Source of the DNA: Ramlibacter sp.
GTDB lineage: Bacteria; Pseudomonadota; Gammaproteobacteria; Burkholderiales; Burkholderiaceae_C
Assembly: GCA_030695945.1 (NCBI GenBank)
Contig: JAUYOG010000022.1
Location: 1-64,000 of the forward strand
Direction of reading: 5' to 3'
Length of the DNA: 64,000 nt
Position numbers and translations under genes: made by a program. Below the pieces are notes generated by a model. The model was not told the DNA's origin. It saw only the letters and a list, made by a program, of their open reading frames with translations, and searched no databases. Positions 1 to 64,000 of this stretch are shown here, piece after piece. Position 1 is the first letter of the stretch. Each line of letters starts with the position of its first letter.

Positions 1-620
1 CTCGCGGCAAAGCTGCACGTGGGCGGGCCGCGGCGCGATGGCAACGGCGGTCGGTGTGGCTGCTTCGCAGCGGCACCGAATTCCTTGCGCCGGGCGAGCC
101 CGCGACCCGCGCGAAAGAACTCGCCTACGCTCTGCTCCGGCTCAAACAGCTTTCGCGAGCATGAGACGTACGCCCGGCTCGATCCGCGTGCTGCGCCCGC
201 TCTCGTAGCCGGGCTGGGTCGCGGGCTCACCCGCCGCAAGCGCCTGGGCTTGATTCGCGCCGCAGCCCGCCCACGCGCAGCTTTGCAGACACAGAGTTGG
301 CGCGCCACCGGTGGCGGGCCACTACCTCACCACAACGGCGCGCCCGGCCGGGTCGCGGCGCGAATAAAGCCCAGGCGCCCGCGGTGGGCGGTCTTGCGGC
401 CCAGCGTCGCTACGAGCGCGCCGCAAGGCGCATATCGAGCGACGCGTACGTCATCTGACTCGCAAAACCTGTTTGAACCGCAGCGCAGCGGAGGTGAGTT
501 GTTTTGCGCAGGGCCGCGAGGCCGTCCAGCGCGGGGAATCCAAATAATTGGAATCTGACCCCAATTATTTGGACGCCGTAGCCATCGCGCCGCGACCCGG
601 CCGGGCGCGCCGTTGCCGTG
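1..620. repeat. Non-coding stretch made of nested inverted repeats
   Basis: No convincing gene is seen here. The stretch folds back on itself. Positions 334-363 and 585-614 are a perfect 30-bp inverted repeat. Positions 7-28/265-286 (22 bp, one mismatch), 240-263/355-378 (24 bp, one mismatch), 91-108/216-233 (18 bp, one mismatch) and 29-42/581-594 (14 bp, perfect) are further pairs. Positions 303-316 are a perfect 14-bp palindrome. The left half is roughly an inverted, diverged copy of the right half. An open frame exists on the plus strand (19-558) but looks like a by-product of high GC. It may be a decayed mobile or REP-type element; I do not recognise a known family. Confidence 0.6.
540..572. 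repeat. Perfect AT-rich 12-bp inverted repeat (hairpin)
   Basis: CCAAATAATTGG at 540-551 pairs perfectly with CCAATTATTTGG at 561-572 across a 9-nt loop. It is strikingly AT-rich inside very GC-rich DNA. From memory, similar GGGGTCAGATTCCAATT-type motifs recur near IS200/REP-associated transposases in many proteobacteria. No transposase gene is present here, so that link is only suggestive. Confidence 0.7.
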
Positions 621-656
621 TGCCTCATGGCGGCAGGCAGCCCCGGACCCGGACGC

Positions 657-1196
657 CTAATCGTCCTGCCCCGCGTCCAGTCCCGGAAACAGCACCTCGG
701 TGAAGCCGAACCTGCTGAAGTCGCGCACGCGCATCGGGTAGAGCTTGCCCACCAGGTGGTCGCATTCGTGCTGGACGACGCGGGCGTGGAAGCCGTCCAC
801 GGTGCGGTCGATCGAATCGCCGTACTGGTCGAAGCCGGTGTAGCGGATGCGCGACCAGCGCGGCACGATGCCGCGCAGGCCGGGAACGGACAGGCATCCC
901 TCCCAGCCCTCCTCTTCCTCGTCGCCGACCGGCGTGATGACGGGGTTGAGCAGGACCGTGCGGGGCACCAGCGGCGCGTCGGGGTAGCGGGGGTTGGGCG
1001 CGTCGGTACCGAAGATCACCAGTTGGAGGTCGACGGCGATCTGCGGCGCGGCGAGCCCTGCCCCATTGACGGCGCGCATGGTGTCGAACATGTCCGATAC
1101 CAGCAGGTGGATCTCGTCGGTGTCGAACTGCGCGACGGGCCGGGCGACACGCAGCAGGCGCGCATCGCCCATCTTCAGGATCTCGCGGACGGTCAT
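657..1196 (-). CDS. def: Peptide deformylase
   Basis: This enzyme removes the N-formyl group from nascent proteins at the ribosome exit. The 179-residue product has all three family motifs: GAGLAAPQ (residues 45-52), EGCLS (99-103, metal-ligand Cys) and HECDH (143-147, two metal His and the catalytic Glu). The ATG at 1196 is preferred over one 13 codons upstream because the family begins [10 protein letters not shown]. The start is separate from the fmt/rsm genes that often accompany def. It lies 64 nt downstream of a binding-lipoprotein gene on the same strand, so it could be read through from that operon. It may be one of several def paralogues in the genome. Confidence 0.95.
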
Positions 1197-1260
1197 GGAA
1201 ATTCCTGCGTGCTCAGTCGTTGGGCTCCCAAGCATACAGAAACCATGACCGCCTCGCCCG

Positions 1261-2829
1261 TCACTGCTTCATGGGCGCCAGCTGCCAGTAGAACTGGATC
1301 GGCGAGGTGATACCGCTGACCTTGGTGCTGAATGCGACCGGTTCGAAGAACTGGCCCAGGATGGCGACGGCGCCATCGTCCAGCACGCGCTTTTGCACCT
1401 TCTCCGCAAGCGCCTTGCGGTCGCCCTGCGTCGTGGCCCGCGCGAACGCCAGCCGCTGGCTCTCGAGCTCCTCGTCCTTCAGCCAGCCGAACCAGCCGGT
1501 GTCCGGATTGCCGGAATAGGCGATCGCGCTCGGATCCATCAGGTCACCGGCAAGCCACCATGTGTGGAACATGCTCCAGCCGCCGGCACTGACCGGCCCC
1601 TTGTTGATGCGGCGCTGCGTGAGCGTGGCCCAATCCATGGGCTGCACCTGGACGTTGAAACCGGCCTGCGCGAGCCGCTCGGCCGACACCCGCGTGAACG
1701 CCGAGATCACGGGGCTGTCGATGGGATCGAGCATCACCACCGGCGTGCCGTCGTAGCCGGCATCGCGCAGCGCAATCCTGGCCGCTTCGAGGCTGCCGGA
1801 TTTCATGATCTCGCTGCCCGCGGAGTTCGACAGCGCGGTCCCGCACGGGAACACGGAGTAGCAGGTGCGCCAGTACTTGGCGTCGCCGAGGGCCGCGGTC
1901 ATGTAGGCTTCCTGCTGCATGGCCATGATCGCCGCGCGCCGCACGGCGACCTTGTCGAACGGAGGCTGCAGCATGTTGAACCGCGCCATGCCGATGTTGC
2001 CCAGCGGATCGGTCGTCGCGACGACGACCTTCTTGTTGCCTTCGAACAGCTGCACCTCCTTGTACGAGGGCGACTCCACATAGTCCACCTGGCCGTCGAT
2101 CAGCGCGAGGGACGCAGCCCGCTGGCTCGGGTAGTAGATCCACTCGATGCGGTCGGCCTTGCCGAACTTGTTGCCCGCCGCCATCGACAGGGGCTCGGCG
2201 CGCGGCACGTAATCCTTGTTCAGGAGGTACACGACCTTGGTCCACGGCACCGACTGCCACTTGCTGTACTTGTACGGCCCCGAGCCGACGAAGCTCTTGA
2301 TCGGCTGGTACGGGTCCGTCTGCGCCACCGCCTTGGGCATCATGAAGGCCACGTTGCCGGACATCTTGGCCAGCGTCTGCAGCACCATCGCGTTGGGCGT
2401 GCGCAGTTTCAGGGTGAACGTCTTTGCGTCGGTGGCGGCCAGGCTCTCGGCCTGCGCGAACAGCTGCTGCCCCGCGCCGTCGCGCTTGCCCCAGCGCTCG
2501 AGCGACGCGACGCAGTCCTCGGCGGTGACGGCGGTGCCATCGTGCCACTTCAGGCCCTCGCGCAGCGTGAATGTCCAGGTCCTCTGGTCCGGCGACACCG
2601 TGTAGGTGTCCACCATCTGCGGCCGCGGCTCGAAGTTCTCGTCCAGCGCGAACAGCGTGTCGTAGATCAGGTAGCCATGGTTGCGCGTGATGTACGCGGT
2701 GGTCCACACCGGGTCGTACACCTTCAGCTCCGCATGCGGCGCCACGCGCAACACGTTGGCGCAGCCCGCGAGCCACATCGGCAGTGCCAATGCCATCGTC
2801 AACAGGCACGTTCGTTTGAGTTTCAACAT
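1261..2829 (-). CDS. Family-5 (oligopeptide-type) ABC transporter substrate-binding lipoprotein
   Basis: A 522-residue periplasmic binding protein of the SBP_bac_5 (DppA/OppA/NikA) family. The N-terminus is a lipoprotein signal with lipobox LAGC (Cys23). The mature part has typical features, including [20 protein letters not shown] near the start and a [14 protein letters not shown] motif. The start at 2829 is chosen because GGAGG precedes it by 7 nt and the signal peptide begins there; an in-frame ATG 13 codons upstream would bury the signal. No permease or ATPase gene is adjacent, so it either uses a remote transporter or acts as a stand-alone binder. It is the last gene of the PqqD/ATP-grasp operon, 49 nt after the urea-transporter/M23 gene, which suggests it binds a peptide-like or amine product or precursor of that system (inference). 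Confidence 0.88.
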
Positions 2830-2878
2830 ATTCAACCTCCAACAGTCGACCACAAGAAAAATCCCCATTTACGGAACA

Positions 2879-5101
2879 TCAACCGGGCCCACCCCCTCCC
2901 GCGCCCGCGCGGGCCGCGGGCTCGTACGACAGCAGCCTGAAGGTCACGCTGCCGCGCTTGAACTCCGCGTGGACGGTCACCGGGCCGCGGTAGGCCGCGA
3001 ACTGGCAATTGATCTTCGAAGGCAGCCAGGGCGAACGCGACTCCGCCCGGCACGTGACCTCCAGCGGCTTGCCATCGGGCCCCGGTTCACAGGCGCAAGT
3101 GCAGGAGACGCGCCGGAACGGGCCCGGCAAATAGGGCGCGATCGCCAGCACCAGCGGGCGCAGCAGGCCCCCCGGCGGCATCGTGGGTGCGAGGTCGATC
3201 CACGCCAATGCGGGCCTGGCCGCGTAAGGAACGCACGGCGCGCCGAGCGCCAGCAGCTTCAGGAGCGGGGACCTCGCCCGGTCGAGCTCGACCACCCTCC
3301 ACGCATCGGGATCCAGCCGCGCCACCAGCTTGCCCCCGTCGCCCGCATCCAGGACATGCTGTCCAAGGTTGTCCAGCGTGACTTCGACTCGCTGTGTGTG
3401 CCCATGTGGCCTGAAAGCCGCCGGAACCCGTCCCTTGCACTCCGACACCCAGACGGCCGAGCCCGGCGCCATGCCCACCAGCGCAAGGTACGCGGCCGGA
3501 TTCGCGGTTGCTGCCATCACCACGTCGCCTTCGGCGGGAATGCCCGAGGCCATCCATGCCCTCATCGGGCCGTGCGGCTGGGCGGCGCAGTGGTAGTTCG
3601 CCAGCCGGAACCGGCTGGTGGGCGCACCTGGCTCGGGGGCTTGCTGGAAATGCATGTGGAGGTGGGGCACCGTGGAGCGCCCGGAGTTGCCCACGCGCCC
3701 CAGGTAGGAGCCGGCTTCGACCCGTGCGCCCGGCCCCACGGCCACGCTGCCCTGCTGCAGGTGCGCGAGCAGTGCCCAGCCGCCGGCGTCCAGCCGGATC
3801 ACGACGTAGTTGCCCCATTTCTCGGCGTAGTTGCACGCGCCGAGCGTGTTGTCCGGGATCGTGTTGCGGATCCGGTCGACGATGCCGGCCGCGGGCGCCG
3901 TGACGGCGGCGCCCCAAATGGGACCGCTGTTCGCCTCGGCCGACTGCGGCCGCTGGAAATCCAGGGCGTGCCGGAACCCGTCCCTGTGGCTGAGCTTGCC
4001 GCAGAACCCCTGCGAGACCTGGAGTTCGCCGGCGACAGGCACCGCGAAGAGGGGTGCGTAAGCGCCATAGCGGGCCGTCGATTGCGCCAGCCGCCACCAC
4101 AGTTCCTCCGGCGGGACGTCCAGCGCGGCATTGCGCCAGACCGGGGCGCGCTCGCCGCCCAGCGTGAGGGCGCCCATGCCGACCCAGATCGCGACCCCCG
4201 ACGAGATCGGCAGGTAGCTGGTCGCGGACCAGTCCAGCGCATATTGCAGCGCGAGGCCGATGAAAGCCGTGACGCCACCGGCCACGGCAGCGACCGGCAG
4301 GCTGAGCCGGCCGGGCACGAAGATCACCGCGCCGATGGCCATGCCCGCGATGAAGTAGTTGTAGGAGAGCGGCAGCCAGTCGTACGCCAGCTGCAGGTCC
4401 TGCAGGACGATCGCGACGAGGGCGCCGAAGATCCAGCCCACGACGCCGCACACGAGCATCGTGCGGGACCAGAGCAGGATGCCCAGCACCACGAACAAGC
4501 CGGCACCGGGGTCGGCCGAATACATGAGCGAGGCCATCGAGCGCAGGAAGGTCGTTCCCCAGCCGACCGCGTCGAACGGCGGCTGCCAGGCAGGCATGGC
4601 GTTCGAGGCCGCAACGGTGCACTGCGGACAGACGGTGAAGAGCATGGCCGCCACGAGGCAGTAGCCCCAGAGCAGCGAGGGCATCACGCTGTCCGAGAGG
4701 ATGCGCATGAATGCGGCGGCCGCCAGTGCGGAGAGGACGGCGGCCGCGCCGGCGAGCAGCAATTGCTGGCTCCACGCCACGCCGTCCGACCCGATCATCC
4801 AGCCCGTCACCACCGCCGCCAGCAGGGCATTCGCCTTCACCCCGCCGCCCAGGCCCGGCCCATCGCTGACGCGAAGCAGGCGCTTGATGCCGGCGCCGAT
4901 GCCCAACCCGAGGACGGCGAAGGCCGCATACCGCGCGTCGCGCAGGAAGGCGAGCCACAGCACGAGGCCGATCCAGGGCCGCGGGATGAAAAAGATACTT
5001 CCCAGCGCCAAGCCCAGCGAGGAAAACGCGTCGTCGATCTTCCTGCGCGCCGCGCCGGTGGCGCGGCCTACCGGCGTTGCTGTGGCAACGGACGCTGGCA
5101 T
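2879..5101 (-). CDS. Urea-transporter-like membrane domain fused to M23 peptidase
   Basis: A 740-residue fusion. Residues about 28-310 form a polytopic membrane domain of the urea transporter (UT/SLC14) type, with glycine-rich hydrophobic repeats. Residues about 355-500 form an M23 (LytM-like) metallopeptidase domain with HALDF (378-382) and HLHMHF (480-485), matching the HxxxD and HxH zinc motifs. The last about 230 residues are an unassigned extracytoplasmic part. The ATG at 5101 has GGAGGA 6 nt upstream. It sits 19 nt after the PLP decarboxylase gene and 49 nt before the binding lipoprotein. M23 enzymes cut peptidoglycan cross-links or glycine peptides. Here the domain could process a substrate moved by, or sensed through, the membrane part. 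The actual substrate is unknown, and transport of urea itself is not established. Confidence 0.85.
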   Translation of the reverse strand: MPASVATATPVGRATGAARRKIDDAFSSLGLALGSIFFIPRPWIGLVLWLAFLRDARYAAFAVLGLGIGAGIKRLLRVSDGPGLGGGVKANALLAAVVTGWMIGSDGVAWSQQLLLAGAAAVLSALAAAAFMRILSDSVMPSLLWGYCLVAAMLFTVCPQCTVAASNAMPAWQPPFDAVGWGTTFLRSMASLMYSADPGAGLFVVLGILLWSRTMLVCGVVGWIFGALVAIVLQDLQLAYDWLPLSYNYFIAGMAIGAVIFVPGRLSLPVAAVAGGVTAFIGLALQYALDWSATSYLPISSGVAIWVGMGALTLGGERAPVWRNAALDVPPEELWWRLAQSTARYGAYAPLFAVPVAGELQVSQGFCGKLSHRDGFRHALDFQRPQSAEANSGPIWGAAVTAPAAGIVDRIRNTIPDNTLGACNYAEKWGNYVVIRLDAGGWALLAHLQQGSVAVGPGARVEAGSYLGRVGNSGRSTVPHLHMHFQQAPEPGAPTSRFRLANYHCAAQPHGPMRAWMASGIPAEGDVVMAATANPAAYLALVGMAPGSAVWVSECKGRVPAAFRPHGHTQRVEVTLDNLGQHVLDAGDGGKLVARLDPDAWRVVELDRARSPLLKLLALGAPCVPYAARPALAWIDLAPTMPPGGLLRPLVLAIAPYLPGPFRRVSCTCACEPGPDGKPLEVTCRAESRSPWLPSKINCQFAAYRGPVTVHAEFKRGSVTFRLLSYEPAARAGAGGGGPG

Positions 5102-5120
5102 GGGTCCTCCGCGCGGGTTG

Positions 5121-6554
5121 TCATCGGGACTTCGCCAGGTGCGCGGGCATGCGCTCGGGGCGCTCGATGTCGTCCAGGGCCTCCCGCGCGCGAATGAGCT
5201 CGGGTTCGCCGTCGATGCCGATCATCACGACCGCCGGGCGGTAGGCGATGAACTGCATGGACTGCGCGATGTTGTAGGCGCCTACCGGATGGATCGACAG
5301 GACATCGCCGACCTTCAGCGGAGGCAGGTCGATGGTGTACCGCACCACGTCGATCGCCATGCAAAGCGGCCCGTACAGGCGCGAGGGCGACGGCGGCGCA
5401 TTGACCTGCCGCGCGGGCAGGATGTCCATCTGGTACCACGCGGCCGTGTACAGCAGGTTGATTCCCGCGTCCAGCACATAGCTCGTCCTGCCCTCCTCAC
5501 CCAGCAACAGCTGCTCCTTGTGGCTGCGCGAGGAAAGATCGGAATTGACGGCAAGCGGCTCGCGGATGCCCTTGATGGCGACCACCGACGTGAGCAGGTA
5601 GCCGGCCTCGTCGACGAGGTGGCGGCCGCTCTCGAACCGCAACTCGGGCCTGCATTTGGCGGGCAGGCGGTTGAGCACATCGGTGATGGCGTCCGCATAG
5701 GCTTCGATGGGCGGCACCACCGCTTCCGCAGGTCCGGGCATGCCATGCAGCAGGCTGAAGGAAGGAAATCCCCCGCCGAGATTCAGGCACGGCACGAGGT
5801 GCCCGTGCTCACGATGGATCCGTTCGCGCAGCGCGACCAGCTTGGAAGCCGCGACCCGGTAGGCACCCGGCTCGAGGATGTACGTGCCGATATGCGAGTG
5901 GAAGGTGTGCAGCCTCAGTTTCCGGTTGCCCAGGATCCTGGTCGCCGCCCGCCATGCCTCGCCGTTCTCCACCGCGAACCCGAACTTGGACCAGACCGGC
6001 TGGATCCCCGCGTCCAGCCACACGCGGATGCCCACGTCCAGCGGCTGCTCCAGGCCGGCGGTCAGTTCCTCGATGAGGCTCAGCTCGTCCCAGTTGTCGA
6101 TCTGGATCAGGGCCCGCTCGCTGATCGCGCGCTCCAGGGCCGCCCGCGGCTTGTACGGCCCGTTGAAGATGATGTCCCTGCCCTCGACGCCGTGCCGGCG
6201 GGCCTTCTCGTACTCGAAGTCGGAGACGACTTCGGCCATCCAGCCTTCGCTGTGGAAGACCTCGCAGATGGCGCCCAGGTAGTTCGTCTTGTAAGACCAG
6301 GCGAAGCGCGTGTTCTCGTAGCGGCTGGTGAAGGCTTCGCGCATGCGGCGCGTCTTTTCGCGCAACCCATGCTCGGAGAACACGAACAGCGGCGAGCCGA
6401 ACTTCCGCACGAGCGACGCCACCGGGATGCCGTCGATCTCGAAGAGGGTCGGCGCGTGCGTGCCGCGCGCAAGGAAGTTCCGGTCCGCCGCCGCGTCGAG
6501 CGAGTGGCGTCCTAGTTCATTGCTGATGGCTGGCGGGAAGTAATCGAAGTTCAC
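5121..6554 (-). CDS. Fold-type III PLP-dependent decarboxylase (LysA/ornithine-decarboxylase-like)
   Basis: A 477-residue enzyme with the alanine-racemase barrel and C-terminal domain of diaminopimelate/ornithine decarboxylases. The PLP lysine is in SYKTN (Lys89). HSHIGTY (219-225), the glycine loop NLGGGF (258-263) and GAYN near 425 are present. The motif that is CESGD in true DAP decarboxylases is GPLCMA here (395-400): the cysteine is kept but the Glu/Ser are not, so the substrate is probably not DAP. The GTG at 6554 is chosen because residues upstream of it overlap the ATP-grasp gene deeply and look non-conserved; it overlaps that gene by 38 nt. It probably decarboxylates an amino acid, or an amino-acid residue attached by the neighbouring ATP-grasp ligase (inference). 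Confidence 0.85.
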   Translation of the reverse strand: MNFDYFPPAISNELGRHSLDAAADRNFLARGTHAPTLFEIDGIPVASLVRKFGSPLFVFSEHGLREKTRRMREAFTSRYENTRFAWSYKTNYLGAICEVFHSEGWMAEVVSDFEYEKARRHGVEGRDIIFNGPYKPRAALERAISERALIQIDNWDELSLIEELTAGLEQPLDVGIRVWLDAGIQPVWSKFGFAVENGEAWRAATRILGNRKLRLHTFHSHIGTYILEPGAYRVAASKLVALRERIHREHGHLVPCLNLGGGFPSFSLLHGMPGPAEAVVPPIEAYADAITDVLNRLPAKCRPELRFESGRHLVDEAGYLLTSVVAIKGIREPLAVNSDLSSRSHKEQLLLGEEGRTSYVLDAGINLLYTAAWYQMDILPARQVNAPPSPSRLYGPLCMAIDVVRYTIDLPPLKVGDVLSIHPVGAYNIAQSMQFIAYRPAVVMIGIDGEPELIRAREALDDIERPERMPAHLAKSR

Positions 6555-7638
6555 TGCTTCTTCTCTGCGGTTGTGGAACAGGTTTGAACACGCGCTCTCC
6601 CGTGCTGGCCATTTCGGCGAAGTCGGCAAAGTCACCGGCCAGGTCCATGCTGTGCCGCACGAACATCTGTCCGGCCTCGCATTCGCGCAGGGGCGCCGCC
6701 TCCCGGCGGGCGAGGCGCTCGAACAGCTGGCCGGGAAGGTTGCAGCCGATCTGAGACGGGAAATCGATCCAGGCCGGGAAGCGCGGGTTCATCTCCATCA
6801 GCGAGTGGGGCCTGCCCTGCGCCTTGATGAACTCGAGCTCGAACGGGCCATTCCATTTCAGCGCGCGGATGATCCGTTCGCACAATTCGTCGAGCGCCGC
6901 GTCCCGCACGACGATGCCCGCGAATCCCTTGCCGTTGGCGGTGCGCAGCAGCTTGCGGATCGAGCAGCTGCCGGCGATACGGCCCTTGCCGTCACCGACA
7001 CCCGCGATGTCGTACTCCTCGCCGGACAGCGTTTCCTGCACGATCACCGGCCAGCCCCAGGCCTTCACGATTTCCTCGTAGGCCGGCGCGAGGCCTTCGC
7101 GCGAGTGGACCAGGTGCGCGTGGTACAGGCGCCCTTTCACGAACACCGGGTAGCCGATCCGGGCGGCGCAACGCTCCACGGCGACCGGGTCCGCGGCGGT
7201 CAACGTCAGGGGCGTCGGCACATCGTTGTGGCGGCAGAACTCGTACAGGTGGGACTTGTGCCGCGCCTCGAACGAGCGCCTGGACGGCAGGATGCAACCG
7301 ATGTTCCATTTGCGCAGCTGCGCCGAGATCCGCGTGAAGTTCTCGATCTCCGAATCGAGGCACGGAATGACGTAGCCAATGTTCTCTTTCGCGCGGATCT
7401 CGCCCAGGCGTTCCTGCAACGCAACCACCCCCGCGCCCGGGAACGGGATCAGGTAGGCCGCGTCGGGGTGGTCCTCGCCGCGCCCGTACAGGCTGCTTTC
7501 CAGCGGGTCGTAGGACAGCCCGATGATGCGAAGCGCCTGGAAGCGCCGCCGCAGGCTGGCCACCACCGCGGCGCCGGGCTGGGGGTTCTCGCCCCGGTGC
7601 ATGCCGGTTACGGCCACGGTGCGCAGGTCCTTCGTCAT
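6517..7638 (-). CDS. ATP-grasp ligase (carbamoyl-phosphate-synthase-like fold)
   Basis: A 373-residue single-chain ATP-grasp protein. An N-terminal Rossmann-like part (1-125) is followed by the ATP-grasp core. The core has FVKG (166-169, phosphate-binding Lys), QE (201-202), and the Mg-binding ELEF...EMNPRF stretch (267-287). Enzymes of this fold join a carboxylate to an amine or thiol using ATP, through an acyl-phosphate. The start overlaps the PqqD-like gene by 4 nt (ATGA), and the end overlaps the decarboxylase gene, so the three are translationally coupled. This suggests a carboxylate-amine ligation whose product is decarboxylated next. Substrates cannot be read from the sequence. Confidence 0.85.
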   Translation of the reverse strand: MTKDLRTVAVTGMHRGENPQPGAAVVASLRRRFQALRIIGLSYDPLESSLYGRGEDHPDAAYLIPFPGAGVVALQERLGEIRAKENIGYVIPCLDSEIENFTRISAQLRKWNIGCILPSRRSFEARHKSHLYEFCRHNDVPTPLTLTAADPVAVERCAARIGYPVFVKGRLYHAHLVHSREGLAPAYEEIVKAWGWPVIVQETLSGEEYDIAGVGDGKGRIAGSCSIRKLLRTANGKGFAGIVVRDAALDELCERIIRALKWNGPFELEFIKAQGRPHSLMEMNPRFPAWIDFPSQIGCNLPGQLFERLARREAAPLRECEAGQMFVRHSMDLAGDFADFAEMASTGERVFKPVPQPQRRSSELRLLPASHQQ

Positions 7639-7943
7639 GTGGCGCTTTCGGCTTCCCGCGTATCCAGCAGGCCGGGGCCCACGAACTGGTTGAGCAGCAG
7701 CTCCACGTCGCGCACCGCGCTCGCATGGTCCAGCCCATAGCGCTCCTGAATCAGTTGCGCGAACTGGCGCACTTCCATGCCGGCGTCGTAGGAGCGCAGG
7801 AGGTAATCGGCGGCGGGTGTCAGGCGATAGAACATGCCGGACGCCGTATCGAGCACGAACCCGCCGCGGTAAAAGCGCAGGACGGCCAACCGGCGGGACG
7901 CAGGCGCTGCAGCGTCGGACTTGTTTCTTTTGGGTTCGGCCAT
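7635..7943 (-). CDS. PqqD family protein (RiPP-recognition-like fold)
   Basis: A 102-residue PqqD-like protein. The typical PqqD pattern is visible: a beta-hairpin segment (GGFVLDTASGMFYRLTPA), a leucine-containing helix and a second acidic helix with repeated xVRDVELLLNQF. PqqD folds bind leader peptides of ribosomally made, modified peptides and present them to enzymes. This is the first gene of the operon and is coupled to the ATP-grasp gene by an ATGA overlap. No radical-SAM gene is nearby, unlike in pqq clusters, and no obvious precursor peptide was found. The ribosome-binding site directly before the ATG at 7943 is weak, and a five-codon ORF with a strong Shine-Dalgarno lies just upstream. 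Confidence 0.82.
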   Translation of the reverse strand: MAEPKRNKSDAAAPASRRLAVLRFYRGGFVLDTASGMFYRLTPAADYLLRSYDAGMEVRQFAQLIQERYGLDHASAVRDVELLLNQFVGPGLLDTREAESAT

Positions 7944-7955
7944 GCGAGTTGCTCT

Positions 7956-7973
7956 TTATTTCAACTTAGCCAT
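7956..7973 (-). CDS. Five-codon upstream ORF (MAKLK) before the PqqD-like gene
   Basis: On the minus strand, a good Shine-Dalgarno (TGGAGG) is followed 2 nt later by ATGGCTAAGTTGAAATAA. That is a five-codon ORF ending 12 nt before the PqqD-like start codon. It could be a leader that couples translation to the operon, or chance. It is too short for a classical RiPP precursor. SD-to-ATG spacing is tight, which weakens the case. Confidence 0.3.
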   Translation of the reverse strand: MAKLK

Positions 7974-8155
7974 GGCCTCCAAAACTTCAGTGACCCAAAT
8001 CAAGAAGCAGTGCGTGGGTGCTGGAATAGGGCATTGGTGTTACTCCGGGCGCTGACCCGCACGACCTGTCGCCCGCATCGAAAAAGCCGCAAAATACGGC
8101 CACGACTGCCCGCCGCACGGGCGGCGCTGCTTCAACGAGGACAAGGACTTCGAAC

Positions 8156-9049
8156 GTGTTATCCCGCGCTTGCCGCAACAGGTGGAAGATCGTGCATGCC
8201 ACGAAGGTGCTGGCACGGCACCTGCCCGCGCTGTTCATCACGCTGGCCGCGTCGCTGGCGCATGCGGGCGAGCGTGTGAAGTTCGAGGCCAGCCGCGGCT
8301 ACACCTCCGCCAACGTGACCTTGCGCGCCGACATCACGAAGCCGGAAGGCGACGGCCCGTTTCCGGCCGTCGTGCTGATGCATGGCTGCGGCGGCTGGCA
8401 GCCCGCCGTGCGGTACACGATGAATTCGTATGCGCAGTTCCTTGCCGGCAAGGGCTTCGTCGTCCTGGACCTCGACAGCTTCGGCCCCCGCAATCTCGGC
8501 GGCGGCAAGGTGTGCGAGGACGTGGATCGCCAGGTCGAAGCGCTGGACTACCGCACGCATGACGCGCAGGACGCCCTGAGGTTCCTGCAGGCGCAGCCCT
8601 TCGTCGACCCCGCCAGCATCTTCCTCATGGGCCAGAGCAATGGGGGCAGCGTCGCAATCAACGTCGCCAAGGGCGACGGACCCCATCGCAACGCGGGCGG
8701 CGGCGGTGGGTACCGGGGCGTCGTGGCCTACTACCCTTGGTGCGGCTCTTTCGACCGCAGGACCGTGCGCCTGGCAGCGCCCCTCCTGATCCTCGCCGGC
8801 GGCGAGGACGACTGGACGCCGGCACGAGAATGCGAAGGCGTGAAGTCCACGGGAGCCAGGATGCAGTTCGTCGTGTACCCGCGGGCCGCCCATTCGTTCG
8901 ACCTCGAAATGATGCCGACGCATTACCTGGGCAAACGGGTGGGCAAGGACCAGGGTGCGGCGGATGACAGCCGCGCCCGGATGCTGGCCTTCTTTGTCGA
9001 ACACAGCCGGGGCCGCGCGGCGGTGGCGAGCCCGTTGGCCAAGAACTAG
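8156..9049 (+). CDS. Secreted dienelactone-hydrolase-family alpha/beta hydrolase
   Basis: A 297-residue protein with a long N-terminal signal peptide ending in SLAHA about residue 37, so the enzyme is probably periplasmic. The fold is alpha/beta hydrolase of the DLH family. The nucleophile motif is GQSNGG (Ser near 161, in place of the Cys of true dienelactone hydrolase). A downstream Asp is in GGEDDW, and the catalytic His is in RAAHSFD. Start is GTG at 8156 with an AGGACAAGGA purine stretch upstream. The substrate is not predictable; an ester hydrolase is most likely. It is transcribed away from the PqqD operon, and the 212-nt gap between them should hold both promoters. Confidence 0.85.
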   Translation: MLSRACRNRWKIVHATKVLARHLPALFITLAASLAHAGERVKFEASRGYTSANVTLRADITKPEGDGPFPAVVLMHGCGGWQPAVRYTMNSYAQFLAGKGFVVLDLDSFGPRNLGGGKVCEDVDRQVEALDYRTHDAQDALRFLQAQPFVDPASIFLMGQSNGGSVAINVAKGDGPHRNAGGGGGYRGVVAYYPWCGSFDRRTVRLAAPLLILAGGEDDWTPARECEGVKSTGARMQFVVYPRAAHSFDLEMMPTHYLGKRVGKDQGAADDSRARMLAFFVEHSRGRAAVASPLAKN

Positions 9050-9061
9050 CGGCGGCCGTTC

Positions 9062-9475
9062 TTGCCGCCCCCCTCACCTCCCCCTTCCCCGCCACCGCTC
9101 TCGACACCCGTGCGCTGGCTGTTCAAGGCCCTGGCGGTCACGAGCCTCGCGCTCGGCATCATCGGCGCCTTCATTCCGGTCATGCCCACCGTGCCGTTCG
9201 TGCTGCTCGCGGCGTGGGCCGCCGCGAAAAGCTCGCCGCGCCTGTCGCATTGGCTGGAGACGCATCCCCGCATGGGCCCCTACATTCGCGATTGGCGACA
9301 GGGCGGCGTCGTCAACCGCCGCGCCAAATGGACCGCCACGGTGATGATGTCCGGGGGGGCCCTGTTCATGAGCGTGTTCGTGCGGCCCTGGTGGGTGCCT
9401 GTCACGGCCATCACCATCATGGTCGGTGTCGGGCTCTGGCTGTGGCAGCGGCCGGAAGTGCCGCCGGTGTCCTAG
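9062..9475 (+). CDS. YbaN/DUF454 family inner-membrane protein
   Basis: A small membrane protein matching the DUF454 (YbaN) family. It has a first hydrophobic helix (LGIIGAFIPVMPTVPFVLLA), a short cytoplasmic loop with SSPRLSHWLETHP and GPYIRDW, and two C-terminal hydrophobic segments. Function is unknown across the family. The 5' end is uncertain: TTG at 9062 gives a proline-rich leader, while GTG at 9110 gives 122 residues starting VRWLFKAL and aligns better with the usual family start. Neither has a clear ribosome-binding site. It is 12 nt after the hydrolase gene, so probably co-transcribed. Confidence 0.8.
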   Translation: MPPPSPPPSPPPLSTPVRWLFKALAVTSLALGIIGAFIPVMPTVPFVLLAAWAAAKSSPRLSHWLETHPRMGPYIRDWRQGGVVNRRAKWTATVMMSGGALFMSVFVRPWWVPVTAITIMVGVGLWLWQRPEVPPVS

Positions 9476-9481
9476 GGCCCG

Positions 9482-12578
<3,097 letters not shown>

Positions 12579-12582
<4 letters not shown>

Positions 12583-15500
12583 GCGGCCTCGGCCATCGAC
12601 ACCGCCGACTCCATGTCCACCGCCACGATGCGCGAGACGCCCTGCTCCTGCATGGTCACGCCGATCAACTGCTCGGCCATTTCCATGGCGATCTTGTTGT
12701 GGCTGATGAAGAGGAACTGCGTTTCGCGGCTCATGCTGGTCACCAGTTTGGCATAGCGTTCGGTGTTGGCGTCGTCCAGAGGCGCGTCCACCTCGTCCAG
12801 CAGGCAGAACGGCGCGGGGTTGAGCTGGAAGATCGCGAACACCAGCGCGATGGCGGTGAGGGCCTTCTCGCCACCCGAGAGCAGGTGGATGGTCTGGTTC
12901 TTCTTGCCGGGCGGCTGCGCCATCACCTGCACGCCCGAATCCAGGATTTCGTCGCCCGTCATCACCAGCCGCGCGTTGCCGCCGCCGAAGAGCTCCGGAA
13001 ACATCTTGCCGAAGTGCTCGTTGACGGTGTTGAAAGTGCCGGCAAGCAGCTCGCGCGTCTCGGCGTCGATCTTGCGGATCGCATCCTCCAGCGTCACCAT
13101 CGCCTCGTTCAGGTCGGCCGATTGCGCGTCGAGGAACTGCTTGCGCTCCCGGGCGGTGGTCAGCTCCTCCAGCGCGGCGAGGTTGACCGCGCCCAGCGCC
13201 GCGATCTCACGGTGCAGGCGGTCGATGTCGCCCTGCATCCCGGCCAGGCGCACCTTGCCATCTTCGATGGACTTGGCCACGGCTTCGAGGTCGGCCTGCG
13301 CATCGACCAGCAACTGGCTGTACTGCTCGAAGCCCAGGCGGGCGGCCTGCTCCTTCAGCTGGAACTCGGTGATCCGCTGGCGCAGCGGGTCGAGCTCGCG
13401 CTCGAGCTGCAGGCGGCGCTCGTCGCTCGCGCGCAGCTTGGCGGTGAGGTCGTCGTATTCGCTGCGCTTGGCGCCCAGCGCCTGCTCGCGTTCGAGCTTC
13501 AGGGCCAGCGCGCTCTGCAGCCCGGCCTGGGCCGCGGCGTCGGTCAGGCGCGAGAGCTCCTCCTTCGCCCGGGCCTCCTCGGCGGCGATGCTTTCGGCTT
13601 GCTGCGCCGCGGTCTCGATGGCGCGCTGCAATTCGGCCTTGCGCGCCTCCACCGATCGCTGTGAGAAGTGGGCTTCCTGTGCCTGCCGCTCCAGGCTGCG
13701 CTGCTGCTCGCGCGATTCGGAGAGCTTGCGCTCGGCCTCGATCACGCGCTCGTCCAGCTGGGCATGGCGCTCCTGGCTGTCGGCGAGCTGCATGTCCAGC
13801 TCCTCGAAGCGCACTTCGGCCGTCACGCGGCGTTCCTGCAGTTCTTCGAGCAAGGCATCGACTTCGGCCAGGTCGCCGGCAATCTGCTCGCTGCGCGCCC
13901 GCGTCTGCTCGGCCAGCTGCGCCAGGCGCATTGTTTCGACCTGCAGTTCATGTGCGCGGTCCTGCGTTTCCGCCGCTTCGCGCCGTGCCGACACCAGCCG
14001 CTGCGAGGCGTCGGTGTAGGCGGCTTCGGCACGGACCAGGGCCGAGCGCGCTTCTTCCGCGATCAGCGCCTGCGCGCGCAGCTGCTTTTCCAGGTTCTCG
14101 ATTTCCTGCTGGCGCGCCAGCAGGCCCGCCTGCTCCGAATCCTGCGCATAGAAGCTCACGCTGTGCGCCGTGACGGCATGGCCGCTCTTCACGTAGATCA
14201 CTTCGCCGGGCCGCAGCTTCTCGCGCAGCGCCAGCGCATCTTCGAAATTGGGCGCGGTGTAGCAGCCGTGCAGCCAGTCCGCCAGCAATGCCTTCTGGCC
14301 CGCGTCGTTCAGGCGCAGCAGGTCGGCGAGGCGCGGCATGGCGGACGCAGGTTCCGGCAAGGCCGCCTGCGGCGGGCTGTAGAACGCCAGCTTGGCCGGC
14401 GGCGCGTCGTTGCCGAAGGCCCGCACCATGTCCAGGCGCGACACCTCCAGCGAGTTCATGCGCTCGCGCAGCGCCGCTTCCAGCGCGCTTTCCCAGCCCT
14501 GCTCGATGTGGATGCGGCTCCACAGGCCCTGCAGCCCGTCCAGGCCGTGCCTGGCGAGCCAGGGGCGCAACTTGCCGTCGGTCTTCACCTTTTCCTGCAG
14601 GGCCTTGAGCGCTTCCATGCGCGCCGAGAGGTCGGCCTGCTTGTGGCTTTCGGTATTGACGGCCTGCTGCCTCGCGCGGCGGTCGTCGTCCAGCTGCGGC
14701 ACCTGCTCCTGCAGCTCGTGCAGGCGGGCATCCGCGGTCTCGGCCGCCTCCTGCGCGGCGGCCGACTGCGTTTGCAGGTTCGCGAGGCGTGCTTCGTCCG
14801 GCGCCGCCAGCGCGTTGCGGTCGGCCGCCAGCTTTTCGCGCCGCTGGTTGAGCTGGCGCGACTGCTCCTCGATGTTGCGCTGGTCGGCGGCCAGCACCTG
14901 GATCTGCTGCTGAACCTGGGCCACGCTGCCGCGCTGTTCGGTGGATTTGGCCTGCGCCTGGCGCAGCGCTTCTTCCAGCTCCGGCAACTGCTGCGCCTGC
15001 TCTTCCACCTGCGCGGCCAGCAGCATGGCTTTTTCTTCCGCTTCCACGCCCTGCGCGGCCAGCGATTCGATTTCGGCCGCGGCGTCGTCCTTGCGGGCGG
15101 CCCATTGCGTGGTCTGTTCCTTCAATTGTCCAAGACGCTGCTCGACCCGCTGGCGGCCCTCGACCACGAAGCGAATCTCGGCCTCCAGCCGCCCGACCTC
15201 GGCGCTGGCCTCGTAGAGCAGGCCCTGCGACTGGTTGACCTGGTCGCCGGCGGCGTAATGCGCCTGGCGGATGGTCTCCAGCTCGCTCTCGATGTGGCGC
15301 AGGTCGGCCACCCGCGATTCGAGGTCATTGACCGACTTCTCGGCGTCGGCCTTCACCCTGGCCTGGTCGGCCTCGCTCTCGGCGCGCTTCAGGAACCACT
15401 GCTGGTGCTGCTTGAGCGTCACCTCCGACTGCAGCGTGTTGTACTGCTGCGCGACCTCGGCCTGCTTTTCCAGCTTGTCGAGGTTGGCGTTGAGCTCGCG

Positions 15501-16094
15501 CAGGATGTCCTCGACGCGGGTCAGGTTCTCGCGGGTGTCGGAGAGGCGGTTCTCGGTCTCGCGGCGGCGCTCCTTGTACTTGGACACGCCCGCCGCTTCC
15601 TCCAGGAACAGGCGCAGCTCTTCCGGCTTGGACTCGATGATCCGGCTGATCGTGCCCTGGCCGATGATGGCGTAGGCGCGCGGGCCCAGGCCGGTGCCCA
15701 GGAACACGTCCTGCACGTCCCGCCGGCGCACCGGCTGGTTGTTGATGTAGTAGCTGGAGGTGCCGTCCCGCGTCAGGACGCGCTTGACGGCGATTTCGGT
15801 GAACTGGCTCCACTGGCCGCCGGCCCGGTGGTCCGAGTTGTCGAACACCAGCTCGACCGACGAGCGCGAGGCGGGCTTGCGGGTGTTCGTGCCGTTGAAG
15901 ATCACGTCCTGCATCGATTCGCCGCGCAGCTCGCTGGCGCGCGACTCGCCCAGCACCCAGCGCACCGCGTCCATGATGTTGGACTTGCCGCAGCCGTTGG
16001 GCCCCACGACGCCCACCAATTGGCCCGGCAGCATGAAGTTGGTGGGTTCCGCGAACGACTTGAACCCGGATAACTTGATCGAATTGAGACGCAC
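12579..16094 (-). CDS. smc: Chromosome segregation ATPase SMC
   Basis: A 1171-residue SMC protein that condenses and segregates chromosomes together with ScpA/ScpB. The Walker A GPNGCGKSN is near residue 32. Two long coiled-coil arms flank a hinge around residues 500-650. The C-terminal head has the signature LLSGGEKALTAIAL and the Walker B CLLDEVDAPLDD. The GTG at 16094 is chosen because the family starts MRLNSIKLSGFKSF. The frame stays open about 70 codons further upstream but those residues are low-complexity and unlike SMC. The next gene, zipA, overlaps its stop. Confidence 0.96.
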
Positions 16095-16281
16095 GGTCCT
16101 GCCCGAAGATGCTGACTGTAGGAAAGCGCCGGCCCAGGGGCCGGCGAGTGGCTGGGATGATACCGTGCTGCAGCCGGCCGCCCCCCCGCGGGGCGTGGCG
16201 CCTCCAGGTAGCGGACGCCCCTGTGCAACCAACGGTAAGGGTGAAGCCCCGCCGGCTCCGCTTTCTGGCAAAAGTGGGGCC

Positions 16282-17219
16282 GTGGTTCCAGGCAAAGTCC
16301 GCATCGGCGTCTCCGGCTGGCGCTATACCCCCTGGCGCGGCAACTTCTACCCGAAGAAGCTCGCGCAAGCCCGCGAACTCGAGTACGCGGCCAGGATCTT
16401 CCCCTCCATCGAGCTGAACGGGTCGTTCTACTCCCTGCAGCGGCCCTCCAGCTATGCGCGGTGGGCGCTGCAGACGCCTCCCGGCTTCGTGTTCGCGATC
16501 AAGGGCAGCCGGTACATCACCCACATGCTGCGGCTTCGCCACGTGGAAACGGCCCTGGCCAACTTCCTGGCGTCAGGCCCTTTCGAGCTGGGCGACAAGC
16601 TGGGACCCTTCCTGTGGCAGTTTCCGCCCAACATGGGGTACGACCGGGGCCTGTTCGAGGCTTTCTTCCGGTTGCTGCCGCGCACGACCACAGCGGCTGC
16701 AGCGATCGCCCTGGGCCGCGACCACCGCCTGGAAGGCCGTGAATCGCTGGAGCCCCATGCCAACCGGCGCTTGCGCCACGCCGTGGAAGTACGGCACGAG
16801 AGCTTCGTGGACCCGGACTTCATCGCCCTGCTGCGCAAGCACCGGATCGCCTGGGTGGTGGCGGACACCCCCGGCCCTGGCCGCTGTTCGAGGACGTCAC
16901 CGCCGATTTCATCTACATGCGGCTGCACGGATCGACCGAGCTTTACAACAGCCGCTATACCGGCGCGGAACTCGATCGCTGGGCCGATTGCATCCGCGCC
17001 TGGACCCACGGCGGCCAGCCGGCCGACGCCCGGCTGATCACGAAGGCGCAACCGCCCCCGCGCGGTTCGCGCGACGTCTACTGCTATTTCGACAATACCG
17101 ACAAGCTGCACGCGCCGGACAACGCCCTGGAGCTGATCGCGAGGCTTGGACAGGGCGGCCGGTGCCGGATCAGTGCATCTCCTGATGCAGGCAAAGGTAG
17201 TTGCCTTCGGTGTCCCTGA
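16282..17219 (+). pseudogene. DUF72/YecE-like protein, broken by a one-base frameshift
   Basis: The reading frame from GTG 16282 encodes a clear DUF72 (YecE-like TIM-barrel) protein: VRIGVSGWRYTPWRGNFYP, then SIELNGSFYSLQ and GPFLWQFPP. It stays in family until AWVVADTPG near 16873. The rest (WPLFEDVTADFIYMRLHG, then DVYCYFDNTDK) continues only in the next frame, from 16878 to a stop at 17219. Restoring one C in the run at 16875-16877 would give an unbroken ADTPGPWPLFEDV. This is either a real recent deletion or a sequencing error in a C run. The 3' end overlaps the convergent VOC gene. The family has no established function. Confidence 0.85.
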
Positions 17220-17553
17220 ACCAGGCCGCTTTTTCCGAGCCGAGGACGCAGACGTGGTTGACGGTCTTCAGGCCCGGCAGGTCGTAGTCCTCGAAGACGA
17301 CACCCGCCTGTTCGAGCCCGCGGATGTCGTCCTCGATGTCGCCGACCTCGAAGCTCAGGGCGGTGTGGTCCGCCTTGGTGCCGCCTTCCTTGTGGTGCAG
17401 TGCGATCTGCGCGCCGGCGCCGACGTGGTACACCACGTCGCCATCGGGCCTGGGTCCCTCCGGCTTGAATCCCAGCTTGCCCTCGTAGAACGCGCGGGCA
17501 CGGTTCATGTCGACCACCGGCAGGATGGTCGTGACGCTGGCGCTGGACAGCAT
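17170..17553 (-). CDS. VOC family (glyoxalase/bleomycin-resistance-like) protein
   Basis: A 127-residue single-domain protein of the vicinal-oxygen-chelate superfamily. It has TTILPVVDMNRARAFYEGKL at the start, DHTALSFEV in the middle and WFRDTEGNYLCLHQ at the end, the usual paired beta-alpha-beta-beta-beta modules with probable metal ligands His and Glu. The ATG at 17553 follows AAGGAG by 6 nt. Substrate unknown; dimeric enzymes of this type include lyases, dioxygenases and antibiotic binders. It faces dapC divergently and converges on the damaged DUF72 gene. Confidence 0.88.
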   Translation of the reverse strand: MLSSASVTTILPVVDMNRARAFYEGKLGFKPEGPRPDGDVVYHVGAGAQIALHHKEGGTKADHTALSFEVGDIEDDIRGLEQAGVVFEDYDLPGLKTVNHVCVLGSEKAAWFRDTEGNYLCLHQEMH

Positions 17554-17649
17554 GGCACTCTCCTTGAGGTATTGGGGAGAGCAAGAATACGCCGCAATCG
17601 GGCGCCTTGCCTGACTCGGCAGTAGCCGGCGGGGACCGATAATCGCGCC

Positions 17650-18852
17650 ATGAATCCCCTGTTGTCCCGCCTGCAGCCCTACCCCTTCGAGCGGCTGCGG
17701 CAGCTTTTCGTCGGTGTCACGCCCAACCCGGCCTATTCGCCCATCAGCCTGGGCATCGGCGAGCCCAAGCACCCCACGCCCGAATTCATCAAGCAGACCC
17801 TGGCCGGCTCGCTGTCCGGCCTGGCGACCTACCCCGCCACGGCCGGCGAGCCCCGGCTGCGCGACGCCTTCCGCCGCTGGCTGATGACGCGCTACGGGCT
17901 CGCCGTGGACGCCAACACCCAGATGCTGCCGGTGAACGGCACGCGGGAGGCCCTGTTCGCCTTCGCGCAGACGGTGATCGACCCCACGGACAAACCCGTG
18001 GTGGTCTGCCCCAACCCTTTCTACCAAATCTACGAGGGCGCGGCCATCCTCGCGGGCGCCGAGCCCTATTACGTTCCCTGCGACCCGGCCCGCAATTTCG
18101 CGGTGGACTGGGACAGCGTGCCGCTGGAAACCTGGGCCCGCACCCAGCTGCTGTATGTCTGCTCGCCCGGCAACCCCACGGGCGCCGTGATGCCCCTGGA
18201 CGAATGGAAGAAGCTGTTCGCCCTCTCCGACAGGCACGGATTCGTGATCGCCTCCGACGAGTGCTACAGCGAGATCTACTTCACCGATGAACCGCCCCTG
18301 GGCGGCCTGCAGGCTGCGGCCAAGCTGGGTCGGCCGGACTTCAGGAACCTCGTTTCCTTCACCAGCCTGTCCAAGCGCAGCAACGTGCCCGGCATGCGCA
18401 GCGGCTTCGTCGCGGGCGACTCGGCCCTCATGAAGAAATTCCTGCTGTATCGCACCTACCACGGCAGCGCCATGAGCCCCGTGATCCAGCACGCCAGCAT
18501 CGCGGCCTGGGGCGACGAGCAGCATGTGGTGGAAAACCGCGCCATGTACCACGAAAAGTTCGCGCAGGTCACGCCCATGCTGGCCGGGGTGCTGGATGTG
18601 AACCTGCCCGACGCGGGCTTCTACCTTTGGGCCGGTGTGCGTGGAAGCGACACAGAGTTCGCCCGCGAGCTGCTGGCTCAATACAATGTCACCGTGCTCC
18701 CCGGCAGCTACCTCGCCCGCGAGACGGGCGGGGCCAATCCCGGGGCGGGCCGCATCCGCATGGCCCTGGTGGCGCCCACCGCGGAATGCGTGGAAGCAGC
18801 GCAACGCATCGTCCAGTTCGTCCAGTCCCTGAAAACCCTATCAACGCAATGA
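17650..18852 (+). CDS. dapC: Succinyldiaminopimelate transaminase DapC
   Basis: A 400-residue class-I/II PLP aminotransferase. The PLP lysine is in [15 protein letters not shown] (Lys242), and [12 protein letters not shown] is the NPTG motif. It makes N-succinyl-L,L-diaminopimelate from the 6-oxo compound in the succinylase branch of lysine and peptidoglycan synthesis. The DapC assignment rests on co-location with dapD (ATGA overlap) and dapE; on its own the family also contains other aminotransferases. First gene of dapC-dapD-pilU-dapE-prmB. Confidence 0.94.
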
Positions 18853-19673
18853 CCCAACAGCTCCAGCAGATCATCGACAACGCGTGGGAGAACCGCGCCA
18901 ACATCTCCACCAAGTCCGCCCCGAAGGACGTGGTCGAAGCCGTGGAACACGTGATCGTGGAACTGAACAACGGCCACCTGCGGGTCGCCACCCGCGAGTC
19001 GGTCGGCCAATGGACGGTGCACCAGTGGATCAAGAAGGCGGTGCTGCTGTCGTTCCGCCTGCGCGACAACGAGATCATCCGCGCCGGCGACCTGGGTTTC
19101 TACGACAAGGTGCAGACCAAGTTCGCGCACCTCTCGCCCGAGGAGATGGCGGCTACCGGCGTGCGCGTCGTGCCACCCGCCGTGGCGCGCCGCGGCAGCT
19201 TCATCGCCAAGGGCGCGATCCTGATGCCCAGCTACGTGAACATCGGCGCCTACGTCGACGAGGGCACCATGGTGGACACCTGGGCGACCGTGGGCAGCTG
19301 CGCCCAGATCGGCAAGAACGTGCACCTGTCCGGCGGGGTGGGCATCGGCGGCGTGCTGGAGCCGGTCCAGGCCGGCCCGACGATCATCGAGGACAACTGC
19401 TTCATCGGCGCCCGGTCGGAAGTGGTCGAGGGCGTGATCGTCGAGGAGAACTCGGTGATCTCGATGGGCGTCTACATCGGCCAGAGCACGAAGATCTACG
19501 ACCGCGCGACCGGCACCGTGACCTATGGCCGCATTCCGGCCGGCTCCGTCGTCGTCTCCGGGAACCTGCCGAGCGCGGACGGCAAGTACAGCCTGTACTG
19601 TGCGGTGATCGTCAAGCGCGTCGACGCGCAGACGCGCGCCAAGACGAACCTGAACGACCTGCTGCGGGATTAG
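18849..19673 (+). CDS. dapD: 2,3,4,5-tetrahydropyridine-2,6-dicarboxylate N-succinyltransferase DapD
   Basis: A 274-residue acyltransferase that commits tetrahydrodipicolinate to the succinylase branch, using succinyl-CoA. The N-terminal helical part ([20 protein letters not shown]) is followed by a left-handed beta-helix of hexapeptide repeats ([20 protein letters not shown], then [18 protein letters not shown]). It works as a trimer in the cytoplasm. The start overlaps the dapC stop (ATGA), so the pair is coupled. Confidence 0.97.
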
Positions 19674-19679
19674 ATGAAA

Positions 19680-19722
19680 CACCCCCGAAGCGCCTTCGGC
19701 GCCTCCCCCTTCAAGGGGGCGC
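19680..19722. repeat. GC-rich hairpin element after dapD
   Basis: CCCCCTT/AAGGGGG and GCGCC-TTC-GGCGC hairpins lie back to back in the dapD-pilU gap. They may terminate or attenuate dapCD transcription, although no T-run follows. Similar CCCCCTT...AAGGGGGCG hairpins are common intergenic elements in Comamonadaceae (recollection, not verified here). Confidence 0.5.
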
Positions 19723-19811
19723 CGCCTGCGGCCCGGCAGAGCCGGTTCCGCGGTGGCCCTGGCCCGGACAGCGCGGTCTCCAAACGTGGTTGGTTAATGG
19801 AGGAGTAGTCG

Positions 19812-20969
19812 ATGAGCACGATGGAACGGATCCTTCGCTTGATGAGCGAAAAGAAGGCATCGGACGTGTACCTGTCCGCGCACTCCCCGGCGCTGATCAA
19901 GATCAACGGGCAATGCCTGCCGATCAACAACCAGCTGCTGCCGCCGGACGCGCCCAAGGCGCTGCTGGCCGAAGTGCTGCCGGCCAAGCGCATCGACGAA
20001 CTGGAGGCAACCGGCGAGCTGAACATGGCGCACGCCATCGAGGGCATCGGCAACTTCCGGATTTCCGCCATGCGCCAGCGCGGCACCTACGCGGCCGTGA
20101 TCCGCTACATCACCACCGAGATCCCGCCGCTGGCCTCGTTGTCGGTGCCGATGATCCTGGGCGACCTCATCATGGAAAAGCGCGGCCTGCTGCTGATGGT
20201 CGGCGCGACGGGCGCCGGCAAGAGCACCACGCTGGCCTCGATGATGGATTTCCGCAACGAGAAGGTGTCGGGCCACATCCTGACCATCGAGGACCCGGTC
20301 GAATTCCTCTTCAAGAACAAGAAGTCGGTGGTGAACCAGCGCGAGGTGGGCAGCGACACGCAGTCCATGCAGACGGCCCTCAAGAACGCCCTGCGGCAGG
20401 CGCCGGACGTCATCCTGGTCGGCGAAATCCGCGACCGCGAAACGATGTCGGCGGCCATTGCCTATGCGCAGTCGGGCCACCTGTGCCTGGCCACGATGCA
20501 CGCCAACAACAGCTACCAGGCGCTGAACCGGATCCTGTCCTTCTACCCCGTCGAGGTCCGGCCCACCATGCTGGGCGACCTCGCGGCGGCAATGAAGGCC
20601 ATCGTGTCGCAGCGCCTGTTGCGCACCGTCCACGGCGGCCGCGCCCCTGCAGTGGAGGTGATGCTCAACACCAAGCTGGTGTCCGAGCTGATCGAGAAGG
20701 GCGACTTCTCCGGTGTCAAGGAAGCGATGGAAAAATCGATGGCCGAGGGCTCGCAAACCTTCGAGCAGGACATCGCGCGCCTGATCGTCGAAGGGGTCGT
20801 GGACAAGAAGGAGGGCCTCGCCTACGCCGACTCGCCCACCAACCTGCAGTGGCGGCTGCAGAACGACTTCGCGGGCAAGGACAAGGCCGAAGTGGAAGAC
20901 GGCGCCTCCGAGGAGGACATGGCCGACGAACCGTCGTTCACCGAGATCACCCTGGACGTCAAACACTGA
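19812..20969 (+). CDS. pilU: Type IV pilus retraction ATPase PilU (PilT family)
   Basis: A 385-residue AAA-type secretion ATPase that helps PilT pull back type IV pili. Visible: N-terminal PAS-like part (KKASDVYLSAHSPALIKING), Walker A GATGAGKSTT (near residue 133), Asp box TIEDPVEF, Walker B ILVGEIRDRETM and His box GHLCLATMHANN. The acidic C-terminal tail (EEDMADEPS) is typical of PilU rather than PilT, and its length (385) exceeds PilT's about 345. A strong GGAGGAG precedes the ATG. Its location inside the dap cluster is a conserved oddity of Burkholderiales; pilT itself is not in the window. Confidence 0.88.
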   Translation: MSTMERILRLMSEKKASDVYLSAHSPALIKINGQCLPINNQLLPPDAPKALLAEVLPAKRIDELEATGELNMAHAIEGIGNFRISAMRQRGTYAAVIRYITTEIPPLASLSVPMILGDLIMEKRGLLLMVGATGAGKSTTLASMMDFRNEKVSGHILTIEDPVEFLFKNKKSVVNQREVGSDTQSMQTALKNALRQAPDVILVGEIRDRETMSAAIAYAQSGHLCLATMHANNSYQALNRILSFYPVEVRPTMLGDLAAAMKAIVSQRLLRTVHGGRAPAVEVMLNTKLVSELIEKGDFSGVKEAMEKSMAEGSQTFEQDIARLIVEGVVDKKEGLAYADSPTNLQWRLQNDFAGKDKAEVEDGASEEDMADEPSFTEITLDVKH

Positions 20970-20990
20970 AATGGCCCCGCGCCCATTGAT

Positions 20991-22154
20991 ATGTCCAGAG
21001 CACTTCACCTGACCGAACAGCTGATTTCGCGGCGCTCCATCACGCCCGAGGACGGCCACTGCCAGCAGATCGTCTCCGAGCGGCTGGCGCCGCTGGGCTT
21101 TGCCTGCGAAACCATCCTGAGCGGCCCGGATACGTTCCGCGTGACCAACCTCTGGGCCAAGCGCACGGGCACCCTCGATCCGCAGGATAACGGCCGCACC
21201 GTCGTCTTTGCCGGCCACACGGACGTGGTGCCGACCGGGCCGCTGGACCAATGGGCCAGCGACCCCTTCACCCCCACGCACCGGGACGGCAAGCTCTATG
21301 GCCGTGGCGCCTCCGACATGAAGACGTCGATCGCGGCGTTCGTCGTGGCCGCCGAGGAATTCCTCACGGCCCACCCGCAACCCAGGTTGTCGATCGCGCT
21401 GCTGCTCACCAGCGACGAGGAAGGCCCCAGCGTGGACGGCACGGTGGTGGTGTGCGAGCGGCTCAAGGCTCGCGGCGAGCGGCTGGACTATTGCATCGTG
21501 GGAGAGCCGACATCGGTCGAGCGCATCGGCGACATGATCAAGAACGGCCGGCGCGGCACCATGAGCGGCAAGCTCACCGTCAAGGGTGTGCAGGGCCACA
21601 TCGCCTACCCGCAGCTTGCGAAGAACCCCATCCACCTCGCGATGCCGGCGCTGGCCGAACTCGTGGCGATCAAGTGGGACCGCGGCAACGATTTCTTCCA
21701 GCCCACCAGCTGGCAGGTGAGCAACATCCACGCCGGCACCGGCGCGGGCAACGTCATACCGGGCACCGTGACGGTCGATTTCAATTTCCGCTACTCCACC
21801 GAATCGACGCCCGAGGGCCTCCAACAACGCTTGCACGAGGTGCTGGACCGGCACGGGCTGGACTACCAGCTCGACTGGGTCGTGGGCGGCCTGCCCTTCC
21901 TCACGACGCCCGGCGACCTGGTGAACGCCATCCAGGGTGCGATCCGCGCCGAGACCGGCATCGAGACCGAGCTGTCCACCACCGGCGGCACCAGCGACGG
22001 CCGCTTCATCTCGCGGATCTGCCCTCAGGTGATCGAGTTCGGCCCGATCAACGCCAGCATCCACAAGATCGACGAGCACGTGCGCGTGGCCGACATCGAG
22101 CCCCTGAAGAACATCTACCGCCGCACGCTGGAAAACCTCGAAGCCGCCCTATGA
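20991..22154 (+). CDS. dapE: Succinyl-diaminopimelate desuccinylase DapE
   Basis: A 387-residue M20 zinc peptidase that removes succinate from N-succinyl-L,L-DAP. Metal motifs: [10 protein letters not shown] (first His and Asp), then [11 protein letters not shown] (bridging Asp), TSDEEGPS (catalytic Glu pair), and the C-terminal His in [14 protein letters not shown]. The dimerisation lid holds [21 protein letters not shown]. Its stop overlaps the prmB start (ATGA). Confidence 0.96.
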
Positions 22155-23029
22155 GACTGATCGAGCTCGTCGAGGCGAGCGCCGCGCGCCTCGACGAGGC
22201 GGGCGTCGCCTTCGGCCATGGCACCGCCAACGCATTCGATGAAGCCGCGTGGCTCGTGTTGTGGCAACTGGGCCTGCCGCTGGACGACCTGGACGGCGTC
22301 GCCGACATGGCCGTGTCGCCGCAGCAGCAGGACAGCGTCGATGAGCTCGTCGCCGAGCGCATCCAGACGCGCAAGCCCGCCGCGTACCTCACGCGCGAAG
22401 CCTGGCTGCAAGGCGTACCGTTCTACGTGGACGAGCGCGCGATCGTGCCGCGCAGCCTCATTGCCGAACTGCTGGCCGATGGCAGCATCGACGCCTGGCT
22501 GGGCGAACACACCGCGCGCGTGCTGGACCTGTGCACCGGCAACGGCAGCCTGGCCGTGCTGACCGCGATGACCTATCCCGAAGTCATGGTGGACGCCGCA
22601 GACATCTCGGAGCCCGCGCTGGCAGTTGCACGGATCAACGTGGACAAGCACGGCCTGGCCGACCGCATCCGGGTTTTGCATTCCGACGGACTGCAGTCCG
22701 TGCAGGGCCCCTACGACCTGATCCTGTGCAACCCCCCTTACGTGAATGCGCAGAGCATGGCGCAGCTGCCCGCCGAATACCTGGCCGAGCCAGGGCTGGC
22801 ACTGGCCGGCGGCGCCGACGGCATGGATTTCGTGCGCACGCTGTTGCGCGACGCACCCGCCCACATGAGCGAGCGGGCCGTGCTGGTGCTGGAGATCGGC
22901 AACGAGCGCGGGCACTTCGAGGCCGCGTTCCCGCGCCTGGAAGTGGTGTGGCTGGAAACCAGCGCCGGTGAAGACCAGGTGCTGCTGGTGACCCGCGACG
23001 CGCTGCAAGGGCTGTCTTTGCGGGCCTGA
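22151..23029 (+). CDS. prmB: Ribosomal protein uL3 N5-glutamine methyltransferase PrmB
   Basis: A 292-residue SAM-dependent methyltransferase that modifies a glutamine of ribosomal protein L3. It has an N-terminal helical domain, an AdoMet site [14 protein letters not shown] (near 125-138), an acidic loop DAADIS and the diagnostic NPPYV of glutamine methyltransferases. PrmB rather than PrmC is chosen from the N-terminal region and its position after dapE. The ATG at 22151 overlaps dapE; a longer open frame upstream is a shadow of dapE. Confidence 0.9.
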
Positions 23030-23070
23030 CCCGCAATCCCATGGCGGCGTAGGTTCCTTTCGAGGCATGG

Positions 23071-23098
23071 ATCCCGGGTCGAGCCCGGGATGACAGCC
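23071..23098. repeat. REP-like hairpin (TCGAG loop)
   Basis: ATCCCGGG (23071-23078) pairs with CCCGGGAT (23084-23091) across a TCGAG loop and is followed by GACAGCC. A near-identical design occurs at 44575-44602 (ATTGCGGG, loop TCAAG, CCCGCAAT, GACAGCC). It is a small dispersed repeat, possibly acting as a terminator between prmB and the next gene. Confidence 0.6.
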
Positions 23099-23120
23099 AA
23101 CACGCGACAATAGAGCCCTT

Positions 23121-24362
23121 ATGACCCGAGAAATCACTACCCGCATCCTGCATGCCGACCGCCTGGGCACGGTCGAGCATGGTGCCATCCTCAAGCCGCT
23201 GCACATCGCCACCGCTTACGGTTACGAAACGGCCGAAGAACTCACCGCCGTCTTCCAGGGCGACAAGGGCGGCCACATCTATGGCCGGCAGGGCAACCCG
23301 ACCACGCAGGCCCTCGAAGCCAAGGTCAGCCTGATGGAAGACGCGGTGGGCACCGTGTGCTTCGCCACCGGCATGGCCGCCATCTGCTCGTCGATGATGG
23401 CGCTGCTCAAGAAGGGCGACCACGTCGTGGCCAGCCGCTTCCTGTTCGGCAACACGGCCAGCTGGCTGAACACCCTCACCCAGCTGGGCTGCGAAGTGAG
23501 CCTGGTGGACGCCACCGAGGCAGCCAACGTGCAGGAAGCCCTGCGGCCGGAAACGCGCATGGTCTTCGTCGAGACCATCGCCAACCCGCGCACCCAGGTC
23601 GCCGACCTCGAAGCCATCGGCAAGCTGTGCGCGATGCACGGCGTTCTCTACGTCGTGGACAGCACCATGACCACGCCCGCCCTCTTCCGGCCCAAGGCCG
23701 TCGGTGCGTCGCTGGTCGTGCATTCGCTCTCCAAGTCCATCTGCGGGCACGGCAACGCCCTGGGCGGGTCGATCTCGGACACCGGCCTGTACGACTGGGA
23801 CAAGTACCCCAACATCCTGCCCTCGTACCGCAAGGGGCCGGATGCCGGTTGGGGCCTGCTGCAGATCCGCAAGAAGGGCCTGCGCGACATGGGCGCGACG
23901 CTCAGCGCCGAGCATGGCCACCGCATCGCCGCCGGGGCCGAGACCCTGGCGTTGCGCATGGAGAGGGCCTGCGCCAACGCGCATGTGCTGGCGAAATGGC
24001 TGGATGACCAGCCCCTCGTCGCGAAAGTCCACTACCCCGGCCTCCAGAGCCACGTGCAGCACGCCCGGGCGAAGAAGCTGTTCAAGGACGCGGGCGCGCT
24101 GCTGAGCTTCGAGACCGTCGAGGGCGTCGACCCGTTCGACGTGCTCAACGCGCTGCAGCTGGTGATCAAGTCCAGCCACCTCGGCGACAACCGCACGCTG
24201 GCCCTGCCGGTGGCGCGCACGATCTTCTGGGAGATGGGCGCCGAGCAGCGCGAAAGCATGGAGATCGCCGATTCGCTGATCCGCGTCTCGGTCGGCATCG
24301 AGGCGCAAGCCGACCTGCTGGCCGACTTCCGGCAGGCCTTCGACAAGCTGGGACGCAAGTGA
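23121..24362 (+). CDS. Cystathionine gamma-synthase family PLP enzyme
   Basis: A 413-residue Cys/Met-metabolism PLP enzyme. The PLP lysine is in VVHSLSKSICGHGN (Lys205); YGRQGNPTT and FATGMAAI are the substrate and cofactor loops, and DSTMTTP carries the PLP-binding Asp. Relatives perform gamma-replacement or gamma-elimination on O-acyl-homoserine, cystathionine or methionine. The exact reaction cannot be assigned here; a sulfhydrylase or a gamma-lyase are both possible. It is transcribed with the ABC-F gene (GTGA overlap at 24359), an odd pairing functionally. Confidence 0.88.
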   Translation: MTREITTRILHADRLGTVEHGAILKPLHIATAYGYETAEELTAVFQGDKGGHIYGRQGNPTTQALEAKVSLMEDAVGTVCFATGMAAICSSMMALLKKGDHVVASRFLFGNTASWLNTLTQLGCEVSLVDATEAANVQEALRPETRMVFVETIANPRTQVADLEAIGKLCAMHGVLYVVDSTMTTPALFRPKAVGASLVVHSLSKSICGHGNALGGSISDTGLYDWDKYPNILPSYRKGPDAGWGLLQIRKKGLRDMGATLSAEHGHRIAAGAETLALRMERACANAHVLAKWLDDQPLVAKVHYPGLQSHVQHARAKKLFKDAGALLSFETVEGVDPFDVLNALQLVIKSSHLGDNRTLALPVARTIFWEMGAEQRESMEIADSLIRVSVGIEAQADLLADFRQAFDKLGRK

Positions 24363-26314
24363 TCTTCCTGCGCAACGTCATCCTTCGCCGCAGCGCGAAG
24401 GTGCTGCTGGACAACGTCTCCGTCACGCTGAACCCGGGCGAAAAGGTCGGTCTGGTCGGGCGCAACGGCGCCGGCAAGTCCACGCTCTTCGGCCTCATCA
24501 ACGGCACGCTGCACGAGGACAGCGGCGATTTCTCCATGCCCGCGCAATGGCGCCTGGGCCAGGTCGCGCAGAACATGCCCGAGACCGGCGAGTCGGCCAC
24601 CGACTTCGTGCTGGGCGGCGACACGCGCCTGATCGAGCTGCGCGAAGCCCTCGCGCGCGCCGAGGCCGCGCACGACCAGGACATGGACAACCACGACCTG
24701 GGGATGGAGATCGCGCACCTGCACTCCGACCTGGCCGATGCCGGCGAGCACGATGCCGTGCCGCGCGCCCAATCGCTGATCCTCGGCCTGGGCTTCAAGA
24801 CCAGCGAGCTGGAACAGCCGGTCAACAGCTTCTCCGGCGGCTGGCGCATGCGCCTGCAACTGGCCCGTGCGCTGATGTGCCCGTCGGACCTGCTGCTGCT
24901 GGACGAACCCACCAACCACCTGGACCTCGACGCGCTGGTGTGGCTGGAAGCGTGGCTCAAGCGCTATGCCGGCACGCTGATCGTGATCAGCCATGACCGC
25001 GAGTTCCTCGACGCGGTGACCGACGTCACCCTCCACATCGAGCGCCAGCAGCTCACGCGCTACGGCGGCAACTACAGCGCCTTCGAGACGTTGCGCGCGC
25101 AGCAGCTCGAACTGCAGCAATCGGCCTTCTCCAAGCAGAAGGAAAAGATCGCGCACCTGCAGAAGTTCATCGACCGCTTCAAGGCCAAGGCCTCCAAGGC
25201 GAAGCAGGCGCAAAGCCGCGTCAAGGCGCTGGAGCGCATGGAGAAGATCGCGCCGGTGCTGGCGGATGCCGAGTTCACCTTCGAGTTCAAGGAGCCGAAC
25301 AACCTGCCCAACCCGATGCTCGCCATCACGGACGGGCAATTCGGCTACACGGTGGACGGCACGCGGAAGCTGGTCGTGGGCGGCGTCAGCCGTACTGTCA
25401 TGGCCGGCCAGCGCATCGGCATCCTGGGCGCCAACGGCCAGGGCAAGTCCACGCTGGTCAAGACGATCGCCCGCGACATCCCGGCGCTGGGCGGCACCAT
25501 CACCGAGGGCAAGGGCCTGAAGATCGGCTACTTCGCGCAGCAGGAGCTGGACGTGCTGCGCCCGATGGACACGCCCCTGGAACACATGTTCCGCCTGGCG
25601 CGCGAGGCCGGGCCGAACTCCGGCGAGTCCGGCCGCGAGCAGGACTTGCGCAACTTCCTGGGCACGTTCAATTTCACGGGCGACATGGTCAAGCAGACCG
25701 TGGGCACCATGAGCGGCGGCGAGAAGGCGCGGCTGGTGCTGGCGATGATGGTGTGGCAGCGCCCCAACCTGCTGCTGCTGGACGAGCCGACCAACCACCT
25801 GGACCTCGCGACGCGCGAGGCCTTGTCGATGGCGCTGAACGAATTCGAAGGCACGGTCATGCTGGTCAGCCACGACCGCGCGTTGCTGCGCGCGGTGTGC
25901 GACGAGTTCTGGCTGGTCGGGCGGGGCCGGGTGTCGCCGTTCGACGGCGACCTGGACGACTACCAGAAGTACCTGCTGGATGAGGCGAAGCGCCTGCGTG
26001 AGGAAGCGCGCGCCGAGACCATCGCGGCCGCGCCCCCACCGCCGCCTCCGCCACCCGCGCCCCAGCCCAACCGCGCGCAGCTGGCGACGCGCGTCAAGCC
26101 GCTGCGGCGGGAGCTTGAACAAGCGGAAAAGCGCATGGCCGAGCTCAATGTCGACAAGGCAGCGCTCGAAGCGAAGCTGTCGGCGCAGCTGCCGCCGCCG
26201 GAAATCGCGCAGGCGGGACGGCGGCTGAAGGCCGTCAATGACGAGCTGCAGGCACTGGAAGAACGCTGGCTGGCGCTTTCCGGCGACATCGAGGCGATGG
26301 AAACAGCACGTTAG
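24359..26314 (+). CDS. ABC-F family ATPase (YheS-like)
   Basis: A 651-residue soluble protein with two ABC domains: Walker A GRNGAGKST (near 35) and GANGQGKST (near 360), signatures FSGGWRMRLQLA and MSGGEKARLVLA, and both Walker B motifs LLLLDEPTNHLDL. The inter-domain linker is long and basic, as in ABC-F translation factors that act at the ribosomal E site. After the second domain comes a run of prolines (APPPPPPPPAPQP) and a C-terminal coiled coil. The GTG start overlaps the preceding stop codon. The YheS-like assignment over Uup or EttA is from the N-terminal MIFLRNVILRRSAKVLLDN. Confidence 0.9.
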   Translation: MIFLRNVILRRSAKVLLDNVSVTLNPGEKVGLVGRNGAGKSTLFGLINGTLHEDSGDFSMPAQWRLGQVAQNMPETGESATDFVLGGDTRLIELREALARAEAAHDQDMDNHDLGMEIAHLHSDLADAGEHDAVPRAQSLILGLGFKTSELEQPVNSFSGGWRMRLQLARALMCPSDLLLLDEPTNHLDLDALVWLEAWLKRYAGTLIVISHDREFLDAVTDVTLHIERQQLTRYGGNYSAFETLRAQQLELQQSAFSKQKEKIAHLQKFIDRFKAKASKAKQAQSRVKALERMEKIAPVLADAEFTFEFKEPNNLPNPMLAITDGQFGYTVDGTRKLVVGGVSRTVMAGQRIGILGANGQGKSTLVKTIARDIPALGGTITEGKGLKIGYFAQQELDVLRPMDTPLEHMFRLAREAGPNSGESGREQDLRNFLGTFNFTGDMVKQTVGTMSGGEKARLVLAMMVWQRPNLLLLDEPTNHLDLATREALSMALNEFEGTVMLVSHDRALLRAVCDEFWLVGRGRVSPFDGDLDDYQKYLLDEAKRLREEARAETIAAAPPPPPPPPAPQPNRAQLATRVKPLRRELEQAEKRMAELNVDKAALEAKLSAQLPPPEIAQAGRRLKAVNDELQALEERWLALSGDIEAMETAR

Positions 26315-26355
26315 CGCCTCTTGAGCCACACTGGGGGTGTCCGCACACAGGAAAC

Positions 26356-26937
26356 ATGCCCACCGCCCTGCAACTCGCCGAAGGCAATCCCATCCTCGAA
26401 GATGCGGTGCGCCGCAGCCGCCAGCTGCTCAACCGCCGGGCCCTTGTCGGCGCCGCAGCAAGCGCTGTGCCCATCCCCGGGCTCGATTGGGCGGTGGACG
26501 CCGCGCTCCTGACGCGGCTGGTCCCCTCGATCAACGCCCAGTTCGGGCTGACCCCGCAGCAGCTGGACGCCCTGCCGGCCCACAAACGCGAGCAGGTGCA
26601 GAAGGCCCTGGCAATGGTCGGCTCCGTGCTGGTCGGCAAGTTCATCACACGGGACCTCGTGCTGCGCATGGCCCAGAAGGTCGGCGTGCGCTTCACGAGC
26701 AAGCAGGCCGCGAAGTACGTGCCCTTCGCAGGCCAGGCTGTCGCCGCCATCATGGGCTACACCGCGTTGCGCTACCTGGGCGAGGAACATATCAAGGACT
26801 GCGTGCGCGTGGCCAAGGAGGCACAGCTGCTGCTGCCCGCACCGGAGCCGGCGCGGGCAACAGCGCGCAAGCGCCCGCCCAAGGCTGCCTCAGTCGAACT
26901 GAACGGGGGCGAGAAAGGTCCCCGGCGCGTTCGCTGA
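26356..26937 (+). CDS. Uncharacterised protein, EcsC/DUF697-like
   Basis: A 193-residue protein of unclear function. The first 150 residues are helical with an AAASAVPIPGLDWAVDAALL segment resembling the hydrophobic core of DUF697/EcsC-type membrane-associated proteins, and a second glycine-rich hydrophobic patch (VPFAGQAVAAIMGYTALRYL). The tail is basic (RATARKRPPK). AGGAAAC precedes the ATG at 26356. It follows the ABC-F gene by 41 nt. Confidence 0.7.
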   Translation: MPTALQLAEGNPILEDAVRRSRQLLNRRALVGAAASAVPIPGLDWAVDAALLTRLVPSINAQFGLTPQQLDALPAHKREQVQKALAMVGSVLVGKFITRDLVLRMAQKVGVRFTSKQAAKYVPFAGQAVAAIMGYTALRYLGEEHIKDCVRVAKEAQLLLPAPEPARATARKRPPKAASVELNGGEKGPRRVR

Positions 26938-26988
26938 CTGGATCAGCCGGACGGCCTTGGCCACCGTCGATATGTATGAAAACTCATA

Positions 26989-27016
26989 TTGACAAGCACA
27001 GCGGCAGAGCCATATT
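26989..27016 (+). promoter_or_regulatory. Sigma-70-type promoter for the small ORF at 27023
   Basis: A consensus -35 box TTGACA (26989-26994) is followed after 16 nt by CATATT (27011-27016). The predicted start site falls at about 27023, the A of the ATG of the next ORF, so the transcript may be leaderless. Confidence 0.55.
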
Positions 27017-27022
27017 TAGTCG

Positions 27023-27295
27023 ATGGATAGGGATGACATCACTGATGCGTTCGCGCGTTGGAAGGTGGCCCAGGATGCTTTCCTGGCAACAGAGCAGCGG
27101 CTGTTCGACACCGTCGGCACGGGCGCGCGTCAACGCCCGGCGAAGAGCTTGAGCGTGACGGACCCCCTGTTCATCGAAGTCCAGGCGAAGCGCGCTCATG
27201 CCGAAGAACTGCTTCTGGGCGCGATGAAGCTCTTGCATGAGCGCCGTCACCCGAGCGCAACTCCAGCGACCCAGGGGGCACGCGACTTCCAATGA
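27023..27295 (+). CDS. Small hypothetical protein (90 aa)
   Basis: A 90-residue, probably cytoplasmic, helical protein (DITDAFARWKVAQDAFLATE; EVQAKRAHAEELLLGAMKLL). No family recognised. There is no Shine-Dalgarno before the ATG, but a promoter whose predicted transcript begins at the ATG lies upstream. It ends 5 nt before a strong hairpin. It lies just outside the left att site of the island, i.e. it is ordinary chromosome next to the original 3' flank of tRNA-Lys. Confidence 0.6.
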   Translation: MDRDDITDAFARWKVAQDAFLATEQRLFDTVGTGARQRPAKSLSVTDPLFIEVQAKRAHAEELLLGAMKLLHERRHPSATPATQGARDFQ

Positions 27296-27299
27296 ATAA

Positions 27300-27331
27300 G
27301 GGCTTGCTGCCATTTTCATGGCAGCAAGCCC
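27300..27331. terminator. Perfect 14-bp hairpin between small ORF and att site
   Basis: GGGCTTGCTGCCAT (27300-27313), loop TTTC, ATGGCAGCAAGCCC (27318-27331). It is perfectly paired. It lacks a T-run on the plus strand. It may terminate the 27023 gene; before island insertion it would also have lain just downstream of the tRNA-Lys 3' end. Confidence 0.6.
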
Positions 27332-27340
27332 CTGATGACC

Positions 27341-27385
27341 TGGTAGGACGTACAAGATTCGAACTTGTGACCAACGGATTAAAAG
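27341..27385 (-). repeat. attachment site (duplicated 3' part of tRNA-Lys)
   Basis: These 45 bases are identical to 31292-31336, the part of tRNA-Lys(UUU) running from the anticodon loop to the CCA end. Homology stops exactly in the anticodon loop (AAAAG, then GCGAA here against TCCGC in the real tRNA). This is the mark left by site-specific integration of a tyrosine-recombinase element. A hairpin (27381-27388 with 27397-27404) straddles its inner edge. Confidence 0.93.
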
Positions 27386-27836
27386 GCGAAAACCGGCGCC
27401 TTTTGGTCCGTGTAACCCAAGGCCTACAGACGCACGCACACCGTAGCCGGGTGCCATGCGTAGCCCGAGAACGCTGTCAGAAGCTACGTTTCAGCTACGT
27501 TGGAGCTACCTCATGCACCTGGACACCTCTGCGCGCTTTCGGGCCCGCCTTGCCCGTCTGCCGTCTTGGCTCGGGCCCACAACCACCTTGGCGGCCCACT
27601 TCGCCCGTCACGGCCCGGGATGGATACCTCGCCCAGTTCGATGGTTGCCGCTGCGACTCGTCTGCTTGGTTTACATCCCCTACGCCCGAGACTGGCTATA
27701 GGGGGTATGGGGGCTGTGGCCCCCATGGTGACCAGACTAGCGCTTGCCCGCACGTTGCTCGCGTGCGCGGCTTTGGAGCGCCCGTCTGGTGGACGCGCGC
27801 CCTGATCAACCTCTCTCCGCGATTAAAGGATCACAC
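27386..27836. other. Left arm of the island, no confident gene
   Basis: No gene is convincing in these 450 bases. Visible: a hairpin at the att edge (27381-27404); direct repeats of AGCTAC at an 11-bp period starting at 27482, 27493 and 27504, which may be integrase arm sites; and a GGGGGC...GCCCCC hairpin around 27713-27727. An open frame 27456-27701 (81 codons, MRSPRTLSE...) lacks a ribosome-binding site and recognisable features. Confidence 0.5.
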
Positions 27837-28049
27837 ATGACACAGCAAACCGTGAGCCGCAAGAAGGCAACATTGCACGTTTCTATCGAACCGGCGCTGT
27901 CCGACCGGCTCCGCGCGATCTGTGAGCGCATGGGACTGCCGCTCTCCCATTTCGCCTCCCTCGCACTAAGTCGAGAGGCTGCACGCTTTGAATCTGAGTT
28001 CGCCGTTGCACACCCCAGCACAGTGGCAACGCGAAGCGCTCGCCCTTGA
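27837..28049 (+). CDS. Small ribbon-helix-helix-like DNA-binding protein
   Basis: A 70-residue protein. A basic N-terminus with a predicted beta strand (KKATLHVSIEPAL) is followed by two helices (SDRLRAICERMGLPLSHFAS; LALSREAARFESEF). That is the layout of RHH (CopG/Arc) regulators. AAAGGA precedes the ATG at 27837. It probably regulates island genes; its targets are unknown. Confidence 0.6.
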   Translation: MTQQTVSRKKATLHVSIEPALSDRLRAICERMGLPLSHFASLALSREAARFESEFAVAHPSTVATRSARP

Positions 28050-28166
28050 TATGGGGTCGGCCGGGTTGCTACCGTGCCGACACCCGCGACCGGGTCCGGA
28101 GGGCACGGCGCGGGGGGCGAAGCGGTCGGCGGCCCGGCAGGGGCCACATGTCAAGGGTTCGCAGGG

Positions 28167-28823
28167 CTAGAGCTGGTTTAGCCACGCTTGAAACTTTTCA
28201 GGGTGAACACCTGGCTTTAGGAAGCGGTTCGCAGTGAGGTATGAAAGCGCCATTCCATTCTTCACAAATCGAGGAGGCGTAGTCGAATATTGGTTGAACG
28301 GAGATAAGGCGCTGTATCGGCTCCCGTATGGGGAGTATTGATTGAAGATCGACTTGGGGCTGTATCGGTTGCCGTAGTTACCAAATTGGTTCCGCAGCGA
28401 ATCTTTGTCAAAACGGTTCTTTGTCACCTTGCCTAGAAATGTTCCGTCGTTGGCTACTAACTCACTATCTAGGAGCGAATTCAGGGCAGAGAGATCTTGA
28501 TGCGACAACGGAGCCCGACCGTCTGAAAAAACATCTTGATATCCTGCCGGAAGACTCGGCATACGCAGCCGGTTGAAAGGCCGCAGCGGAGGGAAAGGAG
28601 GCAGCGGCGGTAGGGGGGCGAGTATCGGCAGTTGCGCAAGATGTGGTGCTGTGATCACGCGATCATCTTCTGTCAGGTGACCCAAGTAGCTGCCGTCCGG
28701 GTTATAGACGACCTTGCCGTGTCGGATGACACCTAGCCAATTGGCGTCCGGCGAAAACAAATTGTCCGACGACGCGAAGGCGACGTACTGGCCCTGCGTA
28801 TTGAAGATGTACCGGACCGACAT
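28167..28823 (-). CDS. Island cargo: repeat-rich protein resembling 4-fold beta flower proteins
   Basis: A 218-residue protein. The N-terminal half holds short repeated strand-turn units (IFNTQGQYVAFASSDNLF; VVYNPDGSYLGHLTEDDRV) like the '4-fold beta flower' family. A proline-rich hinge (LAPLPPLPPFPPLRPF) follows. The second half has a repeated NRYSPKSIFNQYSPYGSRYS-type block. No catalytic motif is seen. It starts 1 nt after the upstream membrane-protein gene and is surely co-transcribed. Function unknown; such small cargo pairs are often defence or toxin modules, but nothing here proves that. Confidence 0.6.
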   Translation of the reverse strand: MSVRYIFNTQGQYVAFASSDNLFSPDANWLGVIRHGKVVYNPDGSYLGHLTEDDRVITAPHLAQLPILAPLPPLPPFPPLRPFNRLRMPSLPAGYQDVFSDGRAPLSHQDLSALNSLLDSELVANDGTFLGKVTKNRFDKDSLRNQFGNYGNRYSPKSIFNQYSPYGSRYSALSPFNQYSTTPPRFVKNGMALSYLTANRFLKPGVHPEKFQAWLNQL

Positions 28824-28824
28824 A

Positions 28825-29250
28825 TCAGCTCTTGCGCATCGCGTAGTAGAGGCCGGCCCCTTGCAAGATTACGCCTATGGCCAGAAGTACCCCGCCCGGT
28901 ACTGTTGCTTTGTCGTTATCACTCGTGAGAAGGTTCGCACCCAAACCGATACACAGCGATGACAGGAAATAGAGACCGGCGGCCATGGATGTGTCGCTAG
29001 TCTTCTTCTCGTATCCGGTAACGTAGGTGCCGGCGGTGTTCAGGTCATTCTTGAGAGCAGCGTTCTCATCAGCGAGCTGCTTGTAGTAGTGCATGACCAT
29101 CGTGAGCGCCGGCTTGTTGTTCAACAAGTCGTCGACGGATAGTCCGGCAAGACTGGACATTGGTATGCCCAGCATGTTCTGGGGCCCGCCGGCGATCTGG
29201 GCTGGCTGCCCGGCAACGCCGCCTGTGCCTTGCTGCGGTGGCTGACTCAT
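28825..29250 (-). CDS. Island cargo: small two-TM membrane protein
   Basis: A 141-residue protein. It has a Gln/Gly-rich N-terminus, a coiled-coil-like helix (HYYKQLADENAALKNDLNTA, about 54-73), then two membrane helices (GLYFLSSLCIGLGANLL; GGVLLAIGVILQGAGLYYAM) and a short basic tail. The ATG at 29250 has GGGGAAG upstream and is preferred over a frame open to 29352. It is the first gene of a two-gene unit with 28167-28823. No family assigned. Confidence 0.6.
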   Translation of the reverse strand: MSQPPQQGTGGVAGQPAQIAGGPQNMLGIPMSSLAGLSVDDLLNNKPALTMVMHYYKQLADENAALKNDLNTAGTYVTGYEKKTSDTSMAAGLYFLSSLCIGLGANLLTSDNDKATVPGGVLLAIGVILQGAGLYYAMRKS

Positions 29251-29637
29251 CGACTTCCCCTCTGGTTCTGCTTGACATGGTAGCAGCGGATCAATGACAC
29301 TCAGCATTGTCGTAACTGACAAGGTTGCGGCGGCATACTCAAGGGCGAACAAGCACCAGCGGCACGCGTCGTTGGCAAGCTAATCCCAGCCCACCACCGG
29401 AATTGCCCGATGATCCGGCGGCCAGAGGACTACTCCATAGCATCGGCACCGCCGCGTTTTCCATTCCTGCTATGGAGTCCGTATGTGTGGTGCACCTGGC
29501 GCAGCGTCAATCGCTGCCGTCCATTCCCCATCTGAGAACCTCGGCGCCACCACTCTAGGCGCTGGGCTTGTCCCCAGTATCAACAACGTGAACAGGCGGG
29601 TGATATCACCTCGCAGGCGCCTTCTTGGATTGTTCAA
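29251..29637. other. Intergenic region inside the island with a perfect inverted repeat
   Basis: This 387-bp gap separates the minus-strand cargo from a plus-strand RHH-like gene and should hold both promoters. ACTCCATAGCA (29432-29442) and TGCTATGGAGT (29468-29478) are a perfect 11-bp inverted repeat 25 nt apart, a candidate operator. A smaller TTGTC...GACAA repeat lies around 29307-29323. No gene is supported. Confidence 0.5.
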
Positions 29638-29976
29638 ATGCCGTCCTACCCTCTCCGTGTCCCAGAGGCCCTTAACGAACTCGCGCGTGACCGCGCGGTC
29701 TCGATGGGACTCAGTTTCAACGCGTTCATTTGCCATGCTCTGGCGAGCTACCTGCAGCTGCTGGAGGTCGACGCCGGAGCAGCGATCGCCAATCAGCCAG
29801 AACTGGACAGGGCGCATCCTGACTGTGTTGAGCAGCCGGCGCCGCGATGGGCAACTGACGACCCGAAACCGGCTCTCGCGACAAGGCCTACCAAACGGCA
29901 ACGGCGGGCGCTCGCTGAATGGCACGAGCGGGAGCGATTGCGCAGGGGTGAGTTCGCGATTCCCAACATTGAGTGA
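29638..29976 (+). CDS. Arc/RHH-like small regulator
   Basis: A 112-residue protein whose start MPSYPLRVPEALNELARDRA and following SMGLSFNAFICHALASYLQL match the strand-helix-helix of Arc-type regulators used by phages and islands. The C-terminal part is Pro/Arg-rich and ends basic-acidic (EWHERERLRRGEF). No clear Shine-Dalgarno is seen. Probably regulates the island. Confidence 0.6.
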   Translation: MPSYPLRVPEALNELARDRAVSMGLSFNAFICHALASYLQLLEVDAGAAIANQPELDRAHPDCVEQPAPRWATDDPKPALATRPTKRQRRALAEWHERERLRRGEFAIPNIE

Positions 29977-30023
29977 GGCCCCAGTAGCAACAACGTGTTG
30001 GCCGCGCCGGCGGGTGAACGACC

Positions 30024-30431
30024 ATGGTTAGCACCCTCGGGCTCGAGCAGGCTGCACGCCTGCTGTACGTCCATCCCAAGACCCTTGCCGCGCGTGCACG
30101 ACTCGGCGTAATTCCCGGCTGTAAGGTCGGGAAGGCGTGGGTGTTCGTTGAATCGTTGTTGATCGAGTATCTGGTGGCACAATCGCTTTCGCGTGTGTCT
30201 GTAGCCGATGCTCAGGAGAAATCCGAATGCCTCTCTACAGAAGGAAAGACTCGCCCTATTGGTGGGTCAAACTGCCGCCCATCCGCGGCGAATCCAAGCC
30301 TCTATCGCGATCTACTGGGACTCCCAACCGAAAGCAAGCGCAGGAGTTCCACGACCGGCTCAAGGCCGAACGCTGGAATCAGGACAAGCTCGGAGCCAAG
30401 CCGCGCTACACATGGCAGGACGCGGTCGTGA
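30024..30431 (+). CDS. HTH (excisionase-like) protein overlapping the integrase gene
   Basis: A 135-residue protein. Residues 1-55 are a winged helix-turn-helix of the excisionase/MerR type (LGLEQAARLLYVHPKTLAAR, then GCKVGKAWVFVESLLIEYL). It would bind near att sites and control direction of recombination. The 3' 205 nt overlap the integrase gene in another frame, an extreme overlap. The overlapped tail is low-complexity and polar. Either the tail is tolerated, or the two genes evolved as one unit; similar tails are familiar from other integrase-linked HTH genes (recollection). Confidence 0.7.
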   Translation: MVSTLGLEQAARLLYVHPKTLAARARLGVIPGCKVGKAWVFVESLLIEYLVAQSLSRVSVADAQEKSECLSTEGKTRPIGGSNCRPSAANPSLYRDLLGLPTESKRRSSTTGSRPNAGIRTSSEPSRATHGRTRS

Positions 30432-31264
30432 AGTACCTGCTCGAAACCTCTCACAAGCGGACCCACAAGCAGGACAAGGCGTATCTCGCATGGCTTGACC
30501 CCGAACTAGGGGGGAAATGCCTCGATGAGATCGACCGCACGTTGATCGACAAGATCAAGTTCCAGCGAGCCGAGATTGCGTCCAAGGCCACGGCAAACCG
30601 CTACCTCGCCGTAATCCGAACCATCCTCCGCAAAGCGTGGCGAGAGTGGGAGTGGATCGAGCGCGTTCCCACAGTCACTCTGTTCCGGGAATCGGCGGGC
30701 CGCATCCGCTACCTCACCCCCGACCAGTTCGCCCGGCTTCATGTCGAGCTCCCGCCGCACCTGGCTGATATGGCCCTTTTCGCCGTGATGACCGGCCTGC
30801 GCCAAGCGAACGTCAAAGGTCTGCGCTGGGTCGACGTGGACCTGCGGGCAAATCACGTTCGCGTGGCCGGTGAGAATTTCAAGAATGGGCGCTCGCAGGG
30901 CTTCCCCCTGAACGAAATGGCGGCCGCTCTGTTGCAAAAACGCATCGGTCAACATCCCGACTTTGTTTTCAGCTACCGAGGCGACCCGATCACGAACGTC
31001 TCGACAAAGGCGTGGTGGGCGGCTCTGGACCGGGCTGGAATCGAGAATTTTCGGTGGCACGACCTCCGGCACACGTTTGCAACATGGCACAGGCAGGCCG
31101 GAACGCCCACGCATGAGCTGCAAATGCTTGGTGGCTGGCTGACACGTGCCATGGTCGACCGATACGCCCACATCGCCCCGGAAGGCTTGCAGCAAGCCTC
31201 CGCCCGGCTCAATAATGTGCTTGAGGGCTACGATTTGGCTACGCCAGATGAAAAAAGGGGATGA
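30227..31264 (+). CDS. Tyrosine-family site-specific integrase
   Basis: A 345-residue recombinase. The N-terminal SAM-like core-binding domain (about 60-155) is followed by the catalytic domain with Arg192 (TGLRQANV), HDLRHTFATW (His278, Arg281), GGW in place of the usual GH, and Tyr313 (RYAHIAPEG) as nucleophile. It lies 28 nt from the att site, as expected for an integrase acting on the tRNA-Lys gene. The ATG at 30227 has AGGAG upstream. It is preceded by the HTH gene, with which it overlaps heavily. Confidence 0.93.
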   Translation: MPLYRRKDSPYWWVKLPPIRGESKPLSRSTGTPNRKQAQEFHDRLKAERWNQDKLGAKPRYTWQDAVVKYLLETSHKRTHKQDKAYLAWLDPELGGKCLDEIDRTLIDKIKFQRAEIASKATANRYLAVIRTILRKAWREWEWIERVPTVTLFRESAGRIRYLTPDQFARLHVELPPHLADMALFAVMTGLRQANVKGLRWVDVDLRANHVRVAGENFKNGRSQGFPLNEMAAALLQKRIGQHPDFVFSYRGDPITNVSTKAWWAALDRAGIENFRWHDLRHTFATWHRQAGTPTHELQMLGGWLTRAMVDRYAHIAPEGLQQASARLNNVLEGYDLATPDEKRG

Positions 31265-31291
31265 CCATGACAGCCATCCCCTCTGGAAATT

Positions 31292-31367
31292 TGGTAGGAC
31301 GTACAAGATTCGAACTTGTGACCAACGGATTAAAAGTCCGCTGCTCTACCAACTGAGCTAACGTCCC
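31292..31367 (-). tRNA. tRNA-Lys(UUU)
   Basis: A 76-nt tRNA read from the minus strand, starting GGGACGTTAGCTCAGTTGG and ending in encoded ACCA. The anticodon loop is CTTTTAA, giving UUU (Lys). The T loop is GTTCGAATC. The 3' 45 nt are supplied by the island and regenerate a complete tRNA. It starts 14 nt after the tcdA stop codon on the same strand, so it is probably co-transcribed or driven from within tcdA. Confidence 0.97.
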
Positions 31368-31381
31368 AGCAAAGCCAGCGA

Positions 31382-32170
31382 TTATATCGTCGTTACGAGC
31401 GGTTTCGACACTGCCAGCCGATCGAGGACCCAGCCCGCCGCGCATTGCCCGAAAGTCGCGGTGACGCTGACCACCGAACCATAGCCGTGGCAGTTCAGCG
31501 AGCCGTCGCCCTCGATCGCGCAGGACGCATCCGGCGGCGCCACGGCCTCGCGGCTGAACACGCAGGGCAGGCCGATCTTCCTGCCTTCCTTCGGCGCGCC
31601 GTGGAACTTGCGCAGGCGATAGCGCAGCTGCGCCAGCAATGGATCGTGCGTGGTGCAGGCCAGGTCGTCCACGTCCACCTTGTGCGCCAGGCGCTTGCCG
31701 CCGGCCGCGCCGGCGCTGACGAACATCGTGCCCGTGCGAAGCGCCCAAACCGCCATCGCCACCTTGGCCTGCATCTGGTCGCAGGCGTCGATCACGGCGT
31801 GGACGTGCCCGGGCAGCAGCTGCGGCCAGTTGCCGGGCTCCACGAACTCCTCGATCCCGTGCACCTGGCATGTCGGATTGATCTGGGCGATGCGATCGGC
31901 CATGGCCTGCACCTTCGCCTGGCCCAGCGTGCCGGCCAAGGCGTGGATCTGGCGGTTGATGTTGGATTCGGCGATGTGGTCGAGGTCGATCAGGGTGAGC
32001 TCGCCGACACCGCTGCGGGCCAGCGCCTCGGCGGCCCAGGAGCCGACGCCGCCGATGCCGACCACCGCCACGTGGGCGGCGCGGATCGAAGCCGCCCCGG
32101 GGACGCCGTAGAGGCGCTCCAGCCCGCCGAAGCGGCGCTGGAGGTCGGCTGTCTCGTCGAGGTGGGTCAC
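31382..32170 (-). CDS. tcdA: tRNA threonylcarbamoyladenosine dehydratase TcdA (CsdL)
   Basis: A 262-residue E1-like enzyme that cyclises t6A37 of ANN-decoding tRNAs to ct6A using ATP. The nucleotide motif GIGGVGSWAAEALAR is near residues 37-51, and the adenylation Asp is in LIDLDHIAESNINRQ. It carries a Cys/Gly-rich C-terminal region. It lies directly upstream of a tRNA-Lys(UUU), a class that bears the t6A-type modification, and at the end of the tolB-pal-cpoB unit. Alternative, less likely: ThiF/MoeB family member without tRNA role. Confidence 0.93.
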   Translation of the reverse strand: MTHLDETADLQRRFGGLERLYGVPGAASIRAAHVAVVGIGGVGSWAAEALARSGVGELTLIDLDHIAESNINRQIHALAGTLGQAKVQAMADRIAQINPTCQVHGIEEFVEPGNWPQLLPGHVHAVIDACDQMQAKVAMAVWALRTGTMFVSAGAAGGKRLAHKVDVDDLACTTHDPLLAQLRYRLRKFHGAPKEGRKIGLPCVFSREAVAPPDASCAIEGDGSLNCHGYGSVVSVTATFGQCAAGWVLDRLAVSKPLVTTI

Positions 32171-32198
32171 CGCCCGATTCTAGGCGGGGCCCGTCCCC

Positions 32199-32996
32199 CT
32201 AGCGGATCTTGCTGAGCCGTTCGCGCGCGGCGACGGCCGCTTCGGACTGCGGGTAGGCCTTGATCAGCTCGTCCAGCGTCCGGCGGGCGCCCGCCATGTC
32301 CTTCAGCTCGATCTGGCAGTTGGCGATCGACAGCACGGCCTCCGCGGCGCGCGGGTGGTCGGGGGCCTGCGCCAGGAGCGCGCGGAAGTTCGCAATGGCG
32401 CCGCGATAGTCGCGGTTGGCGTACTGCGAATTGCCCAGCCAGAACAGCGCCGTCGGACGGAAGCCGCTCTGCGGGTAACGCTTGATGAAGTCCGCGAAGG
32501 AGGACTGCGCCTGCGGGAACTCGCCCTTGCGGAAGATGGCCAGGGCGGCCTCGAAGTCGCGTGCCTCGTTAGGGTCGGCGATGAACTCCTTGCCATCCAT
32601 CGACACCCTGGAGGGCTCGACCTTGCGCAGGCGCTCGTCCACGCCCGTGGCGATGTCCTTCTGGCGCCGCTGCACCTCGGCCAGCTCGCGCAGCAACTGC
32701 TCGTTCTGCCCGTGCATGCGCGCGATATCGCCGCGCAGCGTCTCGATCTGCGTCTGCAGCTCCAGCAGGCTGCGGCGCATCTGGCTGATCTCCTGGCGCT
32801 GCGCCTCGGCGTCACGCTCGCTTGCGAGCCGCTGGGCCTCCACGCGCTGGCGCAGTTCCAGGATGGCCCGGCGGGCCTCGTCGTCCTCGAACAGGGCGGC
32901 CGAGGCCGCGCCGCTGCCCAGCAGGCACAGCGCCGCCAGCGCTGTCGCCAGGGCGGCCCGGAAGGCGGGGAAGCGTGGGCGGATGGGGCTGCTCAT
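32199..32996 (-). CDS. cpoB: Cell division coordinator CpoB (YbgF)
   Basis: A 265-residue periplasmic protein. The signal peptide ends GAASA about residue 33. An N-terminal trimerising coiled coil (about 45-120) is followed by TPR repeats (150-260; ALFWLGNSQYANRDYRGAIA). It coordinates PBP1B and the Tol-Pal machine at the septum. Its start overlaps the pal stop by one base (TGATG). Confidence 0.93.
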   Translation of the reverse strand: MSSPIRPRFPAFRAALATALAALCLLGSGAASAALFEDDEARRAILELRQRVEAQRLASERDAEAQRQEISQMRRSLLELQTQIETLRGDIARMHGQNEQLLRELAEVQRRQKDIATGVDERLRKVEPSRVSMDGKEFIADPNEARDFEAALAIFRKGEFPQAQSSFADFIKRYPQSGFRPTALFWLGNSQYANRDYRGAIANFRALLAQAPDHPRAAEAVLSIANCQIELKDMAGARRTLDELIKAYPQSEAAVAARERLSKIR

Positions 32997-33520
32997 CAGC
33001 GGTACACGAGCTCGGCGCGGCGGTTCTTGGCCCAGGCGGACTCGTCGCTGCCTGGGGCGGCGGGCTTTTCCTTGCCGAAGCTCACGGCTTCGACCTGGCT
33101 GTCCGGCACGCCCAGCAGGCCGAGCGCGCGGCGCACGGCCTCGGAGCGGCGCTGGCCGAGGGCCAGGTTGTACTCGCGGCCGCCGCGCTCGTCGGTGTGG
33201 CCTTCGATGTTGACCCGGCGGCCGTTGTTGGCCTTCATGAAGCGTGCGTGGGCCTCGATCAGCGACTGGAATTCCGGCTTGATGACGTAGCTGTCGTAAT
33301 CGAAATAGACGATGCGCGCCACGTTGGCCGGGCCTTGCGTGGTGCCGATGGCGGAATCGGTCACCACCGGCGCGACACTGCTTTGCGTGCCGCCCCCTGC
33401 CCCCCCGCCCGGGACGGTGGTGGCGCTCTTGTCCACCACCGGCACGTCACTGAGCGGGACGCTGGAGCAGCCGGCCATTGCCAAGGCCACAGCCAAGGCC
33501 AGGAAAATTCGCTTGATCAT
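32996..33520 (-). CDS. pal: Peptidoglycan-associated lipoprotein Pal
   Basis: A 174-residue outer-membrane lipoprotein of the Tol-Pal system. It has a signal peptide with lipobox MAGC (Cys17), a Ser/Pro/Gly linker, and an OmpA-like peptidoglycan-binding domain (YFDYDSYVIKPEF; NIEGHTDERGGREYNLALGQ; RRSEAVRRAL). The start ATG 33520 has AGGAGG 8 nt upstream and is preferred over the in-frame ATG 9 codons earlier. It follows tolB by 23 nt. Confidence 0.96.
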   Translation of the reverse strand: MIKRIFLALAVALAMAGCSSVPLSDVPVVDKSATTVPGGGAGGGTQSSVAPVVTDSAIGTTQGPANVARIVYFDYDSYVIKPEFQSLIEAHARFMKANNGRRVNIEGHTDERGGREYNLALGQRRSEAVRRALGLLGVPDSQVEAVSFGKEKPAAPGSDESAWAKNRRAELVYR

Positions 33521-33543
33521 CCAAATACCTCCTGAAGAAAAAT

Positions 33544-34824
33544 TCATTTCTGGAACGGACCCCAGTCCGGTTCGCGGATATCGCCGCCCTTGCCCGCAAG
33601 GCGGGCCTTGATCTTGCCGTCCAAAGTGGTGGTCATCAGGGCTTCCTGCCCATTTTGCCGTGTCGCGTACACGATCAGGCGGCCATTGGGCGCAAAACTG
33701 GGGCTCTCATCGGCCGTGGTGTCGGTGATGGAGTGCACCGTTCCGCTGCCGAGTTCCATCACCTGCAGCTTGAAGGCGCCACTGATGCGGGAAATGTAGG
33801 CCAGCCACCGGCCGTCCGGGCTGAGGGTCGGCGAGATGTTGTAACTCCCCGTAAACGTGACGCGCTCCGGGTTCCCGCCGCCGGGCGGCATGCGGTAGAT
33901 CTGCGGCGCGCCGCCGCGGTCGCTCACGAAATAGATGCTGCGTCCGTCCGGGGAATACAGCGGCTCGGTATCGATGCTGGCCGATTGCGTGAGCCGCCGG
34001 GGCTCGCCGCCGTTGGAGTCGATGGTGTAGAGCTGCGAGCCGCCGTCACGGCTGAGCGTCACGGCCAGCGTCCGTCCGTCCGGCGACCAGGCCGGCGCGC
34101 TGTTGGAGCCGCGGAAGTTGGCGATCAGGCGGCGCTTGCCGCTGGCGACTTCGTGGACGTAGACCACGGGCTTGCGGGACTCGAACGAGACGTAGGCGAT
34201 GCGCCCGCCGTCGGCCGACCAGGCCGGCGAGATGATGGGCTCGCCGCTGGCCAGCGCGCTTTGCGCGTTCTCCCCGTCGGCGTCGGCCACCCACAGGTTG
34301 TAGCGGGTCCCGGCCTTGGTGACGTACGCGATGCGGGTGGAAAAGACGCCCTTCTCGCCCGTGAGTTTCTCGTAGATGTAGTCGGCGATGCGGTGGGCCG
34401 CCAGCCGCAGGTCGCCCACGGTGACGGCGTAGCTCTGGCCGCCCAGGTCCTGGCCGCGCACCACGTCCCAGAGGCGGAAGCGCACGTCGTAGCGGCCGTC
34501 GGCCAGGCGGGTGACGCTGCCGGCCGCGAGCGAGTCGGCGCCCTTCTGCCGCCACGGCGTCAGGTCGGGCCGGCTGCCTTCGTCCAGCGCCGCGCCCGCG
34601 GCGTTGATCGCGCGGAACTGCCCGCTGCGCTCGAGGTCGGCCTGGACGATCGCGGCGATCTTCTGGGGAGCTTCCGCCTCGCCGCGGAACGCGGCCACCG
34701 CGATCGGCAGCTGCGTCAGCCCGACGCCGGTGACTTCGACGCGGAACTGCGCGAAGGCCGGCAGCGCGGCGGCGCCCAACAGACCCACGATCTGGCGTCG
34801 TCGCCACTGTGCAGGAATATTCAT
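33544..34824 (-). CDS. tolB: Tol-Pal system periplasmic protein TolB
   Basis: A 426-residue protein with an N-terminal domain and a C-terminal six-bladed beta-propeller (repeated SPDGR/WSPDG motifs such as APAWSPDGRTLAVTLSRDGG). The signal sequence begins MNIPAQWRRRQIVGLLG, which resembles a twin-arginine signal without being a perfect match. TolB binds Pal and TolA in the periplasm. tolQRA do not precede it here. Instead, 18 nt upstream lies a glycosyltransferase gene. The Shine-Dalgarno is weak. Confidence 0.95.
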   Translation of the reverse strand: MNIPAQWRRRQIVGLLGAAALPAFAQFRVEVTGVGLTQLPIAVAAFRGEAEAPQKIAAIVQADLERSGQFRAINAAGAALDEGSRPDLTPWRQKGADSLAAGSVTRLADGRYDVRFRLWDVVRGQDLGGQSYAVTVGDLRLAAHRIADYIYEKLTGEKGVFSTRIAYVTKAGTRYNLWVADADGENAQSALASGEPIISPAWSADGGRIAYVSFESRKPVVYVHEVASGKRRLIANFRGSNSAPAWSPDGRTLAVTLSRDGGSQLYTIDSNGGEPRRLTQSASIDTEPLYSPDGRSIYFVSDRGGAPQIYRMPPGGGNPERVTFTGSYNISPTLSPDGRWLAYISRISGAFKLQVMELGSGTVHSITDTTADESPSFAPNGRLIVYATRQNGQEALMTTTLDGKIKARLAGKGGDIREPDWGPFQK

Positions 34825-34842
34825 GTTCGTTCGTCTTTCTTT

Positions 34843-35694
34843 CTACTGTCGTCGATTCAGTTCGGTCACCACCGTGCCGCGGCCGGAGCCGGCCTGCGCG
34901 AGCCCCACCTCGGCGCGGATGATTCTGCCTTGCATGCGCTGGCGCACGCGTTCGCGGTTTCCCGCCTCCAGTCCGCGTCTGTTCTCGGCGTGCCATAGGT
35001 GGAACACCTCGGTGGCCAGGAAGCCATTCTTGCGCATGCAGCCCTGGCGGTGGAGCCGCAGGACCAGGTCGGCGTCCTCGTGGCCCCAGCCGGTGAAGGT
35101 TTCGTCGAATCCGTTCACGGCCTCGAAATCCGCCTGCCACACGCCGAAATTGCAGCTCCGGATGCCTTTCCACCGGAATCCGCGTTCTACACGGCCCAGG
35201 GCACCCGGCCAGTAAAGAAGATGCGTCAATTTGTTAACGTCGCCCGTGACCCGCAGGCGCAGCCAGTCGCTCGCACGCAATGCGCCGAGGTCCACTTCGC
35301 GCCGTTCGACACGGCGGGTCAAGAGTTCGCCCAGGAGCACGCGGCTGCCGTTCACGAAATGCCCGCGCTGCGCCAGATCGCGGTGTCCCTGCGCGAACCG
35401 CGGGCGGGGCACGCAATCGCCGTCGAGAAAAACCAGGTAGTCGGCGTGCGCATGAAGCGCTCCCAGGTTGCGGGCGCGGGCCGCGGTGAAACCGACATCG
35501 GGGTGCCACACGTGGCGCACCGGGCACGGAAACCCGGGCAGACCCCGGCGCAAGGCCTCCACCTCCCCCGGCCGTGAACCGTCGTCCGCGACCACCACCA
35601 CGTCGCCGGCGCCGCACTGCGGGGCCAGGCCCCTCAGGACAGCCAGCAGCGCTTCGGCGCGGTTGTAGGTGAGGACGACGAAGGCCGTCCTCAT
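34843..35694 (-). CDS. Family 2 glycosyltransferase with galactosyltransferase-type C-terminus
   Basis: A 283-residue GT-A enzyme. The N-terminal fold starts MRTAFVVLTYNRAEALLAVL, with VVVADDGS and DXD-like LDGDCVPRP. A C-terminal Glyco_transf_7C-like module contains NGFDETFTGWGHEDADLVLR, and a WHAENR segment is nearby. It probably adds a sugar to lipopolysaccharide or an exported glycan in the cytoplasm. It overlaps the previous GT2 gene (ATGA) and is followed 18 nt later by tolB. Confidence 0.85.
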   Translation of the reverse strand: MRTAFVVLTYNRAEALLAVLRGLAPQCGAGDVVVVADDGSRPGEVEALRRGLPGFPCPVRHVWHPDVGFTAARARNLGALHAHADYLVFLDGDCVPRPRFAQGHRDLAQRGHFVNGSRVLLGELLTRRVERREVDLGALRASDWLRLRVTGDVNKLTHLLYWPGALGRVERGFRWKGIRSCNFGVWQADFEAVNGFDETFTGWGHEDADLVLRLHRQGCMRKNGFLATEVFHLWHAENRRGLEAGNRERVRQRMQGRIIRAEVGLAQAGSGRGTVVTELNRRQ

Positions 35695-36458
35695 GGCTCT
35701 TGCGAACCATCGGCGGCCTCGCGCTGCAACAGCCAGAGCTTGACGTAGCGGTAGTAGGTGCCTTCGGCGTTGGACACGGCCAGCATGAAGCCCCAGCGCC
35801 CGTCCAGGAACCCCAGGCGCAGCACGTAGGTGCGCAGGAAGGCCCAGAGCCCATGGCCGATGGCGCGCCCGAGCGAACCCTTGCGGTGGTTCGCGGTCAT
35901 GTCGCGTGCGCTGGCCGAGGAATAGCGATTGAGCTTTTCGAGCACCGAATCCATGTTGCGGTAGCTGTAGTGGACGATGGATTCGCGCAGCGTGCCCACC
36001 GGCCCCTGCACGGCCAGGTTGGCGTGAAGGTAATGCTCGGTGAAGCGGGCCTTGCCCCGGCGGGCCAGCCGGCGCGTGTAGTCGGGCCGCCAGCCCCCAT
36101 GCTTCATGAAGCGGCCGCAGAACATGGAGATGCGCGGCACGCGAAAGCCGTTCACCGTGGCGTTCACCATGGCCGCGCGGATCTCCCGCGCCAGCGCCTC
36201 GCTGATCCGCTCGTCGGCGTCCAGCGAAAAGAACCAGTCGCCCCGGGCCATGTCGATGCCGCGGTTGTTCTGGGGCCCGTAGCCCGGCCAGTCGGTGCTG
36301 ACCACGGTGGCGCCCTCGGCGCGGGCAAGGGCGACGGTGTCGTCGGTGCTGCCCGAATCGAGCACGATCACCTCGTCGGCGAAACGGGCCGAGCGCACGC
36401 AGTCCACGATGTTGAGGGCCTCGTTCTTGGCGACGATCACGATGCTCAGGCTCGTCAT
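35691..36458 (-). CDS. Family 2 glycosyltransferase (WaaE/KdtX-like)
   Basis: A 255-residue GT-A enzyme. It has SIVIVAKNEALNIVDCV at the start, VIVLDSGSTDDT, the DXD motif SLDADER, and the family's HGGWRPDYTRRLARR and AFLRTYVLRLGFLDG stretches. It is closest to LPS-core glucosyltransferases of the WaaE type (family knowledge). The start ATG 36458 is preferred over one 10 codons upstream because the family begins MTSLSIVI. It is divergent from the MsbA gene, consistent with an LPS locus. Confidence 0.87.
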   Translation of the reverse strand: MTSLSIVIVAKNEALNIVDCVRSARFADEVIVLDSGSTDDTVALARAEGATVVSTDWPGYGPQNNRGIDMARGDWFFSLDADERISEALAREIRAAMVNATVNGFRVPRISMFCGRFMKHGGWRPDYTRRLARRGKARFTEHYLHANLAVQGPVGTLRESIVHYSYRNMDSVLEKLNRYSSASARDMTANHRKGSLGRAIGHGLWAFLRTYVLRLGFLDGRWGFMLAVSNAEGTYYRYVKLWLLQREAADGSQEP

Positions 36459-36591
36459 GCCGCGAAGCGCTCCTGCCCGCGACGGCATAATCCGGTCATT
36501 CGATCCATCGACTGATTATTGCACCCCCTCCCATGGACACTGGCCGCTCGGTGCTCGCCACCCACCCGGCGCGAGCGGTCGCAACCGCACC

Positions 36592-38319
36592 GTGATCCGC
36601 ATCGACTCCACCGCCGTTCGCTGGCTCGTGCCGTACTTCGGCCGGGCCCGCGGCGCCTGGGCGCTCGCGATCGTGGCCACGATCATCGCCTCGGCCACCG
36701 AGCCGCTGGTGCCGGCCCTGCTCAAGCCCCTTCTTGACCGGGGCTTCCAGGGCGGCGGCATCCCGCTGTGGATGGTGCCGGCCACCCTGCTGCTGATCTT
36801 CGCCGTGCGGGGCACGGCAGGCTTCCTCGCGGACCTGGCGCTGGCCAGGATCACGCAGGACGGCCTGAAGCTGCTGCGCCAGGACATGTTCGCGCGCCTG
36901 CTCGACGCACGCCTTTCCCTCTTTCGCGAGCAGAACGCCACCGCGCTGTCGAATACCGTCGTCTTCGAGGTGCAGAACGGCGCGACCATGCTCGTGAACT
37001 CGGTCATCGCCCTGCTCAAGGACAGCGTCTCGCTGGTCGCGTTGCTGGCCTACCTGGTCTACCTCAACTGGCAGCTGACGCTGATCGTGTTCCTGATCGT
37101 CCCGGGCGTGGCCCTGCTCATTCGCACCGTCTCGCGGCGGCTCTACCGGATCGCACGCAGCACCCAGACGGCGACCAATGACCTCGCCTACGTGGTGGAG
37201 GAGAACGTGCTGGCGGCGCGCGTCGTGCGGCTGCACGGCAGCCAGGCGGTGCAGGCGGATCGCTTCGCCGGCCTGAGCGGATCGCTGCGCCGGCTGGCGA
37301 TGAAGACGGCCGTCGCCCAGGCCTCGATCACGCCGCTCACCCACATGCTCGCCGCGCTCGCCCTGTCGATCGTGATCAGCATCGCGCTCTGGCAGAGCCG
37401 CGAGGGCATCACCGTGGGCACGTTCGCGTCGTTCATCACGGCGATGCTGATGCTGATCGCGCCCATCAAGCGGCTCTCGGAAGTGGCCAGCCCGATCTCG
37501 CGCGGCCTGGCCGCGGTGCAGCGCGCGATCGACCTGATCGAGAAGACCCCGCCCGAAAGCGGCGGCGACTACGCGCCAGGGCGCGCGCGCGGGCGCATCG
37601 AGCTGCAGGACGTCGGCGTGCGCTACCGAGAGGACGGCCCGCCCGCGCTCGACGGCGTCACGCTCGCGATCGAGCCCGGGCAGGTGGTGGCGCTGGTCGG
37701 GCCCTCCGGCTCCGGCAAGACGACGTTGGCCAACCTGCTGCCCCGGTTCGTGCTGCCGACATCCGGCTGCGTGCTGCTGGACGGCCATGACGTGGCGCAG
37801 TGGCGGCTCGACGCGCTGCGCCGCCAGTTCGCCCTCGTGAGCCAGGATGTCGTCATGTTCAACGACACGCTGGCGGCCAACATCGCGATGGGTGGCGAAG
37901 CCGACCCGCGCCGGCTGGCCGAATGCGTGAAGGCGGCCAACCTGCAGGATCTCGTGGCGGCGCTTCCCGAGGGCCTGCAGACGGTAACCGGCCACAATGC
38001 GATGGCGCTGTCGGGCGGCCAGCGCCAGCGCCTGGCAATCGCCCGGGCCCTGTACAAGGATGCGCCCGTGTTGATCCTGGACGAGGCCACGTCCGCGCTG
38101 GACACGGTGTCCGAGCGTTTGGTGCAGGAGGCACTGCAGCACCTCATGGTGGGCCGCACCACGCTCATCATCGCCCACCGCCTGTCCACGGTCGAACACG
38201 CCGACCGCGTGGTGGTGCTCGACGAGGGCCGCCTCGTGGAACAGGGAAGTCACGCCGAATTGCTGGCGCGCGGCGGGCTTTATGCGCGCCTGCACGCCCT
38301 GCAGTTTGCTTCGGCATGA
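36592..38319 (+). CDS. msbA: MsbA-like lipid A export ABC transporter
   Basis: A 575-residue half-transporter. An N-terminal six-helix membrane domain (about 20-310) is followed by an ATPase domain with Walker A GPSGSGKTT (near 370), signature LSGGQRQRLAIARAL, and Walker B VLILDEATSALD. It flips lipid A-core across the inner membrane in the LPS pathway. GTG at 36592 is chosen since upstream residues are unlike MsbA. It overlaps the WaaL-GT9 fusion (ATGA), supporting the LPS role. Confidence 0.9.
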   Translation: MIRIDSTAVRWLVPYFGRARGAWALAIVATIIASATEPLVPALLKPLLDRGFQGGGIPLWMVPATLLLIFAVRGTAGFLADLALARITQDGLKLLRQDMFARLLDARLSLFREQNATALSNTVVFEVQNGATMLVNSVIALLKDSVSLVALLAYLVYLNWQLTLIVFLIVPGVALLIRTVSRRLYRIARSTQTATNDLAYVVEENVLAARVVRLHGSQAVQADRFAGLSGSLRRLAMKTAVAQASITPLTHMLAALALSIVISIALWQSREGITVGTFASFITAMLMLIAPIKRLSEVASPISRGLAAVQRAIDLIEKTPPESGGDYAPGRARGRIELQDVGVRYREDGPPALDGVTLAIEPGQVVALVGPSGSGKTTLANLLPRFVLPTSGCVLLDGHDVAQWRLDALRRQFALVSQDVVMFNDTLAANIAMGGEADPRRLAECVKAANLQDLVAALPEGLQTVTGHNAMALSGGQRQRLAIARALYKDAPVLILDEATSALDTVSERLVQEALQHLMVGRTTLIIAHRLSTVEHADRVVVLDEGRLVEQGSHAELLARGGLYARLHALQFASA

Positions 38320-40667
38320 CGATGGCCCGCCAGACACCCCCGGAAACCGCCAGCCCTCCTTCTGCGGCGTGGCTGGGCACCGTGGCCGTGGCGCTCGCCG
38401 CGCTGGGGTTCTTCGCGCCCTTTTCCTCGGCCGGCGTGGCGATCGCCATGGGCGCGCTCGTTCTGCTCGCGCTGTTGCGTGTGCCGGCTCTGTGGGCGCC
38501 GGCGCCCTGGAGGAACCCCGTGATGGCTGCGGGGCTGCTGCTGCTGGCGTTCATCGCCGTGCATTCGCTGGCGTTTTCCGGCTGGACCGAAGTCACGCTC
38601 CATGCCGTGAACCGCTACCACGAACTGCTGTTCGCCCCCCTGCTGCTGGTGCTCATGGCGGATGCCCGCCACCGGCTGCTGTTCATGCGCGCGCTGATGG
38701 CCGGCGCCGCGCTGCTGGCCCTCGTGCACTGGGTTTCCCTGGTGGAGCCCGGCCTGCGCGAGTCCCTCGCGACGCGGCGCATCTCCGCGGGTTTCGCGGT
38801 CGCCGTCTGCGCCTTCCTGGTGTTGATGCGCGCGCGTGCCTCGCTGAATCCGTGGCGCATGCGCGCCCTCGCGGCTTTCCTGGCCGCGACGGTGCTGTTC
38901 GCGATCGACGGCCGCACCGGACACGTCGTGCTGCTGGCGCTGGCGTCCTGCGCCGCGTGGCTGCACAGCCCGCCACGCTACCGGTGGGCGGCCGCGCTGG
39001 CCGGGCCCGTGGTGGTTGTCGTGCTCGCCATGAGTTCGTCCGCCGTGAAGGGCCGGCTCCAGGAGACTCTCAACGGCGGAGCGCGCAACGGCCAGACGGA
39101 AGCGCTGAGCTCCACCGGCATCCGCATCGAGCTGCTACAGCTGGCCGCGGACCTGGCCATCGAGCACCCCGTGACGGGTGTGGGCTATGCCCACTATGCG
39201 CAGGCGCATGAGCGCGCGGCGCAGGCGCGTTACGCGAACGATCCGTCCGGGCGCCTCATCCTGCAAGAGTCCTGGATCCGCGCGAGCAATCCGCACAACG
39301 AGTACCTGATGCAGCTGGTCGGCGGCGGCGCGGTGGCCCTCGCCCTTTTCCTGGCCTGGCTGGGCCTGGCCTTCCGGGCTGCCCTGCGCTCGACCGCGCC
39401 CGCCGATGCCCGCGGCATGCTGGCCGGTGTCGCCCTCGCCTTCGCCGTCGGCAGCCTGTTCAACTCGATGCTGATGGACTTCGGCGAGGGGCACCTGTAC
39501 ATGGCGCTGCTCGCCTGGCTGCTCGCCGAGAACGGCGCGGTGCGATCGAGCCCGCAGGGGGACGTGAAGCGCGTGGTGGTGATCGCGACGCGCCAGATCG
39601 GCGATGTCCTGCTGACCACGCCGCTCATTCGCCGGGCGCGGGACCGCTGGCCGCAGGCCCGCATCGAGGTGCTGGGTTTTGCGGGAACGCTGGGCATGCT
39701 GCGCGGAAACGCCGACGTCGCCGCGCTGGTGGAAACGCCTGCGCGGCCCGGCTGGCAAGGCATGCGCGCACTGGTCGGGCGCCTGTGGCGCCGCTACGAC
39801 CTCGCGCTGATCGCCGACCCGGGCGACCGCGCCCACCTGCTCGGGTGGATTGCCGCACGGCGGCGCCACGGCATCGTCCCTGCGCGCAGCGGCAGCAATT
39901 GGTGGAAGCGCGCCCTGCTGGACCACGTCGTGGTTGCCGCCGGGGACCTGGGCGCCGTGCACACGGCGGTCGAGAAGCAGGCGCTGCTTCCCGCAGCCGA
40001 GGGCGCCGCCGCGCAACCCGCGGCTGATGTGATCGCACCGCCGGCCGCGCCGCTGCCGCCCGCGGCGCAGGCGTTGCTCCAGCCCGGGGCCATCGTCGTC
40101 CACGCGCCGTCGATGTGGCCGTACAAGCAATGGCCGCTGGCGCACTTCGGGGCGCTGGTGCGGGCCCTGCTGGACGAGGGCCGGCAGGTCGTGCTCACCG
40201 GCAGTTCCGGCGAACGCGACCAGTCGTGCATCGAACCGCTTCGGGCGCTCGCGCCGCCGCCGGCGCTGCTGGACCTGTCCGGCCAGCTGGATTTCAACCA
40301 GCTGGTCACGCTGTTCCAGGGCGCCTCGCTCTACATCGGGCCCGACACGTCGGTCACGCACCTCGCGGCCGCCACGGGCGTGCCGGTGATCGCCATCTTC
40401 GGGCCCACGAACCCCCTGCGCTGGGCGCCCTGGCCGCGCCGCGCGGGCGGGCCGGTGGTGTTCGCGCGATCGGAGGGGGTGCAACAGGTGGGCAATGTCA
40501 CCGTGCTGCAGGGCTCCCAGGCGTGCGTGCCGTGTGGGCGCGCAGGCTGCGAAGACCACCGGCAAAGCCGCAGCGACTGCCTGGTGGACATCACGCCGGC
40601 GCGCGTCCTGGACCAGGCGCGGGCAGTCCTTGCCTCACGGCCTTTGAAGAGCATCGAAATCGTCTGA
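38316..40667 (+). CDS. O-antigen ligase/polymerase (WaaL-like) fused to GT9 heptosyltransferase
   Basis: A 783-residue two-domain protein with no stop between parts. Residues 1-410 form a polytopic O-antigen ligase (Wzy_C/WaaL type) with about ten hydrophobic segments, a large periplasmic loop containing LSSTGIRIELLQLAADLAIE and the ligase-typical ASNPHNEYL. Residues about 416-783 form a family 9 heptosyltransferase: RVVVIATRQIGDVLLTTPLI, HAPSMWPYKQWPLAHFGAL, and LYIGPDTSVTHLAAATGVPV. WaaL works in the periplasm and GT9 in the cytoplasm, so the linker at 410-416 should end on the cytoplasmic face. The start overlaps msbA; an alternative ATG is 6 nt later. Confidence 0.88.
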   Translation: MTMARQTPPETASPPSAAWLGTVAVALAALGFFAPFSSAGVAIAMGALVLLALLRVPALWAPAPWRNPVMAAGLLLLAFIAVHSLAFSGWTEVTLHAVNRYHELLFAPLLLVLMADARHRLLFMRALMAGAALLALVHWVSLVEPGLRESLATRRISAGFAVAVCAFLVLMRARASLNPWRMRALAAFLAATVLFAIDGRTGHVVLLALASCAAWLHSPPRYRWAAALAGPVVVVVLAMSSSAVKGRLQETLNGGARNGQTEALSSTGIRIELLQLAADLAIEHPVTGVGYAHYAQAHERAAQARYANDPSGRLILQESWIRASNPHNEYLMQLVGGGAVALALFLAWLGLAFRAALRSTAPADARGMLAGVALAFAVGSLFNSMLMDFGEGHLYMALLAWLLAENGAVRSSPQGDVKRVVVIATRQIGDVLLTTPLIRRARDRWPQARIEVLGFAGTLGMLRGNADVAALVETPARPGWQGMRALVGRLWRRYDLALIADPGDRAHLLGWIAARRRHGIVPARSGSNWWKRALLDHVVVAAGDLGAVHTAVEKQALLPAAEGAAAQPAADVIAPPAAPLPPAAQALLQPGAIVVHAPSMWPYKQWPLAHFGALVRALLDEGRQVVLTGSSGERDQSCIEPLRALAPPPALLDLSGQLDFNQLVTLFQGASLYIGPDTSVTHLAAATGVPVIAIFGPTNPLRWAPWPRRAGGPVVFARSEGVQQVGNVTVLQGSQACVPCGRAGCEDHRQSRSDCLVDITPARVLDQARAVLASRPLKSIEIV

Positions 40668-40677
40668 TCTTCGGCCG

Positions 40678-40780
40678 GACCAGGACGGGGCCTGGCCGCC
40701 TCCGCGAATGTCCCCCGTTGCGGGCTGCGCCCGCTACCTCCGCCTTGATTTCGCTGCGACGGCCAAGCCCCATCCTGGTC
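40678..40780 (-). repeat. Structured hairpin element, copy 1
   Basis: Outer stem 40678-40708 pairs with 40750-40780 (26 of 31 positions). The core contains TGTCCCCCG, an inner GCGGGC/GCCCGC stem and CTTGATTTCGC. Three of the five outer-stem mismatches become G-U pairs if the element is read from the minus strand (...GAAATCAAGG...GGGGGACATTC...). It lies in the gap between the WaaL-GT9 fusion and rng, which converge. The core is shared with three other copies. Confidence 0.75.
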
Positions 40781-40824
40781 CTGCGTGGTTGGCATCCCCA
40801 CGGGGGAGGCGCGCTCGCACCAAG

Positions 40825-40920
40825 GCCGAGGGGGCGTTCTGTGGGGCGAAATCAAGGAGGAGCGGAGCGGGCGCTCGCCCGCGAGCGGGGGACATTCGCC
40901 CCACAGAGCGCCACCTCGGC
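40825..40920 (+). repeat. Structured hairpin element, copy 2
   Basis: Outer stem 40825-40850 pairs with 40895-40920 (24 of 26 positions; one mismatch is a G-U pair on the plus strand). The core reads GAAATCAAGGAGGAGCG, then GCGGGCGCTCGCCCGC, then GGGGGACATTCGC. It is in opposite orientation to copy 1, 44 nt away. The stem sequence is unrelated to that of copy 1. Confidence 0.75.
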
Positions 40921-40950
40921 CGCCCGCGCGCCCAAGTAACCGCCGGTGGG

Positions 40951-42426
40951 CTACAGCAGCACGATGTCGTATTGCTCCTGGCCCATCGCGCTCTCGCTTT
41001 GCAGCGAAATCGGCTTGCCGATGAAGTCCGACAGGCCGGCCAGGTGCTGGCTTTCCTCGTCCAGGAACAGCTCGATCACCTTGGGCGACGCGACGACGCG
41101 GTACTCGCGCGGGTTGAACTGCCGCGCCTCCCGCAGGATCTCGCGCAGGATGTCGTAGGCCACGCTGCGCGCCGTCTTCACGGTGCCCTTGCCCTGGCAG
41201 GCCTCGCAAGGCTCGCAGAGCATGTGGGCCAGCGATTCGCGCGTTCGCTTGCGCGTCATTTCCACCAGGCCCAGCTGCGAGAAGCCGCCGGCCATGGTCT
41301 TGACGCGGTCGCGGGCGAGCTGCTTGCGGAACTCGGCCAGCACGGCTTCCCGGTGGTCTTCGCGCCCCATGTCGATGAAGTCCACGATGATGATGCCGCC
41401 CAGGTTGCGCAAGCGCAGCTGCCGCGCGATCGCCTGCGCGGCCTCCAGGTTGGTCTTGAAAATCGTGTCGTCGAAATTGCGGGCGCCTACGAAGCCGCCC
41501 GTGTTGACGTCCACCGTCGTCAGCGCCTCGGTCTGGTCCACGATCAGGTAGCCGCCCGACTTCAGCTCCACCCGCCGCCCGAGGGCTTTCGCGATCTCGT
41601 CGTCGATGGAGAACAGGTCGAAGATCGGCCGCTCGCCCTTGTACAGCTGCAGGCGCTCCGCGGCGGCGGGCATGAACTCGCGGCCGAACGCCTGCAGGTG
41701 GCTGAACTGCTCGTGCGAATCGATGCGGATCGTCTGCGTCTCCTCGCTCACGAGATCGCGCAGCACGCGCTGCAGCAGGCTCAGGTCCTGGTGCAGCAGC
41801 GACATCGGCGCCAGCCGGCTCGCGGCTTCGCGGATGCGCGCCCAGGTCTTGCGCAGGTAGGCAATGTCCTCGGCCAGCTCGGCGTCGGAGGCGTCTTCGC
41901 CGTTGGTGCGCAGGATGAAGCCGCCGCCCGGCTCGCCCACCAGGGCCTGCAGGCGCGAGCGCAAGGCTTCCCGCTGGTCCGCGGGGATCTTCTGCGAGAC
42001 GCCGACATGGTCGTCCTGCGGCAGGAACACCAGCAGGCGCCCCGCGATGCTGATCTGCGTGGACAGCCGCGCGCCCTTGCTGCCGATCGGGTCCTTGATC
42101 ACCTGCACCATGAGGGCCTGGCCCTCGAACACCTGCTTTTCGATGGGCACCTGGGGCAGGCTGTTGCGCACGAACCCGGGCGGCTCGCCTTCGGGCTGCC
42201 TGTGCCAGACGTCGGCCACGTGCAGGAACGCCGCGCGTTCGAGCCCGATATCGATGAAAGCCGATTGCATGCCGGGCAGCACCCGCGCCACCTTGCCCAG
42301 GTAGACGTTGCCCACCAGGCCGCGCTCGAGGGTGCGCTCCACGTGCAGTTCCTGCACCGCGCCGTTCTCCACGATGGCCACCCGCGTTTCCTGGGGGGAC
42401 CAGTTGACCAGGATGTCCTGCTGCAT
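40951..42426 (-). CDS. rng: Ribonuclease G
   Basis: A 491-residue single-strand endoribonuclease that matures 16S rRNA 5' ends and decays mRNA. It has an S1-like domain (MQQDILVNWSPQETRVAI), an RNase-H-like catalytic part with the metal-binding DFIDM (VDFIDMGREDHR) and DVNTGGF, and a C-terminal zinc-link CEPCEACQGKG. The ATG at 42426 matches the family start; a GTG six codons upstream is possible. It is shorter than RNase E, with no C-terminal degradosome scaffold, which supports RNase G. Confidence 0.94.
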   Translation of the reverse strand: MQQDILVNWSPQETRVAIVENGAVQELHVERTLERGLVGNVYLGKVARVLPGMQSAFIDIGLERAAFLHVADVWHRQPEGEPPGFVRNSLPQVPIEKQVFEGQALMVQVIKDPIGSKGARLSTQISIAGRLLVFLPQDDHVGVSQKIPADQREALRSRLQALVGEPGGGFILRTNGEDASDAELAEDIAYLRKTWARIREAASRLAPMSLLHQDLSLLQRVLRDLVSEETQTIRIDSHEQFSHLQAFGREFMPAAAERLQLYKGERPIFDLFSIDDEIAKALGRRVELKSGGYLIVDQTEALTTVDVNTGGFVGARNFDDTIFKTNLEAAQAIARQLRLRNLGGIIIVDFIDMGREDHREAVLAEFRKQLARDRVKTMAGGFSQLGLVEMTRKRTRESLAHMLCEPCEACQGKGTVKTARSVAYDILREILREARQFNPREYRVVASPKVIELFLDEESQHLAGLSDFIGKPISLQSESAMGQEQYDIVLL

Positions 42427-42498
42427 GGACTGAGAATAACCCACCCAAGGCTGAGTAGCGCTTTGATAAACTGAAATCGGTCCCGTCGAGCAGTACCC

Positions 42499-43914
42499 AT
42501 GAATCCTTCACCGCCGTCTCCCCTCTTCCTCCAGGGCGGGCACGAGATGGGGCAGCGGATCCGGGACTTCGAGTGGGCCTCGCATCCCCTGGGGCCCCCG
42601 CACCAATGGCCGCCGGCGCTGCAGATGGCATTGAGCCTGTGCCTGAACTCGAGCTTCCCGACGGCCATCTACTGGGGCCCCGAGCTTCACCTCTTCTACA
42701 ACGATGCGTGGTCGGTCATCCCCGCGGAGCGGCATCCGTGGGCGCTCGGCCGGCCCGCCCGCGACGTGTGGTCGGACATCTGGAGCGTGGTGGGACCCCA
42801 GCTCGCGCACGTCATCGCCACGGGCGAAGGCATCGCCCAGTTCGAGCAGATGCTGCCGATGGAGCGCGGCGGCGTGGTTCGCGAAACCTGGTGGAACTAC
42901 AGCTTCACGGCGCTGCGCAATGCGGACAACAGCATCGGCGGGGTCTTCAACCAGGGCAACGAGATCACCCACCTGGTGCTGGCGCGCCGGCAGCGCCAGG
43001 AGGAGCTCGCGCGCCTGCGCGGCTGGTTCCGGCAGGCGCCCGCGCCCATCGCCCTGCTGCGCGGCCCGACGCACGTGTTCGAGATCGCCAACGACGCCTA
43101 CATGGCCCTCGTGGGCGGGCGCGACTTGCTGGGCAAGTCGGTGAAGGAAGCGCTGCCCGAGGCCGACGAGCAGGGTTTCGTCGCCCTGCTCGACAAGGTG
43201 TACCGCACCGGCCGGCCCTATCTCGCCGCCTCCAGTTCGATCAGGCTGCAGCGCGCGCCGGACCAGCCCCGCGAAGAGCGCGTGCTCGACTTCATCTACC
43301 AGCCGGTGGTGGATCCGGTGGGCCGAGTCGACGGCATCTTCGTGCTGGTGACGGACGTCACCGACCGTGCACGCGCCGAAACGGCGCTGCGGTTGTCGAA
43401 TTGGCAGCTGGCCGAGGAACGGGCGCGCCTGTCGGCGACGGTCGAAGCCGAGCAGCGGGCCCAGGCGGCGCTGCGCCGGTTCAACGAGACCCTGGAGGCG
43501 CACGTCAACTTGCGCACCGCGCAACTGGAGCGCACTGTCGCCGAGCAGGTTTCGATTGCCGACCGGCTGCGGGCGACGTTCGAAACCAGCCTGCTCTACC
43601 AGGGGTTCCTCGACACCAATGGTACGCTGCTGGACGCGAACACGACCTCCCTGAAAAGCATCCAGGCGAAGCTCAGCGACGTGGTGGGCCGGCCCTTCTG
43701 GGAAACACCGTGGTTCACCTCGACACCCGGGCTGCCGGAGTTCACGCGCCAGGCCGTGGCGATGGCCCTGGGCGGCCAACCGGTGAGGCGGCAACTGGAA
43801 GCGAACCTGCCGATCGGGACCCGGCGTTTCGATTACTCCCTGCGGCCGGTGTACAACGAACGGGGCGAAGTGATCGGCGTCGTCCCCGAGGCGGTGGATA
43901 TCACCGACCGCTGA
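42499..43914 (+). CDS. Multi-PAS signal protein lacking a kinase domain
   Basis: A 471-residue cytoplasmic protein. PAS-like domains lie at about 20-160 (FPTAIYWGPELHLFYNDAWS), 175-300 (QAPAPIALLRGPTHVFEIAN) and 360-471 (LDTNGTLLDANTTSL). A coiled coil (305-350) lies between the last two. It ends at VPEAVDITDR, where sister proteins continue into a histidine kinase. No HisKA, HATPase, GGDEF or EAL motif follows. It may be a sensor partner acting through PAS dimers, or a truncated kinase. It is divergent from rng (72-nt gap) and converges on maf. Confidence 0.82.
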   Translation: MNPSPPSPLFLQGGHEMGQRIRDFEWASHPLGPPHQWPPALQMALSLCLNSSFPTAIYWGPELHLFYNDAWSVIPAERHPWALGRPARDVWSDIWSVVGPQLAHVIATGEGIAQFEQMLPMERGGVVRETWWNYSFTALRNADNSIGGVFNQGNEITHLVLARRQRQEELARLRGWFRQAPAPIALLRGPTHVFEIANDAYMALVGGRDLLGKSVKEALPEADEQGFVALLDKVYRTGRPYLAASSSIRLQRAPDQPREERVLDFIYQPVVDPVGRVDGIFVLVTDVTDRARAETALRLSNWQLAEERARLSATVEAEQRAQAALRRFNETLEAHVNLRTAQLERTVAEQVSIADRLRATFETSLLYQGFLDTNGTLLDANTTSLKSIQAKLSDVVGRPFWETPWFTSTPGLPEFTRQAVAMALGGQPVRRQLEANLPIGTRRFDYSLRPVYNERGEVIGVVPEAVDITDR

Positions 43915-43918
43915 CGCT

Positions 43919-44521
43919 TCAGCCCGTTGCGCGCACGCCGAGCTCGCGCAGCAGCAGCGCCGTCTCGTACATGGGCAGGCCCATGATCCCGGAGTAACTG
44001 CCGCTGATGTGCGAAATGTGGGCCGCGGCCCTGCCCTGGATCGCGTATGCGCCGGCCTTGCCCATCGGCTCCCCGCTGGCCACGTAGTCCCGGATGTGCG
44101 CCTGCGTCCACGCGGCGAAAGTCACGCGCGAGTCGCTCAGGGCCTCCCGGCGCTTGCGCCCTGACTGGAGGGCAATCGCGGTGAGCACGCGGTGCGTGCG
44201 GCCGGACAGCTCGCGCAGCATGCGCGCGGCATCCTTGGCATCGGCCGGCTTGCCGTAGATCGTGCGGCCCAGCGCCACGGTGGTGTCGGAACAGAGGATC
44301 GGCGCAGGCGGCAGGCCCCGCTTTTCCAGGCGTGCCAGCGCGGCGTCGAGCTTCAGCCCCGTGACGCGTTTGACGTAGGGCGCGGGTGCTTCGCCGGGCA
44401 ATACCTCTTCGAGCGATTCGGTGTCCTCGCCGGGGTCCGGCAGCAGCAGCTCGTGCTTGACGCCCAGCTGCTCGAGCAGTTGCCTGCGACGCGGGCTTTG
44501 CGAGGCGAGATAAATGAACAT
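43919..44521 (-). CDS. maf: Maf-like nucleoside triphosphate pyrophosphatase
   Basis: A 200-residue house-cleaning enzyme hydrolysing modified or non-canonical dNTP/NTPs to monophosphates. The N-terminal motif LASQSPRRRQLLEQLG is diagnostic; SDTTVALGRTIYGKP carries the catalytic Asp, and GAYAIQGRAA the later Gln/Gly block. It is the seventh and last gene of the yebC operon. ATG 44521 is chosen; an in-frame ATG at 44533 lies inside the REP-like hairpin and adds only four residues. Confidence 0.92.
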   Translation of the reverse strand: MFIYLASQSPRRRQLLEQLGVKHELLLPDPGEDTESLEEVLPGEAPAPYVKRVTGLKLDAALARLEKRGLPPAPILCSDTTVALGRTIYGKPADAKDAARMLRELSGRTHRVLTAIALQSGRKRREALSDSRVTFAAWTQAHIRDYVASGEPMGKAGAYAIQGRAAAHISHISGSYSGIMGLPMYETALLLRELGVRATG

Positions 44522-44526
44522 AGGCA

Positions 44527-44603
44527 CTGTCATGCCGGACTTGATCCGGCGTCCATCGCGGCGAGCAGATATGGATTGCGGGTCAAGCCCGCAATGACAG
44601 CCC
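44527..44603. repeat. REP-like double hairpin between rlmH and maf
   Basis: Two hairpins in tandem: GCCGGA-CTTGA-TCCGGC (44534-44550) and ATTGCGGG-TCAAG-CCCGCAAT (44575-44595) followed by GACAGCC. The second has the same loop type and 3' tail as the hairpin at 23071. It fills the rlmH-maf gap in an otherwise tightly overlapped operon and could reduce maf expression. Confidence 0.7.
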
Positions 44604-44605
44604 TG

Positions 44606-45073
44606 TTACTCACGGTGATACGGATGATTCGCGTTGATGGACCATGCACGGTACAGCTGCTCCACCAGCAGCACGCGCACCATGGCGTGCGGCAGCGTGA
44701 GGTCCGACAGGCGGATGCGCTCGTGCGCCGCCTGCTTGAAGCCGGGATCGAGGCCATCGGGGCCGCCGATGACCAGCGCCACGTCGCCGCCCTGCAGCTG
44801 CCAGCCCTTGAGCCGGGCCGCGAGCGCCATGGTGGTGAGCGCCGTGCCGCGCTCGTCCAGCGCCACCACGTGGGTTCCCCTGGGAATGGCGGCCTCGATG
44901 CGCTGGCGCTCGGCCGCGTACAGCGTTTCCAGAGTCTTGGAGGCGCGCGGCTCGGTCTTGACGGCCTTCAGCTCCACCCTCAGCTCGGGTGGAAAGCGCT
45001 TGGCGTAGTCGTCCCAGGCGGCCTGGGCCCAGTCGGGCACCCGCAGGCCGACCGCCACGACCAGCAGCTTCAT
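44606..45073 (-). CDS. rlmH: 23S rRNA pseudouridine1915 N3-methyltransferase RlmH
   Basis: A 155-residue SPOUT methyltransferase acting on helix 69 of 23S rRNA after 70S assembly. [15 protein letters not shown] at the start, the knot motif VIGGPDGLD and the end [18 protein letters not shown]...HPYHRE are characteristic (HxPYHRE is the family's C-terminal signature). The ATG overlaps the rsfS stop (ATGA). Confidence 0.96.
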
Positions 45074-45738
45074 TTCTTGCGGGTCGGGCTCTTGCGGGGC
45101 GCGCTCTTGCCTGCCGCGCTCTTGCCGGCCGTGCTCTTGGCGGCGGGGCTCTTGGCGGCGGGACGGCGCGTGGGGACGACGTATTTCTTGGCGGGCGCTT
45201 TTTTCACAGGCGCCTTGGCCGCCGTTTTTGCCGGGGTGGTGCCACGGCCGGTGCTGCCGGCCGCCCCCGTTTTCTTCGCAGTTGCCTTTGCTGCAGGTTT
45301 CGCGGCCGCCTTGTGGGCAGGCTTTCTCGCCGCGGATTTCGTTTCGGGCTCGGCCGTCGCCGGCTTCGGTGCGCCAAATTTCAGCCGCACCGGCTTCTCG
45401 CCCCAGATCTCTTCGAGATGATAGTACGTCCGGATCGCCGGTTGCATGATGTGCGCGACGGCGGCGCCGCAATCCACGATGATCCATTCGCCGTTGTCCT
45501 CGCCTTCGATGCGTGGCTTGGGAAAGCCTGCTTCACGCACTGCATCCCGCACGCTGGAGGCCAGCGCCTTGGTCTGCCGGTTGGAGGTGCCCGACGCGAC
45601 GATCACGCGCTCGAACAGGGGCGATAGGTGCTCGGTGTTGAAAACCTGGATGTCGTGCCCTTTGACGTCCTCCAGTCCATCGACGATGGCTCGCTGGAGT
45701 CGTTGGGTGTCTTTTCTTGCGGCGGCTTCTTGTGTCAT
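45070..45738 (-). CDS. rsfS: Ribosome silencing factor RsfS with a lysine/alanine-rich tail
   Basis: A 222-residue protein. Residues 1-120 are the RsfS domain ([34 protein letters not shown]), which binds uL14 and stops subunit joining in starvation. Residues about 125-222 are a low-complexity tail of K, A, P and T repeats (such as [12 protein letters not shown]), like a histone-H1 tail, not part of the usual 105-residue factor. The tail may bind rRNA or DNA. It overlaps nadD by one base and rlmH by four. Confidence 0.92.
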
Positions 45739-46325
45739 CAGGCAGGTCGGTAAAGGGAATGTCGGTCAATATAGCGTGCAACGCCCGGCGGGACCAGATG
45801 GTCTATCCCTTCATGGGCGGCGACGCGCTCGCGAACCTCGGTGGCGCTCTCGGGCATTTCGGGCAGGCGCAGCAGCTTCAGCTCGGCTTCAGCAGGCAGG
45901 GCGCGGGGCGCATCGGCGTCGGTGGAGGCCCGCGCGGCCATGCAGATCGTGGCGAGCGCGGGGATGGCCTGCCACTCGCGCCAGCGGGTCAGCGAGACGG
46001 CCTGGTCTTCCCCCATGATGAGGAAAAGCTCGGCCTGAGGCTGCTCCGCCTTCAGTTCGCGCAAGGTGTCGATGGTGTAGGTGGGGCCGGGGCGGCGCAA
46101 CTCGCGCTCGTCGATCACCGTATGGGGCAGCTCGCCGAAAGCGATCCGCGCCATCGCCAGCCGATGCTCCGCCGGGCTCAGCGCCTGGGCTTTATGCCAC
46201 GCGTCGCCGGTGGGGAAGATCCGCAGCTCGTCGAGGTTGAGTTGTTCGACCGCGGCACGGGCCAGCGCGACGTGAGCGACGTGCGGCGGGTCGAACGCCC
46301 CCCCGAACATCCCCACGCGCTTCAC
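45738..46325 (-). CDS. nadD: Nicotinate-nucleotide adenylyltransferase NadD
   Basis: A 195-residue enzyme making deamido-NAD from nicotinate mononucleotide and ATP. The nucleotidyltransferase motif GGAFDPPHVAH is at residues 7-17. IGLL-type ISSTEVR is represented by ESATEVRER near the end. The GTG at 46325 gives VKRVGMFGG; upstream codons lie in hemF's end. It is in the operon yebC-purD-hemF-nadD-rsfS-rlmH-maf, and is next to rsfS in many bacteria. Confidence 0.93.
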   Translation of the reverse strand: MKRVGMFGGAFDPPHVAHVALARAAVEQLNLDELRIFPTGDAWHKAQALSPAEHRLAMARIAFGELPHTVIDERELRRPGPTYTIDTLRELKAEQPQAELFLIMGEDQAVSLTRWREWQAIPALATICMAARASTDADAPRALPAEAELKLLRLPEMPESATEVRERVAAHEGIDHLVPPGVARYIDRHSLYRPA

Positions 46326-46333
46326 GGCGCTTG

Positions 46334-47245
46334 TCAAACCCAATCCCTCCGGACCAGGAACTTCTTGTACAGGTCGTCCTCGGGCGAGCCCGGGCGCGTC
46401 TGGCGCTGGTAGGCCCAGCTCGCCAGCGGCGGCATGGACATCAGGATCGACTCGGTGCGGCCGCCCGACTGCAGGCCGAAATGCGTGCCACGGTCCCAGA
46501 CCAGGTTGAATTCGACGTAGCGGCCGCGCCGGTACAGCTGGAAGTTGCGCTCCCGCTCGCCATAGGGAATGGCCTTGCGGATGTTCAGGATCGGCAGGTA
46601 CGCGTCCAGGAAAGCGTCGCCGACCGAGCTCATGAGCGCGAAGCTGTTCATGAAGCCGTTCTCGGCGAAATCGTCGAAGAAGATGCCGCCGACGCCGCGC
46701 GGCTCCTCGCGATGCTTCAGATAGAAGTATTCGTCGCACCAGGTCTTGAAGCGCGGGTACTTGTCCGCACCGAACGGCTCCAATGCGTTCTTGCAGACGG
46801 TGTGGAAGTGCACGGCGTCTTCCTCGAAGCCGTAATAAGGGGTCAGGTACATGCCGCCGCCGAACCAGAACACCGGCTCGCCCTTTTCGGGCGTGGCCGT
46901 GACCATGCGCACGTTCATGTGCACCGTCGGCGCATAAGGGTTGCGCGGGTGGAAGACCAGCGACACGCCCAGCGCCTCGAAGCCCGAGCCGGCCAGGTCC
47001 GGCCGGTGCTGGGTGGCCGAGGGCGGCAGGCGCGGGCCCACCACGTGCGAGAAGCCGCAACCGGCGCGCTCGAACACCTTGCCGTCTTCCAGGATCATCG
47101 TGGTGCCGTCGCCTTGGAGTGTTTCCCCCTTGCCCTTCTTCCACTTGTCCTTGGTGAAGGCGCCGCCGTCCACCCCGGCGCAGGCCGTGGTGATGCGCTC
47201 CTGCAGGTCCGTGAGGTAATCGCGTACGCTGTCGACGTTGGTCAT
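46334..47245 (-). CDS. hemF: Oxygen-dependent coproporphyrinogen III oxidase HemF
   Basis: A 303-residue cytoplasmic enzyme of heme synthesis, decarboxylating two propionates with O2. Family motifs: [33 protein letters not shown], and [17 protein letters not shown] with [12 protein letters not shown] near the end. The AAGGAG before the ATG is good. Its gene is 9 nt after purD. Confidence 0.97.
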
Positions 47246-47254
47246 GCTGCTCCT

Positions 47255-48550
47255 TCAGCCGCGGATCGCGCGATGGCCGATGTCGTGCCGGTACTGGGCG
47301 CCATCGAAGTGGATCGCGCCGGCCATCTCGTGCGCGCGCTGCTGCGCCGCCTTGACGGAATCGGCCAGCGCCGTCACGCACAGCACGCGCCCGCCGGAGG
47401 TCAGGAGCGCGCCATCCCTGTGCACCGTGCCGGCGTGGAACACCATCGCGTCCTCCGCCGGTCTGGGCAGGCCGGTGATCGCGTCGCCCTTGCGCGGGCT
47501 GAGCGGGTAGCCGGCCGCGGCCATCACGATGCCCAGCGCCGTGCGGCGGTCCCACTGCAGTTCCACCTGGTCCAGCGTGCCGGCAGTGGCCGCCAGCATC
47601 ACGTCGAACAGGTCGGACTTCAGCCGCATCATGATCGGCTGTGTTTCAGGGTCGCCCATGCGGCAATTGAACTCCAGTGTCTTGGGGTGCCCCTGCGCAT
47701 CGATCATGAGCCCGGCGTAGAGGAAACCGGTGTAGGGGATGCCGTCCTTCTCCATACCCTTGATCGTGGGCAGGATGATCTCGCGCATCGCTCGTGCATG
47801 GACGTCCGGCGTCACCACCGGCGCGGGCGAATAGGCACCCATGCCGCCGGTGTTGGGGCCCTGGTCGCCGTCCTGCAGGCGCTTGTGGTCCTGGCTGGTC
47901 GCGAGGGCCGTGACGTTCTTCCCGTCGCACAGCACGATGAAGCTGGCCTCCTCGCCCTGCAGGAACTCCTCGATCACCACCCGAGCGACCGCCCGTCCGT
48001 CTTCTCCTGTGACATGCGAGACGCCGAGCTTGTTGTCGAGCAGCATGAAGTCGATCGCCTCGTGCGCCTCGACCTCGGTCATCGCCACGACCACGCCCTT
48101 GCCCGCCGCCAGTCCGTCCGCCTTCACGACGATGGGCGCACCCATCTTGTGCACGTAGTCGTGCGCGGCGCCCGGATCCGTGAAGGTGTGGTACTCGGCA
48201 GTGGGAATGCCATGGCGCTTCATGAACGCCTTGGAGAAGGCCTTGGAGCTTTCGAGCTGGGCCGCCGCCTTGGTGGGCCCGAACACCCTCAGGCCATGTG
48301 CGCGGAAGTCGTCGACGACGCCGGCCGCCAACGGCCCCTCGGGGCCGACCACGGTGAGCGCGATCTTCTGGTCGAGGGCCCACTTCCTCAGCTGCGGGAT
48401 GTCCGTGATGTCCACGTTCTCCAGCCGCGGATCGAGCGCCGTTCCGCCATTGCCGGGCGCGACGTACACCGCCTGCACCTTGGGCGACTGGGCGAGCTTC
48501 CAGGCCAGCGCATGTTCCCGGCCTCCGCCGCCGATGACTAGGACTTTCAT
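47255..48550 (-). CDS. purD: Phosphoribosylamine-glycine ligase PurD (GARS)
   Basis: A 431-residue ATP-grasp enzyme for the second step of purine synthesis. It starts [20 protein letters not shown], carries the adenine loop [16 protein letters not shown], and PVITG-type ATP-grasp motifs ([16 protein letters not shown]). The end is normal. The start overlaps the yebC stop (ATGA). Not to be confused with the unusual ATP-grasp at 6517. Confidence 0.96.
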
Positions 48551-49275
48551 TCTTCGGATATCTCGGCGTTGTGGAAGACGTCCTGGACGTCGTCCAGGTC
48601 TTCCAGCACGTCCAGGAGCTTCTGCATCTTCGCGGCGTCTTCCCCGGTGAGTTCGATGGTGTTCTCCGCCCGCATCGTCACTTCCGCCACCTCCGGCTTG
48701 AGGCCGGCGGCTTCCAGCGCGTTCTTGACGGCTTCGAAGTCGCCCGGCGAGGTGATGACCTCGATGGCGCCTTCCTCGTCGGCAATCACGTCCTGCGCGC
48801 CGGCTTCCAGCGCCACCTCCATCACCATGTCCTCGCTGGTGCCGGGCGCCAGGATGAGCTGACCCACGTTCTTGAACTGGAAGGCCACCGAGCCCGCGGT
48901 GCCCATGCTGCCGCCGTACTTGCTGAAGGCGTGGCGAACCTCGGCCACGGTTCGCACCTTGTTGTCCGTCATCGTGTCGACGAGGATCGCCGCGCCACCG
49001 AAGCCGTAGCCCTCGTAGCGGATTTCCTCGTACTGCACGCCCTCGAGGTTGCCCGTGGCCTTGTCGATGTTGCGCTTGACGGTGTCGGCCGGCATGTTCG
49101 CCGCCTTGGCCTTTTCCACGGCCAGCCGCAGGCGCGGGTTCTGGCCCAGGTCGCCGCCACCCAGGCGGGCCGCGACCATGATTTCACGGATGACGCGGGT
49201 CCAGATCTTGCCGCGCTTCTCGTCCTGGCGGCCCTTTCGGTGCTGGATATTTGCCCATTTGCTGTGTCCGGCCAC
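48547..49275 (-). CDS. yebC: YebC/PmpR family transcriptional/translation regulator
   Basis: A 242-residue member of the TACO1/YebC family. It begins [17 protein letters not shown] and contains [19 protein letters not shown], both diagnostic. Some members bind DNA; others help ribosomes through polyproline stretches. GTG start at 49275 with AAGGA. First gene of the seven-gene operon. Confidence 0.95.
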
Positions 49276-49398
49276 TGGAAGTCCTTCTTTCTTTGGAGTC
49301 GGCGCTATATTGGCGTCTCAATCAGTTGAGGACAGAGCAAAATGGCCTTGCCATTCTTGATCTGTCCCGCAAAGTCTCACCATTTTACTTTTCAAGCC

Positions 49399-50934
<1,536 letters not shown>

Positions 50935-50993
50935 CACCCGCGACGGAGCCGGCACGGTGTGTTGGCGCGGTGTGTTGGCGACGGGCCGGGGAC

Positions 50994-51100
50994 GGGCCGG
51001 GGACGGCGGGTGGCCGACTCCGCGAATGTCCCCCGTCGCGGGCTGCGCCCGCTACCTCCTCCTTGATTTCGCTGCGTCGGCCACCCGCCATCCCCGGCCC
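50994..51100 (-). repeat. Structured hairpin element, copy 3
   Basis: Outer stem 50994-51026 pairs with 51068-51100. The near-perfect part is 51005-51026 with 51068-51089 (19 of 22). It shares the core TGTCCCCCG...GCGGGCTGCGCCCGC...CCTTGATTTCGC with copy 1, but the stem sequence differs apart from a TGGCCG motif. Located between the HerA-like gene and URC1. Confidence 0.75.
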
Positions 51101-51150
51101 TTGGCGCGGCGTTGGTTCTTTCGACGCGTCGAACGCATACCGCGCAGGAT

Positions 51151-51252
51151 GGATCAGGGCGGCGGGGCGCTCTGCGCAGCGGAATAAAGGAGGAGCCGCC
51201 CTCCCGGCGGCGGGGGACATCCGCGGAGTAGAGTGCCCCGCTGCCCTGATCC
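51151..51252 (+). repeat. Structured hairpin element, copy 4
   Basis: Outer stem 51151-51183 pairs with 51220-51252; all isolated mismatches (three) are G-T, i.e. G-U in a plus-strand RNA. The core (AAAGGAGGAGCCGCC, then GGCGGCGGGGGACATCCGC) is a diverged version of copy 2. It is inverted relative to copy 3, with a 50-nt spacer. Confidence 0.75.
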
Positions 51253-51311
51253 GCCCCAACGCCCCACAGTGACGGTACCTGCTGTAAAGTGCCTTTTTGG
51301 AGGGCTTTCGC

Positions 51312-52559
51312 ATGCCAGTTGAAGCACCCCGCCACATCCGGCTGACTTCCCATGCCAGCGGTTATGGCGCCTTGCCCATCGCGTGGGGTGCGCCCACCGC
51401 CGCCGAGCGCGGGCCCATCGTCGGCACGACCACCCAGCGCAGCCACCGCAACGTGATCGGCACGCACAGCGGCTCCTATAGCGTCTATCGCGCGCTTGCC
51501 GTGGCCGCGGGCGCGCTGTCGCGCATGCACAAGGCCGACCTCACCAACACCTCGCCCACCGACGTGATCGGGGCCTATCCGCAGTGGACAGACTCCACCA
51601 AGATCGTGTCCCTCGACCCCTGGGGCGCCTTGGTGGCCGATGAGTTCGCCGCCGAGCTGGCGGCAGGCTACGACATCCGCCCCACCATCGCCGTGACCAA
51701 GGCGCACGTGATCCTGCCGGAAGTCATCGAGGGCCTGCAGGCCGGGCGCCTGCGGGCCGATGGCACCGTGCTCACCGCCGGCGGCGCCGCGATGGTGACG
51801 AAGGCTGCGATCGAGCCCGTGTGGTGGCTGCCGGGCGTGGCCCGGCGCTTCGGCTGCTCGGAGAACGACCTGCGCCGCGTCCTGTTCGAAGAAACCGGCG
51901 GCATGTACCCGGAGCTGGTGACTCGCAGCGACCTCGAGGTCTTCCTGCCGCCGATCGGGGGCCAGACCGTGTACATCTTCGGCAACCCGCGCGACCTGGC
52001 CAACCCCGATGTCGAACTGACGGCGCGCGTGCACGACGAGTGCAATGGCTCGGACGTGTTCGGCTCGGATATCTGCACCTGCCGGCCCTACCTGACGCAC
52101 GCGATCGAGGAGTGCATCCAGGGCGCCCAGCGCGGCGGCGTGGGCCTCGTCTCTTACTCTCGCAAGGAAGGCCGCGCGCTCGGCGAGGTGACCAAGTTCC
52201 TCGTCTACAACGCGCGCAAGCGCCAGGTGGGCGGCGACACGGCCGACCAGTATTTCGCGCGCACCGAATGCGTCGCCGGCGTGCAGGACATGCGGTTCCA
52301 GGAACTGATGCCGGACGTGCTGCACTGGCTGGGCATCCGCAAAATCCACCGGCTGGTGTCGATGAGCAACATGAAATTCGACGCCATCACGAAGTCCGGC
52401 ATCGAGATCGGCGAGCGCGTGAACATCCCCGACGAGCTGATTCCTGCCGACGCACGGGTGGAGATGGACGCCAAGGTGGCGGCGGGCTACTTCACGCAGG
52501 GGCCGGTGCCCGACGCACAGGAGCTCAGGATAGCCAAGGGCCGGGGGTTGGACAGATGA
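51312..52559 (+). CDS. GTP cyclohydrolase II-like protein of uracil catabolism (URC1)
   Basis: A 415-residue protein. The C-terminal 200 residues resemble GTP cyclohydrolase II RibA ([20 protein letters not shown] as zinc cysteines; [16 protein letters not shown]). The N-terminal 190 residues are an extension absent from RibA. In the URC pathway of yeasts and bacteria, URC1 acts with URC4 and uracil phosphoribosyltransferase to degrade uracil. It is followed by exactly those genes, so riboflavin synthesis is unlikely to be its job. GGAGGG precedes the ATG at 51312; the ATGA overlap couples it to URC4. Confidence 0.9.
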
Positions 52560-53824
52560 AGGATACCGATTTCATCACGCCGCATGCCCAGTCCGAGGCG
52601 GCTGCGGACATCCTGCGCACGACGGCCGCGATCCGGGAACGGTCCATCCAGCTGGCGTCGCGAGCGCGCCAGGGCGAATCGACGTGGTTCGTGATCGACG
52701 AGGGCTTCCTCGACACGGCTGCCGCCGCTGTCGCCGATGCCACGCGCAGGCGCTATCCCAGGCTGCACATCCCCGTGCACAGCCGCTGGCGGCATTTCGA
52801 GGCGGGCGGCATCGACCGCAAGGCCGAGCTCGACCGCCTGCTGGAGGGCATGCCGCCGATCCTGCGCGGCCATTCGATGATCGACCTGACGGTGGTGAGC
52901 GTGCTGCTCGATGGAGGCGCCGGGCCGGACTGGAAGTACGTGGAGCCGGCCACGGGCCAAACCTTCACGCGCTCGGAAGGCCTCGCGGTCGCGAGCTTCC
53001 ACGCCTTCACCGCGGGCCTGTTCTCGAGCGACAGGAACCATCCGTTCCAGGCGGACTCGGAGGGCCTGCGCGCGCTGGTCACCGACCACCTGGCGTCGGC
53101 GTTCCAGGTCAGCGAAACCAACCCGCTCGTCGGAATCGAGGACCGGGCGATCCTGCTGCGCCGCCTCGGCGAAACGATGGCAGAGCAGCCGGAGGTGTTC
53201 GGCGACACCGGCCGGCCCGCAGGCTTGTTCGACACCATCATCAGCCCGCTGGGGCCGGACGTTCCCCACACGGCCACCGTCGGCGCCCACACCATCCTGT
53301 CGGAGCTGTTGCGCACGCTCTCGGGCATCTGGCCCGCTGGCAACTTCATCGGCGACATGCCGCTGGGCGACTGCTGGCGCCATGCGGCCGTGCGCGGCGA
53401 GGGCCTCACAGATGGCTGGATCCCCTTTCACAAGCTCTCCCAATGGCTCACCTATTCGCTGATCGAGCCGTTCGCGTGGTCCGGGGTGCAGGTGAACGGG
53501 TTGGACCAGCTGACGGCACTGCCCGAGTACCGCAACGGCGGCCTGCTGATCGACAGCGGGCTGCTGCGCCTGCGCGACGAGGCGTCGGTGCGCGAAATCT
53601 GGCGGCCGGGCGACGAAATCATCGTGGAGTGGCGGGCGCTGACCGTGGCGCTGATGGACGACGTGGCGCGTGCGGTGCGCCACCAGCTACGATTGGGCGA
53701 ATCCCAACTGCCCCTGGCCTGCGTCCTGGAAGGCGGCAGCTGGGCCGCCGGCCGCGAGTTGGCGCAGCGCCACCGCGGCGGGCTGCCGCCCCTGCAGGTG
53801 GCCAGCGACGCAACGGTATTCTGA
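52556..53824 (+). CDS. URC4/DUF1688 family protein (uracil catabolism)
   Basis: A 422-residue DUF1688 protein, the bacterial counterpart of yeast Urc4. Conserved blocks include [36 protein letters not shown] and [16 protein letters not shown]. Its biochemical step is uncertain, but the protein is required for uracil breakdown through the URC route in yeast (family knowledge). Start overlaps the URC1 stop; upp follows 23 nt later. Confidence 0.9.
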
Positions 53825-53847
53825 GAAACGCAAAGGCAAGAACAACA

Positions 53848-54477
<630 letters not shown>

Positions 54478-54493
54478 GGGCCCGTGTCTTACC

Positions 54494-54514
54494 CCCTCCC
54501 CCGCCGGGGGAGGG
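54494..54514 (+). terminator. Perfect 9-bp hairpin after upp
   Basis: CCCTCCCCC (54494-54502), GCC loop, GGGGGAGGG (54506-54514). It separates the URC genes from the TPR gene. No T-run follows, so it is a weak terminator or a processing hairpin; the GGTGGGGG behind it doubles as the Shine-Dalgarno of the next gene. Confidence 0.5.
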
Positions 54515-54530
54515 CTGGGGTGGGGGCATC

Positions 54531-55709
54531 GTGCGCCCCTTCTTTCTCCTGCTGGCCCTTTGCGTTTCGTTCGTCGCAGCAGCCGCCCCTTTCACCCCTG
54601 CCAATGACAACGACGTCGTCGAGCGCCTGCCCGCCGGCGCGAGCGACCCCTCGGTGCGGCGCGTCGATTCCCTGCGCAAGCAGCTGGCCGCGCGACCCAA
54701 CGACAACGCGCTGCGCCTGGAGATCGCGCGCCGCTACTTCGACCTGGCGATGGCGCAGGGCGATCCGCGATACGTCGGCTACGCCTCCGCCGCGATCGCG
54801 CCGCTGGCCGCCTCGTCGGCGAACGACGCGCAATATTGGCTGGTCAAGGGCATGGTCCAGCAGTACAGCCACGACTTCAAGGGCGCCCTGGAGAGCCTGG
54901 CCAAGGCGAGGGATCTCGACCCGCAAGCCGTCGAGGCGACGGCATGGCGCTCGGCCATCCACATGGTGCAGGCGAACTACGACGAAGCCCTGTCCGAGTG
55001 CACGCGGCTCGTCCCCAACGCGCATCCGCTGCACGCGCAGGGCTGCACGGCGTACGTGCAGGCCAGCACCGGCCAGCTGGCGCCGGCCTACGAAGCCCTG
55101 GGCAAGGCCCTCGCGACGGCCGGAACGGTGGCACCCGAGCTGGCCGTCTGGACGCGCACGCGCCTGGCCGAAATGGCGATCCGCCTGCAACGTTGGCCGG
55201 AAGCCGAAAGCCACTTCAAGGAAGCATTGGCGCCCGGCGTGACCGACCAGTTCCTGCTGGGCGCCTTCGCGGACTTCCTGCTGCAGCAAAAGCGCCCGGC
55301 GGAGGTGTTGACGCTGCTCGCCGGCTGGGAGCGCTCCGACATCCTGCTGCTGCGGCTGGCGCTGGCGGGACGCGCGGCCAAGAATCCGCGCGCCGCGGAC
55401 TGGGCATCGCAGCTGCGCGATCGCTTCGCCGCCGCGGCGCTGCGCGGTGACCGCCTGCACGAGCAGGAAGCCGCACGCTTCGAGCTGGACATCGAGGGCA
55501 ACCCCACGAAAGCCGTGGACCTGGCCACGCGCAACTACCAGGACCAGAAGGAGCCCCGCGACGCCGAAATCCTGATGCGCGCTGCGTTGGCCGCGAAACA
55601 GCCCCGCGCCGCGTCGCCGGCCATCGCCTGGCTGCGAACGAACAAGTACGAGGACCCGCAACTGGCGGCCCTGGCCGACAGGCTCACCACGCCGGGAGCG
55701 GCGCGATGA
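54531..55709 (+). CDS. Exported TPR-repeat protein
   Basis: A 392-residue protein with a signal peptide (MRPFFLLLALCVSFVAAAAP) and helical tetratricopeptide repeats from about 45 on (RLEIARRYFDLAMAQGDPRY; ALESLAKARDLDPQAVEATA; ALGKALATAGTVAPE). Probably a periplasmic or outer-membrane scaffold. It overlaps the HupE gene (ATGA), so they likely work together. GTG start at 54531 after a G-rich Shine-Dalgarno. Confidence 0.75.
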   Translation: MRPFFLLLALCVSFVAAAAPFTPANDNDVVERLPAGASDPSVRRVDSLRKQLAARPNDNALRLEIARRYFDLAMAQGDPRYVGYASAAIAPLAASSANDAQYWLVKGMVQQYSHDFKGALESLAKARDLDPQAVEATAWRSAIHMVQANYDEALSECTRLVPNAHPLHAQGCTAYVQASTGQLAPAYEALGKALATAGTVAPELAVWTRTRLAEMAIRLQRWPEAESHFKEALAPGVTDQFLLGAFADFLLQQKRPAEVLTLLAGWERSDILLLRLALAGRAAKNPRAADWASQLRDRFAAAALRGDRLHEQEAARFELDIEGNPTKAVDLATRNYQDQKEPRDAEILMRAALAAKQPRAASPAIAWLRTNKYEDPQLAALADRLTTPGAAR

Positions 55710-56842
55710 GGCGTTGCCTGCTCCTCCTGCTCGCGCTGGCTCTGCACGCGTCCGCGTGGGCGCACAAACCCAGCGACAGTTACCTCACGCTGCGCGCCGC
55801 GGCGGGCAGCGACGACATTGCGGTGCGCTGGGACATCGCCCTGCGCGACCTCGACTATGTGCTCGAACTCGACCGCGACGGCAATGGCGCGCTCACGTGG
55901 GGCGAGGTGCGCCATCGCTCGGACGACATCACGCGCTACGCGACCACGCACCTGGCCCTCACTGCCGGGGGCAAGGCCTGCCGCTGGGAAAGCACCGGGC
56001 CCTTGATGCTGGACAAGCACAGCGACGGCACCTACGCCGTGCTGGCGCTGGCCGCGAAGTGCGGCAGCCTGGACCAGGGCCTGAAGGCCAGCTACTCGCT
56101 GCTGTTCGACGTGGACCCGTCCCACCGCGGCCTGGTGCAATGGGTGGCGCCGGGCGCCGACACATCGCAGGCGCTGGTCTTCGGCACCGAATCGGCAGAG
56201 CAGTCGCTCGCGCTGAAGGCCCCCGGCGGCTGGCAGACGTTGAAGCAATACCTGCTCGACGGTGTGTGGCACATCTGGATCGGCTTCGACCACATCCTGT
56301 TCCTGCTGGCCCTGCTGCTGCCGTCGGTGCTGGTGCATCGGGGCCGGCGCTGGGACGGCGTCGGCCGCTTCGGGCCGGCCGTGACCGAGGTGGTGAAGGT
56401 GGTGACGGCGTTCACCCTCGCGCACTCGATCACGCTCAGCCTCGCGGCGCTGCAGGTGATCAGCCTGCCCTCGCGCCTGGTCGAGTCGGCCATTGCGGCC
56501 TCCGTGGTGCTGGCGGCGCTGAACAACCTGCGCGGGACGATCGAACGCAGGCGCTGGGTACTGGCCTTCGTGTTCGGCCTGATCCACGGCTTCGGCTTCG
56601 CGTCGGTGCTGACGGACCTGGGCCTGCCCCAGGGCGCGCTGGTGCTGGCACTGGTCGGGTTCAACGTCGGCGTGGAAATCGGGCAACTGGCGATCGTGGC
56701 CGTCTTCCTGCCGGTGGCATTCGCTTTGCGCTGGACAAGTTTCTATCGCATCGGGGTGCTGAAGGTCGGGTCTGTGCTTGTGGCGATGCTGGCGGCGTAC
56801 TGGTTCGTGCAGCGGGCATTCGACTTCCAGGGGCCGTTCTAG
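55706..56842 (+). CDS. HupE/UreJ family membrane protein with EF-hand-like segment
   Basis: A 378-residue protein: a signal peptide (residues 1-19), an exported N-terminal domain (20-185) with an EF-hand-like DRDGNGALTWGE loop near 53-64, then a HupE/UreJ_2 membrane part (about 190-378). The membrane part has WHIWIGFDHILFLLALLLPS and FGLIHGFGFASVL, with histidines typical of nickel/cobalt-permease relatives. Metal transport is possible but unproven. Pairs with the TPR gene. Confidence 0.85.
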   Translation: MRRCLLLLLALALHASAWAHKPSDSYLTLRAAAGSDDIAVRWDIALRDLDYVLELDRDGNGALTWGEVRHRSDDITRYATTHLALTAGGKACRWESTGPLMLDKHSDGTYAVLALAAKCGSLDQGLKASYSLLFDVDPSHRGLVQWVAPGADTSQALVFGTESAEQSLALKAPGGWQTLKQYLLDGVWHIWIGFDHILFLLALLLPSVLVHRGRRWDGVGRFGPAVTEVVKVVTAFTLAHSITLSLAALQVISLPSRLVESAIAASVVLAALNNLRGTIERRRWVLAFVFGLIHGFGFASVLTDLGLPQGALVLALVGFNVGVEIGQLAIVAVFLPVAFALRWTSFYRIGVLKVGSVLVAMLAAYWFVQRAFDFQGPF

Positions 56843-56857
56843 GGCGCGGCCGGGCCC

Positions 56858-56881
56858 GGCATGGCATGGCATGGCATGGCA
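56858..56881. repeat. GGCAT pentanucleotide tandem repeat
   Basis: GGCAT repeated four times plus GGCA, directly upstream of the codA start. ATGs recur every five bases, so repeat number changes would shift which upstream ATG is in frame with codA. ATGs at 56861 and 56876 are presently in frame with 56894. Confidence 0.85.
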
Positions 56882-56893
56882 AATAATGGGGCC

Positions 56894-58171
56894 ATGCTCG
56901 ACCTGCTCATCAAAAACGCAACCCTCCCCGACGGCCGGACGGGGATGTCGGTGGCCGTGCAAGCCGGCCGCATCGTCGAGGTCACCCCGGGCCTCTCGGC
57001 GCCGGCCGCCGAAACCGTCGACGCCGCCGGCCAGCTCCTCACCCCGCCCTTCTGCGACCCGCACTTCCATATGGACGCGACGCTCAGCTACGGATTGCCG
57101 CGCGTCAACGAAAGCGGCACCCTGCTGGAGGGCATCGCCGTGTGGGGTGAGCTCAAGCCGACGCTGACCGCCGACGCGATGATCGAGCGCGCCCTCACCT
57201 ACTGCGACTGGGCGGTGGCCAAGGGCCTGCTGGCGATCCGCAGCCACGTGGACACCAGCGACCCCAGCCTCCTGCCGGTGCAGGCCATGCTGGAAGTAAA
57301 GCGGCGCGTCACGCCCTATATCGACTTGCAGCTGGTCGCGTTTCCGCAGGACGGCGTTCTGCGCGCCCCTGGTGGCGTGGACAACCTCCAGCGCGCGCTC
57401 GACCTCGGCGTGGACATCGTGGGCGGCATCCCGCACTTCGAGCGCACGATGGGCGAAGGCGCGGCCAGCGTGAAGCTGCTGTGCGAGATCGCCGCCGATC
57501 GCGGCAAGCTGGTGGACATGCACTGCGACGAGACCGACGATCCCATGTCGCGCCACATCGAGACACTGGCCTTCGAGGCGCAGCGCCTGGGCCTGCAGGG
57601 CCGCGTGAACGGCTCGCACTGCACCTCCATGCACAGCATGGACAACTATTACGTGAGCAAGCTGCTCCCGCTGATCGCCGAGAGCGGCGTCAGCGTCGTC
57701 GCCAACCCCCTCATCAACATCACGCTGCAGGGCCGGCACGACACCTACCCCAGGCGCCGCGGCATGACCCGCGTGCCGGAGCTGATGGCGGCCGGCGTGA
57801 CCGTCGCGTTCGGCCACGACTGCGTGATGGACCCGTGGTACGGCATGGGCTCGGGCGACATGCTGGAGGTGGCGCACATGGGACTGCACGTGGCGCAGAT
57901 GACGAGCCAGCAGGGCATCCGCGCGTGCTTCGACGCCGTGACGGCCAGCGCGGCAAAGGTCATGCACCTGCAGGGCTACGGCTTCAAGCCCGGCTGCGAC
58001 GCCAGCTTCGTGTTGCTGCAGGCCCGGGACCCGGTCGAGGCGATCCGCCTGCGGGCGAACCGACTGAAAGTGTGGAAGAAAGGGAAGCTGCTTGCGCAAG
58101 CCCCGGCAATGGCAACGCAGTTGAGCCTTGGCGGGCGCCCGCCCAGGGTTGACTTCGGCGCGCCGGCCTGA
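56894..58171 (+). CDS. codA: Cytosine deaminase
   Basis: A 425-residue amidohydrolase. Metal and active-site motifs match CodA: DPHFHMDATLSYG (HxH), HCDETDDP, and FGHDCVMDPWYGMGSGDM with GLHVAQM. It turns cytosine into uracil, which upp and the URC genes upstream can then use. ATG 56894 is chosen because the family begins MLDLLIKNA; in-frame ATGs at 56861 and 56876 are in the tandem repeat. Related isocytosine or creatinine deaminases cannot be excluded. Confidence 0.9.
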   Translation: MLDLLIKNATLPDGRTGMSVAVQAGRIVEVTPGLSAPAAETVDAAGQLLTPPFCDPHFHMDATLSYGLPRVNESGTLLEGIAVWGELKPTLTADAMIERALTYCDWAVAKGLLAIRSHVDTSDPSLLPVQAMLEVKRRVTPYIDLQLVAFPQDGVLRAPGGVDNLQRALDLGVDIVGGIPHFERTMGEGAASVKLLCEIAADRGKLVDMHCDETDDPMSRHIETLAFEAQRLGLQGRVNGSHCTSMHSMDNYYVSKLLPLIAESGVSVVANPLINITLQGRHDTYPRRRGMTRVPELMAAGVTVAFGHDCVMDPWYGMGSGDMLEVAHMGLHVAQMTSQQGIRACFDAVTASAAKVMHLQGYGFKPGCDASFVLLQARDPVEAIRLRANRLKVWKKGKLLAQAPAMATQLSLGGRPPRVDFGAPA

Positions 58172-58218
58172 GGCGCGCCGCCTCACCTGCGGCGGCCCAA
58201 AGCCGGGACAATGCAGGC

Positions 58219-58971
58219 ATGCCGCTCGACCTCACCCGCATCCGCGCCCTGTGCTTCGACGTGGATGGCACGATCGCCGACACCGACGACCACCTCGTAG
58301 CGCAACTGGCGGTGCTCCTCGACCGGGCGCCGCTCGTCAGCGGCCGGCGTGCCGAACGCCTGGCGCGGCAGATCGTGATGGGCGCCGAGACCCCGGTCCA
58401 CGGCGCCTATGCCTTGCTCGACCGATTGGGCCTGGACGTGCCGGTCTCGCGGCTGCGCGCGCGCCTCAAGGCGGCCAAGGCCCGCGGCGTCGATCCGGGC
58501 CGGACGCGCAACATCGGGGCCATCGACGAAGTGCCGCACGACATGATGGCGGGCGTGCAGGAGATGCTGAAGGCGCTTTCGAAGCACTACCCGATGTGCA
58601 CCATCACCACCGGCGGCGCGCCGCGCGTGGAGCGCTTCCTGGAACACTACGAGGTGCGTGATGTCTTCACTGCGGTGGTAGGCGCGCAGACGACGCAGCG
58701 CATGAAGCCGCACCCCGAGCCGCTGTTCTACGCGGCTGACGCGATGCGTGTCGCGCCCGAAGAGTGCCTGATGATCGGCGACACCACCATCGACATCCGC
58801 ACCGGCCGGTCCGCGGGCGCGCAGACCGTGGGTGTGCTGTGCGGGTTCGGCACAGAGAGCGAGTTGCGCCGCACCGGCGCGGGGCTGATCCTGCGTACGA
58901 CGTCCGACCTGCTGGCGGTGCTGATGCCCCAGGAAGATACCCTGCGAAAGACCGCCAGCCCCGAGGAATGA
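58219..58971 (+). CDS. HAD-family hydrolase (phosphoglycolate-phosphatase-like)
   Basis: A 250-residue HAD phosphatase. Motif I is LCFDVDGTIADTDDH, motif II TITTGG, the motif III lysine is in TTQRMKPHPEPLF and motif IV is MIGDTTIDIRTGRSAG. The helical cap lies between motifs I and II. Substrate unknown; phosphoglycolate or a sugar phosphate is likely. It is 47 nt after codA and may be in the same operon, where it could dephosphorylate a nucleotide intermediate (speculative). Confidence 0.85.
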   Translation: MPLDLTRIRALCFDVDGTIADTDDHLVAQLAVLLDRAPLVSGRRAERLARQIVMGAETPVHGAYALLDRLGLDVPVSRLRARLKAAKARGVDPGRTRNIGAIDEVPHDMMAGVQEMLKALSKHYPMCTITTGGAPRVERFLEHYEVRDVFTAVVGAQTTQRMKPHPEPLFYAADAMRVAPEECLMIGDTTIDIRTGRSAGAQTVGVLCGFGTESELRRTGAGLILRTTSDLLAVLMPQEDTLRKTASPEE

Positions 58972-59006
58972 GCAGGCTGCACGCTCGCCACGACGGACGT
59001 GCCCTC

Positions 59007-59897
59007 TTACGGGCGAGCCGGCGGCGATCCCGCCGCGCCCATGACCGACGTCGCGCTCGTGATGGGCGGCAGGGGCTGGCCCACCAGTTGCGGCCAGCGC
59101 ACGGGATAAACCTCGGCATCCGTGCCCGCCGCGACGATGGCCCGCTCTGCCCGTGGCGCTGTGGTCCACGGCGCCGGCGCCGCGTTCGATCGCGGAATGA
59201 TGTGCGCCACCGGCCTGTCGTAGCGGGAGAACCAGTCGGCCGGCCAGCGGCGCGCCTGCGCTTCGGCTTGCGCCGACGCGTTCGTCCCTGCGCCGTCGGC
59301 GTTGGTGCCGGGGCCCACGTCGACCGTCACGACGCTGGCCGGAGGGCTGACGCTTGCCGCCGCGGGTGCTTCGCCCACCGCGGCACTCGTCGCCGGCCCG
59401 GCGCCGATGCCGTCACTCGTGCCGGCGGCCGCCACGCCCCCACCAGCCGATGCGGCCGCGCCGCCTGACCCCGAGCCAGCGGCACTGCCGCCAGCACTTC
59501 CTCCACCGCTTCCACCGGATCCTCCAGAGCCAGCCGATCCACCGGCGCCACCGCCGCCTGCACCCCCGCCGCCTGCACCGCCACCGCCTGCACCCCCACC
59601 GCCTGCACCCCCACCGCCTGCACCGCCGCCGCCTGCACCGCCGCCGCCTGCACCGCCGCCGCCTGCGCCACCGCCGCCTGCACCCCCACCGCCTGCACCT
59701 CCGCCGCCTGCACCCCCACCGCCTGCACCTCCGCCGCCTGCACCCCCACCGCCTGCACCACCGCCGCCCCCGGCGCCGGCACCTGCTCCGCCGCCCCCGG
59801 CGGCCGCGTAGCTGTCAAGGCTCAAGGTCATGCCCCAGGCGCCTGCCAGGCCACCGACGAGCACGGCGAGCGCGAATTTCCGCGAAACGGCAGTCAT
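59007..59897 (-). CDS. Glycine-rich exported protein with a VNTR
   Basis: A 296-residue protein. A signal peptide (residues 1-31, ending SLDSYAA) is followed by a long stretch of glycine with single alanines (GAGGG units), then Ser/Gly and Ala/Pro-rich sequence, and a C-terminal 90-residue part with some charge (RRWPADWFSRYDRPVAHIIP). The start at 59897 has GGGGGAA upstream. Likely secreted or surface-exposed and disordered; no family identified. The + strand also stays open (proline-rich) across this region but without a start signal. Confidence 0.65.
   Translation of the reverse strand: MTAVSRKFALAVLVGGLAGAWGMTLSLDSYAAAGGGGAGAGAGGGGGAGGGGAGGGGAGGGGAGGGGAGGGGAGGGGAGGGGAGGGGAGGGGAGGGGAGGGGAGGGGAGGGGAGGGGAGGSAGSGGSGGSGGGSAGGSAAGSGSGGAAASAGGGVAAAGTSDGIGAGPATSAAVGEAPAAASVSPPASVVTVDVGPGTNADGAGTNASAQAEAQARRWPADWFSRYDRPVAHIIPRSNAAPAPWTTAPRAERAIVAAGTDAEVYPVRWPQLVGQPLPPITSATSVMGAAGSPPARP
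59552..59761. repeat. 15-bp tandem repeat (about 14 copies)
   Basis: Unit CCGCCGCCTGCACCN (written on the plus strand), 59552-59761. It encodes GAGGG repeats in the minus-strand glycine-rich protein. Interior units vary by one or two bases, e.g. CTGCGCCA at about 59658. The length is a multiple of three, so copy-number change keeps the frame. Confidence 0.9.
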
Positions 59898-60131
59898 GAT
59901 TCCCCCACTTCGACGTTGCTGAATAGGCAACCATGGTGTGCGGCTGTGTATGGCAGTGGCGTAAGCCGGTTCCCGCAGCAGGCACGGCGCGATTTGACGC
60001 GCCACGTCGGAAAAAGTTGACTCAGCCCTGCGCGGTCGATGCCGCCCGCTTCGCCGCACCGGCGCAAACAGCACGATGCTGGTCCGTATGGGCCGGCTCC
60101 TGAGCTAAGCGACCCGGCCCAATACCTGGCG

Positions 60132-61481
60132 TTACCGCTGCACGAGCACCAGCCTTGCGTCATCCCTCAGGTTGCCGCGGGTCGACACCATCGAGACTTC
60201 GTAACGCGTGCCGGGGATCGGGAACTGCGAAGAGAAAGTGAAGGCGAAGTTGCCGTTGGCATCGGCCTGCACCGTCCGGGAAAACAGTTCCTGCGAGACA
60301 TTCACCATGGGCGTCACGGCGTTGACCGTGACGGCAACATTGGCGTTGGGCACGGTGTGCCCCTGCACCAGCGTCGGGCCGGAGCCGACCTGGCCGTTGT
60401 TGCTGTGGTTCAGGATGCGGATCGGCACGTTGACCGGCGCCGCCGCAGCGACGTCGAAACTCCAGCTCTTGCGCACCGCATTGCCGGCGTAGTCACGGGC
60501 GGTCACGTCCACGGTCTGGCGTCCGGGCGGCAGCGCCACGCGGATGCTGAGCGACTGGCGAGTGATCTGGGCCTCTTGCGTCACGTTGCGGCCGGAGACC
60601 GTGATGCGCACGCTGGCCGGGTCCACCCCGCTGCCGCGACGATCCTCGAACGTGGCGGTGATCAGCACGGGCGGGCCTGCCGGCACCACGGCGCCTTCGG
60701 CAGGCATCAGCTGGACCAGGTCGGGCGCGCGGTTGTCGCCGCCGGCTGGCGGGCGGTTGTCGGCGCCGGGGCGGCCCACCGGCATGGCAATGCTGGACGT
60801 GACCTCCCGGTCGCCGGCACGCAAGGTGGCAACGATGGGCCGGTTGGGGTTGAAGTCGTCCGCACGGCGGACGGTGTAGGCGCCTTCATAGACGCCGGGC
60901 CGCGTCTCGCGCAACCGCAGGTCGCGCTCGACGCCCGGCAGGTCGACCGATGCGTTGGCTCCGGGCATGCCTTCCAGGGCGAACTTCAATTCGGCGCCAG
61001 GCTCGATCCGATCGACGGGCAGCATGCCGAAGCGCTCGATGCGCAGCGGGTCCTGCGCGCGCACCGGCGGCGGCGGAGCGGCAGCGACGGGCGGCGTGCC
61101 CATCGTCTCTCCGAGTTCGAAGTTGGCCGCGACGGTGCGGTTGCCGCGCTTGAGGATCGCGCGAACGTCGGAGTCGGGAGCCACGCGATCCGCGCGCTTG
61201 AGCGTGTAACGTCCGGCATAGACGCCCGGCGCGACTTCGCGCAGCGCGATGGTTTCACGAACGCCACGAATGCGCACGCTTGCCTGCACGCGCGGCGTGC
61301 CTTCGAGCCGGATGCGCAGGCGCGAACCGGGTTCGAGTCCGGCATCGACCTCGACGGCCAGCGAGCGGATTTCCGGCGTGGCGGGTTGTGCGATGGCGCT
61401 GGACGGCAGTGCACTCAACGTGACCATGGCTGGAACCAGCAGCATGGCGGCGGCGACGTAGTTGCGAAGATGAGTTTTCAT
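60132..61481 (-). CDS. Exported multi-domain protein with a duplicated domain
   Basis: A 449-residue exported protein (signal peptide about 1-32, ending SSAIAQ). Residues about 40-115 and 145-215 are two copies of one beta-rich domain, each ending LRE..PGVY.G.YT.(K/R)RAD and then a DRAILKRGNR/VATLRAGDRE pair. The C-terminus has Ig-like parts (VDVTARDYAGNAVRKSWSF; AFTFSSQFPIPGTRYEVSM). Probably a cell-surface or periplasmic binding scaffold. The ATG 61481 is preferred because it begins the signal peptide; it lacks a strong Shine-Dalgarno. Transcribed before the glycine-rich gene, separated from it by 234 nt. Confidence 0.75.
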   Translation of the reverse strand: MKTHLRNYVAAAMLLVPAMVTLSALPSSAIAQPATPEIRSLAVEVDAGLEPGSRLRIRLEGTPRVQASVRIRGVRETIALREVAPGVYAGRYTLKRADRVAPDSDVRAILKRGNRTVAANFELGETMGTPPVAAAPPPPVRAQDPLRIERFGMLPVDRIEPGAELKFALEGMPGANASVDLPGVERDLRLRETRPGVYEGAYTVRRADDFNPNRPIVATLRAGDREVTSSIAMPVGRPGADNRPPAGGDNRAPDLVQLMPAEGAVVPAGPPVLITATFEDRRGSGVDPASVRITVSGRNVTQEAQITRQSLSIRVALPPGRQTVDVTARDYAGNAVRKSWSFDVAAAAPVNVPIRILNHSNNGQVGSGPTLVQGHTVPNANVAVTVNAVTPMVNVSQELFSRTVQADANGNFAFTFSSQFPIPGTRYEVSMVSTRGNLRDDARLVLVQR

Positions 61482-61657
61482 TTTGGTCTTTGGCGTAGTG
61501 AACGACGGGTGTTCAACGTTTCGTTCTACCAACGGAAGACATACAGCGCGTGACGCAGGTAGCCAGAAGTAAGGCCTCCCCTGGCTGACGCAAAGTGGGC
61601 GCATTGTCCGACGCGCAGGCTTCGCGTTCGGCGCCGGGATGGTGTAGAAGTGCGACG

Positions 61658-61933
61658 ATGTGGAAACGCCTTCCCCTGCTCTGGGCCGTGCTGCGCGGCG
61701 ACGCGCGGCAGCTCTGGTTCGCCCTGCGCCACCCCGCCGCGCCCGGCTGGCTCAAGCTGGGCACTGCGCTGATCGCGCTTTACCTGGTCTCGCCCATCGA
61801 CCTCGTTCCGGAGTTCATCCCTGTGTTCGGCGTGCTGGACGACATGGTGCTGGTGCCCATGGCGATCCGCTGGCTGCTCGGCCGCTTGCCGCCGGAGATT
61901 GCGCGGGCGTCGGCGGGGCGGCGCGGCAATTGA
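61658..61933 (+). CDS. YkvA/DUF1232 family small membrane protein
   Basis: A 91-residue DUF1232 protein. The family signature is YLVSPIDLVPEFIPVFGVLDD (PxDLIPDFIPxxGxxDD type). Two hydrophobic segments flank it. Function unknown. It is divergent from the duplicated-domain gene. The ATG at 61658 gives the usual short N-terminus. Confidence 0.85.
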   Translation: MWKRLPLLWAVLRGDARQLWFALRHPAAPGWLKLGTALIALYLVSPIDLVPEFIPVFGVLDDMVLVPMAIRWLLGRLPPEIARASAGRRGN

Positions 61934-61990
61934 GCCAATCCTTGCGAGATCGCTGTCCGGCCTCGCGGACCTGATCCGCCAAGGGCCCGG

Positions 61991-63145
61991 TCAGGCCCCG
62001 ACCGCGCTGCGGCCCGCGCGCGTGCGTGCGATGATCGTCTTCATGATCTGCGCGGTGCCGTCACCGATCTGGAAGCCGAGCACGTCGCGCAGACGCTGCT
62101 CCATCGGCCCGCGGTCGTAGCCGCCGTGGCCGAAGCTGAGGAGGCACTGGTGGATGGTGTCGTAGGCGAGCTTGGGCGCCCACCACTTGCACATCGCGGC
62201 CTCGGCGCCGTGGGGCAGGCCCTGGTCCTTCAGCCACAGCGCCTGGTAGCACAGCAGCCGCGCGGCCTGAACCTGGGTCTCGAAATCGGCCAGCGGATGC
62301 GATACACCCTGGAATGACGCCAGCGGCTTGCCGAAGGCCTCGCGCTGCGCGACGTAGGTCCACGACTCTTCCAGCGCCACGCTCGCCACGGCCAGCACCT
62401 GCAGGCCGATGAGCGCGCGCGAAAAGTCGAAGCCCTGCATCACCTGCACGAAGCCGCGGTTCTCGTCGCCCAGGCGGTGCGAGACCGGCACGCGCACGTT
62501 GTCGAAGAAAAGCGAGCCGCGGCCGATGGCGCGCTGGCCATGGCAGTCGAAGCGGCTGCGCGTGAGGCCGGGCGCGTCCCCCGGCACCAGCAAGGCCGTG
62601 ACGCCGTGCGCACCCGATTCGGGCGTGCCGGTGCGGCCGAAGACGATGATCGCGTCGGCCTGGTCGGCGGCGGAAATCGACGTCTTCTCGCCGTTGATCA
62701 CATATTCGTCGCCCTTGCGCTCCACGCGCAGCCGCAGGTTGGCGGCGTCCGATCCGCCCTGCGGTTCCGTGAGGGCGATGGCGACCAGCGCCTCGCCGCG
62801 CGTGAGCTTCTGCAGCCAGGGGAGCGTGACCTCCGGCTGGCCGTATTGCGAGAGGATCTGGCCGTTCAGCGACGCGAGCAGGTTGATGTACGACAGGCTC
62901 AGGTCGGCGCGCGCGATCTCCTCGTGGATGACGCCGGCGGCGAGCGTGCCCATGCCCTGCCCGCCCACGGCTTCGGGCAGTTCGGGCGCGATGAAGCCCA
63001 TCTCGCCCATCTCGCGCATCAGCGCCCTGTCCAGCACGCGCGTGCTGTCGCGCTCCAGGAAGCCCGGCGCGACGCGCTGCGTGGCGTAACGCCGGGCGTG
63101 TTCGGCCAGCGCCTGCAGCGTCTCGTCGATGTACGGGCTGCGCAT
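61991..63145 (-). CDS. aliB: Acyl-CoA dehydrogenase, probable cyclohexanecarboxyl-CoA dehydrogenase
   Basis: A 384-residue FAD acyl-CoA dehydrogenase. Signatures: ALTEPQGGSDAANLRL, the FAD/ETF segment DFSRALIGLQVLA, and AFGKPLASFQGVSHPLADFE with QIGDGTAQIMKTIIARTRAGR at the end. In Rhodopseudomonas, such a dehydrogenase (AliB) starts the alicyclic-acid ring beta-oxidation ahead of BadK/BadH/BadI. The specific assignment rests on its neighbours badI and badH; the family itself is broad. Confidence 0.8.
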   Translation of the reverse strand: MRSPYIDETLQALAEHARRYATQRVAPGFLERDSTRVLDRALMREMGEMGFIAPELPEAVGGQGMGTLAAGVIHEEIARADLSLSYINLLASLNGQILSQYGQPEVTLPWLQKLTRGEALVAIALTEPQGGSDAANLRLRVERKGDEYVINGEKTSISAADQADAIIVFGRTGTPESGAHGVTALLVPGDAPGLTRSRFDCHGQRAIGRGSLFFDNVRVPVSHRLGDENRGFVQVMQGFDFSRALIGLQVLAVASVALEESWTYVAQREAFGKPLASFQGVSHPLADFETQVQAARLLCYQALWLKDQGLPHGAEAAMCKWWAPKLAYDTIHQCLLSFGHGGYDRGPMEQRLRDVLGFQIGDGTAQIMKTIIARTRAGRSAVGA

Positions 63146-63149
63146 GGCG

Positions 63150-63932
63150 CTACTTCGCGAACTGGCGGAAGTCGGGCTTGCGCTTTTCCCCCAGCGCCTT
63201 CACGCCCTCGCGCGATTCATCGGTGTCGTAGTAAAGCTTGAGCGCGTACATCCCCATGCCCGCGATGCCGGCCTGGTGGGCCGTGTCCATGTTGAAGCTG
63301 CGCTTGGCGATAGCGAGCGCCGTCGGGCTCTTCTCGCAGATCTCCTCGGCCCATTGCTGCACCACGGTGTCCAGCTGGTCGGGCGGCACGCACACATTGG
63401 CCAGGCCCATCGCGACGGCCTCCTGGCCGGAATAGCGGCGGCACAGGTACCACATTTCGCGCGCCTTCTTCTCGCCCACCACGCGCGCCAGCAACGCCGT
63501 GCCGTAGCCCGGGTCCACCGAGCCCATCTTGGGGCCGACCTGGCCGAAGATGGCTTTTTCGGAGCAGATGGTCAGGTCGCAGATGGTGCACAGCACGTTG
63601 CCGCCGCCGATCGCGTAGCCCTGCACGCGCGCGATGACCGGCTTGGGCACGTCGCGGATGGCGGTGTGCAGTTCCTCCATCGGCAGGCCGATGGTGCCGC
63701 GCCCGTCGTAGTTGCCGTCGTGCGCCGACTGGTCGCCGCCGGTGCAGAACGCGCGGTCGCCCGCGCCGGCCAGCACGATGCAGCCGACTTCCCGGTCGTA
63801 GCCTGCCTTGTGCAAGGCCTTGATCAACTCGTCGCAGGTGGTGCCGCGGAACGCGTTCATCTTGTCGGGGCGGTTGATGGTGATCCACGCCACGCGGTTG
63901 CGTACTTCGTACAGGATGTCCTCGAATTGCAT
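63150..63932 (-). CDS. badI: 2-Ketocyclohexanecarboxyl-CoA hydrolase BadI
   Basis: A 260-residue crotonase-fold enzyme that opens the ring of 2-ketocyclohexane-1-carboxyl-CoA to pimelyl-CoA. It starts MQFEDILYEVRNRVAWITIN and contains NRPDKMNAFRGTTCDELIKA, AFCTGGDQSAHDGNYDGRGT and YAIGGGNVLCTICDLTICSE, a good match to BadI as I recall it. AAAGGAAAC precedes the ATG. It lies 4 nt before aliB. Order badH-badI-aliB. Confidence 0.93.
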   Translation of the reverse strand: MQFEDILYEVRNRVAWITINRPDKMNAFRGTTCDELIKALHKAGYDREVGCIVLAGAGDRAFCTGGDQSAHDGNYDGRGTIGLPMEELHTAIRDVPKPVIARVQGYAIGGGNVLCTICDLTICSEKAIFGQVGPKMGSVDPGYGTALLARVVGEKKAREMWYLCRRYSGQEAVAMGLANVCVPPDQLDTVVQQWAEEICEKSPTALAIAKRSFNMDTAHQAGIAGMGMYALKLYYDTDESREGVKALGEKRKPDFRQFAK

Positions 63933-63959
63933 GATGTTTCCTTTGGTGCCTGGTGAGAT

Positions 63960-64000
63960 TCAGCCCGCCATCGTGAGGCCGCCCGAGACGCTGAGCACCT
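63960..64000 (-). CDS. badH: 3' end of a short-chain dehydrogenase, probable 2-hydroxycyclohexanecarboxyl-CoA dehydrogenase (BadH)
   Basis: Only the last 12 codons are in the window (VLSVSGGLTMAG and stop). The SGGLTM ending is typical of the SDR family and of BadH. Location directly before badI, 27 nt away, supports BadH, but the name is tentative. Confidence 0.6.
   Translation of the reverse strand, partial: VLSVSGGLTMAG

Follow-up and report, generated by a model that had tools for sequence, protein, structure and literature searches.

In butirosin biosynthesis, the ATP-grasp enzyme BtrJ loads an amino acid onto a carrier. In PMC7857480, BtrK is described as removing the carboxylate of an amino acid while this is bound to a small carrier protein. 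The same account describes an amide- or ester-linked amino acid being decarboxylated by a DAPDC-related PLP enzyme in the case of FigA/FigC, SbnH and AcsE (PMC7857480). In rhizoferrin FigA/FigC (FslA/FslC), SbnH and AcsE the formation of the linked amino acid precedes its decarboxylation, as is proposed here for an operon of Ramlibacter sp. and its relatives. The cassette differs from FigA/FigC in having an ATP-grasp enzyme and not an NIS synthetase, in the replacement of the proposed citrate-binding residues, and in the addition of a PqqD-like protein and a urea-transporter/M23 (UT-M23) fusion. Compared with butirosin BtrJ/BtrK/BtrI, its small protein is PqqD-like and not an acyl carrier, and its hydrolase is an M23 enzyme fused to a pore.

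The locus lies in assembly GCA_030695945.1, contig JAUYOG010000022.1. The window is the whole stretch analysed, 64,000 nucleotides, positions 1-64,000 of the forward strand. All five ORFs lie where the initial annotation had placed them, at 1261-7943, and are carried by the minus strand. The features are as follows.

7635..7943, minus strand: PqqD-like (RRE-fold) protein, 102 aa (Pfam PqqD 29.3 bits, cut-off 23.4)
6517..7638, minus strand: ATP-grasp ligase, 373 aa (AF2 model, Foldseek, ATPgrasp_Ter)
5121..6554, minus strand: fold-III (alanine-racemase fold) PLP decarboxylase, about 477 aa (Orn_Arg_deC_N 4e-26)
2879..5101, minus strand: UT-M23 fusion, 740 aa (Pfam UT 1e-19, M23 5e-13)
4232..5005, minus strand: UT pore domain, residues 33-290 of UT-M23 (Pfam PF03253 1.2e-19)
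3638..3988, minus strand: M23 metallopeptidase domain of UT-M23 (H372, D381, H447, H480, H482)
1261..2829, minus strand: family-5 solute-binding lipoprotein, accessory and not core (Pfam SBP_bac_5 9e-62)
8156..9049, plus strand: divergent dienelactone-hydrolase-like protein, accessory (Pfam DLH 1e-14)

The PqqD-like and ATP-grasp genes share a 4-nt overlap. The decarboxylase ORF extends over 5121-6635, and its probable start is the GTG at 6554, chosen by comparison with a 477-aa relative in locus L002; with this start it overlaps the ATP-grasp gene by 38 nt. The UT-M23 gene begins 19 nt past the decarboxylase. The ORF of the binding protein is 1261-2868, and a start at ATG 2829 yields a lipobox (LAGC) and a 49-nt gap. 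The description of five co-directional genes, the first three overlapping, is thus borne out, as are the family assignments, that of the ATP-grasp enzyme by structure.

Four of the genes form a core with a fixed order: PqqD-like protein, ATP-grasp ligase, fold-III PLP decarboxylase and UT-M23 fusion. A genome scan with an ATP-grasp alignment supplied the 80 loci retained for comparison; at least 437 related stretches exist. The decarboxylase is present in 80/80 of these loci, the PqqD-like gene, adjoining the ATP-grasp gene, in 77/80, and UT-M23 in 74/80. All four core genes occur in 71 loci, and in 68 of the 71 order and strand are kept with gaps below 250 nt. The range includes Bacteroidota through Melainabacteria, and, judging by record titles, the core cassette spans about nine phyla. 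Finding four of the five genes in the same arrangement in distant genomes makes the operon more than chance; it is real, and it is the edge of something wider. Conservation of the order across phyla implies a common function under selection. According to the initial annotation, an order without parallel in other genomes would count as a refutation. This does not apply: the order of four genes is repeated in dozens of loci, and that of all five in L045, L046 and L048.

The gene order and correlated distances (0.86-0.95, 65 loci; values reached by 0/500 permutations) both speak for the pathway preferred below. A correlation of this kind can also be obtained from shared species history alone. In L119 the PqqD-like, ATP-grasp and decarboxylase genes are present and UT-M23 is absent from the next 8.5 kb; in L082 it is absent within 2.3 kb. 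The order differs in L169 (an 8.5-kb contig), where UT-M23 comes first and is followed by PqqD-ATP-grasp-decarboxylase. A search with the UT-M23 protein alone in the taxonomic order of the window found matches in 253 of 300 genomes; among the matches listed, only four besides the window extend into the UT part and the others cover M23 alone. An anti-phage defence system was rejected because each of the five window proteins matches 0 families of PADLOC-DB.

Among solved structures, the N-citrylornithine decarboxylase FigC (7kh2, 3e-48) is nearest to the decarboxylase in sequence. Residues K116, C425, M426 and D429 are kept in 78/78 sequences, which comprise the window and 77 of the 80 loci (fragments in L056, L085 and L104 were dropped). 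The Cys-Met signature of N-citrylornithine decarboxylase is likewise found in 78/78, whereas the DAPDCs shown have Cys-Glu. The FigC motif is GPSCMQHD, and the cassette Met after the catalytic Cys agrees with it, FigC standing in this comparison for the conjugated-amino-acid decarboxylases (FigC, SbnH, AcsE, MccE and BtrK). According to PMC7857480, the Met of FigC replaces an acidic residue adjoining the catalytic Cys, and H357, R387 and N389 are its proposed citrate contacts. The corresponding cassette columns, mapped by hand on the alignment, hold I428 (77/78), Q458 (78/78) and M460 (74/78). Because Cys-Met is kept and the proposed citrate-binding residues are replaced, the substrate is probably a conjugate, but not one of citrate; judged from these residues, the amino acid should carry an uncharged partner before the enzyme acts on it. 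The FigC-like active site also favours the earlier suggestion that a carboxylate is ligated and then decarboxylated. Scores are below the NCBIfam cut-offs both for FslC (188.6 bits, cut-off 500) and for LysA (193 bits, cut-off 298). Diaminopimelate decarboxylase (LysA) was rejected on that cut-off, and the signature is Cys-Met, not Cys-Glu.

The Pfam match of the ATP-grasp ligase is thin (ATPgrasp_Ter 31.9 bits, cut-off 29.1). Its assignment is firm by modelled structure: the AF2 model has a pLDDT of 92.6, and the best Foldseek match is 2pn1 (1e-20), followed by CPS, with the L-amino acid ligase RizA at rank 9 (4e-16). K128, K168, E208, K229, E269, E282, N284 and R286 are kept in 55/55 sequences (the window, 52 of the 80 loci, L042 and L044). 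Fold and ATP/Mg residues are those of a carboxylate-amine ligase, and ligase activity is predicted.

The UT-M23 family profile matches dvUT (3k3f, 5e-51) and M23 enzymes, ShyA and lysostaphin among them, and the AF2 model (pLDDT 90.8) is that of a protein with a third, beta-rich region beyond about residue 500. The UT domain belongs to the UT fold and family (Pfam UT 71 bits, cut-off 25; Foldseek TM by target 0.79 to dvUT 3me1), and N91 and N248 are invariant in 56 sequences. It resembles the urea transporters dvUT, UT-A and UT-B in fold, two-fold repeat and charge pattern; unlike them, it is fused to M23 and a further beta region, and 43/56 UT-M23 sequences have Ala or Ser at the position that a mapping by eye aligns with dvUT E187, a residue with a functional role. 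Against the NCBIfam urea transporter equivalog cut-off of 274.6, the window scores 33.4 bits and the relative in L077 102 bits. The window protein has lost the motif LPxxSxPF from both of its repeats, so its pore may differ.

The M23 domain shares its fold and its Zn-binding and catalytic His/Asp set with lysostaphin, ShyA and LasA/Blp; H372, D381, H447, H480 and H482 are kept in 56/56. The spacing from H372 to D381 is 9 in 56/56 and falls between those given for M23B (Hx3D; PMC9662197) and Blp (His22, Asp36; PMC9783410). Unlike these enzymes, the domain is fused to a membrane pore and predicted to be cytoplasmic. The two sides of the membrane carry 5.41 and 0.80 K/R per protein (4 and 1 in the window alone), and M23 follows UT on the K/R-rich side in 56/56. 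Because of this positive-inside count, M23 is predicted to face the cytoplasm and not the periplasm; the access outside the cytoplasm that a peptidoglycan peptidase needs is not predicted for any of the 56. Both termini of human UT-B are inside, as described in PMC5700210. The periplasmic peptidase of the initial annotation conflicts with both observations.

Our preferred reading, to which we give a probability of about 0.4, is a conserved cytosolic pathway that ligates and then decarboxylates a small molecule and has a UT pore of its own, where the product is trimmed and through which it passes. The ATP-grasp enzyme would join a carboxylate and an amine as an amide, by which the amino acid would be held as a conjugate, and the PqqD-like protein would present the acceptor, which is probably peptide-like. 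The FigC-like PLP enzyme would strip the alpha-carboxylate from the conjugated amino acid; at the entrance of the UT pore on the cytoplasmic side, M23 would then cut the conjugate at an amide or peptide bond and set free a small product, which would exit via this pore. Outside, TPR proteins and an outer-membrane barrel could handle the product in many lineages, and the binding lipoprotein and a secreted hydrolase could do so in the window type. The ATP-grasp, PLP and M23 sites are all intact, in support of this mechanism; we infer the order of the chemistry, the direction of transport and the product. A bolder and only tentative proposal is that the cassette yields a new class of exported (or gated) metabolite derived from amino acids, with M23 fused to a UT fold making cleavage and passage one act. 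This might be the first channel-coupled peptidase of its kind, and an M23 enzyme without a role in peptidoglycan.

Some observations count against the mechanism. A decarboxylated amino-acid conjugate would be charged, yet UT channels pass small neutral molecules. The others are the loss of LPxxSxPF in the window, the derivation of the membrane side from residue counts (in the window only 4 to 1), the loci without UT-M23 nearby (L119 and L082), the gene order of L169, and the window genome (79% complete), in which the outer-membrane barrel found no match (the positive control G699 matched) and no dedicated TPR protein was found, the one TPR match being generic (1.6e-8).

A RiPP-like pathway is unlikely, although it survives best among the alternatives. 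Here PqqD would bind an encoded peptide, ATP-grasp would append or cross-link residues, the PLP enzyme would decarboxylate and M23 would release the product. Pfam PqqD is matched at E <= 0.001 by 42/42 proteins scanned (the window and 41 of 77 relatives), so that the cassette has an RRE-type (PqqD-family) protein with putative peptide binding. In sequence family and size it is like the discrete RREs TbiB1, TfuB1 and PqqD, and its profile is nearest to the solved TbiB1 (1.8e-12) and TfuB1, which are lasso-peptide leader-binding proteins. The constancy of PqqD across the loci and the AsnB-like and GNAT genes of L170 also speak for this alternative. The conserved small ORF that the initial annotation suggested seeking beside PqqD was not found within 700 nt upstream (15-90 aa, plus strand; 75 loci and the window). 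The comparison took in 496 small ORFs, and its eight largest clusters were looked at singly: the largest (29 loci) is the start of PqqD itself, and of the next seven one, which includes the window, runs antisense to the gene of the hydrolase, while the rest hold only close relatives. Nor is there room for a precursor gene among the first three genes of the window, because these overlap. Pfam scans matched no radical SAM among eight window proteins at 657-9475 and no YcaO inside the window cassette; the HemN-type radical SAM gene of L010 lies 2 kb upstream of PqqD, outside the cassette. In addition, a UT pore is not wide enough to let peptides through. The window cassette, in which neither a radical SAM nor a cyclase/protease pair nor a precursor peptide was found, thus differs from the TbiB1/TfuB1/PqqD systems. 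The pqq operon (PQQ biosynthesis) was rejected for want of a radical SAM PqqE at 657-9475 and of a PqqA-like conserved small ORF upstream.

Uptake or sensing appears more doubtful still. In this scheme a small amide would enter by the UT pore and be processed by M23 and the enzymes, and two-component or TetR-PqqD regulators encoded nearby would respond. It would fit the genes for a His_kinase and a LytTR response regulator immediately upstream of the cassette in L074, the kinase/regulator pairs beside it in L070, L096 and L124 (identified by eye), and the placement of PqqD behind TetR_N in L155. These regulators differ between lineages, however, and an ATP-consuming ligase with a decarboxylase is typical of synthesis.

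The scheme of the initial annotation, cytosolic ligation and decarboxylation with a periplasmic peptidase and an uptake lipoprotein returning the product, is improbable. PMC9662197 reviews M23 enzymes that act as peptidoglycan hydrolases and the lipoprotein carries a lipobox, but the positive-inside count opposes a periplasmic M23. The lipoprotein (best PDB relative 8vdx, 1e-97) occurs in only 4/80 loci, L045, L046, L047 and L048 (the last from the same genome as L010), and is on the opposite strand in L047, and so is not a general part of the system. Uptake likewise finds no support, since Pfam matched no ABC permease or ATPase among the genes scanned in the window and among three neighbours in L047, five in L010 and one in L046. 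The divergent hydrolase gene, whose product has a signal-peptide-like start (judged by eye), accompanies the lipoprotein in all four of these genomes. In other loci the place of the lipoprotein beside the cassette is often taken by secreted TPR proteins and by barrel-like proteins, the latter with no PDB relative at E <= 1.

A rhizoferrin-type siderophore pathway with ATP-grasp in place of an NIS synthetase, suggested by FigC as closest solved relative by sequence, was rejected as very improbable on the pocket residues, the proposed citrate-binding positions being replaced in 74 to 78 of 78, and no NIS synthetase was matched among the window genes scanned with Pfam.

The view that the operon matches no described pathway agrees with the openly searchable literature: no paper joins 'urea transporter' with 'M23' and 'ATP-grasp', or with 'peptidase M23', and no description of the gene set is apparent from titles and term counts among the open papers listed. 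A 2009 survey reportedly treated ATP-grasp amidoligase operons and may mention this gene set. From the preferred pathway follow claims that can be tested directly: that the FigC-like decarboxylase has a new substrate, that the M23 enzyme is cytoplasmic, and that the UT fold has a use apart from urea. If true, they would advise caution in naming such proteins urea transporter, LysA or peptidoglycan peptidase from homology alone.

UT-M23 also occurs in other company, which speaks for the preferred reading. In L041, L043, L163 and L164 it adjoins an OKR decarboxylase, a PRK06524-like ATP-grasp protein (scoring under the cut-off of the PRK06524 family) and a C45 Ntn-hydrolase. In this second set, too, a decarboxylase accompanies an enzyme that likely forms amides and one that handles them.

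The five genes that the initial annotation had described as an unrecognized operon are present in the window, in tandem on the minus strand, and family searches confirmed all of its family assignments: a PqqD-like protein, an ATP-grasp enzyme, a fold-III PLP decarboxylase, UT-M23 (a urea-transporter, or UT, pore domain fused to an M23 metallopeptidase domain) and a family-5 binding lipoprotein. The first four genes are the core of a real, conserved system that is apparently undescribed so far. The decarboxylase ORF extends to 6635, and comparison with a 477-aa relative in L002/L010 (L numbers are loci from other genomes) makes a GTG at 6554 its likely start. With its likely start at 2829, the binding protein has a short hydrophobic leader carrying a lipobox, and this start reproduces the 49-nt gap originally reported before its gene. 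The operon is flanked by:

657-1235, gene for a peptide deformylase, 25 nt beyond the binding-protein gene
8156-9475, divergent dienelactone-hydrolase-like gene and DUF454 gene

Of the loci compared, only L045, the closest relative, has a peptide deformylase homolog near the operon, and the same holds for the DUF454 gene.

The window ATP-grasp is 92% identical to that of a Ramlibacter MAG. Distribution of this gene within the family is patchy, since a true counterpart is found in one of 149 other genomes (G125, 68% identity); the other seven matches there are partial, with 25-30% identity. A four-sequence ATP-grasp alignment identified at least 437 stretches encoding a relative in a genome collection (tblastn, E ≤ 1e-3), some of which may fall outside this particular family. 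The best 80 of these were analyzed, and counts from them are therefore biased toward close relatives of the window. The records name Pseudomonadota groups, Verrucomicrobia, Planctomycetes, Bacteroidetes, Cloacimonadota, Cyanobacteria/Melainabacteria, Myxococcales, Riflebacteria and Armatimonadetes, nine phyla by our own grouping of the names. The decarboxylase is present in 80 of the 80 loci, PqqD in 77 and UT-M23 in 74. Two loci without PqqD (L065 and L117) start at a contig edge, and in the third, L064, no PqqD match was found upstream of the ATP-grasp gene. Where UT-M23 is absent, the contig stops within 25 nt of the decarboxylase in four loci (L056, L061, L085, L104), and tblastn found none in the 2.3 kb remaining in L082 or the 8.6 kb remaining in L119. 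All four core genes occur in 71 of these best 80 loci, and 68 of the 71 keep order and strand with gaps below 250 nt, so that the co-occurrence in the same order proposed as a check holds for the core; in L053, L074 and L086 a single gap is wider (≥250 nt). Across 65 loci, the pairwise distances for the four proteins are correlated (0.86-0.95) more strongly than in any of 500 permutations, the pattern expected of joint inheritance, to which shared species history contributes too. L155 and L120 seem to be one record, and L048 and L010 one genome, so these are not independent. Downstream of the operon in L010 (12556-15461) lies a mobile element with resolvase, replication-protein and Zot-domain genes like those of filamentous phages.

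UT-M23 is encoded in 36 of 398 Pseudomonadota genomes (E ≤ 1e-60), and 20 of these 36 neighborhoods were examined. The ATP-grasp gene is present in 18, of which 17 have PqqD and 17 the decarboxylase; the L159 sequence starts at the ATP-grasp gene, and no decarboxylase was seen in the L174 neighborhood. The order in L169, an 8.5-kb contig, is decarboxylase (cut), UT-M23, an unlabeled gene, UT-TPR (a UT protein with TPR repeats), PqqD, ATP-grasp and decarboxylase (cut), reflecting either a rearranged cassette or a wrapped contig. The other two neighborhoods, L163 and L164, have a different enzyme set instead, found also in L041 and L043: an Orn/Lys/Arg-type fold-I decarboxylase, a PRK06524-like ATP-grasp (529 bits in L043 and 518 in L041, both below the cut-off of 684) and a C45 protein, a penicillin acyltransferase-like Ntn acyltransferase/hydrolase.

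L041 6880-11884, alternative set
L043 11320-16596, alternative set
L163 2945-8168, alternative set
L163 8871-11042, UT-M23
L164 11162 onward, alternative set

Because UT-M23 adjoins two unlike decarboxylase and ATP-grasp sets, it may well handle a kind of product common to both. Some loci encode a second UT protein, with TPR repeats:

L051 16852-18363, second UT protein
L170 5397 onward, second UT protein
L171 5572 onward, second UT protein

In L051 the TPR repeats apparently sit between two UT halves, and the adjacent gene is AMP-ligase-like (below cut-offs). The L170 protein is accompanied by AsnB-like and GNAT genes, the AsnB-like gene being adjacent.

By analogy, the enzymes can be mapped onto a known logic, the ligate-then-decarboxylate synthesis of amino-acid conjugates seen in the rhizoferrin and butirosin pathways. 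The closest solved relative of the decarboxylase by sequence is N-citrylornithine decarboxylase, FigC, of rhizoferrin synthesis (7kh2, 3e-48). The catalytic set is invariant in 78 of 78 decarboxylases (the window and 77 of the 80 loci, three fragments being left out), with Met always following the catalytic Cys, as in FigC; the corresponding residue is Glu in the diaminopimelate decarboxylases compared. The FigC study (PMC7857480) groups FigC with SbnH, AcsE, MccE and BtrK, all acting on conjugates, and proposes H357, R387 and N389 as citrate contacts. Counted by hand on an alignment (tag offset 19), these correspond to window I428 (Ile in 77 of 78), Q458 (78 of 78) and M460 (74 of 78), while FigC T327, T330 and Y331 correspond to T397 (T in 66, S in 12), W400 (77) and Y401 (76). 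Given the different residues at the proposed citrate-contact positions, the enzyme probably acts on an amino acid conjugated to an uncharged group rather than to citrate.

The predicted ATP-grasp model is confident (92.6). Its nearest structures are 2pn1 and CPS and, among amide-forming ligases, the L-amino acid ligase RizA; biotin carboxylases have similar structure scores. Residues typical of ATP and Mg sites are conserved in 55 of 55 proteins. All 42 PqqD-like proteins scanned (the window and 41 of 77) have a Pfam PqqD match, and the family profile has TbiB1 and TfuB1 as its nearest matches. A conserved small ORF beside PqqD, which the initial annotation proposed to look for, was not found upstream of that gene. 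In L155 (4413-5231) the PqqD domain follows a TetR DNA-binding domain, and this protein is a possible product-sensing regulator. Long PqqD frames of 262-273 aa also occur in L086, L120, L156, L157, L158, L161, L162 and L165. Genes for a histidine kinase and a LytTR response regulator lie directly upstream of PqqD in L074 (7783-9692), with a pair similar by eye in L077.

Both halves of UT-M23 are true relatives of the families they are named after: the UT half matches the solved transporter dvUT at 5e-51 with the family profile and at a TM by target of 0.79 in structure comparison, and the family profile also matches M23 enzymes. A third region is β-rich in the predicted model. The window UT lacks the LPxxSxPF motif kept in the family consensus. 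H372, D381, H447, H480 and H482 are kept in 56 of 56 proteins (the window, 51 of the 80 loci and L041-L044), always with a spacing of 9 between the Zn-ligand His and Asp (H372-D381), which falls between the two described M23 subfamilies, M23B (Hx3D; PMC9662197) and Blp (His22/Asp36; PMC9783410). Using loop limits from the window model, with the N-terminal tail and shortest turns left out, K/R residues average 5.41 per protein in the four loops facing the same side as the termini versus 0.80 in the six opposite loops (4 versus 1 in the window). The bias holds in 56 of 56 proteins, or 54 if in-plane helix 178-191 is counted on the opposite side. Both termini of human UT-B are inside (PMC5700210), and no extra membrane helix was seen between UT and M23, helix 331-345 being polar (mean hydropathy -0.75). 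For these reasons the M23 domain most likely lies in the cytosol, as do PqqD, ATP-grasp and the decarboxylase; the predicted topology of all 56 proteins speaks against the periplasmic peptidase of the initial annotation. A pore-fused cytoplasmic M23 enzyme would, if shown, be new in kind.

Candidates for a role outside the cytoplasm vary. A cluster of secreted-looking TPR proteins is represented in up to 55 of the 80 loci, including at least one spurious member (a 59-aa frame in L049), and 21 of the 80 encode a barrel-like protein that matches TPR weakly. A barrel-like protein of 290-355 aa occurs in 15 of 20 Pseudomonadota loci, its last Trp invariant in 12 aligned sequences. The term "barrel" is assigned from sequence, with no barrel match in Pfam or the PDB. 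The window genome gave no match to the barrel or dedicated TPR protein. The window has the binding lipoprotein and the dienelactone-hydrolase-like protein, and both genes co-occur in four other genomes (L045-L048).
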